Source: Syntrophomonas sp.
Lineage (GTDB): Bacteria; Bacillota; Syntrophomonadia; Syntrophomonadales; Syntrophomonadaceae
Assembly (NCBI GenBank): GCA_016841425.1
Contig: JAENZE010000001.1
Coordinates: 62,001 to 126,000 of the forward strand
Length of the DNA: 64,000 bases
Reading direction: 5' to 3'
The notes below the pieces were generated by a model that worked only from the letters and a program-made list of their open reading frames with translations, was not told the DNA's origin and ran no database searches. A program made the translations under genes and the position numbers. Below are positions 1 to 64,000 of the stretch, piece after piece; positions within the stretch are counted from its first letter, which is position 1; each line of letters starts with the position of its first letter.

Positions 1-540
1 TTTTTGGTGGTAGGTATTTTACTGTTGCTCGGCATTGCAATTATAGGGATGTACAATGGCTTTGTAAAACTTCGAAACCGTATCGAGGAAGCCTATGCTA
101 CAGTTGAAGCATATATGAAAAAAAGGTATGACCTAATACCGAATCTGGTCGAGACGGTGAAGGGTTATGCAGGCCACGAAAAAGAAACCCTGTCCCGGGT
201 AGTAGAAGCCAGAAGCCGGGCTATGTCGGCCCAGGGGATGCAGCAGGTGCAGCAAAGTGAAGGTGAACTGCAGAGGACTTTGAAGTCTTTGTTCGCTTTG
301 TCGGAAAGTTATCCCGATTTGAAAGCCAATGCAAGTTTCTTGGACCTGCAGGCTCAGCTGCAGAGGGTTGAAGATGACATTCTGCAGGCTCGGAAGTATT
401 ATAACGCCATAGTTAAAAACTATAATATTAAAGTTGAAGTAATACCCCAATCAATAATAGCAGCCTTGTTTGGATTCAAAAAACGCGAATATTGGGAAGT
501 TGAGGATGCTGCCCATGAGGTCGTGCAGGTTAAATTTTAA
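1..540 (+). CDS. lemA: LemA family protein (5' end cut by window)
   Basis: The frame is open to the window edge, and the first possible start (TTG at 4) lies inside the N-terminal membrane segment, so a few residues are probably missing. One hydrophobic helix (about residues 1-18) is followed by the family signature YNGFVKL..RIEEA and by KKRYDLIPNLVETVKGYA, then a long helical domain. LemA proteins are anchored by one N-terminal helix with a coiled-coil domain; their molecular role is not settled. The neighbour 13 bp downstream is a DUF2207 membrane protein, a common pairing, so the two are probably co-transcribed and may act together at the membrane. Confidence 0.93.
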   Translation, partial: FLVVGILLLLGIAIIGMYNGFVKLRNRIEEAYATVEAYMKKRYDLIPNLVETVKGYAGHEKETLSRVVEARSRAMSAQGMQQVQQSEGELQRTLKSLFALSESYPDLKANASFLDLQAQLQRVEDDILQARKYYNAIVKNYNIKVEVIPQSIIAALFGFKKREYWEVEDAAHEVVQVKF

Positions 541-553
541 GGGAAGAGTGAAT

Positions 554-2422
554 ATGGCTTATAAGAAATATTTTTTGTTATTTATATTAATATTAGCAGC
601 GATATTTTCCGCTCCGGATGTTTCCCTGGCGGAATATTTTGTTATTAACCAGTATGATGTCAACGCTATAGTACTGGAATCCAACCGCTATCAGATGCTG
701 GAAACTCTGGAAGTGGAATTTACTGCTCCCCGGCATGGGATTATTAGAGCTATACCGGAGCGGTATAATAATCGCCCGGTTCTAATTGAAAATGTATATG
801 TGGAAGGATACGACTATAATGTTTACCGGGAGTCAGGCCAGCTAAATATCCAAATTGGAAGTCCTGATTACACTGTAGCTGGGCGGCAAATCTATAAAAT
901 ACATTATGATTATGATATGGGTGAGGACGGAATCCAAGAATATGATGAATTTTATTTTAACCTGATCGGCACCGAGTGGAACACCCAAATACATAATGCC
1001 AGTTTTACGGTTCAAATGCCAAAGGAGTTTGACAGCAGCAGAGTTAATTTTACCAGAGGTACTTATGGCAGTACTAGAACTGACGGCCTGGCGTATGAAG
1101 TGAATGGAAATATAATAACCGGAAGGATTACCGCTGCCCTAAATAATAACGAAGGAGTTACTATAGCACTTCCACTTCCAGAAGGTTACTACACAGGTGA
1201 AAGGGAAGTGCAGGATATGATGAGGAATATGGCCAGGTGGAACTGGCTTCTATTCCCGCTGCTGATGGCGGTTGCTCTCTTTATCTGGTACCGGTTTGGC
1301 AGAGATAAACCGCTGTATCCAAGTGTGCAGTTTTACCCGCCGCAAGGAATAAGCTCCTGTGATATCGGGTATATAATGGACGGGAAGGTTGATGGCAAAG
1401 ATGTCACCTCTTTACTGTTTTACTGGGCTGATAAAGGACATCTAGTCATTCAGGAAGAAGAAAAGACCTGGTTTCTAGGTAAGGAGATATTCCGGTTTAT
1501 AAGGAAAAAGGAACTGGATGATACCGCCCAGGAATACGAGCGGATAGCATTCGATGATTTATTTTCTTTCGGTGATGGTTATCAGGTCACTACCGAAGAT
1601 TTGAAGGAGAATTTTTATAAAACCATTAGCACGGTTAGCAGTATGGTGGAAGGCCGGTTTAGCGGAGTAACCGCTATCTGGTCAAAAACCAGTAAAATAA
1701 TGTCTTTATTGGCCCTGCTGCTGTCTTCCCTGCCTTATGTTTATCTTGTCCAGCAAGTTATAGCCTATTATGGTGGCGTAGCCAATGGGTGGATATTACT
1801 AATAACTGTCGGTATAATCGTGATGATAATCAACGGGGGCTTGGTGGCTTTGACCAGCAGATGGGAAGGTTATAATCTGCGGCAAAAAAGAGGGCGGATC
1901 ATTATCGCCCTGCTGATATTTATAATAATGCTGGGATTGCCTGCCTATATCATTTTCAGCATAGGAATACCAGTATTAGAAGCGGTCAAGGCTTCGTTAA
2001 CAGGAACTTTTATAGCTGCTATCGCAGGACTGGTAACCCAGAAAAGCGAGTACGGACATCGTATGTATGAATATTTGCTTGGTTTCAGGGAATTTTTGAA
2101 TCAGGCAGAAAAGGAAAAAATCGAAGAACTGGTGGAGCAGAACCCATCCTACTTCTATAATATACTGCCCTATGCTGTAGTATTAGGAGTAACTGAGAAG
2201 TGGGCAGATAAATTTAAAACTATCGTAACCCAGCCGCCGGACTGGTATTATGGTCCTGCTCATTACGGGGCATTTAACACTGTTAATTTTAGTCAGGCCA
2301 TGGATAATTGTTTTACGCAGGCTAATCGTTCCATGACTTCTGCTCCATCATCTAAAGGTAGTTCAATTGGCGGCGGTTTCAGCGGAGGCGGCGGTGGCGG
2401 AGGCGGTGGTTCGAGCTGGTAG
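554..2422 (+). CDS. DUF2207 domain membrane protein
   Basis: About 622 residues. I chose ATG 554, just after the lemA stop and behind GGGAAGAG; a longer frame from 470 would overlap lemA. A signal peptide or first helix (KKYFLLFILILAAIFSA) is followed by an extracytoplasmic beta-rich DUF2207 domain (about 30-220), a membrane helix near 235-255, a cytoplasmic part, and more helices around 390-500. The C-terminus is a low-complexity glycine run (FSGGGGG...SSW), typical of this family. Function is unknown. The partner is LemA immediately upstream. A strong terminator follows at 2548. Confidence 0.9.
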   Translation: MAYKKYFLLFILILAAIFSAPDVSLAEYFVINQYDVNAIVLESNRYQMLETLEVEFTAPRHGIIRAIPERYNNRPVLIENVYVEGYDYNVYRESGQLNIQIGSPDYTVAGRQIYKIHYDYDMGEDGIQEYDEFYFNLIGTEWNTQIHNASFTVQMPKEFDSSRVNFTRGTYGSTRTDGLAYEVNGNIITGRITAALNNNEGVTIALPLPEGYYTGEREVQDMMRNMARWNWLLFPLLMAVALFIWYRFGRDKPLYPSVQFYPPQGISSCDIGYIMDGKVDGKDVTSLLFYWADKGHLVIQEEEKTWFLGKEIFRFIRKKELDDTAQEYERIAFDDLFSFGDGYQVTTEDLKENFYKTISTVSSMVEGRFSGVTAIWSKTSKIMSLLALLLSSLPYVYLVQQVIAYYGGVANGWILLITVGIIVMIINGGLVALTSRWEGYNLRQKRGRIIIALLIFIIMLGLPAYIIFSIGIPVLEAVKASLTGTFIAAIAGLVTQKSEYGHRMYEYLLGFREFLNQAEKEKIEELVEQNPSYFYNILPYAVVLGVTEKWADKFKTIVTQPPDWYYGPAHYGAFNTVNFSQAMDNCFTQANRSMTSAPSSKGSSIGGGFSGGGGGGGGGSSW

Positions 2423-2547
2423 TGAATATGATTTTAAAATTCATTCCCCTGGTAAATGTTCGAAAAACATAAATATTTGTTTAATAGAAATACCTATATA
2501 GGAGGAACTATTTTAATACCAGAGCATATATTAATGTACAGGCAATG

Positions 2548-2579
2548 GGGTCTGGGATTTATATCCCAGACCCTTTTTT
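2548..2579 (+). terminator. Rho-independent terminator after lemA-DUF2207
   Basis: Perfect 11-bp stem GGGTCTGGGAT / ATCCCAGACCC (2548-2558 with 2563-2573), TTAT loop, then TTTTTT. It lies only 20 bp upstream of asnB, so asnB transcripts that read through from upstream would be cut. Confidence 0.9.
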
Positions 2580-2595
2580 ATAGGAGGACAAATAT

Positions 2596-4446
2596 ATGTG
2601 TGGTATAGCTGGTTGGATTAGCTGGAATGAAGATCTCAGGGAGGCAGACGGAATAATCGAAAAGATGTCAGATACCATGCAGCACCGAGGTCCGGATGCA
2701 AAGGGGATTTGGAACTCTCGGCATGCTGCCCTGGGTCATCGGCGCTTGATAGTAGTTGACCCGGAAGGGGGAAAGCAGCCTATGGTCAGGGTAAATAGGG
2801 AGCGGACCTTTGTCATTACTTACAATGGGGAACTCTACAATACCCTGGAATTAAGGCGAGACTTGGAGAAGAAGGGGCATATTTTTTACAGCCGCAATTC
2901 TGATACCGAGGTGCTATTAACTGCCTATATTGAATGGGGTGTAGACTGTGTCAACCGGTTTAATGGTATTTACTCTTTTGGTATATGGAATGAAGAGGAG
3001 CAATCCCTGTTTATGGCCCGGGATCGCATGGGAGTAAAACCATTATTTTACTATTCAGATCAAAGACAATTGCTGTTTGCTTCTGAACCAAAAGCTATAC
3101 TAATTCACCCGGCGATAAAAGCAGAGGTGGATTCGGAAGGACTGGCGGAGATACTCTTTATGGGGCCATCCCGGACTCCAGGCCATGGAATATTTAAAGG
3201 CATGAAGGAACTTAAGCCTGGATGCTGGATGTTGTATAGAGCTGACCATATAATGATTAAGAGGTACTGGGGTCTAAAGAGCCTGAGTCATAACGACAGC
3301 CTGGATGATACTGCAGAACTGCTAAAAGATTTATTCTGCAGCAGTGTAGAAAGACAGTTAATAGCTGATCGGCCGTTATGCACCATGCTTTCCGGGGGAT
3401 TGGATTCCAGTGCTATTACTGCTGTTGCGGCCCGAGTGTATTCCGATAATAAGAGGGACGGGTTAAACACCTTTTCAGTAGATTATGCTGATAATATGAA
3501 ATTTTATACACCCAACCAATTTGAGACCAGCTCAGATAATCCCTGGATTCAACAGGTCTCCGATTATCTGCACACCCAGCATAATTATATTGTACTAGAT
3601 AATCGAGAGCTGGCAGCAGCCCTTGAACCAGCCCTGCTGGCTAACGATATGCCTGATATGACCGACATAAATTCCTCCTTGTATTTGTTTTGCCGGGAAG
3701 TTAAAAAACATGCTGCAGTGGCATTATCAGGCGAATGCGCAGATGAAATTCTAGGAGGTTACCCCTGGTTCCACGATGCTGATGTTATTAAAACCCGGGC
3801 TTTCCCCTGGATAAGGATGCTGCCCGAACGCAGCCGTTTCTTATCAGCAGGATTGCTGAAGCATTTATCCGGGGAAGAATATGTGCGGGATAAGTACCGG
3901 GAAGCCATAAAAGAAGTGCCTATTCTGGAAGGTGAACCGGATTGGGATGCTAGAATGAGAGAAATATCTTACCTGAATATCACTCGCTTTATGCAAACCC
4001 TTCTAGACCGAAAAGATCGGATGAGCATGGCCAATGGCTTGGAGGTCAGAGTACCTTTTGCAGATCATGATTTAGTGCAATATGTCTGGAATATCCCCTG
4101 GCAGATGAAGAACCATGGAGGTAGGGCAAAAGGCATATTTCGCAAGGCACTAACAGGGATACTTCCAAGCCCGGTACTGGAGAGAAAAAAAAGTCCTTAT
4201 CCGAAAACCCATAATCCAATATACCGGGCAGAGGTGCAAAAAGAACTGTTAAAGGTTCTGGATAATTCTGCTGCTCCTATACAGACCCTGATTAATAAAG
4301 ACATTATACGATACTACGTTGAGAGTGGTCGGCCTTTCTTCGATAAGCCCTGGTTCAGTCAATTAATGGGTGATATACAATATATGGCTTATCTCGTGCA
4401 GATTAATCGCTGGTTGGATAAATACGGGATAAATTTATTAATTTAA
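2596..4446 (+). CDS. asnB: Asparagine synthase (glutamine-hydrolysing)
   Basis: Makes asparagine from aspartate, ATP and glutamine-derived ammonia. The protein (616 aa) starts MCGIAGW, so Cys2 is the N-terminal nucleophile of the class II glutaminase domain (about 1-210; RGPDAKG and YNGELYN are present). The C-terminal synthetase domain carries the PP-loop SGGLDSSAI (about 265) and SGECADEILGGYPWF. Length fits the AsnB family. The ATG follows TAGGAGGACAAATAT, a strong ribosome site. It appears monocistronic, with a terminator just before it and an acidic-protein gene 175 bp after. Related aminotransferring synthases of cell-surface pathways cannot be excluded, but standard AsnB is the simplest reading. 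Confidence 0.93.
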   Translation: MCGIAGWISWNEDLREADGIIEKMSDTMQHRGPDAKGIWNSRHAALGHRRLIVVDPEGGKQPMVRVNRERTFVITYNGELYNTLELRRDLEKKGHIFYSRNSDTEVLLTAYIEWGVDCVNRFNGIYSFGIWNEEEQSLFMARDRMGVKPLFYYSDQRQLLFASEPKAILIHPAIKAEVDSEGLAEILFMGPSRTPGHGIFKGMKELKPGCWMLYRADHIMIKRYWGLKSLSHNDSLDDTAELLKDLFCSSVERQLIADRPLCTMLSGGLDSSAITAVAARVYSDNKRDGLNTFSVDYADNMKFYTPNQFETSSDNPWIQQVSDYLHTQHNYIVLDNRELAAALEPALLANDMPDMTDINSSLYLFCREVKKHAAVALSGECADEILGGYPWFHDADVIKTRAFPWIRMLPERSRFLSAGLLKHLSGEEYVRDKYREAIKEVPILEGEPDWDARMREISYLNITRFMQTLLDRKDRMSMANGLEVRVPFADHDLVQYVWNIPWQMKNHGGRAKGIFRKALTGILPSPVLERKKSPYPKTHNPIYRAEVQKELLKVLDNSAAPIQTLINKDIIRYYVESGRPFFDKPWFSQLMGDIQYMAYLVQINRWLDKYGINLLI

Positions 4447-4621
4447 AATTTTTCCCAGGATGGGATATACAGATTAACCAAGCACATCTGTCTTTGATTA
4501 TCCTAATTGTTTTTTGTAGAAAGGATTATTTTAACAGGTCGCATTTTTATACTAAAAAAGTATAATATCTAAGACTGTTTGCAAGTATAATTTAGCAGAC
4601 CAAAGGACAGGGGGGACAGCA

Positions 4622-4969
4622 TTGGAGAATAACAAGGAAGAAGATTTGATATACAATGATGATTTTGAAGAAAAAGCCGTGAATGACCAGGACATTAAAG
4701 AAGTTTTAGAAGTAGAATTAATCAGCGGGGAAATCGGGGAATCCAACAGCAAAAACGAGCAGGAAGAGGAAAATCAACCGTCAGATGAGGATTATCTCGA
4801 TGAACAGAGCCTGGAAAGCGAGACCCGTGAGATGAACGACATTGACGAAAATGAGCCGAGGCCGATCATAAAAGTTTCTCGTTCCACCCGAATTAGAAAT
4901 GACCTGATCTATAAATCGCAGAGAGAAGAACCATATCCAGTAAGTCGAAAGGATAAGTTAAAAGAATAG
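4622..4969 (+). CDS. Small highly acidic hypothetical protein
   Basis: 115 aa from a TTG start placed 6-8 nt after a purine-rich GGGGGGA ribosome site. Very rich in Glu, Asp and Asn over residues 1-75, with a basic C-terminal tail (STRIRNDLIYKSQ...). No signal peptide, membrane segment or recognised domain; probably disordered. It stands alone between asnB and a strong terminator. Codon use and the ribosome site argue that it is real. No function can be assigned. Confidence 0.6.
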   Translation: MENNKEEDLIYNDDFEEKAVNDQDIKEVLEVELISGEIGESNSKNEQEEENQPSDEDYLDEQSLESETREMNDIDENEPRPIIKVSRSTRIRNDLIYKSQREEPYPVSRKDKLKE

Positions 4970-4990
4970 AATGAGGAATATTTTTGACGA

Positions 4991-5033
4991 AAAAGAATAA
5001 AGTTCGGTATCCAGTACCGAACTTTATTCTTTT
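4991..5033. terminator. Bidirectional-type terminator hairpin
   Basis: Perfect 19-bp stem (4991-5009 pairing with 5015-5033) with a TCCAG loop. The arms carry A-runs on one side and T-runs on the other, so it works as an intrinsic terminator on the + strand and structurally on both. It closes the acidic-protein transcript. Confidence 0.9.
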
Positions 5034-5174
5034 ATCAGTTTTTACTGAGATAAGATTAATAAATCGCATAATTCGTCCATGGCTTGCATCTGATTATTCA
5101 ACCTGTCCAATATTCTTTTCGTAAGTTTGAATATATAGCTGCTCAAATTAAAACCCCGAGGTTAAAAATAGTAA

Positions 5175-5203
5175 TTGACTATTTGAACAATGTTCAATAT
5201 AAT
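5175..5203 (+). promoter_or_regulatory. Promoter of the TetR-degV unit with palindromic operator in the spacer
   Basis: TTGACT (-35, 5175-5180) and TATAAT (-10, 5198-5203) are exactly 17 bp apart. The spacer ends in the perfect palindrome TTGAACAATGTTCAA (5183-5197). A dyad between -35 and -10, 36 bp before a TetR gene, is the classical layout for autorepression; that the TetR protein binds it is inference. Confidence 0.75.
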
Positions 5204-5238
5204 TCCTGGTAATATTTAATAAGCCAGGAGAGAAATGG

Positions 5239-5847
5239 ATGCCAAAAAAAATACCAGATGTTAGACAAAAAATTCTGAAAAGTGCGGAAAGATTATTTAA
5301 TCATTATACCTATGAGGAGGTGGATGTGAGGCTGATAGCAAAGGAGGCCGGGGTTTCAGTGGGCACCATATACTATCATTTTACTGATAAATCAGGAATT
5401 TTTGTTTCTGCCTTTGAGAAAAGTCTGGATAAATGGTTTGGAACTCTGGAGAGAATCAAAAACTCGGGTGTTCATCCAACGCAAAGGCTTACCCAGTACC
5501 TAATGTTTTTGTGTCAGGGTACCAATGATAAGCTGGAAGCAGTTAAGATTATGTTTTTTGAAGGAATATTCGCTTCTCCAGCTGATAGTCAATGCAAACA
5601 ACTCAATAAGCTTTTTGACAGAATAAAAAGCCAGCTGGTAGTAGACATTGCTGCAATACTGAAAGAAATGATACCGAAAGACAGGCAGATCGAAGAAAAA
5701 TTAATTGATCGTCTAACTATCTCGGCCCTGGGATCATTCTTGACCTTGAACAAGCGCTTCCCCCAGGATATTGAAGAAAATGTAAACTATGTTACCAGCT
5801 CTATAGAAGCCCTTATAAAATCAAAAGGGATTCCTTTGAATTCATAA
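5239..5847 (+). CDS. TetR/AcrR family transcriptional regulator
   Basis: 202 aa. The N-terminal helix-turn-helix (about 10-55: ILKSAERLF, VRLIAKEAGVSVGTIYYHF) is canonical TetR. The C-terminal ligand domain is divergent, as usual. The start has GGAGAG 6 nt upstream. The gene follows a promoter with a built-in palindrome and is 31 bp ahead of degV, so it probably controls itself and degV. With a fatty-acid-binding DegV protein and the fab operon next door, a fatty-acyl ligand is possible but not shown. Confidence 0.88.
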   Translation: MPKKIPDVRQKILKSAERLFNHYTYEEVDVRLIAKEAGVSVGTIYYHFTDKSGIFVSAFEKSLDKWFGTLERIKNSGVHPTQRLTQYLMFLCQGTNDKLEAVKIMFFEGIFASPADSQCKQLNKLFDRIKSQLVVDIAAILKEMIPKDRQIEEKLIDRLTISALGSFLTLNKRFPQDIEENVNYVTSSIEALIKSKGIPLNS

Positions 5848-5878
5848 ATTAAGATGGAACTCTGCAGGAGGATAAATA

Positions 5879-6736
5879 ATGACGGTCAAATTGGTTACTG
5901 ACAGCACTTCGTATATACCTGAAAGTGTATGTGAGCAGTACGAAATAAAGATTGCATCTCTAGGAGTATGTTTCCCGGATGAATTTTTCCTGGAAACCGA
6001 GGTGGATTATAATTATTTTTATGAAAAGATTAACCGGGAAGGGATTATCCCCACTTCGTCCCAACCTGCTCCGGGTCTGTTCTATGCAATGTTTGAGCAA
6101 ATAGTGAAAAATGGAGATGAGGTGCTGGGTATTTTTATCTCCTCTGGAATAAGTGGGACCTGCGGTTCAGCGGCTAATGCCAGAGAAATGATATTGGAAA
6201 AATATCCAGAGGCTCGCATAGAAATCATGGATTCTCTGAATGTGTGCATGGGTTTGGGGCTGCAGGTTCTGGCAGCAGCTGAGGCCGCCCAGGCCGGGAA
6301 GAGCATGGAACAAGTACTGGAGGCTGCATGTTCGGTAAGGGACAGAGTACATTTCTATTTTGTCCCTTTCACCCTGGATTACCTGCAAAAAGGAGGACGA
6401 ATAGGTGGGGCGGCAGCCCTGCTGGGATCAGTTTTAAGCATTAAACCGGTATTATACATAAGCAGTGAGGGCAGGATAGATGTGTTTGAAAAGGTTCGGG
6501 GGATACAGGCGGCGGTTAAGCATCTGTATAAAATTCTTAAGAAAGACCTGGATCAATATGGGTTAAAGCAGCTGGTAGTACACCAGGTCCATGATCCAGC
6601 CCGGGGCCGGGAAACAGCACAGGAAATTGGTGAAAACCTGAGCATCAATGATATACCGGTTTTAGCCATAGGACCTGTAATAGGACTCCACGTGGGACCT
6701 GGAAGTTTTGGCATTGTTTATTGTACAGAAAAATAG
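5879..6736 (+). CDS. DegV family fatty-acid-binding protein
   Basis: 285 aa, usual family length. Begins VKLVTDSTSYIP, the DegV signature, with SSQPAPGLF and SSGISGTCGSA in the ligand pocket region and FVPFTLDYLQKGGRI in the second domain. In Gram-positive bacteria such proteins hand fatty acids to a fatty-acid kinase (FakB role); no FakA gene is in this window. ATG follows AGGAGG at good spacing. It shares a transcript with the TetR gene upstream. Placing it beside the fatty-acid synthesis genes is suggestive. Confidence 0.9.
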   Translation: MTVKLVTDSTSYIPESVCEQYEIKIASLGVCFPDEFFLETEVDYNYFYEKINREGIIPTSSQPAPGLFYAMFEQIVKNGDEVLGIFISSGISGTCGSAANAREMILEKYPEARIEIMDSLNVCMGLGLQVLAAAEAAQAGKSMEQVLEAACSVRDRVHFYFVPFTLDYLQKGGRIGGAAALLGSVLSIKPVLYISSEGRIDVFEKVRGIQAAVKHLYKILKKDLDQYGLKQLVVHQVHDPARGRETAQEIGENLSINDIPVLAIGPVIGLHVGPGSFGIVYCTEK

Positions 6737-6962
6737 GAAGGTATCTCAAAGCATAATCTTCCATGCAACTTTGTTGAAGAAATACCAGGTAGTGGTTCTC
6801 TTTATCTGAAGTTATTGTACGTTTATCTTTACCGCCCACTTTTAATTAAGCAATACAGCCTTATAATACTGGAGATAAGTAACCATGGGCAGGGACATAT
6901 GAATCCTGCCCATAAACCCTTAATATAGCTTGACTTGTTTTAACTATTATTGACCATTTTAT

Positions 6963-7910
6963 TCAACATGCCGCAAATTCGGCCAGCAATCTTTCGAATA
7001 TCACTGAAACTGGAAGTATCTCCTTAATCTTAAATACGTTTTGGCCTGTAAAAACTACCCCTTCATCAACCTTGCCATTACGGGCATTAACCAGTGCTTT
7101 GTGTATGCAGTAATCCCCAGAACAGCTCTTCAAACAGGCTTCGCATTCTTCCGGTTCAGGAGCTTCTCCCTGTTGGAGTAAATCTGTGAAGCGGTTTTTC
7201 AGTGCTCGACCTGGTAATCCCACCGGGCTTTTAATAATAATCACGTCTTCTTCCTTGGCCTGCAGGTACATCTGCTTGTATTCGTCGGCTACTGCACACT
7301 CCTCACTAAGCACAAAACGAGTTGCCATTTGCACTCCATCCGCACCTAGTTTGACCATCTCTGCCATATCCCTGCCGTCTGTTATCCCTCCTGCTGCGAT
7401 AACCGGAATTTTAACCGCTCTTTTAATCTCGGGCAGTATATCTTTAATGGAACGGTCGGTACCCAGGTGACCTCCTGCTTCTGCTCCCTCAGCCACAACA
7501 GCTGCAGCCCCCGACTTTTCAGCCAGGATAGCAGCTCTGGCTGAGGAGACAATAGGTACTATAGGAGTATCTGTTTCCCGCCCTTTCAGGAAAATCTCCC
7601 GGGAAAACCCGGCTCCAGTAAATATTACATCAATCCCCTCACTAATGGCAGTTTCAACCAGTTCGGTAAATTGGCGCGCTGCATACATAATATTGACTCC
7701 AATGATCCCTGAACCAGCCAGCTCCCTGGCCTTACGGATCTCGGCTTTTAGATCCTCCAGGGAAATGCCAGTAGCCCCCAGAACCCCGATGCCCCCAGCT
7801 CTGGCCACGGCGGCAGATAATGATGCAGTCGAAACACTAATAGACATACCCCCCTGGATAATTGGAAAACGGGGCAGCAGCTTTCCTATTTTCAATTCAG
7901 GCAATTTCAA
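6963..7910 (-). CDS. FabK/nitronate monooxygenase-like flavoprotein
   Basis: 315 aa TIM-barrel flavoenzyme of the 2-nitropropane dioxygenase/FabK group. Visible: IIQGGMSISVS at the N-terminus, AEGAEAGGHLG in the middle (the family GGH motif, phosphate and FMN contacts), and IAAGGITDGRDM. A cluster of four Cys near the C-terminus (CEACLKSCSGDYC) is unusual for plain FabK and could bind a metal or Fe-S centre. It is divergent from the fab operon and shares the intergenic region with its promoter. It may be an enoyl-ACP reductase paralogue or a nitronate monooxygenase; sequence alone does not separate them. Confidence 0.82.
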   Translation of the reverse strand: MKLPELKIGKLLPRFPIIQGGMSISVSTASLSAAVARAGGIGVLGATGISLEDLKAEIRKARELAGSGIIGVNIMYAARQFTELVETAISEGIDVIFTGAGFSREIFLKGRETDTPIVPIVSSARAAILAEKSGAAAVVAEGAEAGGHLGTDRSIKDILPEIKRAVKIPVIAAGGITDGRDMAEMVKLGADGVQMATRFVLSEECAVADEYKQMYLQAKEEDVIIIKSPVGLPGRALKNRFTDLLQQGEAPEPEECEACLKSCSGDYCIHKALVNARNGKVDEGVVFTGQNVFKIKEILPVSVIFERLLAEFAAC

Positions 7911-8005
7911 AACGGTTTACCTCCACTTAATTTTCCTATCAAGAATATTAACTCATCTTGTTTAATTTATCCAATATATTAAAACACAGAAAAATAAATG
8001 TCGCA

Positions 8006-8058
8006 ATTTACTAATTATTGGCATAGCTATTGACATTTGCTAATAATCTTGCTTTAAT
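8006..8058 (+). promoter_or_regulatory. Probable fab operon promoter with paired repeats
   Basis: TTGACA (8030-8035), 17-bp spacer, TTTAAT (8053-8058), 76 bp before fabH. Two similar 13-mers, ATTTACTAATTAT (8006-8018) and ATTTGCTAATAAT (8035-8047), 29 bp apart and differing at two positions, flank and overlap the -35/spacer. They look like regulator sites. No FapR-type consensus was seen. Confidence 0.55.
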
Positions 8059-8133
8059 AACCTATGAAAAATAATTGTGCACAAAGTATGCGCAAGAAGA
8101 CTTTGATAATAATCCCAATAAGGTGGTGCTTGG

Positions 8134-9120
8134 ATGAAAGCTCAGATCAAGGGTATGGGTCATGCCCTGCCCGAACGGATACTTGATAATAAAGAGCTGG
8201 AGCAGATGGTAGATACCAGTGAAAAATGGATATTAGAAAGGACTGGCATACGAGAAAGAAGAATTATAGATGACTCTGAAACAACCTCGGATTTGGCATA
8301 TCGAGCTGCGCTAATGGCTATTGGGAATGCCGGAATCAGCGTAGAAGAGCTGGACTTGATCATCGTTGCTACTGCTTCCCCAGACATGCTTTTCCCGGCT
8401 ACAGCTTGTGTGGTGCAGGAAAAGTTAGGAGCCTGGAACGCGGCTGCTTTTGACATCGCAGCTGGATGTACCGGGTTTGTATATGGAATAACAGTTGCTG
8501 AAAAATTCCTGCTGTCACCAGAATATAATAATATTCTGGTCATCGGAGCAGAGGCCCTTTCCCGTATTATAGATTATACTGACGCAACTACCTGCGTTCT
8601 ATTCGGTGATGGAGCCGGTGCTGCAGTACTCAGCCGGAGTGATTCGGAAGCAGGTATAATAGCCAGTTACCTCGGGGCCGATGGCAGGGGGGGGCAACAC
8701 CTTTATATACCTGCTGGCGGTGCTGCCCAGCCGGCCAGCTTGGAAACAGTAGAAAAAGGCCTGCATTTTCTAAAAATGAATGGCAATGAGATTTTCCGCT
8801 TTGCCACTAAGACAACGGTAGAAGTCAGCGAGAAGATATTTGCCATGACGGGAGTTAAGGCGGAGGATATTGATCTCTTCATACCACACCAATCCAATAT
8901 GCGCATCATCAAGACGGCCATGAAATGGATGCAGATACCACCTGAGAAAACTATGATTACTGTTGATCAGTACGGTAATATGTCGGCAGCTTGTCTGCCG
9001 GTAGGATTATCTCTGGCAGCGGAAGAAGGGCAATTAAAAGCCGGTGATCTGGTATTAATGGTTGCTTTTGGGGCAGGATTAACTTATGGTGGAGTATTAC
9101 TCCGCTGGGGGAGTGACTAA
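8134..9120 (+). CDS. fabH: Beta-ketoacyl-ACP synthase III
   Basis: 328 aa. Condenses acetyl-CoA or another acyl-CoA primer with malonyl-ACP to start fatty-acid synthesis. The catalytic Cys is in DIAAGCTGF (about 112), His in IPHQSNMRI (about 255) and Asn in QYGNMSAA (about 285), all intact. N-terminal WILERTGIRERR is typical. First gene of a nine-gene fab-acc operon; the second gene begins 6 bp after the stop. Ribosome site AAGGTGGTGC upstream of the ATG. Confidence 0.96.
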   Translation: MKAQIKGMGHALPERILDNKELEQMVDTSEKWILERTGIRERRIIDDSETTSDLAYRAALMAIGNAGISVEELDLIIVATASPDMLFPATACVVQEKLGAWNAAAFDIAAGCTGFVYGITVAEKFLLSPEYNNILVIGAEALSRIIDYTDATTCVLFGDGAGAAVLSRSDSEAGIIASYLGADGRGGQHLYIPAGGAAQPASLETVEKGLHFLKMNGNEIFRFATKTTVEVSEKIFAMTGVKAEDIDLFIPHQSNMRIIKTAMKWMQIPPEKTMITVDQYGNMSAACLPVGLSLAAEEGQLKAGDLVLMVAFGAGLTYGGVLLRWGSD

Positions 9121-9125
9121 TATAT

Positions 9126-10076
9126 ATGTTCAAGACCAATTTGTGTAATTTGTTAAATATAGAGTATCCCCTTCTACAGGGTGCCATGGCATGGATTGCT
9201 GGAGGCCAGTTGGCGTCAGCAGTATCCCAGGCTGGTGGGCTAGGTGTCATAGGAACTGGTAATGCAGATGCCAGCTGGCTCAAGCAGCAGATAGACATAG
9301 CCAGAACTATGACTGACAAGGCTTTTGCAGTCAATCTTATGCTGGCCTCCCCCTATATTGAAGAGGTGGTAGATCTAACTATAAAAGAAAAAATCTCCAT
9401 AGTGACCACGGGTGGAGGAAATCCCGGGATCTATATGGAGCGGTTTAAAAAAGCGGAAATCAAGGTAATTCCGGTCGTAGCCTCTCTGGCATTAGCCAAA
9501 CGACTGGTTCGTCTGGGAGCAGATGCCATGATCGTAGAAGGGATGGAATCCGGGGGTCATGTAGGAGAGATGACAACTATGTGCCTGGTACCAATGATAG
9601 CAGATGCGGTTGATATACCGGTTATTGCTGCGGGAGGCATTGCCGATGGAAGAGGTTTTATGGCTGCTCTGGCACTGGGTGCCCAGGGAGTACAGGTGGG
9701 AACCAGATTCGTCTGTGCCCGGGAATGCAATGTTCATCTGGCTTATCAGGAAAAAATTATCAAAGCCAGAGACCGGGCTACGGTTGTATGCGGAGCTTCT
9801 ACTGGCCATCCCGTACGAGCTATACACAATAAATTTACTCGCCAGTATCTACAGGCCGAAACACAGGGGAGCAGCAAAGAGGAACTGGAGATACTGGGCC
9901 GGGGTAAGTACCCTGCGGCGGCGGTGGAAGGCGATGTCGAATTCGGATCGGTTTTGGCAGGACAGATTTCGGGTCTGGTGTCTGAGATACAGACCGCAGA
10001 AGAGATAGTAATGGATATTATCCAAGGTGCTGTTAAAATAAAACGGCGATGGGAGGATATGCAATGCCAGGAATAG
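9126..10076 (+). CDS. fabK: Enoyl-ACP reductase II
   Basis: 316 aa FMN-dependent enoyl-ACP reductase that completes each elongation cycle. N-terminal YPLLQGAMAWIAGGQLA and VEGMESGGHVGEM are FabK hallmarks; VIAAGGIADGRG follows. It sits between fabH and fabD, the usual place for fabK in Firmicutes, and no fabI is visible in the window, so this is probably the main enoyl reductase of the operon. The next gene, fabD, starts inside its last codons. Confidence 0.94.
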   Translation: MFKTNLCNLLNIEYPLLQGAMAWIAGGQLASAVSQAGGLGVIGTGNADASWLKQQIDIARTMTDKAFAVNLMLASPYIEEVVDLTIKEKISIVTTGGGNPGIYMERFKKAEIKVIPVVASLALAKRLVRLGADAMIVEGMESGGHVGEMTTMCLVPMIADAVDIPVIAAGGIADGRGFMAALALGAQGVQVGTRFVCARECNVHLAYQEKIIKARDRATVVCGASTGHPVRAIHNKFTRQYLQAETQGSSKEELEILGRGKYPAAAVEGDVEFGSVLAGQISGLVSEIQTAEEIVMDIIQGAVKIKRRWEDMQCQE

Positions 10077-10987
10077 CTTTTGTTTTTCCCGGCCAGGGAG
10101 CTCAGCATCTGGGCATGGGAAAAGACTTATATAATAATTTTGAAGAAGCGGCCCGGGTTTTTGACACTGCAGACGATTTGGCCGGGTATAAATTGAGTGA
10201 GATTTGTTTTGAGGGACCACTGGATATATTGAACCAGACCATATACGCGCAGCCGGCATTACTGGTGGCAGGACTGGCAGCATATGAAGTGATAAAAAGT
10301 CATGGCGTAGATCCGGTTATGATGGCCGGGCTGAGCCTGGGAGAATACACCGCCCTGGTTGCTTCAGGAGCCATTTCATTTGAAGATGCTTTGCCATTGG
10401 TGCAAAAGCGGGCTCGTTTGATGCAGGAGGCGGTACCCCTTGGAAAGGGAGCTATGGCTGCCATTTTTGGTCTGGATAACCGTCAGATCCTGGCTGCCTG
10501 TGATAAAGAATCAGGTGTAGTGGATATCGGGAATTATAACTGTCCAGGGCAAGTAGCAATAACCGGAGCCAAAGAAGCAGTGAATAATGTTTCCGCTGTT
10601 CTGAAGGAAGCAGGAGCTCGGGTGGTACCACTGGCAGTGAGTGTTCCTGCTCACAGCCAGCTTTTGTATGATGCAGCCGTAAAGCTGAAACCCAGGTTGG
10701 AAGCGATTGATTGGCAAGAACCGCAGGTAAGCGTTGTCAGCAACGTCAATGCCAGAGAAAACCAGGCTCATGAGTTTGAGGAACTGTTGATGATGCAGAT
10801 ATTTTACCCGGTACTGTGGGAACAAAGTGTAAGATATATGATGGAAAAAGTAGATTACTTTATTGAAGTAGGTCCTGGTTCAACTCTATCGGGTCTGATT
10901 AAGAAAATAGACCGGAATCGAGTTCTAGGACAGGTTAATGATGTAAAGACTTTAGAAAAAACTTTGGAGAAGGTGAAGTCATTATGA
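10064..10987 (+). CDS. fabD: Malonyl-CoA:ACP transacylase
   Basis: 307 aa. Loads malonyl groups onto ACP. FPGQGAQ at the N-terminus, the nucleophile Ser in GLSLGEY (about 92) and the His in VPAHSQLL (about 200) are all present. I chose ATG 10064, with GGGAGG at 10051; an in-frame ATG at 10049 lies upstream of that ribosome site. It overlaps the end of fabK by 13 bp and shares ATGA with fabG, so translation is coupled. Confidence 0.95.
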   Translation: MPGIAFVFPGQGAQHLGMGKDLYNNFEEAARVFDTADDLAGYKLSEICFEGPLDILNQTIYAQPALLVAGLAAYEVIKSHGVDPVMMAGLSLGEYTALVASGAISFEDALPLVQKRARLMQEAVPLGKGAMAAIFGLDNRQILAACDKESGVVDIGNYNCPGQVAITGAKEAVNNVSAVLKEAGARVVPLAVSVPAHSQLLYDAAVKLKPRLEAIDWQEPQVSVVSNVNARENQAHEFEELLMMQIFYPVLWEQSVRYMMEKVDYFIEVGPGSTLSGLIKKIDRNRVLGQVNDVKTLEKTLEKVKSL

Positions 10988-11736
10988 AAGACAGGACAGC
11001 CATAGTAACCGGCAGCTCTAGAGGTATAGGCAAGGCCATAGCACTGGAACTGGCCCGGGAGGGATACCGGGTTGCAGTCAACTATCAGATCACCAGAGAG
11101 GGAGCCCTTCAGGAAGCCAGAGAGGTCCTGGCTGAAATTGAGTCCGCAGGAGGTACGGCAATAATCATCGGGGCTGATGTAGCCACTTCGGAAGGAGCAC
11201 AAAAACTGGTAGATGAAACCCTGGCAGCCTTCGGGCAAGTGGATGTGCTGGTCAATAATGTAGGGATAAATAAAGACCAGTTAATGCTCAGAATTAGTGA
11301 TGAGGAGTGGCAGCAGGTTATAGATACCAATCTTAATTCAGCTTTCTACTGCAGCCGGGCTGCTTTAAAAACCATGGTCAGAAAACGCTTTGGAAGGATT
11401 ATCAATATTTCATCAGTAGTAGGTATTAGCGGAAATGCGGGTCAGGCTCATTATGCAGCGGCCAAATCAGGATTGTTAGGTTTTACCTATTCCATAGCCC
11501 GGGAATATGGTCGAAGGGGGATTACTGCCAACGTTATAGCTCCTGGATATATAAAGAGCGATATGACTGCCGCCTTGAGTGAAGAACAAACTTCCAGGAT
11601 AGCTGAAGGAATTGCCGCAGGACGGCTGGGAACCCCCGAAGATGTAGCTGGAGCAGCAGCTTTTTTAGCTTCTGATAGAGCAGAATACATTAATGCTCAG
11701 GTTATAAGAGTAGATGGAGGCTTGGCCTCTATGTAA
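10984..11736 (+). CDS. fabG: 3-oxoacyl-ACP reductase
   Basis: 250 aa short-chain dehydrogenase reducing 3-oxoacyl-ACP with NADPH. TGSSRGIGKAIA (Rossmann glycines), NNVGINKD, catalytic Ser in NISSVVGISGN and the YAAAKSG Tyr/Lys pair are all visible. It overlaps fabD by 4 bp. acpP follows after 77 bp. Confidence 0.96.
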   Translation: MKDRTAIVTGSSRGIGKAIALELAREGYRVAVNYQITREGALQEAREVLAEIESAGGTAIIIGADVATSEGAQKLVDETLAAFGQVDVLVNNVGINKDQLMLRISDEEWQQVIDTNLNSAFYCSRAALKTMVRKRFGRIINISSVVGISGNAGQAHYAAAKSGLLGFTYSIAREYGRRGITANVIAPGYIKSDMTAALSEEQTSRIAEGIAAGRLGTPEDVAGAAAFLASDRAEYINAQVIRVDGGLASM

Positions 11737-11813
11737 TAATCCCCGGAGCAAAAACGAATAAAAACGAATAATAATCTACCCCTAAAAAACAAAAAATTAA
11801 GGAGGAATTTAAC

Positions 11814-12044
11814 ATGTTAGTATTTGAAGAACTGAAAAAGATAATTGCGGAGATCAAGGATATTCCGGAGGAAGAGATCAAATTGGAATCCAGTTTTGCT
11901 GATGATTTGGAAGCAGATTCATTGGACATCGTTGAGATGCTAATGCTTCTGGAGGAGAAGTTCAATATCCAGATACCAGAAGAAGAATCCGAAAAAATGA
12001 AGAAGGTTGAGGATGTAGTCAAGTACATTGAAGCAAGGATGTAA
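11814..12044 (+). CDS. acpP: Acyl carrier protein
   Basis: 76 aa, acidic, four-helix ACP. The phosphopantetheine Ser lies in EADSLDIVEML (about residue 39). Strong AAGGAGG ribosome site 9 nt upstream, consistent with the high expression ACP needs. fabF starts within 31 bp. Confidence 0.97.
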   Translation: MLVFEELKKIIAEIKDIPEEEIKLESSFADDLEADSLDIVEMLMLLEEKFNIQIPEEESEKMKKVEDVVKYIEARM

Positions 12045-12074
12045 TGAAGAATGGATAAGGTAGAGGTGATAAAG

Positions 12075-13316
12075 TTGCCGGACCGCAGGGTTGTTATAAC
12101 CGGTATGGGAGTAATATCCTCTATCGGCTTGAATAAAGAAGAATTCTGGGCCAGTCTCTTGGCTGGCCGTAGCGGTATAGATGAGATCGATCGCTTTGAC
12201 ACCGAAAATTTTCCAACCAAAATTGCCGCACAGGTTAAAGGGTTTAATGTGGTGGATTATATTCCCCGTAAAGACGCCAGGCGTATGGATCTTTTTGTTC
12301 AGTATGCTTGTGCCGCAGCCCGTATCGCAGTAGAAGATGCCGCTCTGGAAATAACTGCGAACAACAAACATCGTACCGGGGTGTGGGTGGGATCAGGTAT
12401 CGGTGGTATGGATACTTTTGAAAGCCAGCACCACGCTTTCATAAAAAAAGGTGTAGGGGGAATAAGTCCATTCTTTATACCGATGATGATTCCTAATATG
12501 GCAGCCGGGCAGGTTTCCATTATGCTAGGAGCCAACGGCCCCAATGGATGTACTGTTACTGCCTGTGCTTCAGGCAGCAACTCCATCGGAGAAGCATTTC
12601 AGCTCATTCGCAATAATAAGGCTGATGTGATGATCACCGGTGGTGCAGAAGCCTCAATTACCCCGCTGGCTGTGGGGGGATTTTGTGCTATGAAGGCCCT
12701 TTCTACAGCTAACGATGATCCGGCTCGGGCCTGTAAACCATTTGATGTTAACCGGGATGGATTTGTTATGGGTGAAGGCTCAGGTATCCTGGTTCTAGAG
12801 GAAATGCAGCATGCTATTAGCCGGGGAGCACAAATTTATGCTGAGCTGATTGGGTATGGAAGCAGTGGAGATGCAATTCATATGGTTCAGCCTGATAGTG
12901 AAGGAAGAGGTGCTGCACTGGCATTCAGGGGTGCTATTGCCGAAGCCGGCATTGCAGCAGAAGAAGTTGATTATATGAATGCTCATGGAACTGGAACCCC
13001 TTTGAATGACCAGATAGAGACTGCGGTGGTCAAAGAAGTGTTTGGCCTTCACAGCCAGAAAATATTGATTAGTTCTACCAAAGCTGCTCATGGCCATATG
13101 CTGGGGGCTGCTGGAGCGGTAGAGCTTATTGCTACGGTCATGGCTCTTGTTCATAATACGGTTCCACCTACTATAAATCTGCAGCATCCTGATCCCCTGT
13201 GTGATCTGGATTATGTGCCCGGTCAGCCCAGGAAGCAGGAACTTCGGGTTGCATTATCCGATTCTCTTGGTTTTGGAGGACATAATGCAGCATTAGTAGT
13301 TCGAAAGATAAGTTAG
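12075..13316 (+). CDS. fabF: Beta-ketoacyl-ACP synthase II
   Basis: 413 aa condensing enzyme. Catalytic Cys in [10 protein letters not shown], His in [11 protein letters not shown] and His in [11 protein letters not shown] are intact. I prefer TTG 12075 (behind AGGTGAT, giving an N-terminus that matches family length, [12 protein letters not shown]); an ATG at 12051 would add eight residues and has a poor ribosome site. It sits between acpP and fabZ in the operon. Confidence 0.95.
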
Positions 13317-13326
13317 GAGTTTGACA

Positions 13327-13767
13327 ATGAAAATAGAGGAAATAATGAATATCCTTCCTCATAGATATCCCTTCCTCATGGTAGACCGAATCATAGAGTT
13401 AGTACCAGGGGAAAAGGCTACCGGCCTAAAAAATGTAAGTATTAATGAGCCTTATTTTGCCGGCCATTTTCCAGGCCAGCCAGTGATGCCAGGGGTATTG
13501 ATGATTGAAGCTATGGCCCAGGTTGGTGCTTGCGCCCTCCTGGCAGATGATAAATATCGTGGAAAACTGGCTTATCTGGCCGGTGTAGACAGAATACGCT
13601 TTAAGCGCATGGTGGAACCGGGAGAAACCCTCCTCATAACAACAGAGCTAAGCAGTATTAAAGGGACTATAGGTAAAGGTAAAGGCCGGGTAAGCGTAGA
13701 TGGTGAATTGGTATGCGGCGGTGAGTTCTTATTTGCACTGGCTCAAAGAGAGGGGAGTAATTCATAA
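13327..13767 (+). CDS. fabZ: 3-hydroxyacyl-ACP dehydratase
   Basis: 146 aa hot-dog dehydratase. [11 protein letters not shown] and the active-site [20 protein letters not shown] region with catalytic His and Glu are complete. ATG 13327 lies 7 nt after AGGAG, which overlaps the fabF stop; a TTG at 13321 would leave no ribosome site. accD begins 3 bp after the stop. Confidence 0.95.
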
Positions 13768-13769
13768 CT

Positions 13770-14630
13770 ATGTTAAAAAATGCCTTTGGTAAACAGAAAT
13801 TAATTCCTGTTCCGGGCAGTCGCGAATATATGGAGAGTGAAGGTAGAATCTCTGCCCAGGAAAAGTGTCCCTCCTGTTCCAGACGGATATCGGAATTGGA
13901 ATTAAAAGAAAACCATAAGGTCTGCCCCGAATGTCAATATCACTATTCGATGACTGCCTGGGAACGGATTGAGCTTATAGCTGATGATCAAAGTTTCCAG
14001 GAATTTAATTCCGGATTGAGATCCATAAACCTATTAGATTTTCCAGGATATAATGAAAAACTTACCGGGGCCATAAGCAAGACCGGATTAAACGAAGCCT
14101 TAATAACCGGCCAGTGCACGATTGGTGGTTACCCGGCTATATTGGGAACCATGGATTCACGCTTCATGATGGCCAGCATGGGTTCAGTAGTCGGCGAAAA
14201 AGTTTGCCGCGCAATCGAGAAGGCAGCTGATTTAAAGATTCCACTGATTCTGTGTGCTGCTTCTGGCGGAGCACGTATGCAGGAAGGAATGCTTTCTTTA
14301 ATGCAGATGGCCAAAACAAGTGCAGCTTTGGATAAATTTCATGAGCAGGGCTTACTGTATATTTCTTTGCTTACTAATCCAACTACCGGTGGAGTGGCAG
14401 CCAGCTTTGCATCTCTGGCAGATATTATTTTAGCTGAACCAGGCGCCTTGATTGGTTTTGCTGGACCCCGGGTCATTAAACAGACTATCAGCGAAATCCT
14501 GCCGGAGGATTTTCAAAAAGCTGAATTCATGTTAAAACATGGTATGGTTGATAAAATTGTAAGCCGCCCGGTTTTGAAGGACATGGTTGAGCGCCTGTTA
14601 AGGCTGCATCTGGGAGGAAATAATGGTTAA
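13770..14630 (+). CDS. accD: Acetyl-CoA carboxylase carboxyltransferase subunit beta
   Basis: 286 aa. The N-terminal zinc ribbon (CPSC...CPEC, about residues 31-53) is followed by the crotonase-fold carboxyltransferase with ASGGARMQEG and GPRVIKQT. With AccA it transfers CO2 from biotin-BCCP to acetyl-CoA. accB and accC are not in the window and must lie elsewhere. It overlaps accA by 8 bp, a common sign of fixed subunit ratio. Confidence 0.95.
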   Translation: MLKNAFGKQKLIPVPGSREYMESEGRISAQEKCPSCSRRISELELKENHKVCPECQYHYSMTAWERIELIADDQSFQEFNSGLRSINLLDFPGYNEKLTGAISKTGLNEALITGQCTIGGYPAILGTMDSRFMMASMGSVVGEKVCRAIEKAADLKIPLILCAASGGARMQEGMLSLMQMAKTSAALDKFHEQGLLYISLLTNPTTGGVAASFASLADIILAEPGALIGFAGPRVIKQTISEILPEDFQKAEFMLKHGMVDKIVSRPVLKDMVERLLRLHLGGNNG

Positions 14631-15582
14631 AAGACATTTCGATTATGAGGAAAAGTATAGAAATCTGCAGGGTAAGTTCGAAGAACTTCAGGAGCTTAGC
14701 CGGAGCCTGCAGTTTGATTTAACAGACGAATTTAAGCTATTGGAAGAAAAAATGAAAGACATCAGAGTTAATAAGTACCAGAACCTGACTGCCTGGGAAA
14801 AGATACTGTTGAGTCGACATTCTGAGAGGCCTACGGTTAGAGATTATATAGAGTTCATTTTTGATGATTGGATAGAAATGCATGGTGACCGCTGCTATGG
14901 TGATGATCGGGCAATGATTGGTGGTATCGCCAGTATAAAAGGGATTCCAGTTACTGTTCTGGGGCATCAAAAAGGTAGGGGAACCAATGAGAACCTGCAC
15001 ACCAATTTTGGCATGCCCCATCCAGAAGGATACCGAAAAGTAGAACGTTTGATCCTGCAGGCAGAGAAGTTTAACCGTCCAGTAATGACCTTAGTCGATA
15101 CTCCGGGAGCTTATCCCGGGGTAGGGGCTGAAGAAAGGGGTCAGGCAGGTGCTATCGCCCGGGTATTGATGACCCTCTCCAGTTTAAAGGTGCCTATAAT
15201 TGCTGTTGTAACCGGCGAAGGGGGGAGCGGCGGAGCTCTGGCTCTAGCAGTCTCTGACCGGTTGTTGATGCTTTCAAATAGCGTATTTTCAGTTGCATCT
15301 GCTGAGGCATGTGCCTCGATAATATGGAAGGATGCGGGTAGAGCAGAGGAAATGGCTTCAGCTCTAAGATTGACCGCCCAGGACATCAAGGATTTGGGGA
15401 TTGCGGATGAGATTGTGGAGGAACCTACCGGAGGAGCTCATAAAGATTTCGAAAATACCGCCCAAAACCTGCAAGACAGATTAGACAGAAATCTGCAGGA
15501 ATTATTGGCTATAGAAAGACATGAACTGCTCCAGCAGAGATATACACGTCTTCGCCATATAGGCCGATTTCAAGAAAACTAA
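14623..15582 (+). CDS. accA: Acetyl-CoA carboxylase carboxyltransferase subunit alpha
   Basis: 319 aa. The N-terminal helical part is followed by the carboxyltransferase core with MHGDRCYGDD, GHQKGRGT, TLVDTPGAYPG and EGGSGGALAL. Last gene of the fab operon; an intrinsic terminator starts 38 bp after the stop. Confidence 0.95.
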   Translation: MVKRHFDYEEKYRNLQGKFEELQELSRSLQFDLTDEFKLLEEKMKDIRVNKYQNLTAWEKILLSRHSERPTVRDYIEFIFDDWIEMHGDRCYGDDRAMIGGIASIKGIPVTVLGHQKGRGTNENLHTNFGMPHPEGYRKVERLILQAEKFNRPVMTLVDTPGAYPGVGAEERGQAGAIARVLMTLSSLKVPIIAVVTGEGGSGGALALAVSDRLLMLSNSVFSVASAEACASIIWKDAGRAEEMASALRLTAQDIKDLGIADEIVEEPTGGAHKDFENTAQNLQDRLDRNLQELLAIERHELLQQRYTRLRHIGRFQEN

Positions 15583-15619
15583 CGACATAAGATATTGTAC
15601 CTAACCCCTAAATGGCATG

Positions 15620-15655
15620 AGGCTCTGCAAAGTCAACAGAGCCTTGTTTTTTTGA
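15620..15655 (+). terminator. Terminator of the fab-acc operon
   Basis: AGGCTCTG / CAGAGCCT (15620-15627 with 15637-15644), 9-nt loop, followed by TTGTTTTTTT. Confidence 0.88.
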
Positions 15656-15804
15656 TAATACACAATAAACCTGCTCGGATGTGTTAACAACACAGTCGGC
15701 CGGCATCCAGCCACATGCTCTGAAAAACGACGAGAGCCCTTTTTGTTATTCCAACTTGGACTAAACTCACAAGCAGATAACTGTTTTCGCAGTTTACATC
15801 AGCA

Positions 15805-15946
15805 TAACGGCTGCCTGGCTTGGCGAGTATTATGCTTTCCCTAAGGGCACTGCCCAGAACCGGGACAACTGATGTGCATTCACTTCGTTACGGCACTATT
15901 AAGGTTGCCGATACTCCCATTGGCCGTAATAATGGCGCAGCCGTTA
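15805..15946. other. Non-coding block closed by a 10-bp inverted repeat
   Basis: The 540 bp between accA and hcp hold no convincing ORF. TAACGGCTGC (15805-15814) pairs perfectly with GCAGCCGTTA (15937-15946). Inside are three short hairpins: GGGC/GCCC (15845-15855), GTGC/GCAC (15874-15896) and CCATT/AATGG (15917-15935). This could be a structured RNA or a decayed mobile-element end; it lies upstream of the proposed hcp promoter. A tandem GTTAAGTTAAT-like repeat follows at about 15962-15986. Confidence 0.35.
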
Positions 15947-16009
15947 ATAGCCAAGCAAATGAAGTTAAGTTAATAAGTTAAGTTAATGGTGCCTGGCAGC
16001 AATTTGATA

Positions 16010-16038
16010 TTGACATGCTTTAATAATGAAGCTAGACT
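16010..16038 (+). promoter_or_regulatory. Probable hcp promoter
   Basis: TTGACA (16010-16015), 17 bp, TAGACT (16033-16038), about 85 bp before the hcp start. Confidence 0.5.
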
Positions 16039-16122
16039 ATAAACGTGGATAAAGAAGATAAAAAAAGTCCACAATTAAAGCCAATCGGCACCACAAGCTA
16101 AATTGGGAAGGAGTAGTGATTC

Positions 16123-17769
16123 ATGAGTATGTTTTGTTATCAGTGCCAGGAAGCATCCAAAAACAGTGGATGTACTGTCAAAGGAGTTTGCGGGAAGGAG
16201 GATCACCTGGCTAACCTGCAGGATTTGTTAATTTACGTAGTGAAAGGGATATCCTTCTATGCATTACAAGCCAGACAGCAGGGAATTGGGCTGGAAAAGA
16301 TAAACCGGTTTACTTCTGATGCTTTGTTTATGACTATTACCAATGTTAATTTTGATCAGGCCCGGTTTATTGAGCAGATCAAAGCGGGATTAGTTCTCAG
16401 AGAAGAATTGAAAAACGGGATTGGCGAAGCTGGTGGAATAGAAGGATATATTCCTGATGCTTCAACCTGGTGGGGAGATACGGAAGCAGAATTTATGGGT
16501 AAGGCAGAGCAGGTAGGTGTGCTTGCTACAGGTAATGAAGATATTCGTTCGCTTAGGGAATTATTAACCTATGGCATCAAGGGAATAGCAGCTTATGCAG
16601 AACATGCCTGCAACCTTGGTTATGAAGATGACAACCTTTATCAATTCATGCATAGAGGTTTAGCAGCAACCCTGGACGATAGTCTGTCAGCAGATGATTT
16701 AGTGGGGTTGGTGCTGGAATGCGGCAAGCATGGGGTGGATGTGATGGCTCTGCTGGATAAGGCCAACACCTTAAGTTATGGTGATCCTGAAATTTCCAGG
16801 GTTAATATCGGAGTAAGAAATAATCCCGGTATATTAATAAGCGGCCATGACTTACGGGATATGGAAGAACTATTGCAGCAGACGGAAGGAACAGGTATAG
16901 ATGTTTACACTCACAGTGAGATGCTGCCTGCTAATTACTATCCGGCTTTTAAAAAGTATAAGCACTTCGTTGGCAACTATGGAAACGCCTGGTGGCAGCA
17001 GAATGAAGAATTTGAAAAATTTAACGGACCCATTTTGATGACCACTAACTGTATAATTCCCCCGCGGGACAGCTACCGCGAACGAGTTTACACCACTGGA
17101 TCGGTCGGCTACGAAGGACTTAAACACATCGCAGACCGCAAAGGGTCAGAACCTAAAGATTTTTCGGCAATTATTGAACATGCCAGGAAATCTTCTGCCC
17201 CGGAAGAGATTGAAAAAGGTGAAATTATTGGCGGATTTGCCCATGCCGCAGTCTTATCATTGGCAGATAAAGTGGTAGCTGCAGTCAAATCAGGGGCCAT
17301 AAAGCGATTCTTTGTAATGGCGGGTTGTGATGGCCGAATGAAGAGCAGATCCTACTATACTGAATTTGCCCGCCAGCTGCCGTCAGATACCGTAATCCTT
17401 ACCGCAGGTTGTGCTAAATACCGCTATAACAAACTTAATTTGGGACAAATTGGGGGGATACCGAGGTTATTGGATGCCGGACAATGTAATGATTCCTATT
17501 CACTGGCGGTAATCGCCCTCAAATTAAAGGAGGTATTTGGTCTCGATGATATAAATGACCTGCCTATATCTTATAACATCTCCTGGTATGAACAAAAAGC
17601 CGTAATTGTACTCCTGGCGCTTTTATACCTGGGAGTTAAAAACATCCATCTGGGACCTACCCTTCCAGCCTTCCTGTCGCCGAATATCGCCGATGTTCTA
17701 ACTAAGACTTTTGGCATTGCCGGAATCGGAAGTGTGGATGAAGATATAGCTCTATTTATGGGGGAATAA
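16123..17769 (+). CDS. hcp: Hybrid cluster protein (hydroxylamine reductase)
   Basis: 548 aa. Carries a cubane Fe-S cluster and the hybrid Fe-S-O cluster; the family reduces hydroxylamine and acts on nitric oxide. The N-terminal four-Cys motif is [13 protein letters not shown] followed by VCGK. Later ligands are visible in [32 protein letters not shown] and [10 protein letters not shown]. Length is that of the shorter anaerobe class. ATG follows GGGAAGGAG. It is monocistronic: own promoter upstream, terminator downstream. Nitrosative or oxidative stress protection is the expected role. Confidence 0.95.
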
Positions 17770-17804
17770 GAGTCAGGAATTATTAATAAACATTAACTGC
17801 CCGG

Positions 17805-17842
17805 GGAGGCCCTTTTAAGAAGATTGAAAGGGCTTCCTTTTA
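17805..17842 (+). terminator. Terminator of hcp
   Basis: GGAGGCCCTTT / AAAGGGCTTCC (17805-17815 with 17827-17837), 11-bp stem with one G-T pair, then TTTTAAT. Confidence 0.85.
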
Positions 17843-18012
17843 ATAATGGGTTCAACCAAAGCCTGGTCCGCTGTAAAAAAGCACAAGCAGCATTCACAGG
17901 CGAAATTCAGCTAAAAAGCTGATTTAGGTTAAATTTCGATATGATGTACCTGTTGGTATCTGCTTGAATAAATAATACTAAAACAATAATATTAAAAGCA
18001 GGGGGGATTTTA

Positions 18013-18906
18013 ATGGCAAAAAGAATATTAAGCGTACCAGAGAAATTTAGAAAATTCGTAGATAACCTGCAGATTGATAATGAGAGTGTCATTAACCGGA
18101 GGTTTAAGGCCATTGCCCAGAAGGTCAACCTGGAATTCAGGAATATCCGCTATGATTATGGAAATGCATATTTTATTGGTTCTTATGGCAGAGGCACCGC
18201 TACCAAAGGAACCGGGATATTTAATGTTATGGTGGTGCTTCCGCCCCAGCATTTCAAGCGCTTTGATACATACAAGGGCAATGGGCAATTTAGTTTATTA
18301 GAGGAATTAAAGGAAAAATTGCTGGAGATCTACCCGGAAACCATAATGAAAAAGGATGAAAAGGGGGAAGTTGTCATTCCCTTTCCCGATGGATTGATTT
18401 TTGAAGTTATCCCTGCTTTTGTTGATTCAAAAGGCAACTATCTTTATCCTAATATAGCCGGTGAAGGCAGCTGGAATGAATTCAACCCGATTAAAGAAAT
18501 TAATACTATTAATGAACTGAATTACAAATATGGCGGCAAAGTAAAGCATCTGGCCAGGATGATGAGAGCCTGGAAACAGGCGAATAATGTTGCCCTGCCG
18601 GGTATGCTGCTGGATAATATGGTCATGAATTTCATGGAGGAGTGGGAAGGAAGGGAAAGATCGTACCTGTTTTATGGCATCATGATCCTGGCCTTCTTCG
18701 AATATCTTGCAGGAAAACGGGATGACCAGGAACACTGGTATGCCAGAGGCAGCAACCGGGAACTGCCGAGAACTGGATTATTTGGAGATATGGCCAATGA
18801 TGCATATAAGAAGACAGTAGAAGTAATGAAATATGAAGAAGAAGGGGATTATGTGCGCGCGGATGCTTGTTGGAAACAAATTTTCGGGGTCTATTTTCCA
18901 GCTTAA
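18013..18906 (+). CDS. CD-NTase-like nucleotidyltransferase fold protein, catalytic acids missing
   Basis: 297 aa. The fold is recognisable: GSYGRGTATKGT (56-67) is the SMODS/CD-NTase helix-N motif, VVLPP follows, FEVIPAF is the third strand, and KHLARMMRAWKQANN (about 180) is the family K..W helix. In active members the motif continues SDIDL; here it reads G-I-F-N-V (68-72), so both metal-binding Asp are gone (Ile69, Asn71), and the third acid (Asp in xDVVPAF) is Glu131. The coding sequence is otherwise intact, with a strong GGGGGG ribosome site and own terminator. A hairpin (17901-17938) lies in the leader. No CBASS effector or cap gene is adjacent. It looks like a pseudo-enzyme that may sense a nucleotide or other ligand. 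Confidence 0.75.
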   Translation: MAKRILSVPEKFRKFVDNLQIDNESVINRRFKAIAQKVNLEFRNIRYDYGNAYFIGSYGRGTATKGTGIFNVMVVLPPQHFKRFDTYKGNGQFSLLEELKEKLLEIYPETIMKKDEKGEVVIPFPDGLIFEVIPAFVDSKGNYLYPNIAGEGSWNEFNPIKEINTINELNYKYGGKVKHLARMMRAWKQANNVALPGMLLDNMVMNFMEEWEGRERSYLFYGIMILAFFEYLAGKRDDQEHWYARGSNRELPRTGLFGDMANDAYKKTVEVMKYEEEGDYVRADACWKQIFGVYFPA

Positions 18907-18973
18907 AGCATAGCTCAGTTATACCTGCTAATAATATTAACATCTGTGAGCTGCGTTAATGTGTTTACAAATT

Positions 18974-19007
18974 AACAAAACCGAGTGTTATAATACTCGG
19001 TTTTGTT
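18974..19007 (+). terminator. Terminator of the NTase-like gene
   Basis: Perfect 13-bp stem AACAAAACCGAGT / ACTCGGTTTTGTT (18974-18986 with 18995-19007), T-rich right arm. Confidence 0.88.
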
Positions 19008-19117
19008 ATTATATAAGGAGGAAAGTAAAAGAGACATAATACATTCTATCTATTTCGTCTAGACATTTTCAAAAATCTTAAGCAATATTTGGTCTTGCTC
19101 TAACATAATAGGACCCT

Positions 19118-19387
19118 CTATTTATCTTCTTTAAGTTCGAGGTTTACCTGTCTCAATTCTTCTTCTAAATAATTCTTATAATCCTTTAAATTTGTTTCAT
19201 TAGAAGTTCTTCCAACAGGCTGAACACCTCTGCCGGCACCAAAGCCAAATCCGCGACCAAATCCATGACCAAAACCGCAGCCTCTGCGTCTGCCCCAACT
19301 TCCGGTGTTATATCCCTGACACAATCCCAAGCCCCTACCTGTACGGGGGCCTGCTCCCAAAGGTCCACTAGCATCTCTTCCTGGCAT
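19118..19387 (-). CDS. DUF5320 family Gly/Arg-rich protein
   Basis: 89 aa. Start MPGRDASGPLGAGPRTGRG is the DUF5320 signature; the middle is a Gly-Phe-Arg-rich stretch (GFGHGFGRGFGFGAG) and the C-terminus a short charged helix. ATG 19387 is 8 nt after AGGAGGT on the minus strand; longer upstream frames lack a ribosome site. Such proteins often neighbour dinitrogenase iron-molybdenum-cofactor-like or Fe-S proteins in anaerobes, but none is here. Function unknown. Confidence 0.78.
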   Translation of the reverse strand: MPGRDASGPLGAGPRTGRGLGLCQGYNTGSWGRRRGCGFGHGFGRGFGFGAGRGVQPVGRTSNETNLKDYKNYLEEELRQVNLELKEDK

Positions 19388-19611
19388 TTCTAACACCTCC
19401 TCGCTACTTGTTAATACGGGCATATGCACATTATCATTATAGAATTGTTGTGGGCATATGTCAATAATGCTAAAAATGAAAATACGCTTGGGTAGAGAAT
19501 AAAATGAAACAAATGATAGAATAGGGAATAAAGAATGATGATTTTTAATATCTGCTATCTGCACTTATGAGGTGGCGAAATAAATTAACGTTAGGAAGAG
19601 GGGGGCAGACA

Positions 19612-21870
19612 TTGGAAGGTTATGATAATACCGGCAACAGACTTGCTTTAACAAATGATGAGTTACTTCGCCTATCCGAAGAGCGATTTAATAGGGCATT
19701 TCATGTTAATCCCAGTATGATGGCTATTATCAGGAAAAGGGATGAAGTCTGTTTGGATGCCAACCAAAGCTTTCTTATAGGGACCGGTTACAGTCATGAA
19801 GAAGTAGTAGGACATAATATTAGGGAACTCAAGCTCTGGAGGGAACCCGAGGATAGACAGATAATAAAAAGGGCACTGCAGGAGAACTCGGTGCAAGGTC
19901 TAGAAGTAAGCTATACTAATAAATCGGGTGAAAAGCAGTACGGACTAGCCTTTAAAGAGAATGTCGTAATTGATGATGAAGAGTGCTACCTTGGCGTTAT
20001 GGTAGATATAACTGATGTCAGGGTTATTAAAGAGGCACTGGAAGTCAAGGAGGAAATGTACCGACAAATTGTGGAAACCGCCCACGAAGGGATATGGTTG
20101 GTGGATGCTGATTATCAAATTACCTTTGTAAATGAAAAAATGGCAGAAATGTTAGGTTATACAGTAGAAGAGATGACCGGGGAACTATTATATAAGTTTA
20201 TGGATGACGAGTGGCAAACTATCGCTAGAGAACAAGGTAAAAATCGTAGACGGGGTATAGCTGAGCAGTATGAATTTAAATACCAGAGGAAGGATGGAAA
20301 AGGGGTATGGACTCTCACTTCTGTATCACCATTTTATGCCCGAGATGGCAGTTGGTCCGGCTCCCTGGGAATGATAGTTGATATCAACCACCGCAAGGAT
20401 TTTGAACAAGCGCTAAGAGAATCAAATCGCCGGGTAGCGGATATTCTTAATTTTTTACCTGATGCAACTCTGGTTATAGACTGTAAAGGACGGGTAATAG
20501 CCTGGAATAAGGCAGCGGAAGAGATGACCGGAATCAAATCCGAAGATATTATAGGTAAAGGCGACTATGAATATTCCATACCTTTTTATGGCTACCGAAG
20601 ACCGATTTTAGTTGACCACGTTTTAAACTATGAACAGGATTGGGAGCCGAATTATTCCCGTATTGAGCTTAAAGGCAGAGTTGTAATCGGAGAAAACCTT
20701 TGCCGAACCATAGATAATCCGCGTGCATACCTGTGGGCCGTTGCTACCCCATTATATGATATACAGGGGAATATTACGGGAGCAATTGAATCGATACGAG
20801 ATATAACTGACCGGAGACAGGCAGAAAATAACTTGAAGGCCAGCGAAGAACAATATCGGCGTATAGTAGAAACAGCCAACGAAGGAATATGGCTAAATGA
20901 TCGTGATAATAAAATAACCTTTGTTAATCAAAAGATGGCTGATATGCTGGGATACACGGTTGAAGATATAATAGGATGTTCATTATTCAAATTTATAGCC
21001 AAAGATCACCGGCAAATGGCATGCATTATGATGGATAGAAACAGAAAAGGTATTAGAGTAGAACATGATTTCAAGTTTCGCTGCAGGGATGGCAGCAGTT
21101 TGTGGGCAGTAGTTTCAATGTCTCCCATTATTAATAAGAAATATTTAGGTTCCCTGGCCATGGTTAGTGATGTTACTGAAAGAAAAAAATTAGAACTGCA
21201 GATGGCCCGGCTGGACAGGTTGAATCTGGTGGGGCAAATAGCCGCCTGTATAGGTCATGAGATAAGGAATCCAATGACTTCAGTAAGGGGGTTCCTGCAA
21301 ATGTTAGCCGGGGAAGAAATATATAATCAGGATAAAGAACACTTTGAGTTGATGATAGAAGAATTGGATAGAGCCAATTCAATAATTACGGAATTCCTTT
21401 CCCTGGCCAGGAATAAGAACATAGAGCTTAAACTGAATGATTTAAACAGTATTGTCAAAGGCCTTTTCCCCATAATAAATGCAGAAGCTCTGATTCAAGA
21501 TAAATTTGCCGAAATTAATCTAGAAGAGATTCCAAAATTATTACTCGATGAAAGCGAGATCAGACAGCTTATATTGAATCTGGCTCGCAATGCCCTGGAA
21601 GCCATGTCTTCCGAGAAGGGACTAATGCTAAAAACCTTGCGGGAGGGGGCAGAAGTTATATTGTCAGTGCAGGACCAGGGGAGCGGAATTGATCCTAATA
21701 TTCTTGGAGAAATTGGGACGCCCTTCATCACCACTAAAGAAGAAGGAACCGGCCTGGGATTACCTGTATGTTATAGTATAGCTGCCCGGCATGATGCCAC
21801 CATAGAAGTGGAGTCTGATGCGGCAGGGACTACCTTCTTTGTTAGGTTTAAGATACCAGCAGGTATTTAA
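19612..21870 (+). CDS. Multi-PAS sensor histidine kinase
   Basis: 752 aa from TTG 19612, which lies behind GAAGAGGGGGG; the ATG at 19567 has no ribosome site. No membrane segment, so it is a cytoplasmic sensor. Four PAS domains follow one another (about 10-125, 140-260, 270-395 and 400-525), the second and fourth being close paralogues (both contain RQIVETA/RRIVETA, EGIW and EMLGYT-like stretches). Then HisKA with phospho-acceptor His in GHEIRNPMTSV, and HATPase_c with NLARNALEA, QDQGSGID and GTGLGL. No response regulator gene is adjacent, so the partner is an orphan elsewhere. Resembles the KinA-like sporulation or stress kinases in architecture only. Confidence 0.9.
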   Translation: MEGYDNTGNRLALTNDELLRLSEERFNRAFHVNPSMMAIIRKRDEVCLDANQSFLIGTGYSHEEVVGHNIRELKLWREPEDRQIIKRALQENSVQGLEVSYTNKSGEKQYGLAFKENVVIDDEECYLGVMVDITDVRVIKEALEVKEEMYRQIVETAHEGIWLVDADYQITFVNEKMAEMLGYTVEEMTGELLYKFMDDEWQTIAREQGKNRRRGIAEQYEFKYQRKDGKGVWTLTSVSPFYARDGSWSGSLGMIVDINHRKDFEQALRESNRRVADILNFLPDATLVIDCKGRVIAWNKAAEEMTGIKSEDIIGKGDYEYSIPFYGYRRPILVDHVLNYEQDWEPNYSRIELKGRVVIGENLCRTIDNPRAYLWAVATPLYDIQGNITGAIESIRDITDRRQAENNLKASEEQYRRIVETANEGIWLNDRDNKITFVNQKMADMLGYTVEDIIGCSLFKFIAKDHRQMACIMMDRNRKGIRVEHDFKFRCRDGSSLWAVVSMSPIINKKYLGSLAMVSDVTERKKLELQMARLDRLNLVGQIAACIGHEIRNPMTSVRGFLQMLAGEEIYNQDKEHFELMIEELDRANSIITEFLSLARNKNIELKLNDLNSIVKGLFPIINAEALIQDKFAEINLEEIPKLLLDESEIRQLILNLARNALEAMSSEKGLMLKTLREGAEVILSVQDQGSGIDPNILGEIGTPFITTKEEGTGLGLPVCYSIAARHDATIEVESDAAGTTFFVRFKIPAGI

Positions 21871-21893
21871 ATAATATTTATTGCTGTTGCTTT

Positions 21894-22301
21894 TTATCGG
21901 CTTACGGAGTGCTGCAATAGATTGCTGGCGAAATCAATTCTATCAAAATAAAGCCTTAAATTACGTATTTTGTTGCACTGATCAAACTCAATAACCTCAG
22001 CCTGTCTGGATTGAATTCTTGTGCCTTCAGCAGTTACTGCGTTCAAAGCATATTCTTCAAACAATATATTATCCTTAACTATAACATTAATAATTACAAT
22101 TCTTAATTCATCAACATTACTGAAAAACCAGGACAGCCATTCACTAATCCCTTCCTGGCCTTTTAGTGTTCTTCCTAGAAGTTCTATCTGACAATCATCA
22201 GAAAAATATGAGGGAAGTTTTTCTAGATTTTTAGATTCGAGGTCATTATCGAAATCCATAGACAGCTTAATAATGAGGTTTTCTCTCTTATTATTTCCCA
22301 T
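21894..22301 (-). CDS. SnoaL/NTF2-like fold protein
   Basis: 135 aa. Start at ATG 22301 with AAGGAGG 8 nt upstream on the minus strand. An N-terminal helix (FDNDLESKNLEKLPSYFSDDCQIEL) is followed by GQEGISEWLSWFF and beta strands, the pattern of SnoaL-like ketosteroid-isomerase fold proteins. No catalytic assignment is possible. It is convergent with the histidine kinase and downstream of the PAS-GGDEF-HD-GYP gene. Confidence 0.65.
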   Translation of the reverse strand: MGNNKRENLIIKLSMDFDNDLESKNLEKLPSYFSDDCQIELLGRTLKGQEGISEWLSWFFSNVDELRIVIINVIVKDNILFEEYALNAVTAEGTRIQSRQAEVIEFDQCNKIRNLRLYFDRIDFASNLLQHSVSR

Positions 22302-22488
22302 ATGGCTATCCTCCTTATATAAAACTGAAAACAACCGGGTAATATATTTTTTGCCTAGCCTAACTTCATTTTACCACTTTTTTGGCTTTTAGAACCCAAT
22401 CACTAAAACTAAACATCTGTGGGGATCATCATTCGCTTATGCATCTATTTATAGTTTTTACAGGAGCATTTTTGGGAAGATGAAGATC

Positions 22489-25170
22489 TCATCCCACCTC
22501 AACATGCGATTTTCTGCTCTCTTTTCGTATTAGGTTAATAAACAGCTGGGCAAGATTGGGATCGAACTGGCTTCCAGCACAACGCTGGATTTCTTGCAAA
22601 GCTTGATCAACAGTTACTTTTTTCTGGTAAGGCCGCCCGTGCAGCATGACATCATAGGCATCTGCAATAGCAACTATGCGTGACAGCAGGGGGATATCAT
22701 CATCTTCCAGCCCTAGTGGATAACCCCTGCCATCCCAACGTTCATGGTGGGTAAGTATACCCTCGGCTATGGCGGTGAGTTCTGGAGAGGACATAGCAAT
22801 ACGATAACCTATTTCAGGATGCTTCTTCATCATTTCCCATTCTTCGAAAGAGAGTTTATCCTTTTTATCCAGGATACTATTCGGTATAGCTATTTTCCCA
22901 ATGTCATGCAAAGCGGCCAGGAGAGTCAAATTGTTAAGTTCGCTGCTGTCCAGAGCCAGTGCATTGCCAATTTCTGATACCAGCTTGCGCAGTCGCTCAG
23001 TATGGTTCTGAGTTTCATGACTACGGGTCCAGAGAGTTTTTTCCAGGGAACGGATAAATAAACTGCGGTTACTCTTGCTTTCCAGCAGCTTATTACGATA
23101 CATTCGGTCCTCGGCTTCTTTACTTACCTCTGCAAGTTCTTGCTGGGGCTCGGTTTTCGCACATATACCCAGGGAAATACTCACCTGCAAGGGGAATTCC
23201 TTCTGGCAGTTAAAAACACTGTTTATTTTAGAACATATTCCTGCTGCAGTTTTTTCGTCTGTTTGAGGGAGTAAGATTACAAACTCATCCCCTCCCCAAC
23301 GGGCCAAAATATCATTTGCCCGACAGCATGATTTAAGGGAATCAGCAACGATTTTAAGCAGGCGGTCGCCATGCTGATGCCCCAGAGCATCATTTATCAT
23401 TTTAAGTCCATTAACATCCCCCATGATGACAGTCAAGGGGAGGTGTTTATCATCATCCAATAATTTGGATTGTTCTTCCAGAAAGGCCCGATTGTAAAGA
23501 CCAGTTAATCGGTCATGGTAATTGAGATATTTGATCTGCTCCATAGATTTCTTGCGCTCCGTAATATCAATACCTACCCCCAGGGATGCCGGTTGGTGGT
23601 TGAAGTTAATGATACTTACTGCAACTTCAATCCAAATCGATTCACCGTTTTTATTTAAGATAATTGTTTCGTAACGATTTGGAGCGTATTCCCCCCGCTG
23701 ACGTGCCAAAGTGATCTTATTTACCCACTCTCTGTGATCAGGATGAATAAATTCCCAGTTCTTCATATTGACCAGCTCTTCTTTGCTGTAACCAGTAACC
23801 CGTTCGGTCTCCAGATTGAAGTAGACCAGATCACTTCCCTGTATGACATAAATTAGAGCGGGTGCGGTTTCTGCTAGCTGACGGAAGTTTTCTTCGCTAT
23901 TTTTCAAGGCATGTTCCAGTTCTTTTTTAGAGCTTATATCATAACCGGTTCCAATGATAGCAGGATGGCCCTCATATTCAATGAGGTCGGCGGAGAAATC
24001 AACCCAGATTTCTTTACCATTTTTAGTATTGATTTTAAATTCATAGCGAGAAATTGATATTACTCCCTGCTGCCTGGCCAGACCACGCTCTCTAACCAGG
24101 TCTCGATACTCAGGATGGATCATATCCCAGAAATTCAGCTGCATAAGTTCCTCCTGGGTATAGCCGGTTAGCTTTTCAAAATGAGGGTTAACATACTTGA
24201 AGTGGTTTCCCTGTGCAACAAGTATGAAAGCAGGAGATGTCTCAGCAAGTTTTCTAAATTTAGCTTCACCTTCCCGCAGGGTATCTTCCATATGCTTGCG
24301 CTCGGTAATATCGCGAGCTATACCCATTATGGCATAAGGCTGGTTGTCCCGATAAATCAGCCGGGAACTGAGTTCTAGAGTTCTTATCTCTCCGGTGGAG
24401 TTCAATACCGGCAGTTCATAATTAGTGTGCTGTTCATTATTAAGTTTAAGTTTAATCATGTCACTTACCAGCTGGTGATTCTCAGGAACTATAATATCAT
24501 ATATGGGTCTGCCATTTAGGGTTCCAGGCTCAAACCCCAGGATTTTTTCCCCATTCTTATTAATGAATAGCAGCCTACCCTCGAAATCATGGGAATATAT
24601 AATTTCATTAGCTTTATCAAATAATTCATAATAGTCCTGTTCCGCCTGCCGATATTGCAGGATCTCTTTATGTAGGTCCTGTCTAGTTTGATCAAGAACA
24701 TTCTCAAATAATTCTTGCTCGGAAATATCTTTACCTACCAGCTGTACTTCAATCAAAGCCTTATCCTGGGCAAATAGACCGCGTATTCTCCAATATTTAT
24801 ATCGAAGGGTTTCGTTTAAGGCCGGCAATCCTTTTCCGCAATTTATGACCGGATTTTCGGGAGAGAGGAGGGCTATCAAATTCTTCAATTCTTCATAATA
24901 TTCTGGCGTTATTATCTTATCTATATTAACTGTGACCAATTCTTCGAATGATGTACCAAAATATAGACCTCCAGCTGGATTCATAAATAGAATTGTACCA
25001 TCAGGTGCCAGGCGGGCTATTATTTCGCTGTGATCTTCGACAAATGGACTTAAATCATGTTCTGGCGGGTAAAAAGTGGCAGGTCTATTTTGCAGCAAGA
25101 GTAATTGCTTTTTAAGTTCCTGAATTTCATCCAGTAAGTCTTCTCGACTCCGTTCGGCATATTCATCCAT
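22489..25170 (-). CDS. PAS-GGDEF-HD-GYP cyclic-di-GMP signalling protein
   Basis: 893 aa from ATG 25170 (AGGGAGAAAG upstream). An N-terminal coiled coil (LLDEIQELKKQLLLLQN) and about four PAS domains (60-175, 190-310, 315-430, 440-560) precede a GGDEF domain with the intact signature RWGGDEFVILL, and an HD-GYP domain with LHDIGKIAIP and HHERWDGRGYP. Both catalytic halves look complete, so it could make and degrade c-di-GMP, with one half dominant. No membrane segment. The 700 bp upstream contain the divergent trp leader. Confidence 0.92.
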   Translation of the reverse strand: MDEYAERSREDLLDEIQELKKQLLLLQNRPATFYPPEHDLSPFVEDHSEIIARLAPDGTILFMNPAGGLYFGTSFEELVTVNIDKIITPEYYEELKNLIALLSPENPVINCGKGLPALNETLRYKYWRIRGLFAQDKALIEVQLVGKDISEQELFENVLDQTRQDLHKEILQYRQAEQDYYELFDKANEIIYSHDFEGRLLFINKNGEKILGFEPGTLNGRPIYDIIVPENHQLVSDMIKLKLNNEQHTNYELPVLNSTGEIRTLELSSRLIYRDNQPYAIMGIARDITERKHMEDTLREGEAKFRKLAETSPAFILVAQGNHFKYVNPHFEKLTGYTQEELMQLNFWDMIHPEYRDLVRERGLARQQGVISISRYEFKINTKNGKEIWVDFSADLIEYEGHPAIIGTGYDISSKKELEHALKNSEENFRQLAETAPALIYVIQGSDLVYFNLETERVTGYSKEELVNMKNWEFIHPDHREWVNKITLARQRGEYAPNRYETIILNKNGESIWIEVAVSIINFNHQPASLGVGIDITERKKSMEQIKYLNYHDRLTGLYNRAFLEEQSKLLDDDKHLPLTVIMGDVNGLKMINDALGHQHGDRLLKIVADSLKSCCRANDILARWGGDEFVILLPQTDEKTAAGICSKINSVFNCQKEFPLQVSISLGICAKTEPQQELAEVSKEAEDRMYRNKLLESKSNRSLFIRSLEKTLWTRSHETQNHTERLRKLVSEIGNALALDSSELNNLTLLAALHDIGKIAIPNSILDKKDKLSFEEWEMMKKHPEIGYRIAMSSPELTAIAEGILTHHERWDGRGYPLGLEDDDIPLLSRIVAIADAYDVMLHGRPYQKKVTVDQALQEIQRCAGSQFDPNLAQLFINLIRKESRKSHVEVG

Positions 25171-25496
25171 CTGCTCTTTCTCCCTGATCTTTAATATTTT
25201 GGCTGGAACAAGAATATACATTCGAATCATGATGAAACAATAGAAAGCAGTCTTACTAATAACAATGTATTAGGATATATTTTCTATCTTGCTCTCTCCC
25301 TCGTGATAGTGTGTTAAATGCTAAATATCTAAATTTGTATAATTTTTATATTAAATACTAATTTATCACATATTTTACAAAAAAGAAGTCGAAAAAAGAA
25401 AATAATATATTTATTTGGGTAATAGGGATTATTAATTTAAATAAATTAGGACATGAGAGGGGGCGAGAGGGGAATAAGAGTTTGGGATAATTGGTA

Positions 25497-25526
25497 TTGA
25501 CATAATTTAAATAGAAATGATATAGT
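25497..25526 (+). promoter_or_regulatory. trp leader promoter
   Basis: TTGACA (25497-25502), 18-bp spacer, TATAGT (25521-25526). Predicted transcription start is near 25533, about 10 nt before the first (T/G)AG triplet of the TRAP site. Confidence 0.75.
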
Positions 25527-25543
25527 ACAGGAAATTCATATTA

Positions 25544-25595
25544 TAGATGAGACGAGATGAGCCGAGTTTAGAAGAGATGAGAGTGAGTAGACTAG
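25544..25595 (+). promoter_or_regulatory. TRAP binding site: 10-11 (G/T)AG triplets
   Basis: NAG triplets start at 25544 (TAG), 25549, 25554, 25559, 25564 (GAG), 25569 (TAG), 25574, 25579 (GAG), 25585 (GAG), 25588 (TAG) and 25593 (TAG). The first eight are exactly 5 nt apart, i.e. 2-nt spacers, as preferred by the 11-subunit trp RNA-binding attenuation protein (TRAP, MtrB). The TRAP gene itself is not in the window; its presence in this genome is inferred. Confidence 0.88.
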
Positions 25596-25650
25596 ATTAT
25601 TTAATTGTGGCTGAATCGGTGCTCGTGTGTGCACTGATTTTATATTTTCT
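25562..25650 (+). promoter_or_regulatory. Overlapping antiterminator and terminator of the trp attenuator
   Basis: Terminator: AATCGGTGC / GCACTGATT (25614-25622 with 25631-25639, one G-T pair), followed by TTTATATTTT. Antiterminator: CCGA-(G)-TTTAG (25562-25571, one bulged G) pairs with CTGAATCGG (25611-25619). The antiterminator uses triplets 5 and 6 of the TRAP site and the left arm of the terminator, so bound TRAP would block it and allow termination. This is the B. subtilis trp layout. Confidence 0.8.
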
Positions 25651-25889
25651 GTTGATAAAATCTCCAAAGTAATATCAGGGAACCGGATACTACCTTGCCA
25701 TGGTACTTTCATGCTCTGAGAGTCTGCGTTTCTTCAAAAATCCCTATCACGTATCATCTTATTTTCCAGAACAATTACTGAATATATAATGCTGCCTGAT
25801 AAATAATCATATTTCCAGTTAGCAGCAGCCCGTACTGTTATTGAGTATATGGGTATTATTCAGGAAACAAGGAGGCATGCCAAATAATT

Positions 25890-25988
25890 ATGATTATGAA
25901 GCGATGGCCCATCAGGGCCTGGCTGTTGTTTTATTTGCTGTTGGCTCAGGGGAAAGCTAAGGTTGTGTATATTAAGGAGGCAAAATAG
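25890..25988 (+). CDS. Possible trp leader peptide with two Trp codons
   Basis: 32 codons, ATG ATT ATG AAG CGA TGG ..., with TGG at 25905 and 25920; the stop lies one base before the trpB ATG. AAGGAGG (25869-25875) is 14 nt upstream, rather far, and could serve instead a 27-codon frame from ATG 25877 (start only 1 nt from the ribosome site). Two Trp in 32 codons ahead of trpB is suggestive, but the region also has no other gene and may be chance. Confidence 0.3.
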
Positions 25989-25989
25989 G

Positions 25990-27198
25990 ATGTTAGATTC
26001 AGATGTTTTGAAGATGTATGCCCAAGAGGGTTATTTTGATAAATATGGGGGAAGGTTCATGCCGGAAACCCTCATGCCAGCTCTACAGGAGCTTGAAAGA
26101 GCCTATATCAAAGCTCAAACGGACAAAAGTTTTATCCGGGAGCTGGCCTGGTACCTCGAAAACTACGTGGGGCGTCCCTCGCTGCTTTATCCAGCTCAGC
26201 GATTGAGCAAACATCTGGGGGGAGCCCGGATTTATCTGAAACGGGAGGATTTGAACCATACCGGTTCCCATAAAATAAATAATACCATAGGCCAGGCTCT
26301 GCTGGCTAAGCGTATGGGTAAAACACGGCTTATTGCTGAGACCGGAGCAGGTCAGCACGGTGTAGCTACAGCTACTGTGGCAGCTTTGCTGGACTTTGAA
26401 TGTGTCATATATATGGGAGAAGAGGATACAGTAAGGCAGCACCTTAATGTATCCCGTATGGAACTCCTGGGCGCCCAAGTAATACCAGTAAAATCAGGCA
26501 GCAGGACCTTAAAGGATGCCATGAATGAAGCCATTCGCGATTGGGTCAGTAATGTGGATAACACTTATTACCTGCTGGGATCGGTAGGTGGTTCCCATCC
26601 TTATCCAGTAATAGTCAGGGATTTGCAGACGGTGGTGGGACGGGAAACCAGGCAGCAGATCGTTGAGCTGACCGGGAGGCTGCCAGATGCGGTAGTAGCC
26701 TGCGTAGGAGGGGGATCGAACGCCATAGGCATTTTTCATCCGTTCCTTCAGGACCTGGAAGTTGAGCTGATAGGGGTTGAAGCAGGCGGAGAAGGTCTTG
26801 ATAGCGGCCGGCACTCGGCAGCCCTGAATAAGGGGCGGCCCGGAGTGCTGCATGGATCGTTCAGCTATGTTTTACAGGATCAGGAAGGGCAGATCAGTGA
26901 GGTTCATTCTATTGCTCCGGGCTTGGATTATCCGGGAGTAGGTCCTGAACATGCATACCTTAAGGACATCGGACGGGTAAGGTACACCAGTGCAACTGAT
27001 AGTGAAGCTCTGGAGGCTTTCAAACTGTTAAGTATTACCGAAGGCATCCTGCCTGCTATAGAAAGTGCTCATGCACTGGCAGAAGCAGTTCGTATGGCAT
27101 CGAGTATGACGGCAGACAAAATAGTGGTAGTTAACCTTTCCGGTCGGGGTGATAAAGATGTAGAGAGCATAGTTGGATACAAGGGAGGGCATATATGA
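25990..27198 (+). CDS. trpB: Tryptophan synthase beta chain
   Basis: 402 aa, PLP enzyme joining indole and serine. [10 protein letters not shown] at the N-terminus, PLP-Lys in [10 protein letters not shown] (about 90), GAGQHGVA and the phosphate-binding GGGSNAIG loop are all present. ATG 25990 follows AAGGAGG; a GTG at 25963 gives an unlikely extension. It is preceded by a 460-nt leader with TRAP attenuator. No other trp genes precede it, so the pathway genes trpEDCF lie elsewhere. Confidence 0.96.
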
Positions 27199-27974
27199 GC
27201 ATAATAACCGAAAAATTAAGAGATCTGGCTAACCGTGGGGAAACAGGACTAATAACCTATATGACTGGAGGAGATCCAGATATCAACAGCAGCCGAAGTA
27301 TTTTGCGTAGCATGGCCAACGCTGGAGCTGATATAATCGAGGTAGGCCTGCCTTTCTCAGATCCGGTAGCTGATGGACCGGTTATACAAGCCGCTTCCAA
27401 CCGGGCCCTGGCTAACGGTGCCACAGCCAGGCGAATTCTACAGATGATTGCAGAGGTCCGACAGGAAGTATCTATTCCGATAGTGATCATGAGTTACTAT
27501 AACCCCATTCTTCAGTTTGGTCTTCAAGAATTTTGTGTCCAGGCTCAGGCAAGCGGAGTTAATGGAATAATCATACCAGATCTGCCCTGTGAAGAAAGCG
27601 AATTGCTGCGTATTTATGCAGATAAATGTGGAGTGGATTTAATACCGATGGTGGCTCCCACCACAACTCCAGAACGTATGGAGACCATATGCAGCTCGGC
27701 CCGAGGCTTTATCTATTGTGTATCAGTTGCAGGAGTTACAGGGGTTAGAGATCATATTAAAACCGACTTGCACGCACTGAGTTCAGAAGTGCGCAGGTAT
27801 ACAAATCTGCCACTGGCAATAGGGTTTGGAGTATCTGGACCCGGTCCAGCACGAGATATGGCACCTTTCTGTGATGCGGTTATTGTAGGCAGTGCTCTGG
27901 TCGAGTTGATTGCAGAGCAGAAGTATGAAGAGATGGAGAAACTAATAACGGACATTAAAGCCGCCTTGCAGTAA
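27195..27974 (+). CDS. trpA: Tryptophan synthase alpha chain
   Basis: 259 aa TIM barrel releasing indole from indole-3-glycerol phosphate. Catalytic Glu in [17 protein letters not shown] and Asp in [11 protein letters not shown] are present; GFGVSGP holds the phosphate site. Its ATG overlaps the trpB stop by 4 bp, as expected for the alpha-beta pair. A long hairpin follows. Confidence 0.96.
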
Positions 27975-27997
27975 ACGGAGGATATAAGGGGACTAGG

Positions 27998-28071
27998 GCC
28001 ACAGGGGGACGTTTTTGTTGTGGCCTTCTCCGATAATATAAGAGGCCACAACAAAAACGTCCCCCTGTGGC
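27998..28071. repeat. Perfect 29-bp inverted repeat (terminator-like)
   Basis: Arms 27998-28026 and 28043-28071 are exact reverse complements around a 16-nt loop. Each arm contains GGGGGACGTTTTTGTTG or its complement. It separates convergent trpA and a thioesterase gene and can act as a bidirectional terminator. Length and composition resemble the GTCCCC-type dispersed repeats found in Clostridia; whether it is multi-copy cannot be seen here. Confidence 0.8.
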
Positions 28072-28076
28072 TTGTA

Positions 28077-28559
28077 TTAATTTGGTTCTTTGCGGGCAGA
28101 TTGCTTTATCATTTCTATACGCTGTTTGGCTGCTTCCAGGCATTTCTCTTGTTTTTCATTCTCTATTAAAAGTGGAGCTACTCTGCTGGGACGTCCGTTG
28201 CGGTCCAGGGCTACCATGAAGAAATAACCTTCTGAAACATGACGGGTGATTCCTTTTTCCATGTCCTCTGCCTTAACGTATACATGAACCTCTAAAGATG
28301 TGGTGCCAGTATAAGTGAGTTCCGCATCGCAGATTACCAGATCGCCTACAAAGATCGGCTCAATAAAAGAAAGATTGGTAACGCTGGCAGTGACTACGTT
28401 GCACTGGCTGTGTCTGGCTGCTGCTACTCCCGCGGCCGAGTCCATCATTTTCATGACTTCACCCCCGTGCATATTACCAGCTACATTGGCCTGGTAGGGG
28501 AGCACTATCTGAGTAAGGGTAACTGCTGAAGCTGAGCTGGGCTTGGGTTCTAAGTCCAT
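28077..28559 (-). CDS. Acyl-CoA thioesterase, hot-dog fold
   Basis: 160 aa from ATG 28559 (GGAG upstream; the TTG at 28568 is an alternative). GNMHGGEVMKMMDSAAGVAAARHS is the signature of the YciA/YkhA-type acyl-CoA hydrolases, with the catalytic Asp in MDSAA; SFIEPIFVGDLV follows. Hydrolyses acyl-CoA to free acid and CoA. The C-terminus has a lysine-rich helix. Convergent with trpA across a long hairpin. Confidence 0.88.
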   Translation of the reverse strand: MDLEPKPSSASAVTLTQIVLPYQANVAGNMHGGEVMKMMDSAAGVAAARHSQCNVVTASVTNLSFIEPIFVGDLVICDAELTYTGTTSLEVHVYVKAEDMEKGITRHVSEGYFFMVALDRNGRPSRVAPLLIENEKQEKCLEAAKQRIEMIKQSARKEPN

Positions 28560-28760
28560 ATGTATCAACTCCTGTATATTATTATTAGTAAGTATATCAT
28601 TTGATGGTAAAATCCGGTTAAAGAATATGTAAAAAGCGAGATATCATATACTGTACTAACCTTCCGGGTTGCAGCATTAAGATTTCGGGATGTTTTCTTG
28701 TCTTAATAATAAACTAGTGGGTATAATGAACCCGGAGTAAATATTTTGGGAGGTACAAGA

Positions 28761-29786
28761 TTGGGAAATATCTTATATTATCTTTTGCCCGCGATTATAT
28801 TCAGCTTCTATTTTAAATACACCGGGAATGAAATCGCTGTGTTTTTTTCCGCCTGTCTGTCCATTATTCCGCTGGCAGGTATAATGGGTGAAGCAACTGA
28901 CAATCTGTCCTGCTATATGGGGGAAAAAATGGGGGGTCTTCTCAACGCCACCTTTGGCAATGCTACGGAGCTTTTAATCACCCTGTTTGCACTTAAGGCT
29001 GGTCTCTTTTCTGTAGTTAAAGCATCGATAGCCGGAAGTATCCTTGGTAATATTTTATTGGTTTTAGGATTGGCTATGTTGGTAGGCGGGATAAAAAATG
29101 GCATCCAGTCTTTTGATCGGATGCATATCAACAACCAGACCAGTCTTATGTTCCTTTCCGTGATTGCCCTGATCATACCTGCGGTGTTCTTTCATAACCA
29201 GGCGGGATATGCCTTGCAGGAGTTTAGTCTGCTGGTTGCAGTTATTCTTTTTATTATCTATTTTCTGGGCTTGTTCTTCACCATGCGGCGCAGGGATGTG
29301 GTCTGTGAAATAACTGAAGCCTATGGCCGATGGAGCAAACGCAAAGCTTTGATATTGCTGGGACTAAGCACTATAGTTATAGCCGTGGAGAGTGAGTTCC
29401 TGGTCAGTGGAATTGAGCCTGTTACCGAGGCCCTGGGGTGGTCGGAATTCTTTATTGGAATAATTATAATCCCAATAATAGGAAATGCCGCTGAGCATTT
29501 TGCAGCTGTATTGATGGCCGCTAAGAATAAGGTGGACCTGGCTCTGGAAATTGCTGTTGGTTCTAGTACCCAGATCGCACTTCTGGTGACCCCGATACTG
29601 ATATTTGTAAGTTTTATGCTGGGGACCCCTATGAGCATTGAGTTTAATTATTATGAAATAGTAGCCGTTGGTCTAGCCGTTTTAATCGCCCAGTTTATAA
29701 GTCTGGACGGGGAGTCGAACTGGCTGGAAGGGTGTTTGCTGCTGGGGGCTTATGCCATTGTCAGCTTTGGCTTCTATTTTGTGTAG
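28761..29786 (+). CDS. Calcium/proton antiporter (CaCA/CAX family)
   Basis: 341 aa from TTG 28761 behind GGGAGGT. About eleven membrane helices. Both CAX repeat motifs are visible: GLLNATFGNATELLI (about 65) and GNAAEHFAAVLMA (about 245), holding the ion-binding Glu residues. Exports Ca2+ in exchange for protons. Stands alone downstream of a weak AT-rich promoter region. Confidence 0.92.
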   Translation: MGNILYYLLPAIIFSFYFKYTGNEIAVFFSACLSIIPLAGIMGEATDNLSCYMGEKMGGLLNATFGNATELLITLFALKAGLFSVVKASIAGSILGNILLVLGLAMLVGGIKNGIQSFDRMHINNQTSLMFLSVIALIIPAVFFHNQAGYALQEFSLLVAVILFIIYFLGLFFTMRRRDVVCEITEAYGRWSKRKALILLGLSTIVIAVESEFLVSGIEPVTEALGWSEFFIGIIIIPIIGNAAEHFAAVLMAAKNKVDLALEIAVGSSTQIALLVTPILIFVSFMLGTPMSIEFNYYEIVAVGLAVLIAQFISLDGESNWLEGCLLLGAYAIVSFGFYFV

Positions 29787-29810
29787 AATGATGTTTATGG
29801 AGGAGACCTG

Positions 29811-30102
29811 ATGAAGTTAAAATATCTTGCTGCTTATTGAAAAGAACGCACTTTTATCTTTCACCAGCGGCATCATCATAGGCTTTCATTTGATAATAGC
29901 TGATTGCGTTTATGCCAGCAGACATAGTCAGCACCTTTCCATCTATTTTGAGGCCGATTATTGGAAATGGTTTTGTTATGGGAGTAATAATGGTAATGTT
30001 GTTAGAACACCTGCTGCTAGCGGAGAAGAAGTGATGCCGGTCTGGCTATTTACAGAGATCCTGTTTCCAGGTCCTCTTCAAATACAGCAGAATCAACACT
30101 AG
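29811..30102 (+). pseudogene. Probably frameshifted small secreted-protein gene
   Basis: GGAGGAGACCTG precedes an ATG at 29811, but that frame (MKLKYLAAY) stops after nine codons at a TGA. The overlapping +1 frame from 29827 continues NALLSFTSGIIIGFHLIIADCVYA, a good signal peptide, and runs to 30102. One lost or gained base near 29830 would give a single secreted protein. The 3' end overlaps the convergent gene at 30050 by 53 bp, which also hints at decay. No family recognised. Confidence 0.4.
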
Positions 30103-30979
30103 AAGATGGTATTTCATTATATCCCTTCAACATGGGGATTAACGACTTGGATTTAATTCTCCAATTCGTATCTCTCTTGATAGTCTCGATAAGGAGGTTC
30201 TTATTATATGCTGTGGAGGAGTTTTGGTATATTAGTCTTACATTAGTCTGGAAGGTGTTTTCGTCTACGGATGTGATATCATAGGATTGTATATTATCAA
30301 TATTAGCCAGATCCAGCAGCAGAAGAGTGTTTCTGCTCCCCGTATCCAATAACCGGCCCGCAATGATTATTTCTCCCTGATCCACCGCCGCGAGGAAAAC
30401 ATCTACAGTATCTATAGCGGTCAAAGAACTTAAATGCTGATCTAATAGACCGGCCGATCTCCATATCATTAACTGGTGGGCAGTGTCTACCTTGCGGCTG
30501 CCGTGAGTCTTACTGTCTTTAAAATGAATACAGAAGTGCCCGTTAAACTCATTTCCCTTGATATTACCCAATCCATGCGGCATTCCATTCATTGACGCGG
30601 CTATCATCCGCCCATTATCCAATTGAACGATAATGGACCTTCTTTTCCAGCTCCACTCATCGTTATATATCTTTTTCATAATTTTAGTATCCTCGGCGGT
30701 TAGCGGCTGTACATCTGCATGGTAGGTTCCGCCTCTTCTTTGAACCATAAAATGCCAACCGGTTTTCAGGTCGAGTACTTTTACCTCGCATTTTTTGGGA
30801 AACAACTCATCCACTTCAGCCCAGCTTAGAAATTCACCATATTGGGTAGAATCTTCAATTATCTGAGGTTGCTTCTCCCAGTTTCTATCCAGGCCAAGAA
30901 AATAAATTATAGATAAAACCACTGCTAATACTGCAGCGAAAATTAATGCCATACGGTATTTATAAATATTGATAATCAA
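30050..30979 (-). CDS. Membrane-anchored protein with GHFCIHF/THGS motif
   Basis: 309 aa. One N-terminal membrane helix (ALIFAAVLAVVLSIIYFLG), then an extracytoplasmic region. The core (about 65-175) carries WSWKRR, MPHGLG, GHFCIHF and THGSRKVDTAHQ, a set I associate with conserved secreted proteins of Clostridia, often beside copper-amine-oxidase-N domains. The conserved His, Cys and His could be catalytic or bind metal; this is inference. The C-terminal third (about 200-300) looks like an NTF2-like fold. No close neighbours on this strand. Confidence 0.6.
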   Translation of the reverse strand: MIINIYKYRMALIFAAVLAVVLSIIYFLGLDRNWEKQPQIIEDSTQYGEFLSWAEVDELFPKKCEVKVLDLKTGWHFMVQRRGGTYHADVQPLTAEDTKIMKKIYNDEWSWKRRSIIVQLDNGRMIAASMNGMPHGLGNIKGNEFNGHFCIHFKDSKTHGSRKVDTAHQLMIWRSAGLLDQHLSSLTAIDTVDVFLAAVDQGEIIIAGRLLDTGSRNTLLLLDLANIDNIQSYDITSVDENTFQTNVRLIYQNSSTAYNKNLLIETIKRDTNWRIKSKSLIPMLKGYNEIPSSSVDSAVFEEDLETGSL

Positions 30980-31124
30980 CTTATATCCCCCTAATAATAT
31001 TTGTATAAGAATATGAGGTTAGAGGGAGAAGTTATTACAGCATTTAAAATTATCTGAGTGGTCAGGATGGTGCAAGAATCAATAAGCCCATAGCTGTTTC
31101 TGGAGGGGTGATTTGCAGATTGAA

Positions 31125-31149
31125 TCAGGGCGACCTGTTGGCGCCCTGA
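31125..31149 (-). terminator. Hairpin after the MBL-fold gene
   Basis: TCAGGGCG / CGCCCTGA (31125-31132 with 31142-31149) just beyond the stop of the minus-strand gene at 31166; the T-run is weak, so efficiency is doubtful. Confidence 0.5.
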
Positions 31150-31165
31150 CAAACAATAATTAGAA

Positions 31166-32044
31166 TCAGTTGCTCCTGCTGCTGCCCGGAGGATCGGAGA
31201 GAAGGTTTAGATGTGATTTAAAGGACCTGCCCACCAGCGGGTTAGCAGCCGCTCCGGGAATTCCTAGTTTCTCCAGGATACTCCTGCACCAGCGCGGTTC
31301 GGATAGAGCGGAATAAGCGGCAGCATTATTTATAACTACCTCATGGATATTTTGAAGATATTTCAGTCCTGCATCTATTGTATTATAGGCATCTTGATTC
31401 TTTCTGGGCTCATCCCAGGCTGACAGCATAACCCTTATCTCTTCTATAGCCTCGAGCTTCTTGAGAGAATCCAGGGATGTAAAAATATCATCATATATAG
31501 GTATATCGCCGGGTAAAGGAACTACATCTCCTGAAAACAGGGCTTTATCTGGCAGCAGCATCAGCGAGATCGAACCGCTTGAATGTCCGGGGGTATGATA
31601 TACTTGCAGCTCCAGGTCGTCTTCCAGAGTTATGATATCCCCATCCTTTAATACCTGATCTACTTCAAGTGATCCGCCTACCAGTGAATGAAAACCCGGG
31701 ACGGTGCGTTCTATATACTGCAGCTCGATATCCTCGATCCAGGGTATTTCGCTGGCATGAGCAGCTGTGGAACATCCGGCCAAATCTTTAATAGCCCGGG
31801 CAGCTCCTATATGATCCGGATGGGAGTGAGTCAATATCATAAGAGATATTTCAGCAGGGTCCCGCCCTGTTTGCTTGATATATTCGAATATGGTCTGCTC
31901 AGTACCTGCTACTCCAGTATCTATAAGATAGATTTTACGTCCATATATCAGGTAGACATAGACAAACCTGTCCAATGCGGTTGCTGCATTAACGTGAACC
32001 TGAAAAGGAATTTTTAATGCATGAATATGTTCGGTGATTTGCAT
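31166..32044 (-). CDS. MBL-fold metallo-hydrolase
   Basis: 292 aa. THSHPDHIGAA (about 77-87) gives the HxHxDH zinc motif; a further His in YHTPGHSSGS and Asp in FSGDVV complete a dinuclear site as in glyoxalase II-type hydrolases. The substrate cannot be told. On the minus strand downstream of the NUDIX gene, with 160 bp between them. Confidence 0.87.
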   Translation of the reverse strand: MQITEHIHALKIPFQVHVNAATALDRFVYVYLIYGRKIYLIDTGVAGTEQTIFEYIKQTGRDPAEISLMILTHSHPDHIGAARAIKDLAGCSTAAHASEIPWIEDIELQYIERTVPGFHSLVGGSLEVDQVLKDGDIITLEDDLELQVYHTPGHSSGSISLMLLPDKALFSGDVVPLPGDIPIYDDIFTSLDSLKKLEAIEEIRVMLSAWDEPRKNQDAYNTIDAGLKYLQNIHEVVINNAAAYSALSEPRWCRSILEKLGIPGAAANPLVGRSFKSHLNLLSDPPGSSRSN

Positions 32045-32206
32045 GTTAGATACCTCCTGCTAGCATATTATTTATATATTTCAGTCACTTGACTAAGTAT
32101 TGTTATAATTGTAGTCTATTACTTTTCTGCTAACAAGCGATGTTCCGACTTAAATCAGCAGCCAGGATGCGACGGGATGACTGTGCACATTGAGGCAGAA
32201 TAGTAA

Positions 32207-32734
32207 TCAAAGCAGTTCTTTTTCCTCCAGATATTGCCGCAGCAGTGCCAAAGCTCTTTGGTCGGTAGGGAAGGCCAGGGATGGTAAATCGGCCAGGTCA
32301 AAGTAGGCCAGTTCATCCAGGTCATCACCCGCCGATATACTGCCTCCGGTGATTTTAACTAAGAACCAAATACCTACGCTGTGCATAGCCGGGTCATGAA
32401 AATTGGATTGAACAGTAAAGGGTTGAACGACTTCAATATCCAGATTGCTTTCTTCCTTTAATTCTCGCCTTACGGCATCATAAACATCTTCGTGATATTC
32501 GACATAGCCGCAAGGGATGCACCAATAGCCCGCGTACTCTCCTCTGCTTCTGCGTCCTAGCAGTATCTGCTGATGATCATTTAGGATTATTCCCGCTACA
32601 CCTACAACCGGGTTTTCATAAAAAAGGTAACCACAACTGATACAGGTTAAGCGGAGTTCATCCTTATGACAACGATATTCGAGTTTTGCCGCACATTTAG
32701 GACAGAAATGAAAGCGTTGTTGTTTATGAGACAG
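32207..32734 (-). CDS. NUDIX hydrolase with zinc ribbon; apparent CTG start
   Basis: About 175 codons, open on the minus strand from 32740 to the TGA at 32207, but with no ATG, GTG or TTG before the conserved domains. The N-terminus has a zinc ribbon (FCPKCAAKLEYRC, then CISCGYLF), and the NUDIX box is complete: G-YVEYH-E-DVYDAVR-REL-K-EE. This matches NADH-pyrophosphatase-like NUDIX proteins that clean up nucleoside diphosphate derivatives. CTG at 32732-32734, 7 nt after GGGTGA, is the best start. A base error or true start mutation is possible. It lies upstream of the MBL-fold gene. Confidence 0.75.
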   Translation of the reverse strand: MSHKQQRFHFCPKCAAKLEYRCHKDELRLTCISCGYLFYENPVVGVAGIILNDHQQILLGRRSRGEYAGYWCIPCGYVEYHEDVYDAVRRELKEESNLDIEVVQPFTVQSNFHDPAMHSVGIWFLVKITGGSISAGDDLDELAYFDLADLPSLAFPTDQRALALLRQYLEEKELL

Positions 32735-32917
32735 AAAGAATCACCCGATCTCCAAGTATAATATAGAGAAAGCATACAGCAAATTTAATGCATTTGCCAG
32801 CATATGAAGTCTTTTTAAAGATATTTGGGAAAATCCTGCTGGGAGATAGTCGATATCTTATTCAACCGCTATGGAGCAGCATTATACTATAGACGGCATG
32901 AGAGATCTGGCAGAAAA

Positions 32918-34018
32918 TTAACCTGCTGCTGTTTTACGTATTAATAATGCCTTTTGTTTATGATTTAAAACCTGTGCCACCTTAAAATCTCGGCACTTGT
33001 AGAGATTGATTTCTCTAGCCGGGGTCATCTTCAAATTGGAATCACAAATGATTTTTACTGTTGGAAGTGTTGGAACCTGAGGATGAACATCTACTACCAG
33101 TGCAAATTCACCCGAATTTAGTAAAACAATACTATTAACCGGATACGCAGTAATGCTCTCGATAAACGCTTCTACTATGGTTGGATCGAAATAGTAATTT
33201 GACATGGTTGTAATATACTCTACTGCTTCGTCAAAGGTATATGCTGATCGGTATGGTCTATCAGAAGTAAGAGATGAAAACACATCTGCTACAGCTACTA
33301 TTCGGGCATATTCATGAATCTCTCTTGCCTTTAATCCCTGGGGATAACCCCTGCCGTTCCATCGTTCATGGTGCTGCAAGATAGCATTAGCGGTGAGCAG
33401 GCTTATTTCAGGGTAATCCTGAAGTATCTCGAAACCTATGGTACTGTGCTGTTTAATTTGGTTGTACTCCACAATGCTTAATGGACCAGCCTTAGTGATA
33501 ATTTGCTGATTAATTCTGGCCATTCCTATGTCGTGTAAAAGCCCCCCCATGCCCAGGTCAATTAACTGGTCAAATTTATAGCCCATTTTTATACCAACAA
33601 CAAGTGACATTATACAGACTTGAATAGCGTGATCAACTGCATAGCTATTATACTTTCTTATTATATAAATAGCATTTAATATGCTGCGCTTTTTCATGAA
33701 ATCATTGATTAAATCTTCTACGTTGCCTCGTATGGACGCGATGTTGATATGGTTATTTTCAAAAACAGAGTCCAGGGTATGCTTGACTTGGGCTGACGTT
33801 TCTTCATAAGTTTGTGCCAGGCTGGATTCTGGTATATCGCAGAGCAATTCTTCTGCTTCATTGATAAGCAGATAGTCGATGTTCATATCCTGCAGTCTTA
33901 AAATCATGCCGCTGCTGAGCTGGGTACCTGATATCATGAGTATCTGCCCGCTCTTGCTGTATACTGTCTGCCCGGTGATCATCCCTGGCTTCAAGTTTTC
34001 AATTTTAATTTGTTTCAT
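32918..34018 (-). CDS. HD-GYP domain protein (c-di-GMP phosphodiesterase type)
   Basis: 366 aa from ATG 34018 with AAGGTGAT upstream. The N-terminal domain (IKIENLKPGMITGQTVYSK) is the small beta domain often found before HD-GYP. The HD-GYP part has LLHDIGMARIN, HSTIGFEIL, HHERWNGRGYP and DVFSSLTSDRPYR. One of three proteins with HD-GYP-type domains in the window. A flagellar-region protein gene lies just upstream on the same strand, suggesting a motility link. Confidence 0.9.
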   Translation of the reverse strand: MKQIKIENLKPGMITGQTVYSKSGQILMISGTQLSSGMILRLQDMNIDYLLINEAEELLCDIPESSLAQTYEETSAQVKHTLDSVFENNHINIASIRGNVEDLINDFMKKRSILNAIYIIRKYNSYAVDHAIQVCIMSLVVGIKMGYKFDQLIDLGMGGLLHDIGMARINQQIITKAGPLSIVEYNQIKQHSTIGFEILQDYPEISLLTANAILQHHERWNGRGYPQGLKAREIHEYARIVAVADVFSSLTSDRPYRSAYTFDEAVEYITTMSNYYFDPTIVEAFIESITAYPVNSIVLLNSGEFALVVDVHPQVPTLPTVKIICDSNLKMTPAREINLYKCRDFKVAQVLNHKQKALLIRKTAAG

Positions 34019-34130
34019 AGATAACATCACCTTCTGCCACAAGATTCTTTTGAGGAGAGTATTGCAAATAGCCGGCTAGAAGTCCTATTTACCACAAAGA
34101 GCCTCTTCCTTGAACTTCAAGCAGGGATTA

Positions 34131-34361
34131 TTAAGAAGCTACCAGTATTCCCTGTCTAATCAATCCCAGTATAAAATCCAGACTTAGGTCCATGGCTGCG
34201 GATATTTCTGCCGCTGTCTGGCCAGGGTGATCTCTTAAATGTTTACGTACCGCAAGCAGTTTTTTGTGATGTTCTGCACTGCATTCAAAACAGAGCGCAG
34301 CATCGTGTTTGATTACAAATAAACGGCCGCATTGTTTGCAGTTACCCAGGTCACTGGTCAT
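34131..34361 (-). CDS. Flagellar-region zinc-ribbon protein, YvyF-like
   Basis: 76 aa from ATG 34361 behind AGGAGTG. CKQCGRLF and CFEC form a zinc ribbon; the remainder (TAAEISAAMDLSLDFILGLIRQGIL) is a winged-helix-like end. This matches the flagellar operon protein family TIGR03826 (YvyF). No flagellar genes are nearby. The HD-GYP gene starts 112 bp downstream and may be co-transcribed. Confidence 0.75.
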   Translation of the reverse strand: MTSDLGNCKQCGRLFVIKHDAALCFECSAEHHKKLLAVRKHLRDHPGQTAAEISAAMDLSLDFILGLIRQGILVAS

Positions 34362-34730
34362 AAAACTCACTCCTACATAAATTTAATCTTCACAATCCAA
34401 TACATTATTTCAAGAGAACTATTCTCAATGATAAGAACAGGTGTTATTTAATAATACGAAAAGAAATTATAGTTTTTGGGGGTCGATAAGTCCTACTAAA
34501 TAAAATAATATAATAAATTAATGGTAAATGCAAGCAAAAAGTCCTATTAATTGCAAGGCCTATAGTCCGGGGCTCCGAGTATTAAATATGTGATAGCAGT
34601 CGTTAGCTTGCTGTCTATAAATATAGTCAGTTTAGGAAGAACGGGGTGGATCCAGTTAGCGGCTGGCAATAGTGTATATAATATGTTTTAATAAAACGTA
34701 GATTTAAGAAAAATTACAGACTAAATTGGA

Positions 34731-34756
34731 CATTAGGACTTAGGCATTAGGACTTA
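34731..34756 (+). repeat. Two direct 12-mers before mobB
   Basis: CATTAGGACTTA occurs at 34731-34742 and 34745-34756, ending about 25 bp before the mobB start. Related AAGTCCTA strings on the other orientation occur near 34080, 34487 and 34540. They could be regulator sites or relic repeats. The rest of 34380-34780 shows no gene. Confidence 0.4.
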
Positions 34757-34781
34757 AGATCACCAGGGAGGAAGCAATATA

Positions 34782-35270
34782 ATGAATAGGGTTATTGGTT
34801 TTACCGGCTATTCTAATTCGGGCAAGACTACGGTTATTGCTAATTTGGTAAAGGTGTTCAATAATCGAAGCTTAAGAGTTGCGGTGATAAAGCATGCTGC
34901 ACATGGCTACGAGATAGATACACCGGGGAAAGACTCATGGCAGCATTATAATGCTGGTGCCAACCGGGTAGTAGTGATGGGACCGGATTCCATAACAACC
35001 CACCAGCGTTTAACGGTCCGCCTGTCACTTCAGCAAATTTTGGAGGGTATTGTAGATATGGATCTTATTCTAGTCGAAGGCTTTAAAAAAGAAGTGAATC
35101 CCAGAATCTTGGTTTGCTGGTCAGGAGAGCAAGCTGAACCCATCTTTCCCCCTGGGAGTTATAAGGCCGTTATATCAGACCTTGATCTTCCCATTGAAGC
35201 TCCACATTTTCGTTTTGATGAGCTGGAAAAGGTAGCCGATTTTATTCTTAAGGAGCTCAACAATCAATAA
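34782..35270 (+). CDS. mobB: Molybdopterin-guanine dinucleotide biosynthesis protein B
   Basis: 162 aa P-loop GTP-binding protein. Walker A GYSNSGKTTV (about 7-17), KHAAHGYEIDTPGKDSW (substrate loop with the family KHxxH..D) and LILVEGFKKE are all diagnostic. It assists MobA in adding GMP to molybdopterin. Here it is alone, with a terminator directly after. GGGAGGAAG precedes the ATG. Confidence 0.92.
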   Translation: MNRVIGFTGYSNSGKTTVIANLVKVFNNRSLRVAVIKHAAHGYEIDTPGKDSWQHYNAGANRVVVMGPDSITTHQRLTVRLSLQQILEGIVDMDLILVEGFKKEVNPRILVCWSGEQAEPIFPPGSYKAVISDLDLPIEAPHFRFDELEKVADFILKELNNQ

Positions 35271-35309
35271 CTATTTGTTCTCATAGAGCTTCGATCTATT
35301 CATCAGTAC

Positions 35310-35346
35310 AACACCTCCAATCAAAGGGAACCAGGAGGTGTTTTTC
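35310..35346 (+). terminator. Terminator of mobB
   Basis: AACACCTCC / GGAGGTGTT (35310-35318 with 35334-35342), then TTTTT. Confidence 0.85.
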
Positions 35347-35519
35347 TTATGGAAAAATGCTGCACCATTAATACAAAGGATGAAGTTTAGCTATTAGCAA
35401 GCGTATATTCCCAGGTAATATTCTTGGATAATATAATTACTGCTTAGGCCCGGCTCAGGAACTTTTTTCTTATGCAGGTAATAAAATGTAGTAAACACAT
35501 AGAAAGGAGATGAAAGACT

Positions 35520-36218
35520 ATGTTCCAAAATATTCTTCATCCAACTGAGGATGCCTATATATCGCAATTCTATGCCAACACCAATTTTGGGGGAGTGCCG
35601 TTTTTGTACACCAATCGCTACCAGGGACCTGCGGATGAATATCAGTCACTGCTCAAATTTGATGGGATATTTGATGATAGATTTGATAAGAGATTTGATA
35701 AGAGATTTGATCATCATGACCGCCACTCATTTCGTCGGGTACACAAGTTTAGATCTGTGCTTCGTTTAAAGATATATCGTAACGAAGTACCCACATCAGC
35801 TACTTTATTAGTGCACAAGGTCTTGGGCAGCTGGAGTGAATTAAACGTTACCTGGAACAATCGTCCAGCCATAGATCCTATTCCGATAGGCTCAGCAGTT
35901 ATTCATGCAGGATTCTTTGGCTTTGTAGACATCCACCTTGATCATTTTGCGGACTTTCTAGATAACGGCCTGTTATTAAAATGCGATGAGCCTTTCAATA
36001 GTCTGCTTGGTTTCTATAGTCGTGAATTTAGCGATTCCAATTTCTGGCCCCAATTAAAGACAGATGCATTTAGAGTAATTAGAGCAGCTGATGTACAGAA
36101 ACCAGTTGTTGAAGTGAATGGGATGATACTTCCATCTAATTTGGTTACAGTACCATCTACTATTGATTTAAGACCCAAAATAGCAACAGCAAGAAGACGT
36201 CATACCCGATGCCGATAA
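35520..36218 (+). CDS. DNRLRE domain protein
   Basis: 232 aa. DAYISQFYANTNFGG, LKIYRNEVP, WNNRP and LLLKCDEP follow the DNRLRE (CBM96-like) beta-sandwich pattern known from surface or spore-associated proteins of Firmicutes. No signal peptide. A His/Arg/Asp-rich insertion (about 54-76) includes the repeated RFDK unit and HHDRHSFRR. A second DNRLRE protein lies on the minus strand at 41102. Strong AAAGGAG ribosome site. Confidence 0.82.
   Translation: MFQNILHPTEDAYISQFYANTNFGGVPFLYTNRYQGPADEYQSLLKFDGIFDDRFDKRFDKRFDHHDRHSFRRVHKFRSVLRLKIYRNEVPTSATLLVHKVLGSWSELNVTWNNRPAIDPIPIGSAVIHAGFFGFVDIHLDHFADFLDNGLLLKCDEPFNSLLGFYSREFSDSNFWPQLKTDAFRVIRAADVQKPVVEVNGMILPSNLVTVPSTIDLRPKIATARRRHTRCR
35680..35711 (+). 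repeat. 12-bp tandem repeat inside the DNRLRE gene
   Basis: GATTTGATAAGA recurs with a 12-bp period, giving nearly three in-frame copies coding RFDK. It is a likely slippage site that could vary in copy number without breaking the frame. Confidence 0.8.
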
Positions 36219-36222
36219 TTTT

Positions 36223-36249
36223 GAGGCTGGGGTTTATAACTCCAGCCTC
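36223..36249 (+). terminator. Hairpin after the DNRLRE gene
   Basis: GAGGCTGG / CCAGCCTC (36223-36230 with 36242-36249). No T-run follows, so it is a weak terminator or an RNA-stabilising hairpin. Confidence 0.5.
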
Positions 36250-36743
36250 TCCCCAGCGAATTGCTTTTATCGGCAGTTGGCTTTTCAGCCTGATTCTATA
36301 CGTTACTATATCTGTGAAGAGGGCTGCCCATCTTAGAAGAAGGAGTTTCTTTCTGACCAATTCCCAGTCTTTACATGCCGGATTAAGGCACGACTTTGCC
36401 ATCTTCAAATACCTCCGCATTTCTCCAACGGTCATTCAATCATACCCTGGGAAAAAAACTAATACCCCCTGGCTAGAGCAGGTTTGCTCCTGTATAATCA
36501 GCGTTCATAGCAAGCACAAGGAAATAAGGATGTGCTAAGCTCATAAGCATCGATCTTTCTTCCAGGCTAATATGGTATGGCACCAAGCATATATGGGGCA
36601 ATGCCCTGATTTTTGCTACTACTGTGGCTGGAATGATATTATATTCGGTTGTAAATACTTCTTCCCCCTGATATAATTGCTACGTTGCCCAAAAGCAGAT
36701 TACTACGATAACTGGTAGATCATATAAATGGAGAGGAATTTAG
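36250..36743. other. Intergenic stretch before typA
   Basis: About 490 bp. Frames on both strands reach 90-110 codons but lack convincing domains; the minus frame 36402-36160 has a fair ribosome site (GGAGG) yet runs through the hairpin and into the DNRLRE gene. I see no RNA gene here. Confidence 0.5.
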
Positions 36744-38567
36744 ATGTCAGAAAAATTATTGCGCAATATTGCTATTATCGCCCATGTAGATCATGGTAAG
36801 ACTACCCTGGTTGATCAATTGTTGAAACAATCCGGGTATTTTAGAAGTAACCAGTCCGTTCCGGACCGGGTGATGGATAGTAATGACCTGGAACGTGAGC
36901 GAGGTATTACTATTTTGTCAAAAAACACTAGTATTGTTTATCAGGACAGCAAAATTAATATTGTTGATACTCCTGGTCATGCTGATTTTGGTGGTGAAGT
37001 GGAAAGAATTGTAGAGATGGTAGATGGAGTCCTTCTTTTAGTAGACGCTTATGAAGGACCAATGCCCCAAACTCGCTTTGTGCTCAAAAAGGCGCTGCAG
37101 GCGGGGTTAAAACCACTGGTGGTAATAAACAAGATTGATCGGACCGGGGTAAGTATTGACAAAGTTAAGGATGAATTATTGGACTTATTCATCGATTTGG
37201 AAGCTGATGAGGAACAGCTTGATTTTCCGGTAGTACTGGCTTCTGCCCGGGATGGATATGCTAAAGGTCATATGAAAGAATGGTCTGATAATATGAAACC
37301 TCTGCTGGATGCTATATTGGAGCATATTCCAGCTCCTGCTGGAGACCCCGATGGAGAACTGCAGATGGGCATTTCATCCATAAGCTATGACCCTTATGTT
37401 GGTAGGATAGGGGTAGGGAAGATATCCCGAGGAACCATTCAAAAAGGACAGGATTATGTGCTGTGTAATTGCAGCACTAATCAACAGAGGGTGAAGATCA
37501 ATACCCTGTATACTTTTGAGGGTTTACAGCGATGTGAAGTTGATAGCGCATCAGCAGGTGAAATTATAGCTGTATCAGGAATTGAGAATATTAATATAGG
37601 GGACACCATTTGTTCACCCCTTGATGTAGCTCCCATTGATTTTGTAAAAATTGATGAGCCGACCATTGCCATGAATTTTGTGGTAAACGACAGTCCTATG
37701 GCGGGATTAGAAGGCAGATATTTAACCAGCCGGCATCTTCGGGATCGATTAATGAGGGAATTGTTGTCCAATGTTTCTTTGCGAGTGGACGAATTAAGCC
37801 CTGATACATTTAAAGTTTCAGGTCGGGGAGAGCTGCATCTGTCAATTTTGATTGAAACCATGCGCAGACAGGGTTACGAGTTTGCAGTTACTCGGCCCGA
37901 GGTTATTATTAAGTATGAAGACGGGGTAAAGAAAGAGCCTATTGAAGAACTATTTATTGAAGTTCCAGAGATATATATGGGTACAGTAATAGAGAAGGTC
38001 AGCAGCCGCAGAGGTGAACTTGCCAACATGGTTAACTCCAACAATGGAACGGTTAAACTTGAATTTAGCATACCCGCCCGGGGCCTGATAGGATTTCGTT
38101 CTGAATTTTTAACTGATACCAGAGGCAATGGAATTATGCATCACGTCTTTTCTTCGTATGCGGCTTATCGGGGAGAGATACCCGGACGTACCAGGGGATC
38201 CCTGGTTGCTTCTGAAAGCGGTACTGCAGTTGCTTATGGATTGTATAATGCGCAGGACAGAGGAATACTTTTTATAAGTCCGGGTACTGAAGTGTATGAA
38301 GGTATGATCGTCGGTGAAAACAGCCGTAAAGAGGATATAGCGCTCAACGTATGCAAGAAGAAGCATCTAACCAATACCCGCTCATCCGGGGCTGATGACG
38401 CCTTGCGTCTGGTAACTCCAACTACTATGAGCCTTGAAAAATGCCTGGAATTTATAGGTGATGACGAACTTCTGGAAGTTACTCCCATTGCTCTGCGTCT
38501 TAGAAAAACGACTCTGGATAAGGTTAAACGGGAACGAATGGCTAAACAGAAGACCCAAGTATTATAA
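36744..38567 (+). CDS. typA: Translational GTPase TypA/BipA
   Basis: 607 aa ribosome-associated GTPase of the EF-G group, used under stress and in 50S assembly. G1 AHVDHGKTTL, G2 RERGIT, G3 DTPGHADFGGE and G4 NKIDR are all intact; the C-terminal domain has the TypA-specific PARGLIGFRSEF. Length is typical. GAGAGGAATTT precedes the ATG. Monocistronic. Confidence 0.97.
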   Translation: MSEKLLRNIAIIAHVDHGKTTLVDQLLKQSGYFRSNQSVPDRVMDSNDLERERGITILSKNTSIVYQDSKINIVDTPGHADFGGEVERIVEMVDGVLLLVDAYEGPMPQTRFVLKKALQAGLKPLVVINKIDRTGVSIDKVKDELLDLFIDLEADEEQLDFPVVLASARDGYAKGHMKEWSDNMKPLLDAILEHIPAPAGDPDGELQMGISSISYDPYVGRIGVGKISRGTIQKGQDYVLCNCSTNQQRVKINTLYTFEGLQRCEVDSASAGEIIAVSGIENINIGDTICSPLDVAPIDFVKIDEPTIAMNFVVNDSPMAGLEGRYLTSRHLRDRLMRELLSNVSLRVDELSPDTFKVSGRGELHLSILIETMRRQGYEFAVTRPEVIIKYEDGVKKEPIEELFIEVPEIYMGTVIEKVSSRRGELANMVNSNNGTVKLEFSIPARGLIGFRSEFLTDTRGNGIMHHVFSSYAAYRGEIPGRTRGSLVASESGTAVAYGLYNAQDRGILFISPGTEVYEGMIVGENSRKEDIALNVCKKKHLTNTRSSGADDALRLVTPTTMSLEKCLEFIGDDELLEVTPIALRLRKTTLDKVKRERMAKQKTQVL

Positions 38568-38745
38568 ACGGGTGAAGCATTAGAACCTATGGCGGGCACT
38601 GTTAGGGTGCCTGGATTTTGGGGGGAGGGGAGTTGTAGCCAATTCCCAGGCAGCGTCAATTTTTCGGGAGCAACTACCCTGTTAGGTAGATAAGGCGGGG
38701 ATGATAGGGAGAGAAAGACACAATTTATGGCGCAACAGAAAATAA

Positions 38746-38778
38746 AAAAGGTTTAGCATTATTCATACTAAACCTTTT
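38746..38778. terminator. Terminator between typA and the zinc-ribbon gene
   Basis: Perfect 11-bp AAAAGGTTTAG / CTAAACCTTTT (38746-38756 with 38768-38778); A/T flanks let it serve both convergent genes. Confidence 0.85.
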
Positions 38779-38793
38779 ATTAGCTTAAGATAT

Positions 38794-39099
38794 TTATCTA
38801 TAGCTGCTGTTCCGTCTAGCCTGGAAACAGTCTCTGCAATAAACTGGTCTATCACCGGTAGGCTCAAATGGCACTGTAGTCTCTTGACCACAAGAAGCAC
38901 AAATGGTCTTGAACATCTGACGATCTTCTCTTCCGCGTGAGTTACCGTAGCCATTGCGCTGCTGTTTGCGTGCTTTTCTACACGACGGACACCGACCAGG
39001 TTCATTCTCAAAGCCTTTTTCTGCATAAAATTCTTGTTCGGATGCTGAGAATAAAAATTCATTCCCGCAATCTTTGCATACCAGATACTTATCTTCCAT
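38794..39099 (-). CDS. Double CxxC zinc-ribbon protein
   Basis: 101 aa from ATG 39099 (GGGAGATGA 8 nt upstream; ATG 39111 sits on the ribosome site). Two zinc ribbons: CKDCGNEF...CPSCRKARK (about 8-45) and CASCGQET...CRDCFQARR (about 67-97). This is the probable zinc-binding / CxxC family common in Clostridia and Chloroflexi; nucleic-acid binding is likely but the role is unknown. Confidence 0.78.
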   Translation of the reverse strand: MEDKYLVCKDCGNEFLFSASEQEFYAEKGFENEPGRCPSCRKARKQQRNGYGNSRGREDRQMFKTICASCGQETTVPFEPTGDRPVYCRDCFQARRNSSYR

Positions 39100-39223
39100 A
39101 AATATAGTCATCTCCCTTCAGGTAGTACTCTTGGACTTCGTTACCCGAAAAGGAGTAAGCGTCAAGAACAAGGCACTAAAATCATAATCTAACTGCATGC
39201 CATTGTCAAGTCAAACTGCACCC

Positions 39224-39268
39224 AAAATTAAATATTTAGGCCGAAAAATGGCTGTGAAGGTTAATTTT
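39224..39268 (+). other. Nested hairpin upstream of the Gdt1-like genes
   Basis: AAAATTAA pairs with TTAATTTT (39224-39231 with 39261-39268), and inside GGCC pairs with GGCT (39239-39242 with 39250-39253). A 10-bp palindrome AGTCTAGACT follows at 39349-39358. These could be leader-RNA structure and an operator, respectively. The yybP-ykoY manganese riboswitch pattern was looked for and not found. Confidence 0.3.
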
Positions 39269-39398
39269 TATGGAAAAAGCTACCGGGGGGCCTATTTTTT
39301 TAATACCCGGGGGTAACCGAAAAAGATCCACTAGAATAGAAATAAGTAAGTCTAGACTAAAATAGTAAGCCTTGATTAAGAACAGGAGTGAGAGTATA

Positions 39399-39719
39399 TT
39401 GCTGCAGAAATGGAGGGGGACTACAAACTGGCGTCTATTTTTATCTACGCTGGGAGTTGTATTCCTGTCTGAAATGGGGGATAAGACACAAATAACTACG
39501 CTGCTATTAGCTGGAGCAAAGCCTATGTATGTTTTCTGGGTCGCCCTGGGGTCTGCTATGGCTTTAATATGCACCTCGTTTTTTGAAGTTATTATAGGAT
39601 CTCATGTCATTGCTCGATTTCTCAAACCTAACACTATAAATCTAATTTCAGCACTGACTTTTACTGTACTGGGGTTACTGCTAATATTTGGCCTAATCGG
39701 CAACATTAAAATAACTTAA
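39399..39719 (+). CDS. Gdt1/UPF0016 half-size transporter, subunit 1
   Basis: 106 aa from TTG 39399 behind AGGAGTG. It has one copy of the family motif E-M-G-D-K-T-Q and about three membrane helices. Full-length members (Gdt1, TMEM165, MneA-like) contain two such repeats and move Mn2+ or Ca2+ out against protons. Here each repeat is its own gene; the second half starts 13 bp downstream. An MntR-like regulator is third in the operon, so Mn2+ export is the likely job. Confidence 0.87.
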   Translation: MLQKWRGTTNWRLFLSTLGVVFLSEMGDKTQITTLLLAGAKPMYVFWVALGSAMALICTSFFEVIIGSHVIARFLKPNTINLISALTFTVLGLLLIFGLIGNIKIT

Positions 39720-39731
39720 GGGACTGGTGAG

Positions 39732-40076
39732 ATGAGTATTAAATTTCTAACCTGGCTTACAACCTATGCCATAATCGTTCTATGCGAACTAGGAGATAAA
39801 ACTCAGCTGGCGGTTCTGCTGATAACCAGTAACAATCCGAAGAGGAAATGGATGATATTTACTGCAAGTGCTCTGGCCTTGGTATTATGCGTAATTATTG
39901 AAGTAACTATCGGTCTTACCCTGGCACGATATATGGGGCCTGATAAAATCAACAAGCTGGCGGGAGTAATATTTTTAATATTGGGACTATATGCTTTGGT
40001 CATCAGTATAAAAACTGGAGATAAAGCAGAGCAAAGTTTGAGCGAAGAATCATATATTATAAAAGATAAATTATAA
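39732..40076 (+). CDS. Gdt1/UPF0016 half-size transporter, subunit 2
   Basis: 114 aa. Motif E-L-G-D-K-T-Q (about 19-25) with three to four membrane helices and a charged C-terminal tail. It differs clearly from subunit 1, so the two probably form a hetero-oligomer equivalent to the fused two-repeat proteins. The DtxR/MntR-like gene begins 55 bp downstream. Confidence 0.87.
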   Translation: MSIKFLTWLTTYAIIVLCELGDKTQLAVLLITSNNPKRKWMIFTASALALVLCVIIEVTIGLTLARYMGPDKINKLAGVIFLILGLYALVISIKTGDKAEQSLSEESYIIKDKL

Positions 40077-40130
40077 TAATTACCGGGCTGGCCTGACCCA
40101 GAGGATATCCTTGTTATATGAGGTGGAAAT

Positions 40131-40610
40131 ATGAAAAAGGAAAGAGCACAATTTCATACCGCCAGAGGTTATGAACTTTTGGGGAAAGACAGCAGTATGT
40201 TGACTCCTAGTATGGAAGATTATTTGGAAATGACCTATCGCTTCTCTCTAGATCAAACCTATACCCGTATCAGTGATCTGGCGGCTGCCCTCCATGTGCA
40301 GCCGCCATCAGTTACTAATATGATTAAAAAGATGGCCGAAATGGAACTGGTTCATTATGAAAAATATGGCATGGTAATTCTAACTGATAAAGGCCGGGAG
40401 TTAGGACTTTATTTGTTGGAAAGGCATGCAATCATTGAAGATTTTCTAAGACTCATCGGAGTCGATGAGAACATGATTTTGGAAGAAACGGAGAAGATAG
40501 AGCATTGTATGAATAGTGAAACGGTCGAGTCTATCAAAATGCTCTTGCGCTTATTTGCGCTGAAGCAGGAGTTGCGGGAGGACCTGAAGCTGATAAGGAA
40601 AAAGGTATAA
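40131..40610 (+). CDS. MntR/DtxR family metal-dependent regulator
   Basis: 159 aa. The N-terminal winged helix MEDYLEMTYRFS...TRISDLAAALHVQPPSVTNMIKKM and the metal-binding and dimerisation helix with LERHAIIEDFL...CMNSETVESI are typical of MntR-size members that lack the SH3 domain. Metal ligands (Met/Asp, Glu, His, Glu, His) are plausible, though the usual E-A-C-x-x-E-H segment reads EKIEHCMNSE. AGGTGG ribosome site. It probably controls the two Gdt1-like genes before it in response to Mn2+. Confidence 0.87.
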   Translation: MKKERAQFHTARGYELLGKDSSMLTPSMEDYLEMTYRFSLDQTYTRISDLAAALHVQPPSVTNMIKKMAEMELVHYEKYGMVILTDKGRELGLYLLERHAIIEDFLRLIGVDENMILEETEKIEHCMNSETVESIKMLLRLFALKQELREDLKLIRKKV

Positions 40611-40620
40611 TAATGATAGA

Positions 40621-40641
40621 AGCCGTGGAAATCCCACGGCT
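40621..40641. terminator. Hairpin after the mntR-like gene
   Basis: AGCCGTGG / CCACGGCT (40621-40628 with 40634-40641). T-run weak on both strands. Confidence 0.55.
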
Positions 40642-40723
40642 AAAATGCTGCTTGGTTATGATATTGTTAGTCACCGATTTGCCTTTGCTTCAGTTTATCT
40701 TGAAATAACAAGTCCACCAGCCC

Positions 40724-40924
40724 TTAAGAAAGAAGTTGAACATTAGAAGCTTGCTGTCCTTTGGGCCCCATGGTAACCTCGAACTGTACCTGCTGTCCTT
40801 CACTTAAAGATCTTAATCCAGCGCTTTGCAGTGCCGATTGATGGACAAAAACGTCAGTGCCCTGTTCAGTTCCAATGAATCCATAACCTTTGGTATCATC
40901 AAACCATTTTACTGTGCCAATCAA
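40724..40924 (-). CDS. Cold-shock protein (CspA family)
   Basis: 66 aa OB-fold RNA chaperone. RNP1 KGYGFIG and RNP2 DVFVHQSA are present. AGGAGGT ribosome site upstream on the minus strand. The 5' leader of about 100 nt may carry thermoregulation. Confidence 0.95.
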
Positions 40925-41101
40925 GTTAATACCTCCTATTAGAAAAAGAATCTGCTAATATCATTCCCTAATATAAGCATTAAGATTGCACGTATATAAA
41001 TCCATAAGAGTAAATTTATTCAACTGGATCTTATCGAAAAAGATTGGTTTAGTTGTAAGGTAATTACTATTTGAAAGCCCTGTAATCAAAGCCAGCATTA
41101 C

Positions 41102-41968
41102 TTATTTAGTTCTAGGATACACGTTTAAAGTCTCTCCTCCTGCTCCCCAAATTAACACTCTGGCATATTCTGCTGCCTCGGAAGCCGAAATAGCTATGGC
41201 TTCTCCCGGGTATCCCTGTGGCTCCAGGTCATGCCAGGGTCCTGCATCGAAAAACACTGCATCTGGATCATTATCAAAGCCCAGCTGTATCTTAGCTTTG
41301 ATATGAGGTGAGTCGGAAGTATTCAAAATCATAAAAGTAGCCACATTTCTTGGACCGAGAGCAACTGGACTGGATTCAATAATAGGAGTATAGGGTAAAA
41401 TTGGTACGGTAATTTCCTGGGTGTCTTTTACTTCCAATATGCCTTCAACAAAGCTAATAGTCAGTTTGGGCCAATCATTACTATATAAGTAGCTGGTGCT
41501 CCTAAAACCGATCAGCCCGTTATTATCGTCCCTGCCTTCCAGCAATAACCCATTGTTAGGAATCGAACCATCATACCATCCCCTTACCAGATTGCTTATA
41601 TCAATGCTTTGGAGGCCTAGAGGGGTGGTTTGGTCGATGCTCACAGAGCCATCCCGGAATGGACTGAAGGGGGGGTGAGTGTTCCAGTTTATCGTATAAC
41701 TGGACCATTTATTCAGCAAGCGGTGTACGCTAAGATCTATATTATCTGAAGTTACCTCATTTCTGTATAAAGTAAGCTGTAATTCTGCTTTTTCAATTGT
41801 ACTGTTCTTTGGAATACTGCTTAAGTCAAACTGCATTAAAGATCTATAATCATCTCCCGACTGTCGATACTGACCCACAAAAAGAGCTTGATTAAAGCCA
41901 AAGTTTTGACCAGCATACCATTCTGATATATAGGTATCCATTATAGGTAGGAAGGTAATGGCTGCCAC
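41102..41968 (-). CDS. DNRLRE domain protein with C-terminal extension
   Basis: 288 aa from GTG 41968, 8 nt after AAAGGGGA; a start at 41977 is possible. Residues 1-165 are a DNRLRE beta-sandwich (DTYISEWYAGQNFG, LTLYRNEV, INWNTHPP, LLLEGRDD). The C-terminal 120 residues are a separate beta domain (VALGPRNVATFMILNTSDSPHIKAKIQLGFD...) ending in EYARVLIWGAGGE. No signal peptide. Paralogue of the gene at 35520; both may be spore or cell-surface proteins. Confidence 0.82.
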   Translation of the reverse strand: MAAITFLPIMDTYISEWYAGQNFGFNQALFVGQYRQSGDDYRSLMQFDLSSIPKNSTIEKAELQLTLYRNEVTSDNIDLSVHRLLNKWSSYTINWNTHPPFSPFRDGSVSIDQTTPLGLQSIDISNLVRGWYDGSIPNNGLLLEGRDDNNGLIGFRSTSYLYSNDWPKLTISFVEGILEVKDTQEITVPILPYTPIIESSPVALGPRNVATFMILNTSDSPHIKAKIQLGFDNDPDAVFFDAGPWHDLEPQGYPGEAIAISASEAAEYARVLIWGAGGETLNVYPRTK

Positions 41969-42226
41969 GGGAATCATCCCCTTTCATACATTTAATATAA
42001 AATATTACATAAGAAGGAAAAATGTTAATCAAATTTAACCCCTGGGGGCTTGAGCAGAGTATACAATTCAAAAATTAAAATTAATTTTACAAAATAAGAT
42101 TCGGTTACGGTAACAATTTTTGGTTTATTGAATAAATTATTGTAGAAACTGGTAATATCCACAATCTAAACCAAAAACTAATCAAGTTGAAACCCTTGGA
42201 TAAATAATTAATAGGAGGTATTATTT

Positions 42227-42784
42227 ATGGCAAATTACAGAATGCCCCATGATGATGTACGTTGTCCTGATCATGACTTTCCTAAAAGAGATGCATTTCC
42301 AATAACTGTTCTAAACTGCGGAACCGGAACCGGAGGTAGTTTTCCCATACTGGCTAATGAAAGCAATAGCCTATCATTTACTCCCCAAGTAATGGGTACC
42401 GTTAATATTGATACCAGCGATCTGAAAAACATTACCAAGAAGATTGAGTTCTCCAGTATAATTAACTTTCAAACCAGGGAATTTGAAGAAGATTTTTTCA
42501 TTATATTAGTCTTCCAATTGAGTGCCGTCTGCAATGGCGGATATAAGGTGCCGTTAGGAACCTGGACCTATGAGAAAAACCTGGTCTTTGACGATAATGG
42601 TGATGAGCAGACCTGGACTTTTAAAGATCCCTTCTGCTTTACCTGGTGTGAGTGTGATGAATGTCCGGAATGCTGCAGGTTTGTTGTTGAAGTGGTTGAT
42701 TTCAGATATGACAGTATTGCCAGTGCTTCAGTAAGCAATGTTGGAATCAGCGCCATGGCAGTAGGAATTCCCTGTTACAAGTAA
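42227..42784 (+). CDS. DUF4489 family protein, copy 1
   Basis: 185 aa. ILNCGTGTGGSFPI-type start (here VLNCGTGTGGSFPI) is the DUF4489 hallmark. A beta-rich middle is followed by the Cys-rich segment CFTWCECDECPECC, likely metal binding or disulphide forming. No signal peptide. AGGAGGTATTATTT before the ATG is identical to that of copy 2, 445 bp downstream, so this is a tandem duplication including the 5' region. Function unknown; spore association has been suspected for similar proteins. Confidence 0.8.
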   Translation: MANYRMPHDDVRCPDHDFPKRDAFPITVLNCGTGTGGSFPILANESNSLSFTPQVMGTVNIDTSDLKNITKKIEFSSIINFQTREFEEDFFIILVFQLSAVCNGGYKVPLGTWTYEKNLVFDDNGDEQTWTFKDPFCFTWCECDECPECCRFVVEVVDFRYDSIASASVSNVGISAMAVGIPCYK

Positions 42785-42888
42785 TAATTGAACCCGAGTA
42801 AATCGCGAGGCGGAAGATGGTGCCAAGTACATCAATTAGCAGCCTAATATTAACCAAGCACTTTCTTTGGCTTTGCCGAAAAAACAAT

Positions 42889-42930
42889 TAAAGGCTGGTT
42901 CGGCTCTTGTCGGGTCCGCCTTTTTGTTTT
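42889..42930 (+). terminator. Terminator of DUF4489 copy 1
   Basis: Imperfect hairpin with AAAGGC ... GCCTTT closing pairs followed by TTTTTGTTTT. Shares GGCTGGTTCGG with the terminator of copy 2. Confidence 0.75.
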
Positions 42931-43227
42931 TTCAACTTATGACTATGATAATTAGACTTATGAAGCCAGGGGTAATATCGGTATTAGAAGTTAAAGCTGC
43001 TGCAGTGGCGTACTAAAAAAGAGCAGCTCTGCTAAAGCAGCTTGATATAGTTCCTGGACTGGGTGTTGAGTAAGTAAATAATTTGTATATTTTTCAAAAA
43101 CTAAGCAAATTGTAAGATAATTGTAGCAATTAATAATTAATAAGAATAACATATTGTAGATACTGGCAATGTCAACAGACTTAACCATTTAAAGCTGTTG
43201 ATAATAAATTATTAGGAGGTATTATTT

Positions 43228-43785
43228 ATGTCGACTGATAAAATGTTCCCCGAAGATATGGGGTACCATGATCTTCCAAATCATACCTATGATAAAGAGC
43301 CATCACCAATAACTATTCTGAACTGTGGAACCGGAACCGGAGGTAGTTTTCCCATACTGGCTAATGAAAACAATTGCTTTGTTCTTACTCCTCGAGTAAT
43401 GGGTACTGTAAATATTAATACCAGAGATTTGAAAGATATTACTAAAAAAATTGAGTTCTCCAGTGTAATTAATTTTCAAACCCGGGAATTCGAAAGAGAC
43501 TTTTTCATCGTATTAGTCTTTCAGCTGAGTGCTTTCTGCAATGGCGGATATAAAGTTCCGTTAGGAACCTGGACCTATGAGAAAAACTTGGAAATCGATG
43601 ATAAGTGTGACGAGCAGATATGGACCTTTAAAGACCCCTTCTGCTTCACCTGGTGTGAATGCAACGAATGTCCGGAATGCTGCAAGTTCGTTGTTGAGGT
43701 GGTTGATTTTAGATACAATAGTATTGCCACTGTTTCAGTCACCAATGTTGAGATAAGCGCCCTGGCAGTAGGAACTCCCTATTAG
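43228..43785 (+). CDS. DUF4489 family protein, copy 2
   Basis: 185 aa paralogue of the 42227 gene, with roughly three quarters identity by eye: the same ILNCGTGTGGSFPILANE block, TKKIEFSS.INFQTREFE and CFTWCECNECPECC. The N-terminal 25 residues differ most. Ribosome site AGGAGGTATTATTT as in copy 1. Own terminator follows. Confidence 0.8.
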   Translation: MSTDKMFPEDMGYHDLPNHTYDKEPSPITILNCGTGTGGSFPILANENNCFVLTPRVMGTVNINTRDLKDITKKIEFSSVINFQTREFERDFFIVLVFQLSAFCNGGYKVPLGTWTYEKNLEIDDKCDEQIWTFKDPFCFTWCECNECPECCKFVVEVVDFRYNSIATVSVTNVEISALAVGTPY

Positions 43786-43874
43786 TAGTAAAAAGCTTGT
43801 AAACGGAGTTATAAGAAAGATTCTGAACGATTAACAAGTATTTGGCTTCGACTGACTCAATAATAAAAATTAAT

Positions 43875-43910
43875 GGCTGGTTCGGTATATGCCGGGCTAG
43901 CCTTTTTCCT
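43875..43910 (+). terminator. Terminator of DUF4489 copy 2
   Basis: GGCT/AGCC outer and CGG/CCG inner pairs (43875-43902), then TTTTT. Confidence 0.75.
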
Positions 43911-44118
43911 GTCTTTAGGAATATCCTTAACAGGTATTTGAATCAGGAAATTAGTCACAGGTTGGCTTTCCGTCTGGTTCATAAGCTAATATAAATCTCA
44001 TAAAAGAATTGCAATTGAACTAATTTAACCTATCCTTAACATTTTGTGTTAAAATATATTTTAGTTTTTGTGGTACAAGCAGTTCATAACACAAACCAGA
44101 AATAGGAGAGTAGGTAAG

Positions 44119-44616
44119 TTGAGAGGAGATCATATTAAAGTATTTCGTTATTTTTATTTTCATCATGCTATTGATATGGGTGATGGTACCTGCATTCATT
44201 TTACTGGTGAACCTTTTAAGAAATTCGATTCTTATATCCAGAGAACAGATATGGATGTATTTCTGAAAGGTGGAACTAAAAAGACGGTGGCATATAACGA
44301 ATGTAAAGATGTTGATGAAGTGGTAAACACCGCATTGTCTTATGTAGGACAAGCTGGATATCATTTGGTATGGAATAATTGCTATCATTTTGCTCGTTAC
44401 TGCAAGACCGGTATACCTATGCCTCTTAAGTTTCATCAATTGAATCAAAAGGCAGCATCGTTTACAGGATTTAGTCCCTTGATGGTAGGGCCATCGAGGT
44501 GTCAACCAGAAATGACTGTACATAGTTTTAGCGCCCAGATAAATATGGCACTTGAGACTCTGAAGAATATGAATAGGTCCTTAATAAGCAGAATAACTAA
44601 AGGCCGTAAATATTAA
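44119..44616 (+). CDS. LRAT-like (NlpC/P60 superfamily) protein
   Basis: 165 aa from TTG 44119 behind AGGAGAG; upstream in-frame starts lack ribosome sites. GDHIKVFR..YFHHAIDMGDG and IHFTG resemble the N-terminal part of the lecithin retinol acyltransferase domain, and NNCYHFARYCKTG matches its catalytic Cys block (NCEHF in eukaryotes). Putative catalytic residues are His in HHAID and Cys in NNCYHF. Bacterial members are thought to act as acyltransferases or thiol hydrolases; the substrate is unknown. Monocistronic with own terminator. Confidence 0.8.
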   Translation: MRGDHIKVFRYFYFHHAIDMGDGTCIHFTGEPFKKFDSYIQRTDMDVFLKGGTKKTVAYNECKDVDEVVNTALSYVGQAGYHLVWNNCYHFARYCKTGIPMPLKFHQLNQKAASFTGFSPLMVGPSRCQPEMTVHSFSAQINMALETLKNMNRSLISRITKGRKY

Positions 44617-44640
44617 AAGATTATAATAAACCAAAGAAAT

Positions 44641-44676
44641 AAACCGATAGCCTCAGTCCAAAGAGCTATCGGTTTT
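44641..44676 (+). terminator. Terminator of the LRAT-like gene
   Basis: Perfect 11-bp AAACCGATAGC / GCTATCGGTTT (44641-44651 with 44665-44675) with T-rich tail. Confidence 0.85.
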
Positions 44677-44711
44677 ATATTATTACTTAATCGGTTAAGG
44701 GTTTCTCTTTC

Positions 44712-47111
44712 TCATTTATCCATATTGATGGACATGCTAGTCTGAGAACCGTCTGATGGGATTAAAAATGCAGCAGATTGAAAACCGTCCCCCTGATGTT
44801 GCATGAGATCTATAAAGGAGTGTATTAGATCTGGATCAAATTGAGTATTGGCACAACGTATTAGCTCCTCCAGCGCAGCCTCGTGACTCATGGCCTTACG
44901 GTATGGTCGGTCACTGATCATTGCATCATAAGCATCAACAACAGCTAACATTCTGCATTCCAGGGGGATATCAGCCCCTTTTAGACCCAGGGGATAGCCC
45001 TGGCCATTCCACCATTCATGGTGCTTCAAAACCCAATCGGAGATAGGAAGAAGATCGGCCGAAGAGAGGGCAATTCGCTGACCAATTTCGCAATGCCTTA
45101 TCATTTCTTTCCTCTCCTCTGATGTTAACGGCCCCGGTTTAAATAGGACATGGTCTGAGATACCGACTTTGCCTATGTTATGAAAATGGGCCAGGAGTCG
45201 TAATTCAGATAAATTACTCTTGGAAATTCCAATATATAGCGCAAATTTAACCAAAAGATCCTGAAAACGCTGGCTGTGCTTTTCAGTTACTATCTTCCTT
45301 GCCTCAAGAGTCCTCATTAAAGTCTGTACCAGATCACTGTGAGTACTCCGACTGCGGTATAGTTTTTCCCGATACATCATATCGTCCGCATCTTTGAAAA
45401 GCATCCTAATGCCAGTTGACTCATCTTCTAGAAAGGAAAAACCTATCGACATACTTAATGGAACGACAGGGTTTTCAAGGTTATACTGATCAAGCGCCTT
45501 ACGAACTCTGCGGCAATAATTTTCTATATCAGATTCGGAAGTATTGCATAAAAGAATGGAAAACTCATCTCCTCCAATCCTGGCCACTACATCTCCAGGT
45601 TCAGATACAGATTTCAAGATATCTGCAGCTGATTGTAAAAGCACATCCCCCATGAAATGACCAAAAGTATCATTAATCAACTTCAGGCCATCTACATCAC
45701 ATACGATGATCCCTGCTGCTGCTGCCGTTTTCAACTTAATTAGATGCTGCTCAAAATAACCCCGGTTATACAAACCGGTAAGAGCGTCATGGGTGCTGGC
45801 AAAATGCAACTCTTCGTTCAGCGTTTGCAGTTCGGCAGTTTTCTGGTTTAACTCCATGGTAACGGTGTTGACGAGGCAGGTCAGCGCTTTTAATGTTTCA
45901 ATGTTTCTGGTAGAAACATTATCTGCTGATTCAGTTTCCTTGTCATCCCCCCGGTTAGAATGTTGATCTGCATCGTGCTGGTGTTTAGTAGTGTTTGCCC
46001 CAGGTTCTGATAGAGTAAGGGTAGTCATAGAATTGTTAAGCAATTGGTTAGTATTATGTGCATGGAAGAATTCGCCGCTGGTAAAAAAACCAGCCGTAGG
46101 GGCAATATCCTGCAGGGGCAGGGTTTCAATCTGGGCTGAATCCTGGAGAAAGCTTAGACGGGCCAGACATGAATATACAAATATGCTTTCTGTTGGCTGC
46201 TGTCGGATGTTCTTAAGCAACGACTCTATTTGCTCAAGGATTATATTAATGTGGCCAAAACTGAAACGTACCTTTTCGCCCTCGATGAATTCACCTGAAA
46301 AAGCCAATGAATCATCGCTGTACCGAAAATATGCCGACCTGGCGATGGACATATCAGGTTTACTGATGATCAGTGGAAATTCTATTCCATTAGAGATATT
46401 GAATTCCTCATCGGCTCCCAGGTAGTGGCGGTAAACTTGATAGGCTGGAATATTATCAATGGTATATACGCGCGTGCCTTCGGCACGGGTAATGGTCATT
46501 TCTTTTCCGATTGGCTGCCAGCCCAGGTGGTGGTGGTGTACAACCTTTAAATCTTCGCCGGTTAAAATAGCACCCACTGCCCCGCAGTTAGTAATGTTCT
46601 CATGGCTGAATACAAAATATTTATTACTAGGAAGAATATCACCTGCAATGCCTCCTGCAACAGGTAAGCCAGGACTTTCTGTATGGATTCGGTTTAACAG
46701 CCGGCTGACCTTTACGTTTGGTGTGGCAAACATGATCAGTGCCCTGGCTTGGTCCTTGTTTAGCCTGGATGCAATCAAATACTCCAGTTCGCAGCCGGTA
46801 CTGTCATCCGTCTGGGCGAATACTATTTCTACATCAGCATGCTGGAAAACAGAGAAAGACAGCACTATTGTTAACCCGCTTATCATTCCATTAATAATCT
46901 CGCCATTGGTGGTAGTGCCGATTATTTTAGCCCAGGGAATCAAGCCGAGGATTTGTTGGGATATGTCCATTAAGAGGCTTTTATCAATAATGCCTGAAAA
47001 GATCTGTACCATAACGGCCCTGCTATTTTTATCAAAAAGTTTGTCTTTATTATCGTCAACGAACTTCGCCAGGCTGGAGTAATCTTTATAATAGGTGTTA
47101 AGGGTATGCAT
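44712..47111 (-). CDS. FIST-GGDEF-HD protein with altered HD motif
   Basis: 799 aa from ATG 47111 (GGAGGTTAAT). The N-terminal 375 residues are FIST-N and FIST-C domains (SGIIDKSLL, GTTTNGEI, VAGGIAGD, FSCLA-like YSCLARLSFLQ), sensory modules thought to bind small ligands. A short linker with a coiled coil leads to GGDEF (VARIGGDEFSILL, intact) and to an HD-GYP-type domain. In that domain the HD signature reads HFHNIGKVG: the metal-binding Asp is Asn645 (codon at 45177-45179); the later motif is HHEWWNGQGYP. The phosphodiesterase half may therefore be inactive, leaving a cyclase. Cytoplasmic. Confidence 0.88.
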   Translation of the reverse strand: MHTLNTYYKDYSSLAKFVDDNKDKLFDKNSRAVMVQIFSGIIDKSLLMDISQQILGLIPWAKIIGTTTNGEIINGMISGLTIVLSFSVFQHADVEIVFAQTDDSTGCELEYLIASRLNKDQARALIMFATPNVKVSRLLNRIHTESPGLPVAGGIAGDILPSNKYFVFSHENITNCGAVGAILTGEDLKVVHHHHLGWQPIGKEMTITRAEGTRVYTIDNIPAYQVYRHYLGADEEFNISNGIEFPLIISKPDMSIARSAYFRYSDDSLAFSGEFIEGEKVRFSFGHINIILEQIESLLKNIRQQPTESIFVYSCLARLSFLQDSAQIETLPLQDIAPTAGFFTSGEFFHAHNTNQLLNNSMTTLTLSEPGANTTKHQHDADQHSNRGDDKETESADNVSTRNIETLKALTCLVNTVTMELNQKTAELQTLNEELHFASTHDALTGLYNRGYFEQHLIKLKTAAAAGIIVCDVDGLKLINDTFGHFMGDVLLQSAADILKSVSEPGDVVARIGGDEFSILLCNTSESDIENYCRRVRKALDQYNLENPVVPLSMSIGFSFLEDESTGIRMLFKDADDMMYREKLYRSRSTHSDLVQTLMRTLEARKIVTEKHSQRFQDLLVKFALYIGISKSNLSELRLLAHFHNIGKVGISDHVLFKPGPLTSEERKEMIRHCEIGQRIALSSADLLPISDWVLKHHEWWNGQGYPLGLKGADIPLECRMLAVVDAYDAMISDRPYRKAMSHEAALEELIRCANTQFDPDLIHSFIDLMQHQGDGFQSAAFLIPSDGSQTSMSINMDK

Positions 47112-47313
47112 ATTAACCTCCACAAATATTACCTAAAAAGGGGCATAATACTATATCGTTAAAATATAGTAATTTAAGTAGTATTTTAGCACTAAATTGT
47201 TGCAATATCATCAAAATAATTACCTAAACTCCTGGTCTAATGAGGAAATTGTACCGTAAAAAAATTAATGATGTTAATGGTTGTCTGAATTTTAAAATAA
47301 TGTTTTAAAATGT

Positions 47314-47354
47314 TTGATTGTGTATTAATATGAATATATATATTATTTATTCAT
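47314..47354 (+). promoter_or_regulatory. Promoter and dyad ahead of the TetR-ABC operon
   Basis: TTGATT (47314-47319), 17 bp, TATATA (47337-47342). ATGAATA (47330-47336) and TATTCAT (47348-47354) form a dyad straddling the -10, a likely operator for the TetR protein encoded 24 bp later. Confidence 0.55.
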
Positions 47355-47377
47355 AGATATATTTAGGGAGGATTATT

Positions 47378-47986
47378 ATGCCTAAAGGTTTTAGTAAAAG
47401 GGAAAGAGCGCTAATCCACAAAGCACTTTTTAATCAAGGAAAACTTCTTTTCGGCAGTTATGGATTGAAAAAAACTAGTATAGCAGATCTAACCAGGGCC
47501 GTTGGTATTGCCCAGGGATCTTTTTATACCTTTTACAATTCTAAAGAAGAGCTTTATTTTGAAATATTGGAAAACGAAGAAAGTAAATTAAGGGAAAAAC
47601 TTTTCCTGGAGCTAGAACCCTTTGAGGATGATCCTAGTGAATATCTAAAGAACTTGCTCTTGCGTTCTTTAGAAATGGTAGAGAATTATCCGCTGATGAC
47701 CCAGTTGTACCTGGAAAATACTATGGAGATGCTGGTTAGAAAGCTGCCTGACGATAAGGTAATAAAGCACTTTAATCAAGATCATGCTAGCTTTCTGCCG
47801 TTTATTGAAAAGTGGCAGTCACAGGGGATATTAAGGGAAGAAAAACCGGAGACAATTACAGCCCTGGTACGCTCAGTATTGATTTTGTCTCTGCATAAAA
47901 GGGAAATTGGAGAAGAAGTCTACAGCAGCACTATGCAATTATTGGTAGAACTGCTGGCTGAAGGACTGGTCCTTAAGGAGAAGTGA
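47378..47986 (+). CDS. TetR/AcrR family regulator
   Basis: 202 aa. Helix-turn-helix about 12-58 (HKALFNQGKLLFGSYGLKKTSIADLTRAVGIAQGSFYTFYNSKEELY). First gene of an operon: its stop overlaps the ATG of the ABC ATPase by 4 bp. Likely represses the operon and responds to a substrate of the exporter. AGGGAGGA ribosome site. Confidence 0.9.
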   Translation: MPKGFSKRERALIHKALFNQGKLLFGSYGLKKTSIADLTRAVGIAQGSFYTFYNSKEELYFEILENEESKLREKLFLELEPFEDDPSEYLKNLLLRSLEMVENYPLMTQLYLENTMEMLVRKLPDDKVIKHFNQDHASFLPFIEKWQSQGILREEKPETITALVRSVLILSLHKREIGEEVYSSTMQLLVELLAEGLVLKEK

Positions 47987-48927
47987 AGATGAACGAGGTT
48001 ATTCATACCGTCAATTTAACCAAGCATTATGGGAAAGTCAAAGCGGCAGAGCAAATTTCTCTATCGGTTAATAAAGGGGAAATATACGGTTTTATAGGCC
48101 TTAATGGTGCAGGCAAAACCACTACTATTCGCATGCTGCTGGGTATGATTCGTCCTACCTCTGGCGCAGCATATCTCAAAGGAGAGAAGATATCCGGAGG
48201 TAATCATCATGTGTGGGCGAAGGTGGGATATCTTGTGGAGATACCGTACGCATATCCTGAGCTCACTGTCCGACAGAATTTAAGTATGATTTCCAAACTG
48301 CGGGGTATTTCTGATAAGCAAGCAGTACTTCGTATCATAAGCCAACTGCATTTGGATTCCTATGCTGATGTGAAGGCGGGACACCTTTCGCTGGGTAATG
48401 CTCAGCGGCTGGGGCTTGCCAAAGCACTCTTACATCAGCCCTCCATATTAATACTGGATGAACCAGCTAATGGGCTGGACCCTGCAGGCATTGTTGAGAT
48501 CAGGACGTTATTGCAGGATCTGGCTGCGAACTCAGGGGTCACGATTTTCATTTCCAGTCATATTCTTGGGGAAATGGCCAAACTCGCGTCCCGACTTGGT
48601 ATCATACATAATGGTTATCTCCTGCAGGAGGTGGATGCCAGCCAATTGGAAGTGCTCCTGTGTAAGCGCTTGCTTTTGAAAACTACCGACAGGGAAAGAG
48701 CTGTGTCTATCCTTAAGGAGGCGGGCTATAGGGCAGGTATTGATGGAGAAGGTGTCATGGAAATTCATGACGCTGAGGCTATAAAACACCCGGAAGCAAT
48801 TGCCCGTCTTCTTGTTCACGCTGATTGCCCTCCAACCCAATTGAAGGTTGAAGAGGAAGATCTGGAATCATATTTTTTGAGAGTTATTAAAGAGACCGGA
48901 GGGAATTATGATGAAAAGGTTAAATGA
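47983..48927 (+). CDS. ABC transporter ATP-binding protein
   Basis: 314 aa. Walker A GLNGAGKTTT, signature LSLGNAQRLGLAKAL (LSLGN in place of LSGGQ), Walker B ILILDEPANGLDP and the H-loop SSHIL are visible, as in BcrA/CcmA-type ATPases that drive peptide or drug export. A start at 47989 (second ATG) is possible. Overlaps the permease gene by 20 bp. Confidence 0.92.
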   Translation: MKMNEVIHTVNLTKHYGKVKAAEQISLSVNKGEIYGFIGLNGAGKTTTIRMLLGMIRPTSGAAYLKGEKISGGNHHVWAKVGYLVEIPYAYPELTVRQNLSMISKLRGISDKQAVLRIISQLHLDSYADVKAGHLSLGNAQRLGLAKALLHQPSILILDEPANGLDPAGIVEIRTLLQDLAANSGVTIFISSHILGEMAKLASRLGIIHNGYLLQEVDASQLEVLLCKRLLLKTTDRERAVSILKEAGYRAGIDGEGVMEIHDAEAIKHPEAIARLLVHADCPPTQLKVEEEDLESYFLRVIKETGGNYDEKVK

Positions 48928-49696
48928 TGCTCTTTACTGTGAAGCCCTAAAAGTTATGCATTCTAAAATAGTATGGATTACTATTCTGGCTTTTTTAATC
49001 GTTCCTTTTGTCGGAGGCTTTTTCATGCTAATACTCAAAGATCCAGAAGCAGCCCGAAGTTATGGCTTGATTGGAGCCAAGGCCCAGCTTACGATGGGTA
49101 CTGCAGATTGGATCTCCTATTTCGAATTCCTCGCCCAGGCCGTATCGATAGGTGGATTGTTCATATTTGGCTTTGTAAGCAGCTGGGTTTTTGGCCGAGA
49201 GCATTCGGATCGAACTGTTAAAGATCTTTTAGCTCTTCCAATATCACGAGCTCATATAGTTGGGGCAAAATTTATCACTATATTTTTATGGTGCATATTG
49301 CTGTCTGCCATAGTATTAACAATAGGCTTATGGGTAGGGGAAATGGCAGCACTGCCTGGGTGGTCCAGGGAACTGGTCTCACAGGGCTGTGAAATGTTCG
49401 CCATTTGTTCCATTCTTACCATTGCATTAAGTTCGCCGGTAGCCTTTTTCGCATGTATCGGGCGAGGTTATCTGGCTCCTCTGGGTTTCGTAGTTTTTAC
49501 CCTTGTTCTAGCTAATATCATCGCTGTAACCGGCTATGGGGAGTTTTTCCCCTGGGCCGTACCAGCTCTGTACAGCCAGATTGGCGGGGAAGGAAACGCT
49601 TTGCCAGGGAGTATAAGTTATATACTGGTTGTGTTAACCAGCTTCGCCGGTCTGATCGGGACCTTCTGTTGGTGGCGGTATGCAGATCACAGTTGA
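48908..49696 (+). CDS. ABC-2 type permease
   Basis: 262 aa, six membrane helices. The N-terminal ALYCEALKVMHSKIVWI and FGREHSDRTVKDLLALPISR (cytoplasmic loop before helix 3) are characteristic of BcrB-like ABC-2 permeases. Two adjacent ATGs at 48908 and 48911. Forms an exporter with the ATPase upstream; bacitracin-like peptides, lantibiotics or drugs are possible substrates. Confidence 0.9.
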   Translation: MMKRLNDALYCEALKVMHSKIVWITILAFLIVPFVGGFFMLILKDPEAARSYGLIGAKAQLTMGTADWISYFEFLAQAVSIGGLFIFGFVSSWVFGREHSDRTVKDLLALPISRAHIVGAKFITIFLWCILLSAIVLTIGLWVGEMAALPGWSRELVSQGCEMFAICSILTIALSSPVAFFACIGRGYLAPLGFVVFTLVLANIIAVTGYGEFFPWAVPALYSQIGGEGNALPGSISYILVVLTSFAGLIGTFCWWRYADHS

Positions 49697-49701
49697 AGTC
49701 T

Positions 49702-50148
49702 TTATTTTTTCCAATTCTGTATTTCTATAAAATTACCTTCGGGATCCCGGGTATAGACGACGGTCAATATACCAATATTTTCATATTCTTTTATGATTAC
49801 TTCCCCTAACTGGCTCCCGCCATTCTTAAGTAAGTTTTGCAAAACGTCTTCTACTGAGTCAACCTCAAACGCGATATGAGCAAAACCCTGCATATTTATG
49901 ACAGGTTCATAATTTCGTAAATTATCAGGTAAATACTCAAAAATTTCTAGAGTAGGGCCATTCTCATATCCGGGCAACCTTAGATGAATCCCTTTAATTC
50001 TAACATTGTTAATCCCGGTCGTTTTATCAATCCATTCTCCATATAGATCTCTTTCAGGATATACCGGCTGACAGGCAAATACATCTACATAAAATTGTGC
50101 CAGCTTTTTCCAATCCCTGGCAACGATATTGGTATGAGCATATCTCAT
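49702..50148 (-). CDS. VOC family (glyoxalase-like) protein
   Basis: 148 aa from ATG 50148, after GAGGTGGTTACA. Two beta-alpha-beta-beta-beta modules: AHTNIVARDWKKLAQFYVDVF and FAHIAFEVDSVEDVLQNLLKNGG, ending RDPEGNFIEIQNW. Metal ligands His, Glu, His and Glu are in the expected places. Substrate unknown. Convergent with the ABC permease. Confidence 0.9.
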   Translation of the reverse strand: MRYAHTNIVARDWKKLAQFYVDVFACQPVYPERDLYGEWIDKTTGINNVRIKGIHLRLPGYENGPTLEIFEYLPDNLRNYEPVINMQGFAHIAFEVDSVEDVLQNLLKNGGSQLGEVIIKEYENIGILTVVYTRDPEGNFIEIQNWKK

Positions 50149-50220
50149 TGTAACCACCTCATAAAATCTTTTGGTTAATTAACGTTGGCAATGTAATCAT
50201 TGTACTTGAACTATCAACAC

Positions 50221-50250
50221 CGGGGCAAGGGGACACGGGGCAAGGGGACA
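50221..50250 (+). repeat. 15-bp tandem duplicate
   Basis: CGGGGCAAGGGGACA occurs twice head to tail, followed by GGTGTCTTGT. It resembles the GGGGACA-type dispersed repeats common in Clostridia and the motif in the hairpin at 27998. Confidence 0.7.
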
Positions 50251-50404
50251 GGTGTCTTGTATCATTCTGAATAGGACCTAGCAGTTATATTTATAATTAT
50301 GGGGCGAAAATCTTATTGCAGCAGCACTTGAAAGTAAAGAAGATTGACATAAAGCTCAAAACTATTGTATAATACCGTGTGTCGGGAACGACAGCACTAC
50401 TTGT

Positions 50405-50489
50405 GTCGGAGTGGTGGAACCGGCAGACACGTACGTTTGAGGGGCGTATCCGTAACTGGGTGCGGGTTCAAGTCCCGCCTCCGACACCA
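50405..50489 (+). tRNA. tRNA-Leu (anticodon GAG), CCA encoded
   Basis: 85 nt. Acceptor GTCGGAG pairs with CTCCGAC, followed by A and CCA (50486-50489). D arm has GGTGGAACCGG; the anticodon loop is TTGAGGG with GAG at its centre, closed by a TACGT/GCGTA stem; a variable arm of about 14 nt marks a class II tRNA; the T arm is GCGGG-TTCAAGT-CCCGC. Reads CUC/CUU codons. The 3' end is the left attachment site of the element that follows. Confidence 0.95.
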
Positions 50490-52087
50490 ATTCTATGCAC
50501 TAAGTGATCAGGGTAGAAAGATACCCTGATTTCTTCATTTTCTGGATCTAGTTCTAATTGCCTTACAAAAGTGCGGATAAGTTTTTTTCTTTCCGGCATA
50601 GTAGCATTATCAAATACCAGGGAAAAATTGCTAAAGAAATTACGGATCTCATCTTCACTGAAATTAATATTTTGAGGGGGGTTGTCCTTAAGATAATTAA
50701 TCTTAATGTCTATCTGATTTATTTGATCTGTCAGATTATCAGCCTCATCTTTAATTAATAATGGATCTATTCCCGATTTAATTGCATCAAGCAGCCTTTG
50801 TTTTTGTAATACCAGGTTACTCTTTTGCTTATTAAACTCTTTAAGAGTATCATTATACTCCTTATATCCGGCATTTATATCCTTCTGAATATCTTTAATT
50901 ATTTCATCTATACGCTCAGGTGTAGTGTAACGGGTGATAATTTCTTCTAATACCTTTTGTTCAACCGTATTAACGTCTACCATAAATTTATGGGGACATA
51001 AGGCCTCACCTTTATACCTATGCTGACCGCAAATATATTTTCTCCAGTGCCGGGAACTCGATCTGTAACCTATAACATTACCACCACAAGCAGCACATGA
51101 AAACATAGGATTACCTTCTAAATTCTTGCCTGTAAAAAGATACGGGCTATTCTTGGTTCTGCTTATGGTAAAGTCTGTTTGTCCTCTTGCATGCCTCTTT
51201 AGTGCCATTTCCAGTTCTTCTTCTGTAATAATTGCCGGGTGTGCATTTGGTACTTCCACCCATTCTTCTCTTGGGTTAAATCGTGTGCCCATTGTTTTTC
51301 TATTCTCTTTATTCCAAAAAGCAGTTCCTGCATACTGCTCTAATCTATTTGCTCTTAGCATTTCAACTATGGTTGATGTTCCCCATGCTTTGTTTCCTGG
51401 GGCAGGTATGTTATTATCATTCAAATAATCCCTGATTTTGTTATAAGACATTTCCTGGTTAGTATAGAGATCAACAATTATCAATTTAGCTATAGGTGCA
51501 TTATCAGGGTGCAGATCCCAAATGCTTTTAATAATTGGCTTACCTTTAGAATTTACTCCTCTGTTAAGATGTATTATTTGATAACCATATGGAGGTCTCC
51601 CCCCATTCTTATAACACCATCCAGTTTCAGGATCTCTCTGTTTAACATTACCGCTCATACCCCTAATAACATTATGGGAAATATCCATTGAATGAGCTTC
51701 ATTTTTTAGCTCTCTTATACCTTCCAGCCATAAACCAGATGATGTCCTGGGATTTATATTTTCTTCACTGGCGTGTAATAGCTCTATCCCATGTTTTCTT
51801 AATAGTTTTTTGGTGCTGGATGCTACATCACGAGTACGAGCAAAACGGCTGGAATCATCGACAATAATAAAATTTGGTCTAGTATTAAGGCTATCAGCTA
51901 TCATCTGATTAAAGCCTTCCCTGTGTTCATCATGGTAAGCTGAGCTGCTATCTTGATAAGTCTGCACAATTTTAATGTCCTGGTTATCTGCAAATATATG
52001 TATCCTGGATAATTGCTCAGGTATTGAATTGCCTTGCTTTTCCTGATCCTGGGTGCTTACTCTTACATAAGCAAATGCAGTTTTCAA
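50468..52087 (-). CDS. Large serine recombinase (integrase)
   Basis: 539 aa. Resolvase domain (about 1-150) with catalytic Ser11 in YVRVSTQDQ and the Arg pair in DSSRFAR; Recombinase domain (about 165-270: GGRPPYGYQ); zinc beta-ribbon (about 330-375: CAACGGN...CGQH..GEALCPHK); long coiled coil (about 385-450). The last nine codons lie at the tRNA border and the stop TGA (50468-50470) is inside the tRNA-Leu gene, so the final residues come from tRNA DNA. Integrates and excises the element; serine recombinases in tRNA sites are less common than tyrosine ones. Confidence 0.93.
   Translation of the reverse strand: MKTAFAYVRVSTQDQEKQGNSIPEQLSRIHIFADNQDIKIVQTYQDSSSAYHDEHREGFNQMIADSLNTRPNFIIVDDSSRFARTRDVASSTKKLLRKHGIELLHASEENINPRTSSGLWLEGIRELKNEAHSMDISHNVIRGMSGNVKQRDPETGWCYKNGGRPPYGYQIIHLNRGVNSKGKPIIKSIWDLHPDNAPIAKLIIVDLYTNQEMSYNKIRDYLNDNNIPAPGNKAWGTSTIVEMLRANRLEQYAGTAFWNKENRKTMGTRFNPREEWVEVPNAHPAIITEEELEMALKRHARGQTDFTISRTKNSPYLFTGKNLEGNPMFSCAACGGNVIGYRSSSRHWRKYICGQHRYKGEALCPHKFMVDVNTVEQKVLEEIITRYTTPERIDEIIKDIQKDINAGYKEYNDTLKEFNKQKSNLVLQKQRLLDAIKSGIDPLLIKDEADNLTDQINQIDIKINYLKDNPPQNINFSEDEIRNFFSNFSLVFDNATMPERKKLIRTFVRQLELDPENEEIRVSFYPDHLVHRIGVGGGT
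50478..50489 (+). other. attL core (tRNA-Leu 3' end)
   Basis: CCTCCGACACCA, identical to 56254-56265. Includes the discriminator base and CCA, so the tRNA stays functional after insertion. Confidence 0.8.
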
Positions 52088-52098
52088 TCTAATCCCCC

Positions 52099-52842
52099 CT
52101 AAAGCTCCTTGCTGTAGGACTTCACCTTGCCGATTATTTTCAAAGACTTTTTGCTTATCGTTAAAGGTTCAAAATTTGTATTTTCAGCAATAAGGGCATA
52201 CTTCTTGTCAATGACAATACAACGTCTTATGACATAATTATCTTTTGAAATTATGGCAACAACAATATCCCCATTATTTACGGTATCGGCTTTATCAAGT
52301 TGGATTCTTGCTCCTTCAGGAATCAATGGTTCCATTGAATTATCCGGCATAGTTAAACCGAAATGAGGGTTCAGCATTATATTAGTATCCTGGTCATTGA
52401 GGTCCTTAAAAGTTATAATATCTGTTATATCATCTAACATTCCTGTAAGCTCCTCTTCGTTTATCATTTTAATTAGCTCAAGATCCGTAATTTTATTTAC
52501 CTGTTCTTCTGCCATTTGTGCCATATCAGGTGGAAGTTGTGTCATTATCGTTACTCTAATGAATTTTCTTAAAAAGGTTAATATTTGATCAATTAGTCTA
52601 CGCATGGCCTCTGGTGCCTTATCTCGATATGCTTCAAAAAGTAAATCATCAGGATCGGCATTACAGACTTTAGCCAGGGCAATATTAACCTCATCAGATG
52701 CAGGAGGTTGTCCCGGGCTTTGCAGTTTACTTATGTAAGAAGGATCTATATTTACATGGTACTGCTTCAACCCTTCAGCAACTTCTTTTAATGTCAATCT
52801 GCTGTTTTTAACAATCTCTGAAACCATTTGATTATATGACAT
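52099..52842 (-). CDS. XRE-type repressor with S24/LexA-like C-terminal domain
   Basis: 247 aa from ATG 52842 behind GGGAGTG. The N-terminal HTH (about 5-65: LTLKEVAEGLKQYHVNIDPSYISKL) is followed by a helical linker and an S24-like domain with Ser in MPDNSMEPLIPEG. The usual catalytic Lys (as in xxVKR) appears to be Arg here (NYVIRRC), so self-cleavage may be lost or the fold only retained for dimerisation. Divergent from the Rep operon; it probably represses Rep and recombinase expression. Confidence 0.82.
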   Translation of the reverse strand: MSYNQMVSEIVKNSRLTLKEVAEGLKQYHVNIDPSYISKLQSPGQPPASDEVNIALAKVCNADPDDLLFEAYRDKAPEAMRRLIDQILTFLRKFIRVTIMTQLPPDMAQMAEEQVNKITDLELIKMINEEELTGMLDDITDIITFKDLNDQDTNIMLNPHFGLTMPDNSMEPLIPEGARIQLDKADTVNNGDIVVAIISKDNYVIRRCIVIDKKYALIAENTNFEPLTISKKSLKIIGKVKSYSKEL

Positions 52843-53045
52843 AAAATAACACTCCCTTCTCATAAATAGTATCCTCAAATGAGGCATAAATCAAACATTA
52901 AATATTGTATATTCATTCAATAATATTGACAATATTTTCATGAGAGTTTACTATAAGGTTAACATTATTTATTGCTATTTTTTTTACCCAATAGCATGAA
53001 AAATAATTCAACATAAATTACTAATAATTCAAAGAGGTTAACGGA

Positions 53046-53258
53046 ATGAGAGAGAATCAAAGTATTAAAAACAAAGATGCAAACTTAAATATAATTTCAA
53101 ATACAGCGAGTATTAATGATTCTTTATTCAGTTCCATAACCAATGAAAGAGTAAAGCTCATTCAACAAATAACTGTACGTTACTTCTCATCTCCCCACGT
53201 TAAGGACAACCAATTAAATCATAATCTGTTAGTTAATGCTTTTTCCCCTGGCGGATAG
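53046..53258 (+). CDS. Small protein upstream of Rep
   Basis: 70 aa, start ATG 53046 after AAAGAGGTTAACGGA. Polar, Asn/Ser-rich, with a helix ITNERVKLIQQITVRYF; no known domain. Its TAG stop (53256-53258) shares one base with the GTG of Rep, so Rep translation is coupled. It may regulate replication copy number. Confidence 0.55.
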   Translation: MRENQSIKNKDANLNIISNTASINDSLFSSITNERVKLIQQITVRYFSSPHVKDNQLNHNLLVNAFSPGG

Positions 53259-53296
53259 TGGGGGGTTACCCAGGGGGGCCCCACTACCGCCAGGGG
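53245..53296. repeat. 18-bp inverted repeat at the Rep start (candidate double-strand origin)
   Basis: CCCCTGGCGG-(A)-TAGTGGGG (53245-53263) pairs with CCCCACTACCGCCAGGGG (53279-53296); one bulged A and a 15-nt G-rich loop. It spans the stop of the small protein and the start of Rep. Very G+C-rich against A+T-rich surroundings. It may be the Rep nick site (origin) and/or block Rep translation. Confidence 0.7.
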
Positions 53297-54016
53297 ATAT
53301 GCATTAAGGAAGAAGGTGATTATCTGGCTGCAGACATAAAAAACACAAGAATATATGATTTTGGGAACGATTTTGAAGCAATCTATTATAGATTAGGATG
53401 GGGTCATACTTCTAACACAGAGCAAAAGTTTAAACGTTCTCCCCGAGGTTGTTCTTCTGATTATGAAAGAAATCGGAAACGAAACATTCAAAAAGCTAGA
53501 TCAAAGATTAGAAGAATTATTAAATCGTATAACCTGGATCGGTTTGTTTCCCTTACATTTGCTGAAAACCAACAAAACATTAAAGAAGCAGATCATGAAT
53601 TTAGGAAATTTATGAAACGACTAGCAAGAAGATTCAAAGATCTTAAATATGTGGGGGTTAGAGAGTTTCAGGATCGGGGTGCTGTACATTACCATCTAGC
53701 TGTCAACCAATATATCAAACAAAAGCAATTAGCTGAGTTGTGGGGTCAAGGGTTTGTTTGGATTGAGAAAAAGACTAATGGGCAGGATCATTTAATTAAT
53801 TACCTTTGCAAATATCTTACAAAAGATGCAGGAGATGAAAGATTAAAAGGGCTTCATCTATACTTCTGTTCTCAAGGTTTAAAGATCTCATATGAAGATA
53901 AGTATTTTAATTCATCGAATGGAATGTTTGAATACCTGGAAGAAACACATGGGCAAAAGCTGAAAGGGAAAAGGATATTACATTTTCAGGAAGGGCAGGT
54001 GATATGGATTGGATAA
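53258..54016 (+). CDS. HUH endonuclease-like replication initiator (Rep)
   Basis: 252 aa from GTG 53258. Motif 1 RFVSLTFAEN (about 93-102), HUH motif GAVHYHLAV (His-Tyr-His, about 142-150) and a Tyr pair in NYLCKYLTKD (about 180-189) are in the order expected of rolling-circle Rep/relaxase-like enzymes that nick one strand and link to Tyr. The first 20 residues are encoded in the hairpin and are Gly/Pro-rich; no other start is available. It gives the element a circular replication mode. Confidence 0.78.
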   Translation: MGGYPGGPHYRQGICIKEEGDYLAADIKNTRIYDFGNDFEAIYYRLGWGHTSNTEQKFKRSPRGCSSDYERNRKRNIQKARSKIRRIIKSYNLDRFVSLTFAENQQNIKEADHEFRKFMKRLARRFKDLKYVGVREFQDRGAVHYHLAVNQYIKQKQLAELWGQGFVWIEKKTNGQDHLINYLCKYLTKDAGDERLKGLHLYFCSQGLKISYEDKYFNSSNGMFEYLEETHGQKLKGKRILHFQEGQVIWIG

Positions 54017-54125
54017 TATCAATAAACCCGTATCATGGCAGGATGAACGAAATCGTATTTGGGCGTTAATTATTGAGTTACAAAGACGAGTTAAACATCT
54101 AGAAAAACAAGCACAAGGCCAGTAG
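54009..54125 (+). CDS. 38-aa helical protein overlapping the Rep end
   Basis: TTG 54009 behind CAGGTGATATGGA, overlapping the last codons of Rep by 8 bp. The sequence after LDNINKPVSWQDERN is a helix with heptads (ALIIELQRRVKHLEKQAQ). Such small coiled-coil products often follow Rep genes; the role is unknown. Confidence 0.5.
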   Translation: MDNINKPVSWQDERNRIWALIIELQRRVKHLEKQAQGQ

Positions 54126-54128
54126 CAA

Positions 54129-54266
54129 CCGGCGATAGCCGGCGTACCTTGATATGGAGATGGGCTAGTGTGCAAGGCTAGCTGCCAGGGGCAGATCACG
54201 AAGCGCAGCGGAGGGTCTGCCCCTCAGTCTGCCTATAAGCACACGCCCAGAGGCTCCATGTCAAGG
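54129..54266. ncRNA. Highly structured G+C-rich block (RNA or single-strand origin)
   Basis: Hairpin CCGGC/GCCGG (54129-54142), then three nested stems: CCTTGATATGGAG with CTCCATGTCAAGG (54147-54159/54254-54266, 13 pairs incl. one G-T); TGGGC-(TA)-GTGTGC with GCACAC-GCCCA (54161-54173/54239-54249); and GGGGCAGA with TCTGCCCC (54188-54195/54216-54223). All pair almost without fault over 120 nt. No ORF. In rolling-circle replicons such a structure downstream of rep is often the single-strand origin; a structured RNA is the other option. Confidence 0.6.
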
Positions 54267-54443
54267 TTTGCGGATGGCCTCTTCTTTACTTGATATATAG
54301 GATTAATTTGACCGCGAAAATTATTGGGCTGATACGGGCTATAAAAATTTGTAAATATTACATGTAAAACAAGTGCATCTGGTGCATAATATTCCCATAT
54401 GATATTATAAAAAAAGGAAAGTTGGAATTACGGAGAGATGATA

Positions 54444-55190
54444 GTGAATATTAAACAAGCAAATGTAGTATTTGAATTTGATATTGATCCTAATATTATG
54501 CTAACTCTTGGGGGTCAAATTATTGAAATACAAAAAAAATATAACTGCAAGGTTCAGCAGATTAATGCTCAGAAAGCTCCACCTGATGTTCCGCGAATTG
54601 TAATAATATTTGAAAATTATATTATTAATATTTGCTTAAATAGATGCGAGTATATAATGCAGATTCCAAGTCATATATCTAATAATATTAATAATTGTAT
54701 AGATTACGTTAGCAATAATATTTCTCAGATTAATAGATATATTGCAGTAGACGATAGAGGGTATAACTGGACTGGTGTAATATTCCACAATGAATATCCA
54801 TCACAAGATAAGGAATTACCTTTGCTAGAATTAATAACACCTTTGTTTGATAGAATGATAAATATTGAAAGAAACAATCGAGAATTATCTTCCTTTCAGC
54901 TTCAATTTGGATTTAAAGAAGATGATTTGTTTTGCAATTATACAATTGGTGGTTATGAAACGAGAAATATTGAAGTGGAAATTAAACCTGGCAATAATGT
55001 AATTAATGTTAAGAAAGAAGAAGGGAAGAAAATTGAACAAGGCGTTTTGATAACAGTTGATATTAATGATAAACCTAAAATTGTGCATTTAAACGCTATT
55101 GATGATATGAATGTAATTTTTAGTAATATAAGATCTAAATTATCGAAACTGTCTGATACATTGAATATTAGAGGTGTTATTGATGAGTGA
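54444..55190 (+). CDS. Cargo operon gene A, unknown function
   Basis: 248 aa from GTG 54444 (6 nt after GGAGAG); ATG 54438 abuts the ribosome site. A+T-rich, Asn/Ile-rich. Starts with a beta-strand pair NIKQANVVFEFDI and has a mixed alpha-beta pattern with no recognisable motif; no signal peptide or membrane helix. Overall size and strand order remind me of the TIGR04255 family, but no signature allows a firm call. It overlaps gene B by 8 bp. Confidence 0.6.
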   Translation: MNIKQANVVFEFDIDPNIMLTLGGQIIEIQKKYNCKVQQINAQKAPPDVPRIVIIFENYIINICLNRCEYIMQIPSHISNNINNCIDYVSNNISQINRYIAVDDRGYNWTGVIFHNEYPSQDKELPLLELITPLFDRMINIERNNRELSSFQLQFGFKEDDLFCNYTIGGYETRNIEVEIKPGNNVINVKKEEGKKIEQGVLITVDINDKPKIVHLNAIDDMNVIFSNIRSKLSKLSDTLNIRGVIDE

Positions 55191-55542
55191 GATGGCGCTT
55201 AAAAAAAGTCTTACAGCAACTACATCATCGAACGTAGTATATCTACCAAGAAGAAGTAGCTCTCAGACTGTTGATTATGATTATTCTTTGGGCGGTATTA
55301 TAGGAAATCCTCATTTTGAGGAATATTTAAAGGATTTCATAGAAGGTTATATTGAAAAAAGTATGATTGATAATCTTTCTTTGGAACAACGGAAGAGCAA
55401 TAGTCCTTTCGATTCCGTATATTTAGCTGAACTAATTCCGGATCAATTATCTAATTCAAACATTATTAATATTAAATGTTTATCAGATAGGATTATAGAT
55501 TATTCTGATTCTATACAATTTAACGATGAATGGGATGATTAA
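55183..55542 (+). CDS. Cargo operon gene B, unknown function
   Basis: 119 aa from ATG 55183 (GGTG ribosome-like site inside gene A). Residues 15-35 are polar and basic (SSNVVYLPRRSSSQ), followed by helical segments (FEEYLKDFIEGYIEKSMIDNL) and an acidic tail ending in DEWDD. No domain recognised. Gene C begins 5 bp downstream. Confidence 0.55.
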   Translation: MSEMALKKSLTATTSSNVVYLPRRSSSQTVDYDYSLGGIIGNPHFEEYLKDFIEGYIEKSMIDNLSLEQRKSNSPFDSVYLAELIPDQLSNSNIINIKCLSDRIIDYSDSIQFNDEWDD

Positions 55543-55547
55543 TACTC

Positions 55548-56087
55548 ATGTACCTTAGTGATGATCTAACTGAAAGAGCTTTTTTGAGACAAGGAGATAT
55601 TATTTGTGACACGCATCTTCTTGGAGCTATAAATTTAAATTCGATCATTTATGAAGTGAATGCGGCTGGAGATAAGGTTGGATGGCGTGCATCTGCAAAA
55701 CCAACCTTTGGGCCAGCCATAGTGCTATCGCATTCCTGTGAATTGGATAGAGATGGAAATGGCATAAAGGTAACTAGTATTATTCTTGCTCCTATTCGGG
55801 ATGTAAATAAAGCTACATCCCCTGAAAAAGTCAGAGAATTGATTGAAAGTAATTTTATTGGTGAAGATACTACTCACAGTTATTTAAAATATTTTTACTT
55901 GGAACCACATCAATTATTATCTCAATTCCCAAATGGTACCATTGCTGATTTTTCGAAAATATATAGTGTTAGAAAACAATCATATGATCTATTGGTGCAA
56001 AACAAAGTACTTCAATTAGATTATGATGTTGTTGGGCATTTAGCTACAAAGTTGGCTTTATATTACTATAGGCAACAAACTGCATAA
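55548..56087 (+). CDS. Cargo operon gene C, SHSCELDR-motif protein
   Basis: 179 aa. FLRQGDIICDTHLL is followed by the motif IVLSHSCELDRDGNG (about 64-78), a His/Cys pair I have met in scattered hypothetical proteins of mobile regions, and by SIILAPI. A metal- or thiol-based active site is possible. No signal peptide. Together with genes A and B it forms a compact three-gene unit at the attR end, a usual place for cargo. Defence is one possibility. Confidence 0.6.
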   Translation: MYLSDDLTERAFLRQGDIICDTHLLGAINLNSIIYEVNAAGDKVGWRASAKPTFGPAIVLSHSCELDRDGNGIKVTSIILAPIRDVNKATSPEKVRELIESNFIGEDTTHSYLKYFYLEPHQLLSQFPNGTIADFSKIYSVRKQSYDLLVQNKVLQLDYDVVGHLATKLALYYYRQQTA

Positions 56088-56253
56088 TGTTTTAAATGTA
56101 AAATTAAAGAACATCTAATATTTCATTGGCTCATTTAATTACGACTTTTATAATAAATTACTTTTAAATAATCTTACTTAGAATAATGTAAAGCCAACTT
56201 AAATATTGACTACAAGAAACACTCCAAGATTTGTGCATACTACCCGTGTAGCC

Positions 56254-56265
56254 CCTCCGACACCA
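56254..56265 (+). other. attR core
   Basis: Second copy of CCTCCGACACCA. Only the tRNA 3' end is repeated; the sequence to its left (TGTAGCC) is element DNA and to its right host DNA. Confidence 0.78.
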
Positions 56266-56326
56266 TGATTATCAGTACCAAAATGGTATTTGAATATAAT
56301 TTTTAATGCATTATTATCAGCAATGG

Positions 56327-56360
56327 TAGCCGAATCACAGCATTCGGCTATTATCTTTTT
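56327..56360 (+). terminator. Terminator beyond attR, probably of the tRNA originally
   Basis: TAGCCGAAT / ATTCGGCTA (56327-56335 with 56342-56350) followed by TTATCTTTTT, 62 bp after attR. Before insertion it would have stood about 60 bp after the tRNA-Leu gene. Confidence 0.8.
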
Positions 56361-56406
56361 ACAGCTGGTTATCTAACCTCTTCTTTCCTGTAAAGGCATT
56401 CATAAT

Positions 56407-56571
56407 TTATGGCCATTCCGACACTAACTGCCCCGAAGAATTATATAACTTCCCGGGATCCCCATCGTTATTCCATATATATAAGCCGGTCCGTTTCAAG
56501 TAAGAGGGATACTTATCTATAGCTTCTTGTCCGCTTGTAACATAAACACACAGTACCGCCAGGTGATAGGA
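56407..56571 (-). pseudogene. Remnant of a protein C-terminus
   Basis: A 54-codon open stretch without ATG, GTG or TTG near its start. It reads as real protein (VTSGQEAIDKYPSYLKRTG, then LYIWNNDGDPGKLYNSSG and SEWP before TAA). It is probably the tail of a gene lost around the integration hot spot. Family not recognised. Confidence 0.35.
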
Positions 56572-56728
56572 TCAACCCTTCCGAAAAATACATGAAAATA
56601 TTATATAACAAAATTGGTATATGCTGGTAACCCATTTCGGCTTGCATGCATATTATAATAGACTTACTTATCCACACTTTAAAGGGCATTTGAATAAATA
56701 GTATAAATGAGAAGAGAAGGTGTTAATC

Positions 56729-56887
56729 ATGAGAACCTGCCAGTTTAAATATAAAGCGACATCCTATTTAGCAAATGTTTTTGGACTCATATTCGAAATG
56801 TTTTTTACCTTAATTGGCTACGTCTTATTTACTCCTCTGTTCATTCTGTTATTAATAGCCCTTGTAGCTCTTGGAGTATTGCATTAA
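56729..56887 (+). CDS. 52-aa small membrane protein
   Basis: ATG 56729 after GAGAAGGTG. MRTCQFKYKATSY is followed by a long hydrophobic stretch (FGLIFEMFFTLIGYVLFTPLF and ILLLIALVALGVL), i.e. one or two membrane helices. Codon pattern and ribosome site support it. Unknown function. Confidence 0.5.
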   Translation: MRTCQFKYKATSYLANVFGLIFEMFFTLIGYVLFTPLFILLLIALVALGVLH

Positions 56888-56978
56888 GAGATGATATTAT
56901 CTTTTTGGGCTAAGAAGGATAAATAGGAAAAATGTAGAAACTTATCTATAGTTAAATTTAATTTAAGGTGGGTATTTA

Positions 56979-57341
56979 ATGGCAGATAGTCTTTTGTCTT
57001 GGTCAACATTAATAACTTTATCAGGAGCTGCCATGATAACCTTTTTGATCGTTTTATATACTGACAAATTAGTGGATTCCTGGTGGAAATGGGGAACTGA
57101 CTTATATGCCGCAGCATGGGCCTTTATAATACTTGTCATTGCGAATATCGCTACAGGTGGTGATTGTAAGGATTGGAGGCTATACTGCCTAGCATTTTTC
57201 AATTCTTTCCTTGTAGCAGCTTCGGCCGGTAAATTGAGGGACAAGTCTATAGCCGAGGATGAAAAAAAGAAACAGAGAAATGCACAAAAAATAAATGAAA
57301 GCGGAGAGCCAGTAATCACTGAAGAAGGGGAATCTGTCTGA
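56979..57341 (+). CDS. Small membrane protein (holin-like)
   Basis: 120 aa. Three membrane segments (about 10-27, 45-62 and 70-85) and a charged C-terminal tail (KLRDKSIAEDEKKKQRNAQ). The layout is holin-like, but no signature is firm. An IS21 element has inserted so that its target duplication begins at the last base of the TGA stop; the gene itself is intact, but its terminator (59878) is now 2.5 kb away. Confidence 0.55.
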   Translation: MADSLLSWSTLITLSGAAMITFLIVLYTDKLVDSWWKWGTDLYAAAWAFIILVIANIATGGDCKDWRLYCLAFFNSFLVAASAGKLRDKSIAEDEKKKQRNAQKINESGEPVITEEGESV

Positions 57342-57473
57342 CTAGTGTAACTGCTAAACTAAATTGAACAGAGAACAACAAATAAGAATGAACAGTATTT
57401 ACCACAATCCTCCAAATTAGCTATGATAGAGCTGGAAATATAACAGCTTTTATCATAGCAAGAGGAGGAAGCA

Positions 57474-59063
57474 ATGAACGTAGTAGAAGGGTGGAATATG
57501 TATTTAGATATTCAGGATCTGAAGAAAATGCATTTTAATGTGAGCCAGATATCCCGGCGTCTAGATCTATCTCGAACCACAGTATATAAGTATCTGGATA
57601 TGACACCAGAAGAAATGGAGCAGATTTTAGAGAATCGAAAAACCAGAACTAAGAAATTAGATAAGCATCGAGAGTTAATTAAATCCTGGTTGATACAATA
57701 TCAGGATATGACTAGTGCACAGGTGTTCGACTGGCTGCAAGAAAGAAAACTTGATGGAGGTGTTAGCGAAGGAACAGTCCGAAATTATGTCAGACAATTA
57801 CGAGAGGAGTGTGGTATTCCCCAGGTTAAGTATGTACGTCAATATGAATCCGTTGATGAATTACCTGCCGGACAGCAAATGCAGATGGACTTTGGACAAA
57901 TCGGCCTACGTAGTAGCATTGGTAGAATAATAACTCTTTACTTTGCAACTTTCGTGCTGGCCCACTCCCGTCATAAATATGTGGAGTGGTTGGATCGTCC
58001 GTTCACAACTCGAGATTTAATAAATGTTCATGAAAATGCATTTGAATACTATGGAGGAATGACTAAGGAAATCGTATACGATCAGGACCATCTAATATTG
58101 GTCAGCGAAAATGGAGGAGACCTATTGCTCACCAAAGAGTTTGCAGACTACCAAAAGAACCGAAGATTCAAGATTTACATGTGTAGAAAAGCGGACCCGG
58201 AAACTAAGGGAAAGGTCGAAAATGTAGTGAAATATGTAAAAAGGAACTTTGCCAAAAACCGTACCTTTCACAACTTGGAAAAGTTAAACGAAGACTGTTG
58301 GGCCTGGTTAGAACGAACCGGCAATGGAAAAGTTCACAATACGACAAAAGAGATACCGGCAGAAGTGTTCGTCCTCGAAAAACAACACCTCATTCCGGCA
58401 CCCCACAAGATAAATATTTCAACTACTAAGATTATAACCAGAGTGATCCGTAAAGACAACACCATCATTTATCAGGGTAACCGTTACGCCTTACCTTTAG
58501 GAACTTATGCACCTGATCGGATGGTTGTCGTGCAAGAAGATAAGGGAATGCTGATTATTGAGAATCCTGATAACAACCAAGAAATAATCCGCTACCCCGT
58601 ATGCCTTGAAAAGGGCCGACTCATTAAAAGCAGTGATTGCCGCAGAGAAAAAGATAAAGGCATTGAGGCCTATTTACAAGAAGTGGCACAAATCCTTAAT
58701 GATTCCCCACAAGCTTATGATTTTCTAAGTTTAGTGCGACAGGAAAAACCTCGCTACATACGGGATCAATTGAAGATAATTAAAGACCACAGCAAGGATA
58801 AACCTTCTGAGATTATCACCAAGGCGCTAAACTATTGTTTGAAAAATAGACTTTACGGAGCAACCGATTTTGTGGATTCATTAAATCATTTTAACCATTT
58901 TTATTATCTTGCAGGAGAAAAACCGACTACGGGAAATCAGATAAATCCACTTTACGAGGTGGACCGTTCTGTACTGAAGACCCGTGTAGAAGTGCGGAAT
59001 ATGAACATCTATATACAAGAATTACAGGGAGTGAGAGAGTGTCAGCAGAACTTGAACGACTAA
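57474..59063 (+). CDS. istA: IS21 transposase IstA
   Basis: 529 aa. N-terminal HTH (FNVSQISRRLDLSRTTVYKYL, about 20-40), then an rve-type DDE domain: Asp in QMQMDFGQ, Asp in EIVYDQD and Glu in TKGKVENVVKYVK. The C-terminal beta barrel is present. The gene overlaps istB by 25 bp. An ATG at 57498 (MYLDIQDL) is an alternative start; 57474 has GGAGGAAGC ahead of it. Confidence 0.95.
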   Translation: MNVVEGWNMYLDIQDLKKMHFNVSQISRRLDLSRTTVYKYLDMTPEEMEQILENRKTRTKKLDKHRELIKSWLIQYQDMTSAQVFDWLQERKLDGGVSEGTVRNYVRQLREECGIPQVKYVRQYESVDELPAGQQMQMDFGQIGLRSSIGRIITLYFATFVLAHSRHKYVEWLDRPFTTRDLINVHENAFEYYGGMTKEIVYDQDHLILVSENGGDLLLTKEFADYQKNRRFKIYMCRKADPETKGKVENVVKYVKRNFAKNRTFHNLEKLNEDCWAWLERTGNGKVHNTTKEIPAEVFVLEKQHLIPAPHKINISTTKIITRVIRKDNTIIYQGNRYALPLGTYAPDRMVVVQEDKGMLIIENPDNNQEIIRYPVCLEKGRLIKSSDCRREKDKGIEAYLQEVAQILNDSPQAYDFLSLVRQEKPRYIRDQLKIIKDHSKDKPSEIITKALNYCLKNRLYGATDFVDSLNHFNHFYYLAGEKPTTGNQINPLYEVDRSVLKTRVEVRNMNIYIQELQGVRECQQNLND

Positions 59064-59794
59064 AAAGTGATATGAAACGTTTAAACATGACGGAAGCAGC
59101 CTCGGTGGTAGAAGAAATACTACTTGATGCCCAGATGAAGGAAACCAGTTATCAAGTGTTTCTAATGAACCTGGTAAAGCATGAGATAAAAAAACGGGAA
59201 GAAAAACAGCTAGGAAGGCTCTACAAGCTAGCAGCCTTCCCTGAACACAAAACTCTGGATGATTTTGACCTTTCAGAGCAACAGTCTCTAAGCAAAAAGC
59301 AATTAAAACAGTTACAAGAGCTTATCTGGCTGGAACAGGCCTACAATCTGATTTTGTTAGGACCTCCCGGGGTTGGGAAAACATGTTTGTCTATTGGACT
59401 GGGGATTGAAGCTATTAGCCGGGGCTACCGGACAACTTTTGTTCAGATGGATGAGCTGATACGTCTTTTAAAAACTGAGGAAATCAGCCGCAATTCCAGG
59501 GCAAAAGTAAAAAGAATGGTCGGTTCTGACCTGGTGATTATTGATGACTTAATGTTTATGGCTATTGACCGACACGAGGCAAACCTCTTTTTTCAACTAA
59601 TCAACAAGCTCTACGGCCAAGCTTCCATCATCATTACATCAAACAAGGGACCAGAAGATTGGGGAGATATCCTGGGTGACCCCGCCATTACAACTGCTAT
59701 TCTGGATCGCTTGATTCACAAAAGCGAGGTTATCTATCTAACCGGTGACAGCTATCGTATGAAGCACCGCCAAACCATTTTTGGCAATAATTAG
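59039..59794 (+). CDS. istB: IS21 helper ATPase IstB
   Basis: 251 aa AAA+ ATPase of the DnaC group. Walker A GPPGVGKTCLS (about 107-117) and Walker B DLVIIDDLMF are intact; ITSNKGPEDWGDILGD holds the sensor region. GTG start inside istA. Together with IstA it selects the target and assembles the transpososome. Confidence 0.95.
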   Translation: MSAELERLKSDMKRLNMTEAASVVEEILLDAQMKETSYQVFLMNLVKHEIKKREEKQLGRLYKLAAFPEHKTLDDFDLSEQQSLSKKQLKQLQELIWLEQAYNLILLGPPGVGKTCLSIGLGIEAISRGYRTTFVQMDELIRLLKTEEISRNSRAKVKRMVGSDLVIIDDLMFMAIDRHEANLFFQLINKLYGQASIIITSNKGPEDWGDILGDPAITTAILDRLIHKSEVIYLTGDSYRMKHRQTIFGNN

Positions 59795-59877
59795 GTGTCC
59801 AAAGTTATTTATCATTTTTTGTTCATTTTTACTTGACGGTTACAACTAGGCTAAATAAACTAATTATCTAAATCCAG

Positions 59878-59903
59878 GACCGGGTTGATACCCGGTCTTT
59901 TTG
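59878..59903 (+). terminator. Terminator separated from the 56979 gene by the IS
   Basis: GACCGGG / CCCGGTC (59878-59884 with 59891-59897), then TTTTTG, 28 bp beyond the right target duplicate. Confidence 0.82.
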
Positions 59904-59995
59904 TGGTTTCTTTCTGGAAATTATGTACTGTCTGGAATTAATACACAATATATGCTAAAATATGGATATTATCTAAGCCGAAAGCGAGTGATTTT

Positions 59996-60931
59996 ATGAC
60001 CCGTAAATCAGGAATAATTCTAATCAGTTTGTTTTTCATACTTATTGCGGGGGTTAGTGTTTACGCAACAGATACCGGAAGAATAATAGGAAGATGCAAT
60101 AAGTGCCACCAAACATTTGAATTCGACAGGTATCAAGAATATTGGATATGTCCCAGTTGTGGTCATTTGAATCATGAAATGCACCGTTTGGTGCCGGTCG
60201 CACCTACAAGACAGAAATACAATATTCCTGCATACGATGAATTAACGAAAATGACAGCTATTATTGATGGTAAGACACTAGTATGCGATCCACAAACTGT
60301 ATTATATAATGCTGTAGCATTAGTGCCTGCTAGAGATATTGCACAAGCTTTGGGAGCCGAGATTAGTTGGGACTCGATGAATCAATCCCTTGATATAGCG
60401 AAAGATAAACAGAAAATCACCCTGTATATATCATCCTTAGATGTGGCATATTGCTCAAACGTTGATAAATACCAAGAAGGGCCTATACTTCCTACATTAA
60501 AAATGGCCCCGATAATTATTAATAATAGAGCAATGATCCCTGTTGCATATGTGGCTGATAATTTTGGGTGCAGAACAGTAACAAATTTTAATGATATGAC
60601 CGTGACGATTACCACTAATCCAAAACCAACAACTGCCGAAATAGAAAATGCTATCGATATAGCAAAAAAATATTCTACTAATACTGATAATTATAAAATT
60701 CAAATACCTGGCTATGGTCATTATGATTATCCGCTAACGGGAGAATGGAGTATTGTCGAGATAGATGGTACGATCTCAAGGTTATTTGAGGATTCACTTG
60801 CTTCTGATAGTATAATAGTATTACATAAATGGTACCTGGAGGATTTCGGTGCTCCCCCGTATTTCTATGATTACTTCATGTTAAGAAATAATGCTGTAAT
60901 CGCTTCGGATTCTTATGAAGATATAAAGTAA
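59996..60931 (+). CDS. Secreted zinc-ribbon and copper-amine-oxidase-N protein
   Basis: 311 aa. Signal peptide (GIILISLFFILIAGVSVYA), a CNKCHQTF...CPSCGHLN zinc ribbon (about 35-62), then a copper amine oxidase N-terminal-like domain (about 85-205; VPARDIAQALGAEISWD and IPVAYVADNFGC). The C-terminal 100 residues are not recognised. Typical of wall-associated proteins of Clostridia. No clear ribosome site (GCGAGTG). Confidence 0.82.
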   Translation: MTRKSGIILISLFFILIAGVSVYATDTGRIIGRCNKCHQTFEFDRYQEYWICPSCGHLNHEMHRLVPVAPTRQKYNIPAYDELTKMTAIIDGKTLVCDPQTVLYNAVALVPARDIAQALGAEISWDSMNQSLDIAKDKQKITLYISSLDVAYCSNVDKYQEGPILPTLKMAPIIINNRAMIPVAYVADNFGCRTVTNFNDMTVTITTNPKPTTAEIENAIDIAKKYSTNTDNYKIQIPGYGHYDYPLTGEWSIVEIDGTISRLFEDSLASDSIIVLHKWYLEDFGAPPYFYDYFMLRNNAVIASDSYEDIK

Positions 60932-61081
60932 TTTCAGTTATTGTGGTTGAAATTGGGAAGGACATGTATTAAACATGGACCAGGTCCTGAAGGTTAAACA
61001 ACAAAGCGAACAAGCCTCTGATCCCCGGGAGGAAAAGAGGCTCAAAAGAAAGCCTATGTCTATGTTCAAGGGGGAAGGTTT

Positions 61082-62101
61082 GTGCGTTCAACAGAAATTT
61101 CCAATCGTTTTTTTGATCTAATCAGGCGATCCCCGCTGATCATGTTTTTCACAATGTCAATACTATGCATATGGCTGATTGACATTACCATGAACGGTCT
61201 GCTGAATATGGAGGTGTATACCTTCCTCCACATCGGCTCGTTTGGTCCAGCTTTGTCCGCCATGCTTATAATGGCTGTAATGAATCCCGGCAGATCTAAA
61301 GATCCCTCCCATACCCAGATAATAGCCTTTGTCTTTTTTGCAATTTTTGCCGCTGCGTTACGATGGATTAGCAGGATCTGGTGGGAACACGATATGTCCT
61401 GGCAAGTGATTCCCGGCGATATCATTCTTGTATTGATTGCGGCATATGTTGCTTCTAGCGCATTTTCTGCCAGTAACGGAATACGTAAACTGATGGGGCC
61501 GATATTCAACTGGAGGATAAACTGGGTTTGGTATGCTTTTGCCCTTTTATTTTGGCCTGCTTTAACATTTGTCAGCAACTTAATTGCGGAATTGGTAAAT
61601 ATTCCGGTTCCAGGAGGACCTACCATACCCGATGTTCCCATTTTTTTGGCTATACCGGTCACCTTTTTTTGGACGGTATTTTTCAACGGAGCTTTGGCGG
61701 AAGAGCCAGGATGGAGAGGCTTTGCGCTACCACGGCTTCAAAGCCGATTCAGTCCGCTTATAGCTAGTATCATTCTGGGGTTTTTCTGGGGTGCGTTCCA
61801 CTGGTCGGGATTACTTATCGGTTATCGAGGTGATTTTTCATGGCTTCCCCTGTTTATCATAACCTTTGGCGAAATCGGGCTGGCTATCATGTACACTTGG
61901 CTTTACAACAGGGTAAGGGGTAAAAGCTTACTGCCGTTCATTCTGCTGCACGCGTCAATGAATTCCACCAACGATTATTTACCGAGAACAGTCCTGATAC
62001 ATTATATTTTGCTTACCGTTATAATCATTGTTATGGTGTTTGCCGATCATATGTGGCAGCAGTTGCCTGTAAACAGTGAGGAACAAACTAGCATCACATA
62101 G
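61082..62101 (+). CDS. CPBP family intramembrane metalloprotease
   Basis: 339 aa, eight or so membrane helices. Glu-Glu motif in EEPGWRGFALPRLQ (about 207-220) and GFFWGAFHW (about 231-239) form the Abi/CAAX protease site. GTG start after GGGGGAAGG. A second frame from ATG 60975 (MDQVLKVKQQSEQ...) runs into the start from a different phase, so the N-terminus may have been longer before a frameshift. Often linked to bacteriocin self-immunity; the role here is open. Confidence 0.88.
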   Translation: MRSTEISNRFFDLIRRSPLIMFFTMSILCIWLIDITMNGLLNMEVYTFLHIGSFGPALSAMLIMAVMNPGRSKDPSHTQIIAFVFFAIFAAALRWISRIWWEHDMSWQVIPGDIILVLIAAYVASSAFSASNGIRKLMGPIFNWRINWVWYAFALLFWPALTFVSNLIAELVNIPVPGGPTIPDVPIFLAIPVTFFWTVFFNGALAEEPGWRGFALPRLQSRFSPLIASIILGFFWGAFHWSGLLIGYRGDFSWLPLFIITFGEIGLAIMYTWLYNRVRGKSLLPFILLHASMNSTNDYLPRTVLIHYILLTVIIIVMVFADHMWQQLPVNSEEQTSIT

Positions 62102-62200
62102 GAATTGCATTTCTGGATAAAGATATATATCCGAATCTATCACATCAGAGTATAAGAGCGACAAATCGAAACCTTTCCCTGTCGTAACCCCGAAAATATA

Positions 62201-62884
62201 TTATGGTTGGCTAGCTTTTTTACGGGCTATTTCCTGGTCCTGTTTTTCATAGAGTATTTTACATAAACGGTCAACAACTGAATCGGACAGTTTGGTGACG
62301 GGACGACCACTTGTAAGAGCATAATAATAGGTGCGAGAAATTTTTTCAAAAAGCTCTACATTACGATAGGCGTTTTCAATTGATATTCCCAGGCTCAGTG
62401 CTCCGTGGTTTTGAATAACATAACAGTTACAGCGGTTATTTAATAAGGATACTAAGTTTTGCGATAACTGATGACTGCCTGATAAGGCATAAGGGATGAT
62501 ATCAATAATATGTCCCGTATTTATGGTTACCTCATCAAAAAGAGCCGGAATTGGTTCATTGATCAAAGCGAATATGCTGGCATATACTTGATGCGTATGG
62601 ATGATAGCATTAACATCAGGACGGTGTTTATATACTTCTATATGCATTTCTGTTTCAAGGGAAGGCTTAAATTTTCCCTCCAAGACATTCATTTCAAAGT
62701 CAACTATGCATATGTCATCGACGTGAATACCAAAGTAGTCCATACTGGTTGGAGTTATTGCTATAGTATTTTCCCCCTCGATCAGTATGGATATATTGCC
62801 GCCAGTGCCAACTGTATAGCCTTTCTGCGATAGACGCTGGCTATATTGTAAAACTGATTCTTTGTAAGCGTGATACTTACTCAA
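62201..62884 (-). CDS. Class II aldolase/adducin family protein
   Basis: 227 aa from TTG 62884. GNISI near the N-terminus, zinc ligands in AIIHTHQVYAS (HxH), Glu in FDEV and His in VIQNHGALSLG follow the L-fuculose-phosphate aldolase pattern. A sugar-phosphate or related aldol substrate is likely. AAGGAAC ribosome site on the minus strand. Confidence 0.9.
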   Translation of the reverse strand: MSKYHAYKESVLQYSQRLSQKGYTVGTGGNISILIEGENTIAITPTSMDYFGIHVDDICIVDFEMNVLEGKFKPSLETEMHIEVYKHRPDVNAIIHTHQVYASIFALINEPIPALFDEVTINTGHIIDIIPYALSGSHQLSQNLVSLLNNRCNCYVIQNHGALSLGISIENAYRNVELFEKISRTYYYALTSGRPVTKLSDSVVDRLCKILYEKQDQEIARKKASQP

Positions 62885-63104
62885 TTTTGACGTTCCTTCT
62901 TTCCTGTAATTTTTTCAAACTTCTTAAGCATAATATTATCATAATAAAAACTGCTTTTGAAATAGATTCGAAAAACGTCCTCGGGCTCATGATGTTACTG
63001 AACCAGGAAGTAGATGCTCGGAGGTATCACTAAATAGAAAATACTGTGAATCCTGCAGGGCATCCCTTCCCACATATTAATTTTACAGGATTTATAAATA
63101 AGTC

Positions 63105-63740
63105 TTAACGAATAAAGTTCATGAATATTTTAGCTTCTCCTTCTGGTTCTTCTACCTTTCCTTTTCCGTTTTCAATTAGTTTCATAAGCCATGCCATATT
63201 TTTACCAAGCAGTCTCATTATCTGTGCTCCCTCTTCATCCTGTAACGCCTCTCCTGGGCTTGTACCGTGAATAACATTCCAATAATTCGAAGTTGGCATC
63301 AGCATTTCCGAATAATTAATATAGTGATTTAACTGATCAACTGTTGGAACTCCACCAGAACGCCTTACCGCAACAACAGCTGCACCAACCTTGTGTCTCA
63401 GCATTCCATCATTATTAGACGTAACATATATGGCTCTATCTAAAAATGATTTCATAGTTGCCCCAATTGATGAAAAGTGTACCGGTGATCCTAAAATAAT
63501 TCCATCGGCTTCTTTCATTTTTTGAATCCACTCATTAACCTCATCACCTGGAAGTGTACATTTTTCATCTTTATTTATTTTGCATTTACCACAAGCGATA
63601 CATCCCCTAATGGACTTGTTTCCCACATGAACAAGCTCAGTTTCAATACCTTCCTTCTCAAGTTCATTAATAACCATCTTTATTGCATGATAAGTATTTC
63701 CCTCCGGTTTTGGACTGCCATTAAAAGCTACAACTTTCAT
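63105..63740 (-). CDS. Flavodoxin-fold NAD(P)H-dependent oxidoreductase (ISF-like)
   Basis: 211 aa. VAFNGSPKPEGNT binds the FMN phosphate; a compact Cys motif CIACGKCKINKDEKC (about 47-61) resembles iron-sulfur flavoproteins of anaerobes; GSPVHFSS follows. It probably transfers electrons or reduces quinones under anaerobic conditions. GGAGGAAAAC precedes the ATG. Confidence 0.9.
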   Translation of the reverse strand: MKVVAFNGSPKPEGNTYHAIKMVINELEKEGIETELVHVGNKSIRGCIACGKCKINKDEKCTLPGDEVNEWIQKMKEADGIILGSPVHFSSIGATMKSFLDRAIYVTSNNDGMLRHKVGAAVVAVRRSGGVPTVDQLNHYINYSEMLMPTSNYWNVIHGTSPGEALQDEEGAQIMRLLGKNMAWLMKLIENGKGKVEEPEGEAKIFMNFIR

Positions 63741-63808
63741 TTGTTTTCCTCCTCGTTATTTGTTGAAAAATATTATCTTTACCTTACATAAGATAATGAG
63801 AATAATGT

Positions 63809-63900
63809 ACTAATATACATTCCAGATGATATACCAAGACCGCCAAAATTTAAAGATGAAGAAGATGTTATTTTATTACTATTAAAATACTGGCGTTATT
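63809..63900 (+). other. Short coding-like remnant
   Basis: An open stretch without start codon reads YIPDDIPRPPKFK, then EEDVILLLLKYWRY and stop. It looks like the end of a broken gene; the family is unknown. Confidence 0.25.
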
Positions 63901-63950
63901 AAAGCTATCGGTCGTGCGGTTTATGTGCCTTTCTGAACAGGGGCAATTTG

Positions 63951-63986
63951 AAGAGAAAAAATGCCTGTAACAATATGTCTACAGGC
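63951..63986 (-). terminator. Terminator of a minus-strand gene beyond the window
   Basis: GCCTGTA / TACAGGC (63963-63969 with 63980-63986); on the minus strand it is followed by ATTTTTTCTC. Confidence 0.7.
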
Positions 63987-64000
63987 AAGCGCTGATTAGC

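Follow-up and report, generated by a model that had tools for sequence, protein, structure and literature searches.

A 5,776-bp element (50490-56265) is inserted precisely at the 3′ end of a tRNA-Leu(GAG) gene in the 64,000-nucleotide stretch of Syntrophomonas sp. DNA analysed here (the window). It is probably an integrative rolling-circle plasmid, with circularisation and mobility predicted. A tRNA-Leu integrative element with a large serine recombinase (LSR) and an HUH Rep had been proposed in a first-pass annotation, and this proposal is supported, with ends that are exact.

The target gene, tRNA-Leu(gag), lies at 50405-50489 on the plus strand (ARAGORN; Rfam tRNA model), and its 3′ end is intact after the insertion. 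Its last 12 bases, CCTCCGACACCA, were said to bracket the element as an exact repeat. Indeed, a search of the 64-kb window found the 12-mer only at 50478-50489 (plus strand, the left att repeat) and at 56254-56265, with ∼0.0006 chance copies expected in 10 kb. The same tRNA-Leu(GAG) is present in four other genomes of the genus. A precise junction between 50489 and 56266 had been predicted for relatives without the element, and it is seen in a genome of the same genus (G004), where the site is empty and 50489 is joined straight to 56266, without insertion or deletion of a single base. Identity to the window is ∼94%–96% on both sides of this junction. Because G004 joins the end of the tRNA base-exactly to 56266, 50490-56265 is an insertion. 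The claim that the element is more A+T-rich than its flanks holds on the left (34.3% GC versus 41.9%) but not on the right, where the first 1.2 kb (35.8% GC) is as A+T-rich as the element and contains the remnant of another one.

This remnant was identified from G004, in which a different LSR gene (511 aa; 8343-9878 of locus L010), not plain chromosome, adjoins tRNA-Leu(GAG) with its 3′ end. The second LSR has Pfam Resolvase, Recombinase, and Zn ribbon domains and is 24.5% identical to the LSR in the window. The tail of its gene is found just outside the element, at 56266-56383, with 93.8% identity to the 3′ end of the G004 gene; 56407-56583 matches a further gene beside the second LSR, and the middle is missing in the window. 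The 56266-56383 segment is what remains of an older LSR element at the same tRNA, decayed in the window, and the new element therefore entered a tRNA that was already occupied. In another genome (G003), the gene found at 62201 in the window comes within 94 bp after the tRNA, so that ∼11.7 kb has accumulated at the window site, comprising an IS21-type transposon (57474-59794) and further genes besides the remnant and the new element. The tRNA-Leu(GAG) site is an insertion hotspot.

The identities given to the recombinase, repressor, and Rep in the first-pass annotation were borne out by domain and PHROG matches. The LSR gene (50468-52087, minus strand, TTG start) encodes 539 aa with Resolvase and Recombinase domains, a match to the integrase family phrog_95, and the catalytic Ser11 within a YVRVST motif. 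As expected of an LSR, these domains and the catalytic serine are accompanied by a precise insertion with a short shared core. Used as a single query against viral contigs, the LSR found no relatives. When attP was rebuilt computationally by joining the right and left ends of the element, the best dyad was centred at 56254|56255, with 15 of 25 positions paired, a score reached by 0.035% of element positions. The dyad includes GTGCATA/TATGCAC arms, 30 nt apart; the GTGCATA arm and the right 12-bp repeat make up the right end of the element (56233-56265, plus strand). The dyad centre falls on CC, the dinucleotide with which the 12-bp repeat begins. The dyad of attB is weak (5/25), and the crossover is therefore placed from attP and from the boundary of the shared block. 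Strand exchange by LSRs takes place in a short core common to both sites, 2 bp long in Tn4451 (PMC5704250). As LSR cores are short and the attP dyad is centred on CC, we infer that the crossover occurs in this dinucleotide (50478-50479 in the left repeat) and that the other 10 bases of the repeat rebuild the 3′ end of the tRNA. A compact attB/attP pair, defined to the base and lying in a conserved gene, is available for Syntrophomonas relatives, which have few genetic tools.

The LSR gene and the tRNA overlap by 22 nt. The last codons of the LSR, GVGGGT-stop, lie inside the tRNA, and the stop codon is read from the strand opposite the T-loop. An identical overlap of 22 nt was observed for the second LSR of G004, for two further LSRs at tRNA-Leu (gag; L034 and L041), and for one at tRNA-Thr (L030), and longer overlaps were found at tRNA-Met, -Cys, and -Glu (L035, L037, and L040, respectively). 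In the predicted circle, the LSR frame would run 17 codons past GVGG, giving a protein of 554 aa that ends in ..HRIGVGGATRVVCTNLGVFLVVNI, compared with the 539-aa chromosomal form ending in ..HRIGVGGGT. A similar arrangement is found in the Dehalococcoides ssrA islands, where the gene for the LSR DsiB reads into the tmRNA gene and a possible functional relevance was proposed (McMurdie et al., 2011, PMC3146451). It is improbable that the LSR serves as a sensor of integration state, its longer circle-form tail altering activity or direction; if it does, the trick would be a recurrent one, since unrelated LSRs at the same tRNA (24.5% identical) share the 22-nt overlap and the T-loop stop. The dependence of a recombinase's C terminus on integration state can be tested with this element.

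The adjacent gene (52099-52842, minus strand) encodes a CI/LexA-like repressor with an S24 domain (Peptidase_S24, 3.7e-15; phrog_37705 from residue 16). The reading frame is open to 52887, and 52842 is the likely start. Upon alignment to LexA/UmuD, the repressor was found to keep Ser184 and to have Arg221 at the position of the catalytic Lys, which makes SOS induction through self-cleavage of the repressor doubtful. The repressor and rep genes are divergent, the repressor gene being transcribed away from rep. The region at 52900-52954 contains the inverted repeat AAATATTGT/ACAATATTT and two overlapping divergent sigma-70-like promoters, recognised as consensus matches only, and is likely to be the operator of the S24 repressor.

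The rep gene (53258-54016, plus strand) encodes an HUH protein of the REP_ORF2-G2P type (domain match 9e-21; PHROG 3419, rolling-circle initiation). It has the motifs H144-Y-H146 and Y182-LCK-Y186-LTK (the double-tyrosine YLCKYLTK), and in an alignment with plasmid and inovirus relatives every HUH and double-tyrosine residue that is invariant among them is kept. As a single query against viral contigs and genome contigs, Rep found no relatives. A strong hairpin, formed by an inverted repeat at 53242-53299 (plus strand), lies just 5′ of the likely rep start, and the region 53230-53320 folds far more stably than shuffled sequences (z −7.0). The alignment with related Reps suggests that the true start of Rep is past the hairpin, at ∼53303-53330. 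A 70-codon reading frame ahead of rep (53046-53258, plus strand), with no family match, may encode a leader peptide or may not be a gene. A second structured region (54116-54287, plus strand; z −5.5 for 54100-54310 versus shuffles) is probably a Rep-binding or single-strand-origin structure. The structured DNA described in the first-pass annotation was thus recovered at both places.

Directly 3′ of the second structured region is the predicted nick site of the double-strand origin, CTTTACTTG^ATATATAGGATTAAT (54284-54307, plus strand; nick at 54292/54293), with ACTTG^ATATATAGGAT at 54288-54303. When the whole site, CTTTACTTGATATATAGGATTAAT, was aligned to plasmid pGTG5, 23 of 25 columns were identical and the rest were two single-base gaps, the element having one extra and one missing base relative to the pGTG5 form; none of 200 shuffles matched as well. 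A 16-nt stretch of the site, ACTTGATATATAGGAT, is identical in an intergenic stretch of pKH9. The sequence TTAACTTGATTATA or a near form of it was found ∼40–190 nt before Rep in pGTG5, pYA01-2, pHT926, pEF60063-3, the inovirus bajarodino 9, and genome G013. The site is 3′ of rep in the element and 5′ of rep in most relatives. Most other relatives gave no significant alignment to it on their own, and the assignment therefore rests on pGTG5, pEF60063-3, and pKH9 together with the adjoining structured region. The motif resembles the known nick sites of phiX174 and pC194, CTTG^ATA. The hairpin at 53242-53299 was also considered as the replication origin and was rejected, as it has only 10–11-nt words in common with relatives whereas 54284-54307 has the conserved nick motif. 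The features of a rolling-circle replicon of the phiX174/pC194 HUH type are found together, namely the HUH motif, the catalytic tyrosines, and a sequence match at the nick site, in a plasmid-sized element whose predicted replication origin can be named.

These features suggest how the element might behave. Recombination by the LSR would join attP of the circle to attB, which lies in the 3′ end of tRNA-Leu(GAG), leaving the junction that is seen; as the element supplies a copy of the 12 terminal tRNA bases, the tRNA stays whole. In the integrated state, the S24-type repressor is likely to hold the recombinase and rep low through the overlapping divergent promoters. Once repression was lifted, the circle would be released, and Rep would nick ACTTG^ATA at 54292/54293 and start rolling-circle replication, as judged from its motifs and the origin match. 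Domain and PHROG searches detected no TraB/FtsK or type IV secretion domain in any reading frame tested, and the element likewise gave no match to Zot/pI, coat, or assembly genes. As it has no transfer or virion gene, spread from cell to cell would need outside machinery, which might be that of another element, phage packaging, or DNA uptake.

Alternatively, the element could belong to the integrative mobilizable elements proper, with Rep acting as the relaxase and a helper conjugative system moving the circle, as in streptococcal elements of the Rep_trans/MobT type. The size and layout of the element agree with this, and in 118 of 144 streptococcal integrative mobilizable elements the relaxase is a relative of rolling-circle initiators (PMC5357655). 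However, Rep belongs to the G2P family and not to Rep_trans/MobT, domain searches found no known relaxase family among the element's reading frames, and neither a coupling protein nor an oriT was recognised, the latter being a feature that the tools used cannot recognise; mobilization of this type is rather unlikely. Less likely still is that the element is the reduced remainder of a filamentous or small single-stranded DNA prophage, or of a satellite of such a phage, whose structural genes are gone. The closest phage Reps are those of inoviruses, the nick motif also precedes Rep in bajarodino 9, and the inovirus phiRSM1 integrates at a tRNA by means of a serine recombinase (PMC3218068), but the match to plasmid Reps is no worse than that to phage Reps, and the searches for Zot/pI, coat, and assembly genes in the element were negative.

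The element could, finally, be a dead insertion, formerly mobile and now fixed. It is present in one genome of the genus, with no second copy, and its tandem neighbour has decayed. Against this, the att repeats are identical, and the dyad, the origin, and the LSR, repressor, and Rep frames are intact by sequence; fixation is unlikely, and an integrative rolling-circle plasmid is the preferred reading.

The combination of serine recombinase, HUH Rep, and tRNA target had been called unusual, a claim that holds for the sequences searched. At a threshold of E 1e-12, a Rep of this kind was found in 12 of 398 genomes of the phylum, the genome of the window included. At the loci inspected in other Bacillota chromosomes, Rep-type genes are mostly accompanied by tyrosine integrases. 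A tyrosine integrase was recognised close to Rep by Pfam at L075, L076, L078, L079, and L080, and an element almost identical to that of L080 is present at L081; among these six loci, five adjoin a tRNA. A similar layout of tRNA, tyrosine integrase, and Rep, in some cases with an HTH regulator, is seen at five other Bacillota loci. The elements at L076 and L078–L081 share the tRNA target, the G2P-type Rep, and the small size, and differ in having a tyrosine integrase in place of the LSR. L079 is at the same tRNA-Leu(GAG), with a 23-bp repeat of it 7.2 kb away. These relatives indicate that the plan is already known and that the present element uses an LSR in it; the LSR here takes, in very simple form, the usual role of a tyrosine integrase, with the 3′ end of the tRNA unharmed. 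LSRs lie within 8 kb of Rep at L082 and L083, not at a tRNA. Rep was absent from each of three genomes carrying LSR relatives, and loci of LSR relatives gave no Rep match. The search by recombinase plus Rep that had been recommended thus returned Rep relatives with tyrosine integrases and no second element with this LSR and this Rep.

Precedents nevertheless temper the claim. Mycobacterial AICEs have serine recombinases and target a tRNA-Leu gene, LSR insertion into tRNA genes being called rare by the same authors (Ghinet et al., 2011, PMC3218068). These share with the element the integrated state and a replication-initiation gene (rolling-circle in many AICEs), but belong to another phylum and have an FtsK-like TraB for conjugation, which the element lacks. 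In the Ralstonia filamentous phage phiRSM1 (cited in PMC3218068), a serine recombinase likewise places a small rolling-circle replicon into the 3′ end of a tRNA, here tRNA-Ser, but the replicon is a virus with virion genes. In the Dehalococcoides islands, DsiB is an LSR of 540 aa, encoded by a gene that crosses attL and extends into the RNA gene; insertion is likewise into the 3′ portion of a tRNA-like gene, and islands are stacked in tandem (island repeat, 20 bp); they differ in the tmRNA target, in a second small recombinase, DsiA, and in having, according to the authors, no genes for independent replication (PMC3146451). The plasmids pGTG5, pHT926, pYA01-2, and pKH9 have the Rep family and nick motif, but are free, and their gene tables list no integration module. 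The pairing of LSR, HUH Rep, and tRNA is therefore rare but precedented, and the element is not a new kind.

Three accessory genes follow the origin on the plus strand, encoding 250 aa (54438-55190), 122 aa (55174-55542), and 179 aa (55548-56087). They gave no defence match in PADLOC, and AlphaFold2 models of accessory proteins, made from single sequences, had mean pLDDT values of 35 and 39, too low for use. The third gene is phrog_4575-like (weak match, E 3.7e-5). As a single query against 63 and 398 genomes and plasmids it found only itself; its PHROG found two loci. The cassette is plausibly protective. Similar rows of ∼245, 100–115, and 205–215 codons occur beside prophage-like genes in genome G164 and in Leptospira phage LnoZ_CZ214, and the gene order is that of locus L055 and the Leptospira phage. 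The first gene has weak similarity to the first gene of the phage cassette, and the second is placed by position, with no sequence match; homology to the phage rows is therefore probable for the third gene and positional for the others. In Pseudomonas phage Dobby, the third cassette gene is found in a row of small genes.

The tRNA-Leu(GAG) gene is also the target of a second, unrelated element encoding a large serine recombinase (LSR), present in a relative of the same genus (locus L010 of G004, 8343–9878). A remnant of this second element, carrying a deletion, lies immediately to the right of the integrative rolling-circle plasmid in the window (56266–56583). The insertions piled up between tRNA-Leu and the gene at 62201 include an IS21-type transposon with an IstA/IstB-like pair (57474–59794).

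LSR relatives (37–40%) were observed at loci L027 (612–2345) and L028 (1–1554). Because the motif HGEPYHK at or near the ends of both resembles the C terminus of RlmH, their sequences suggest that rlmH was entered at its 3′ end, in the manner of SCC elements. At L027, a relative of the S24 repressor adjoins the LSR. In genome G150 (L056, 1408–1902 and 2624–3103), a gene of phrog_4575, the PHROG family weakly matched by the plasmid's third accessory gene, is located immediately 3′ of an rlmH-like gene, and this accessory gene may therefore be carried on an rlmH-site island too.

At L033 (4846–7377), a gene resembling an AAA ATPase and one resembling a DNA adenine methylase adjoin an LSR relative whose contig terminates within tRNA-like sequence; judged by sequence alone, the two genes are possible defence cargo. 

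In each of two genomes of the Syntrophomonas group, the same neighbourhood contains a recombinase with ∼55% identity (L019, 8600–9886; L020, 9116–10327). The catalytic N-terminal domain is absent from both recombinases, which are possibly retained for a different role, such as DNA binding. In G013, the predicted Rep nick motif occurs twice upstream of a Rep gene (L031, ∼6508 and 7023; 515 bp apart). Each copy is preceded by an identical stretch, and the pair may be the trace of a rolling-circle insertion or rearrangement.
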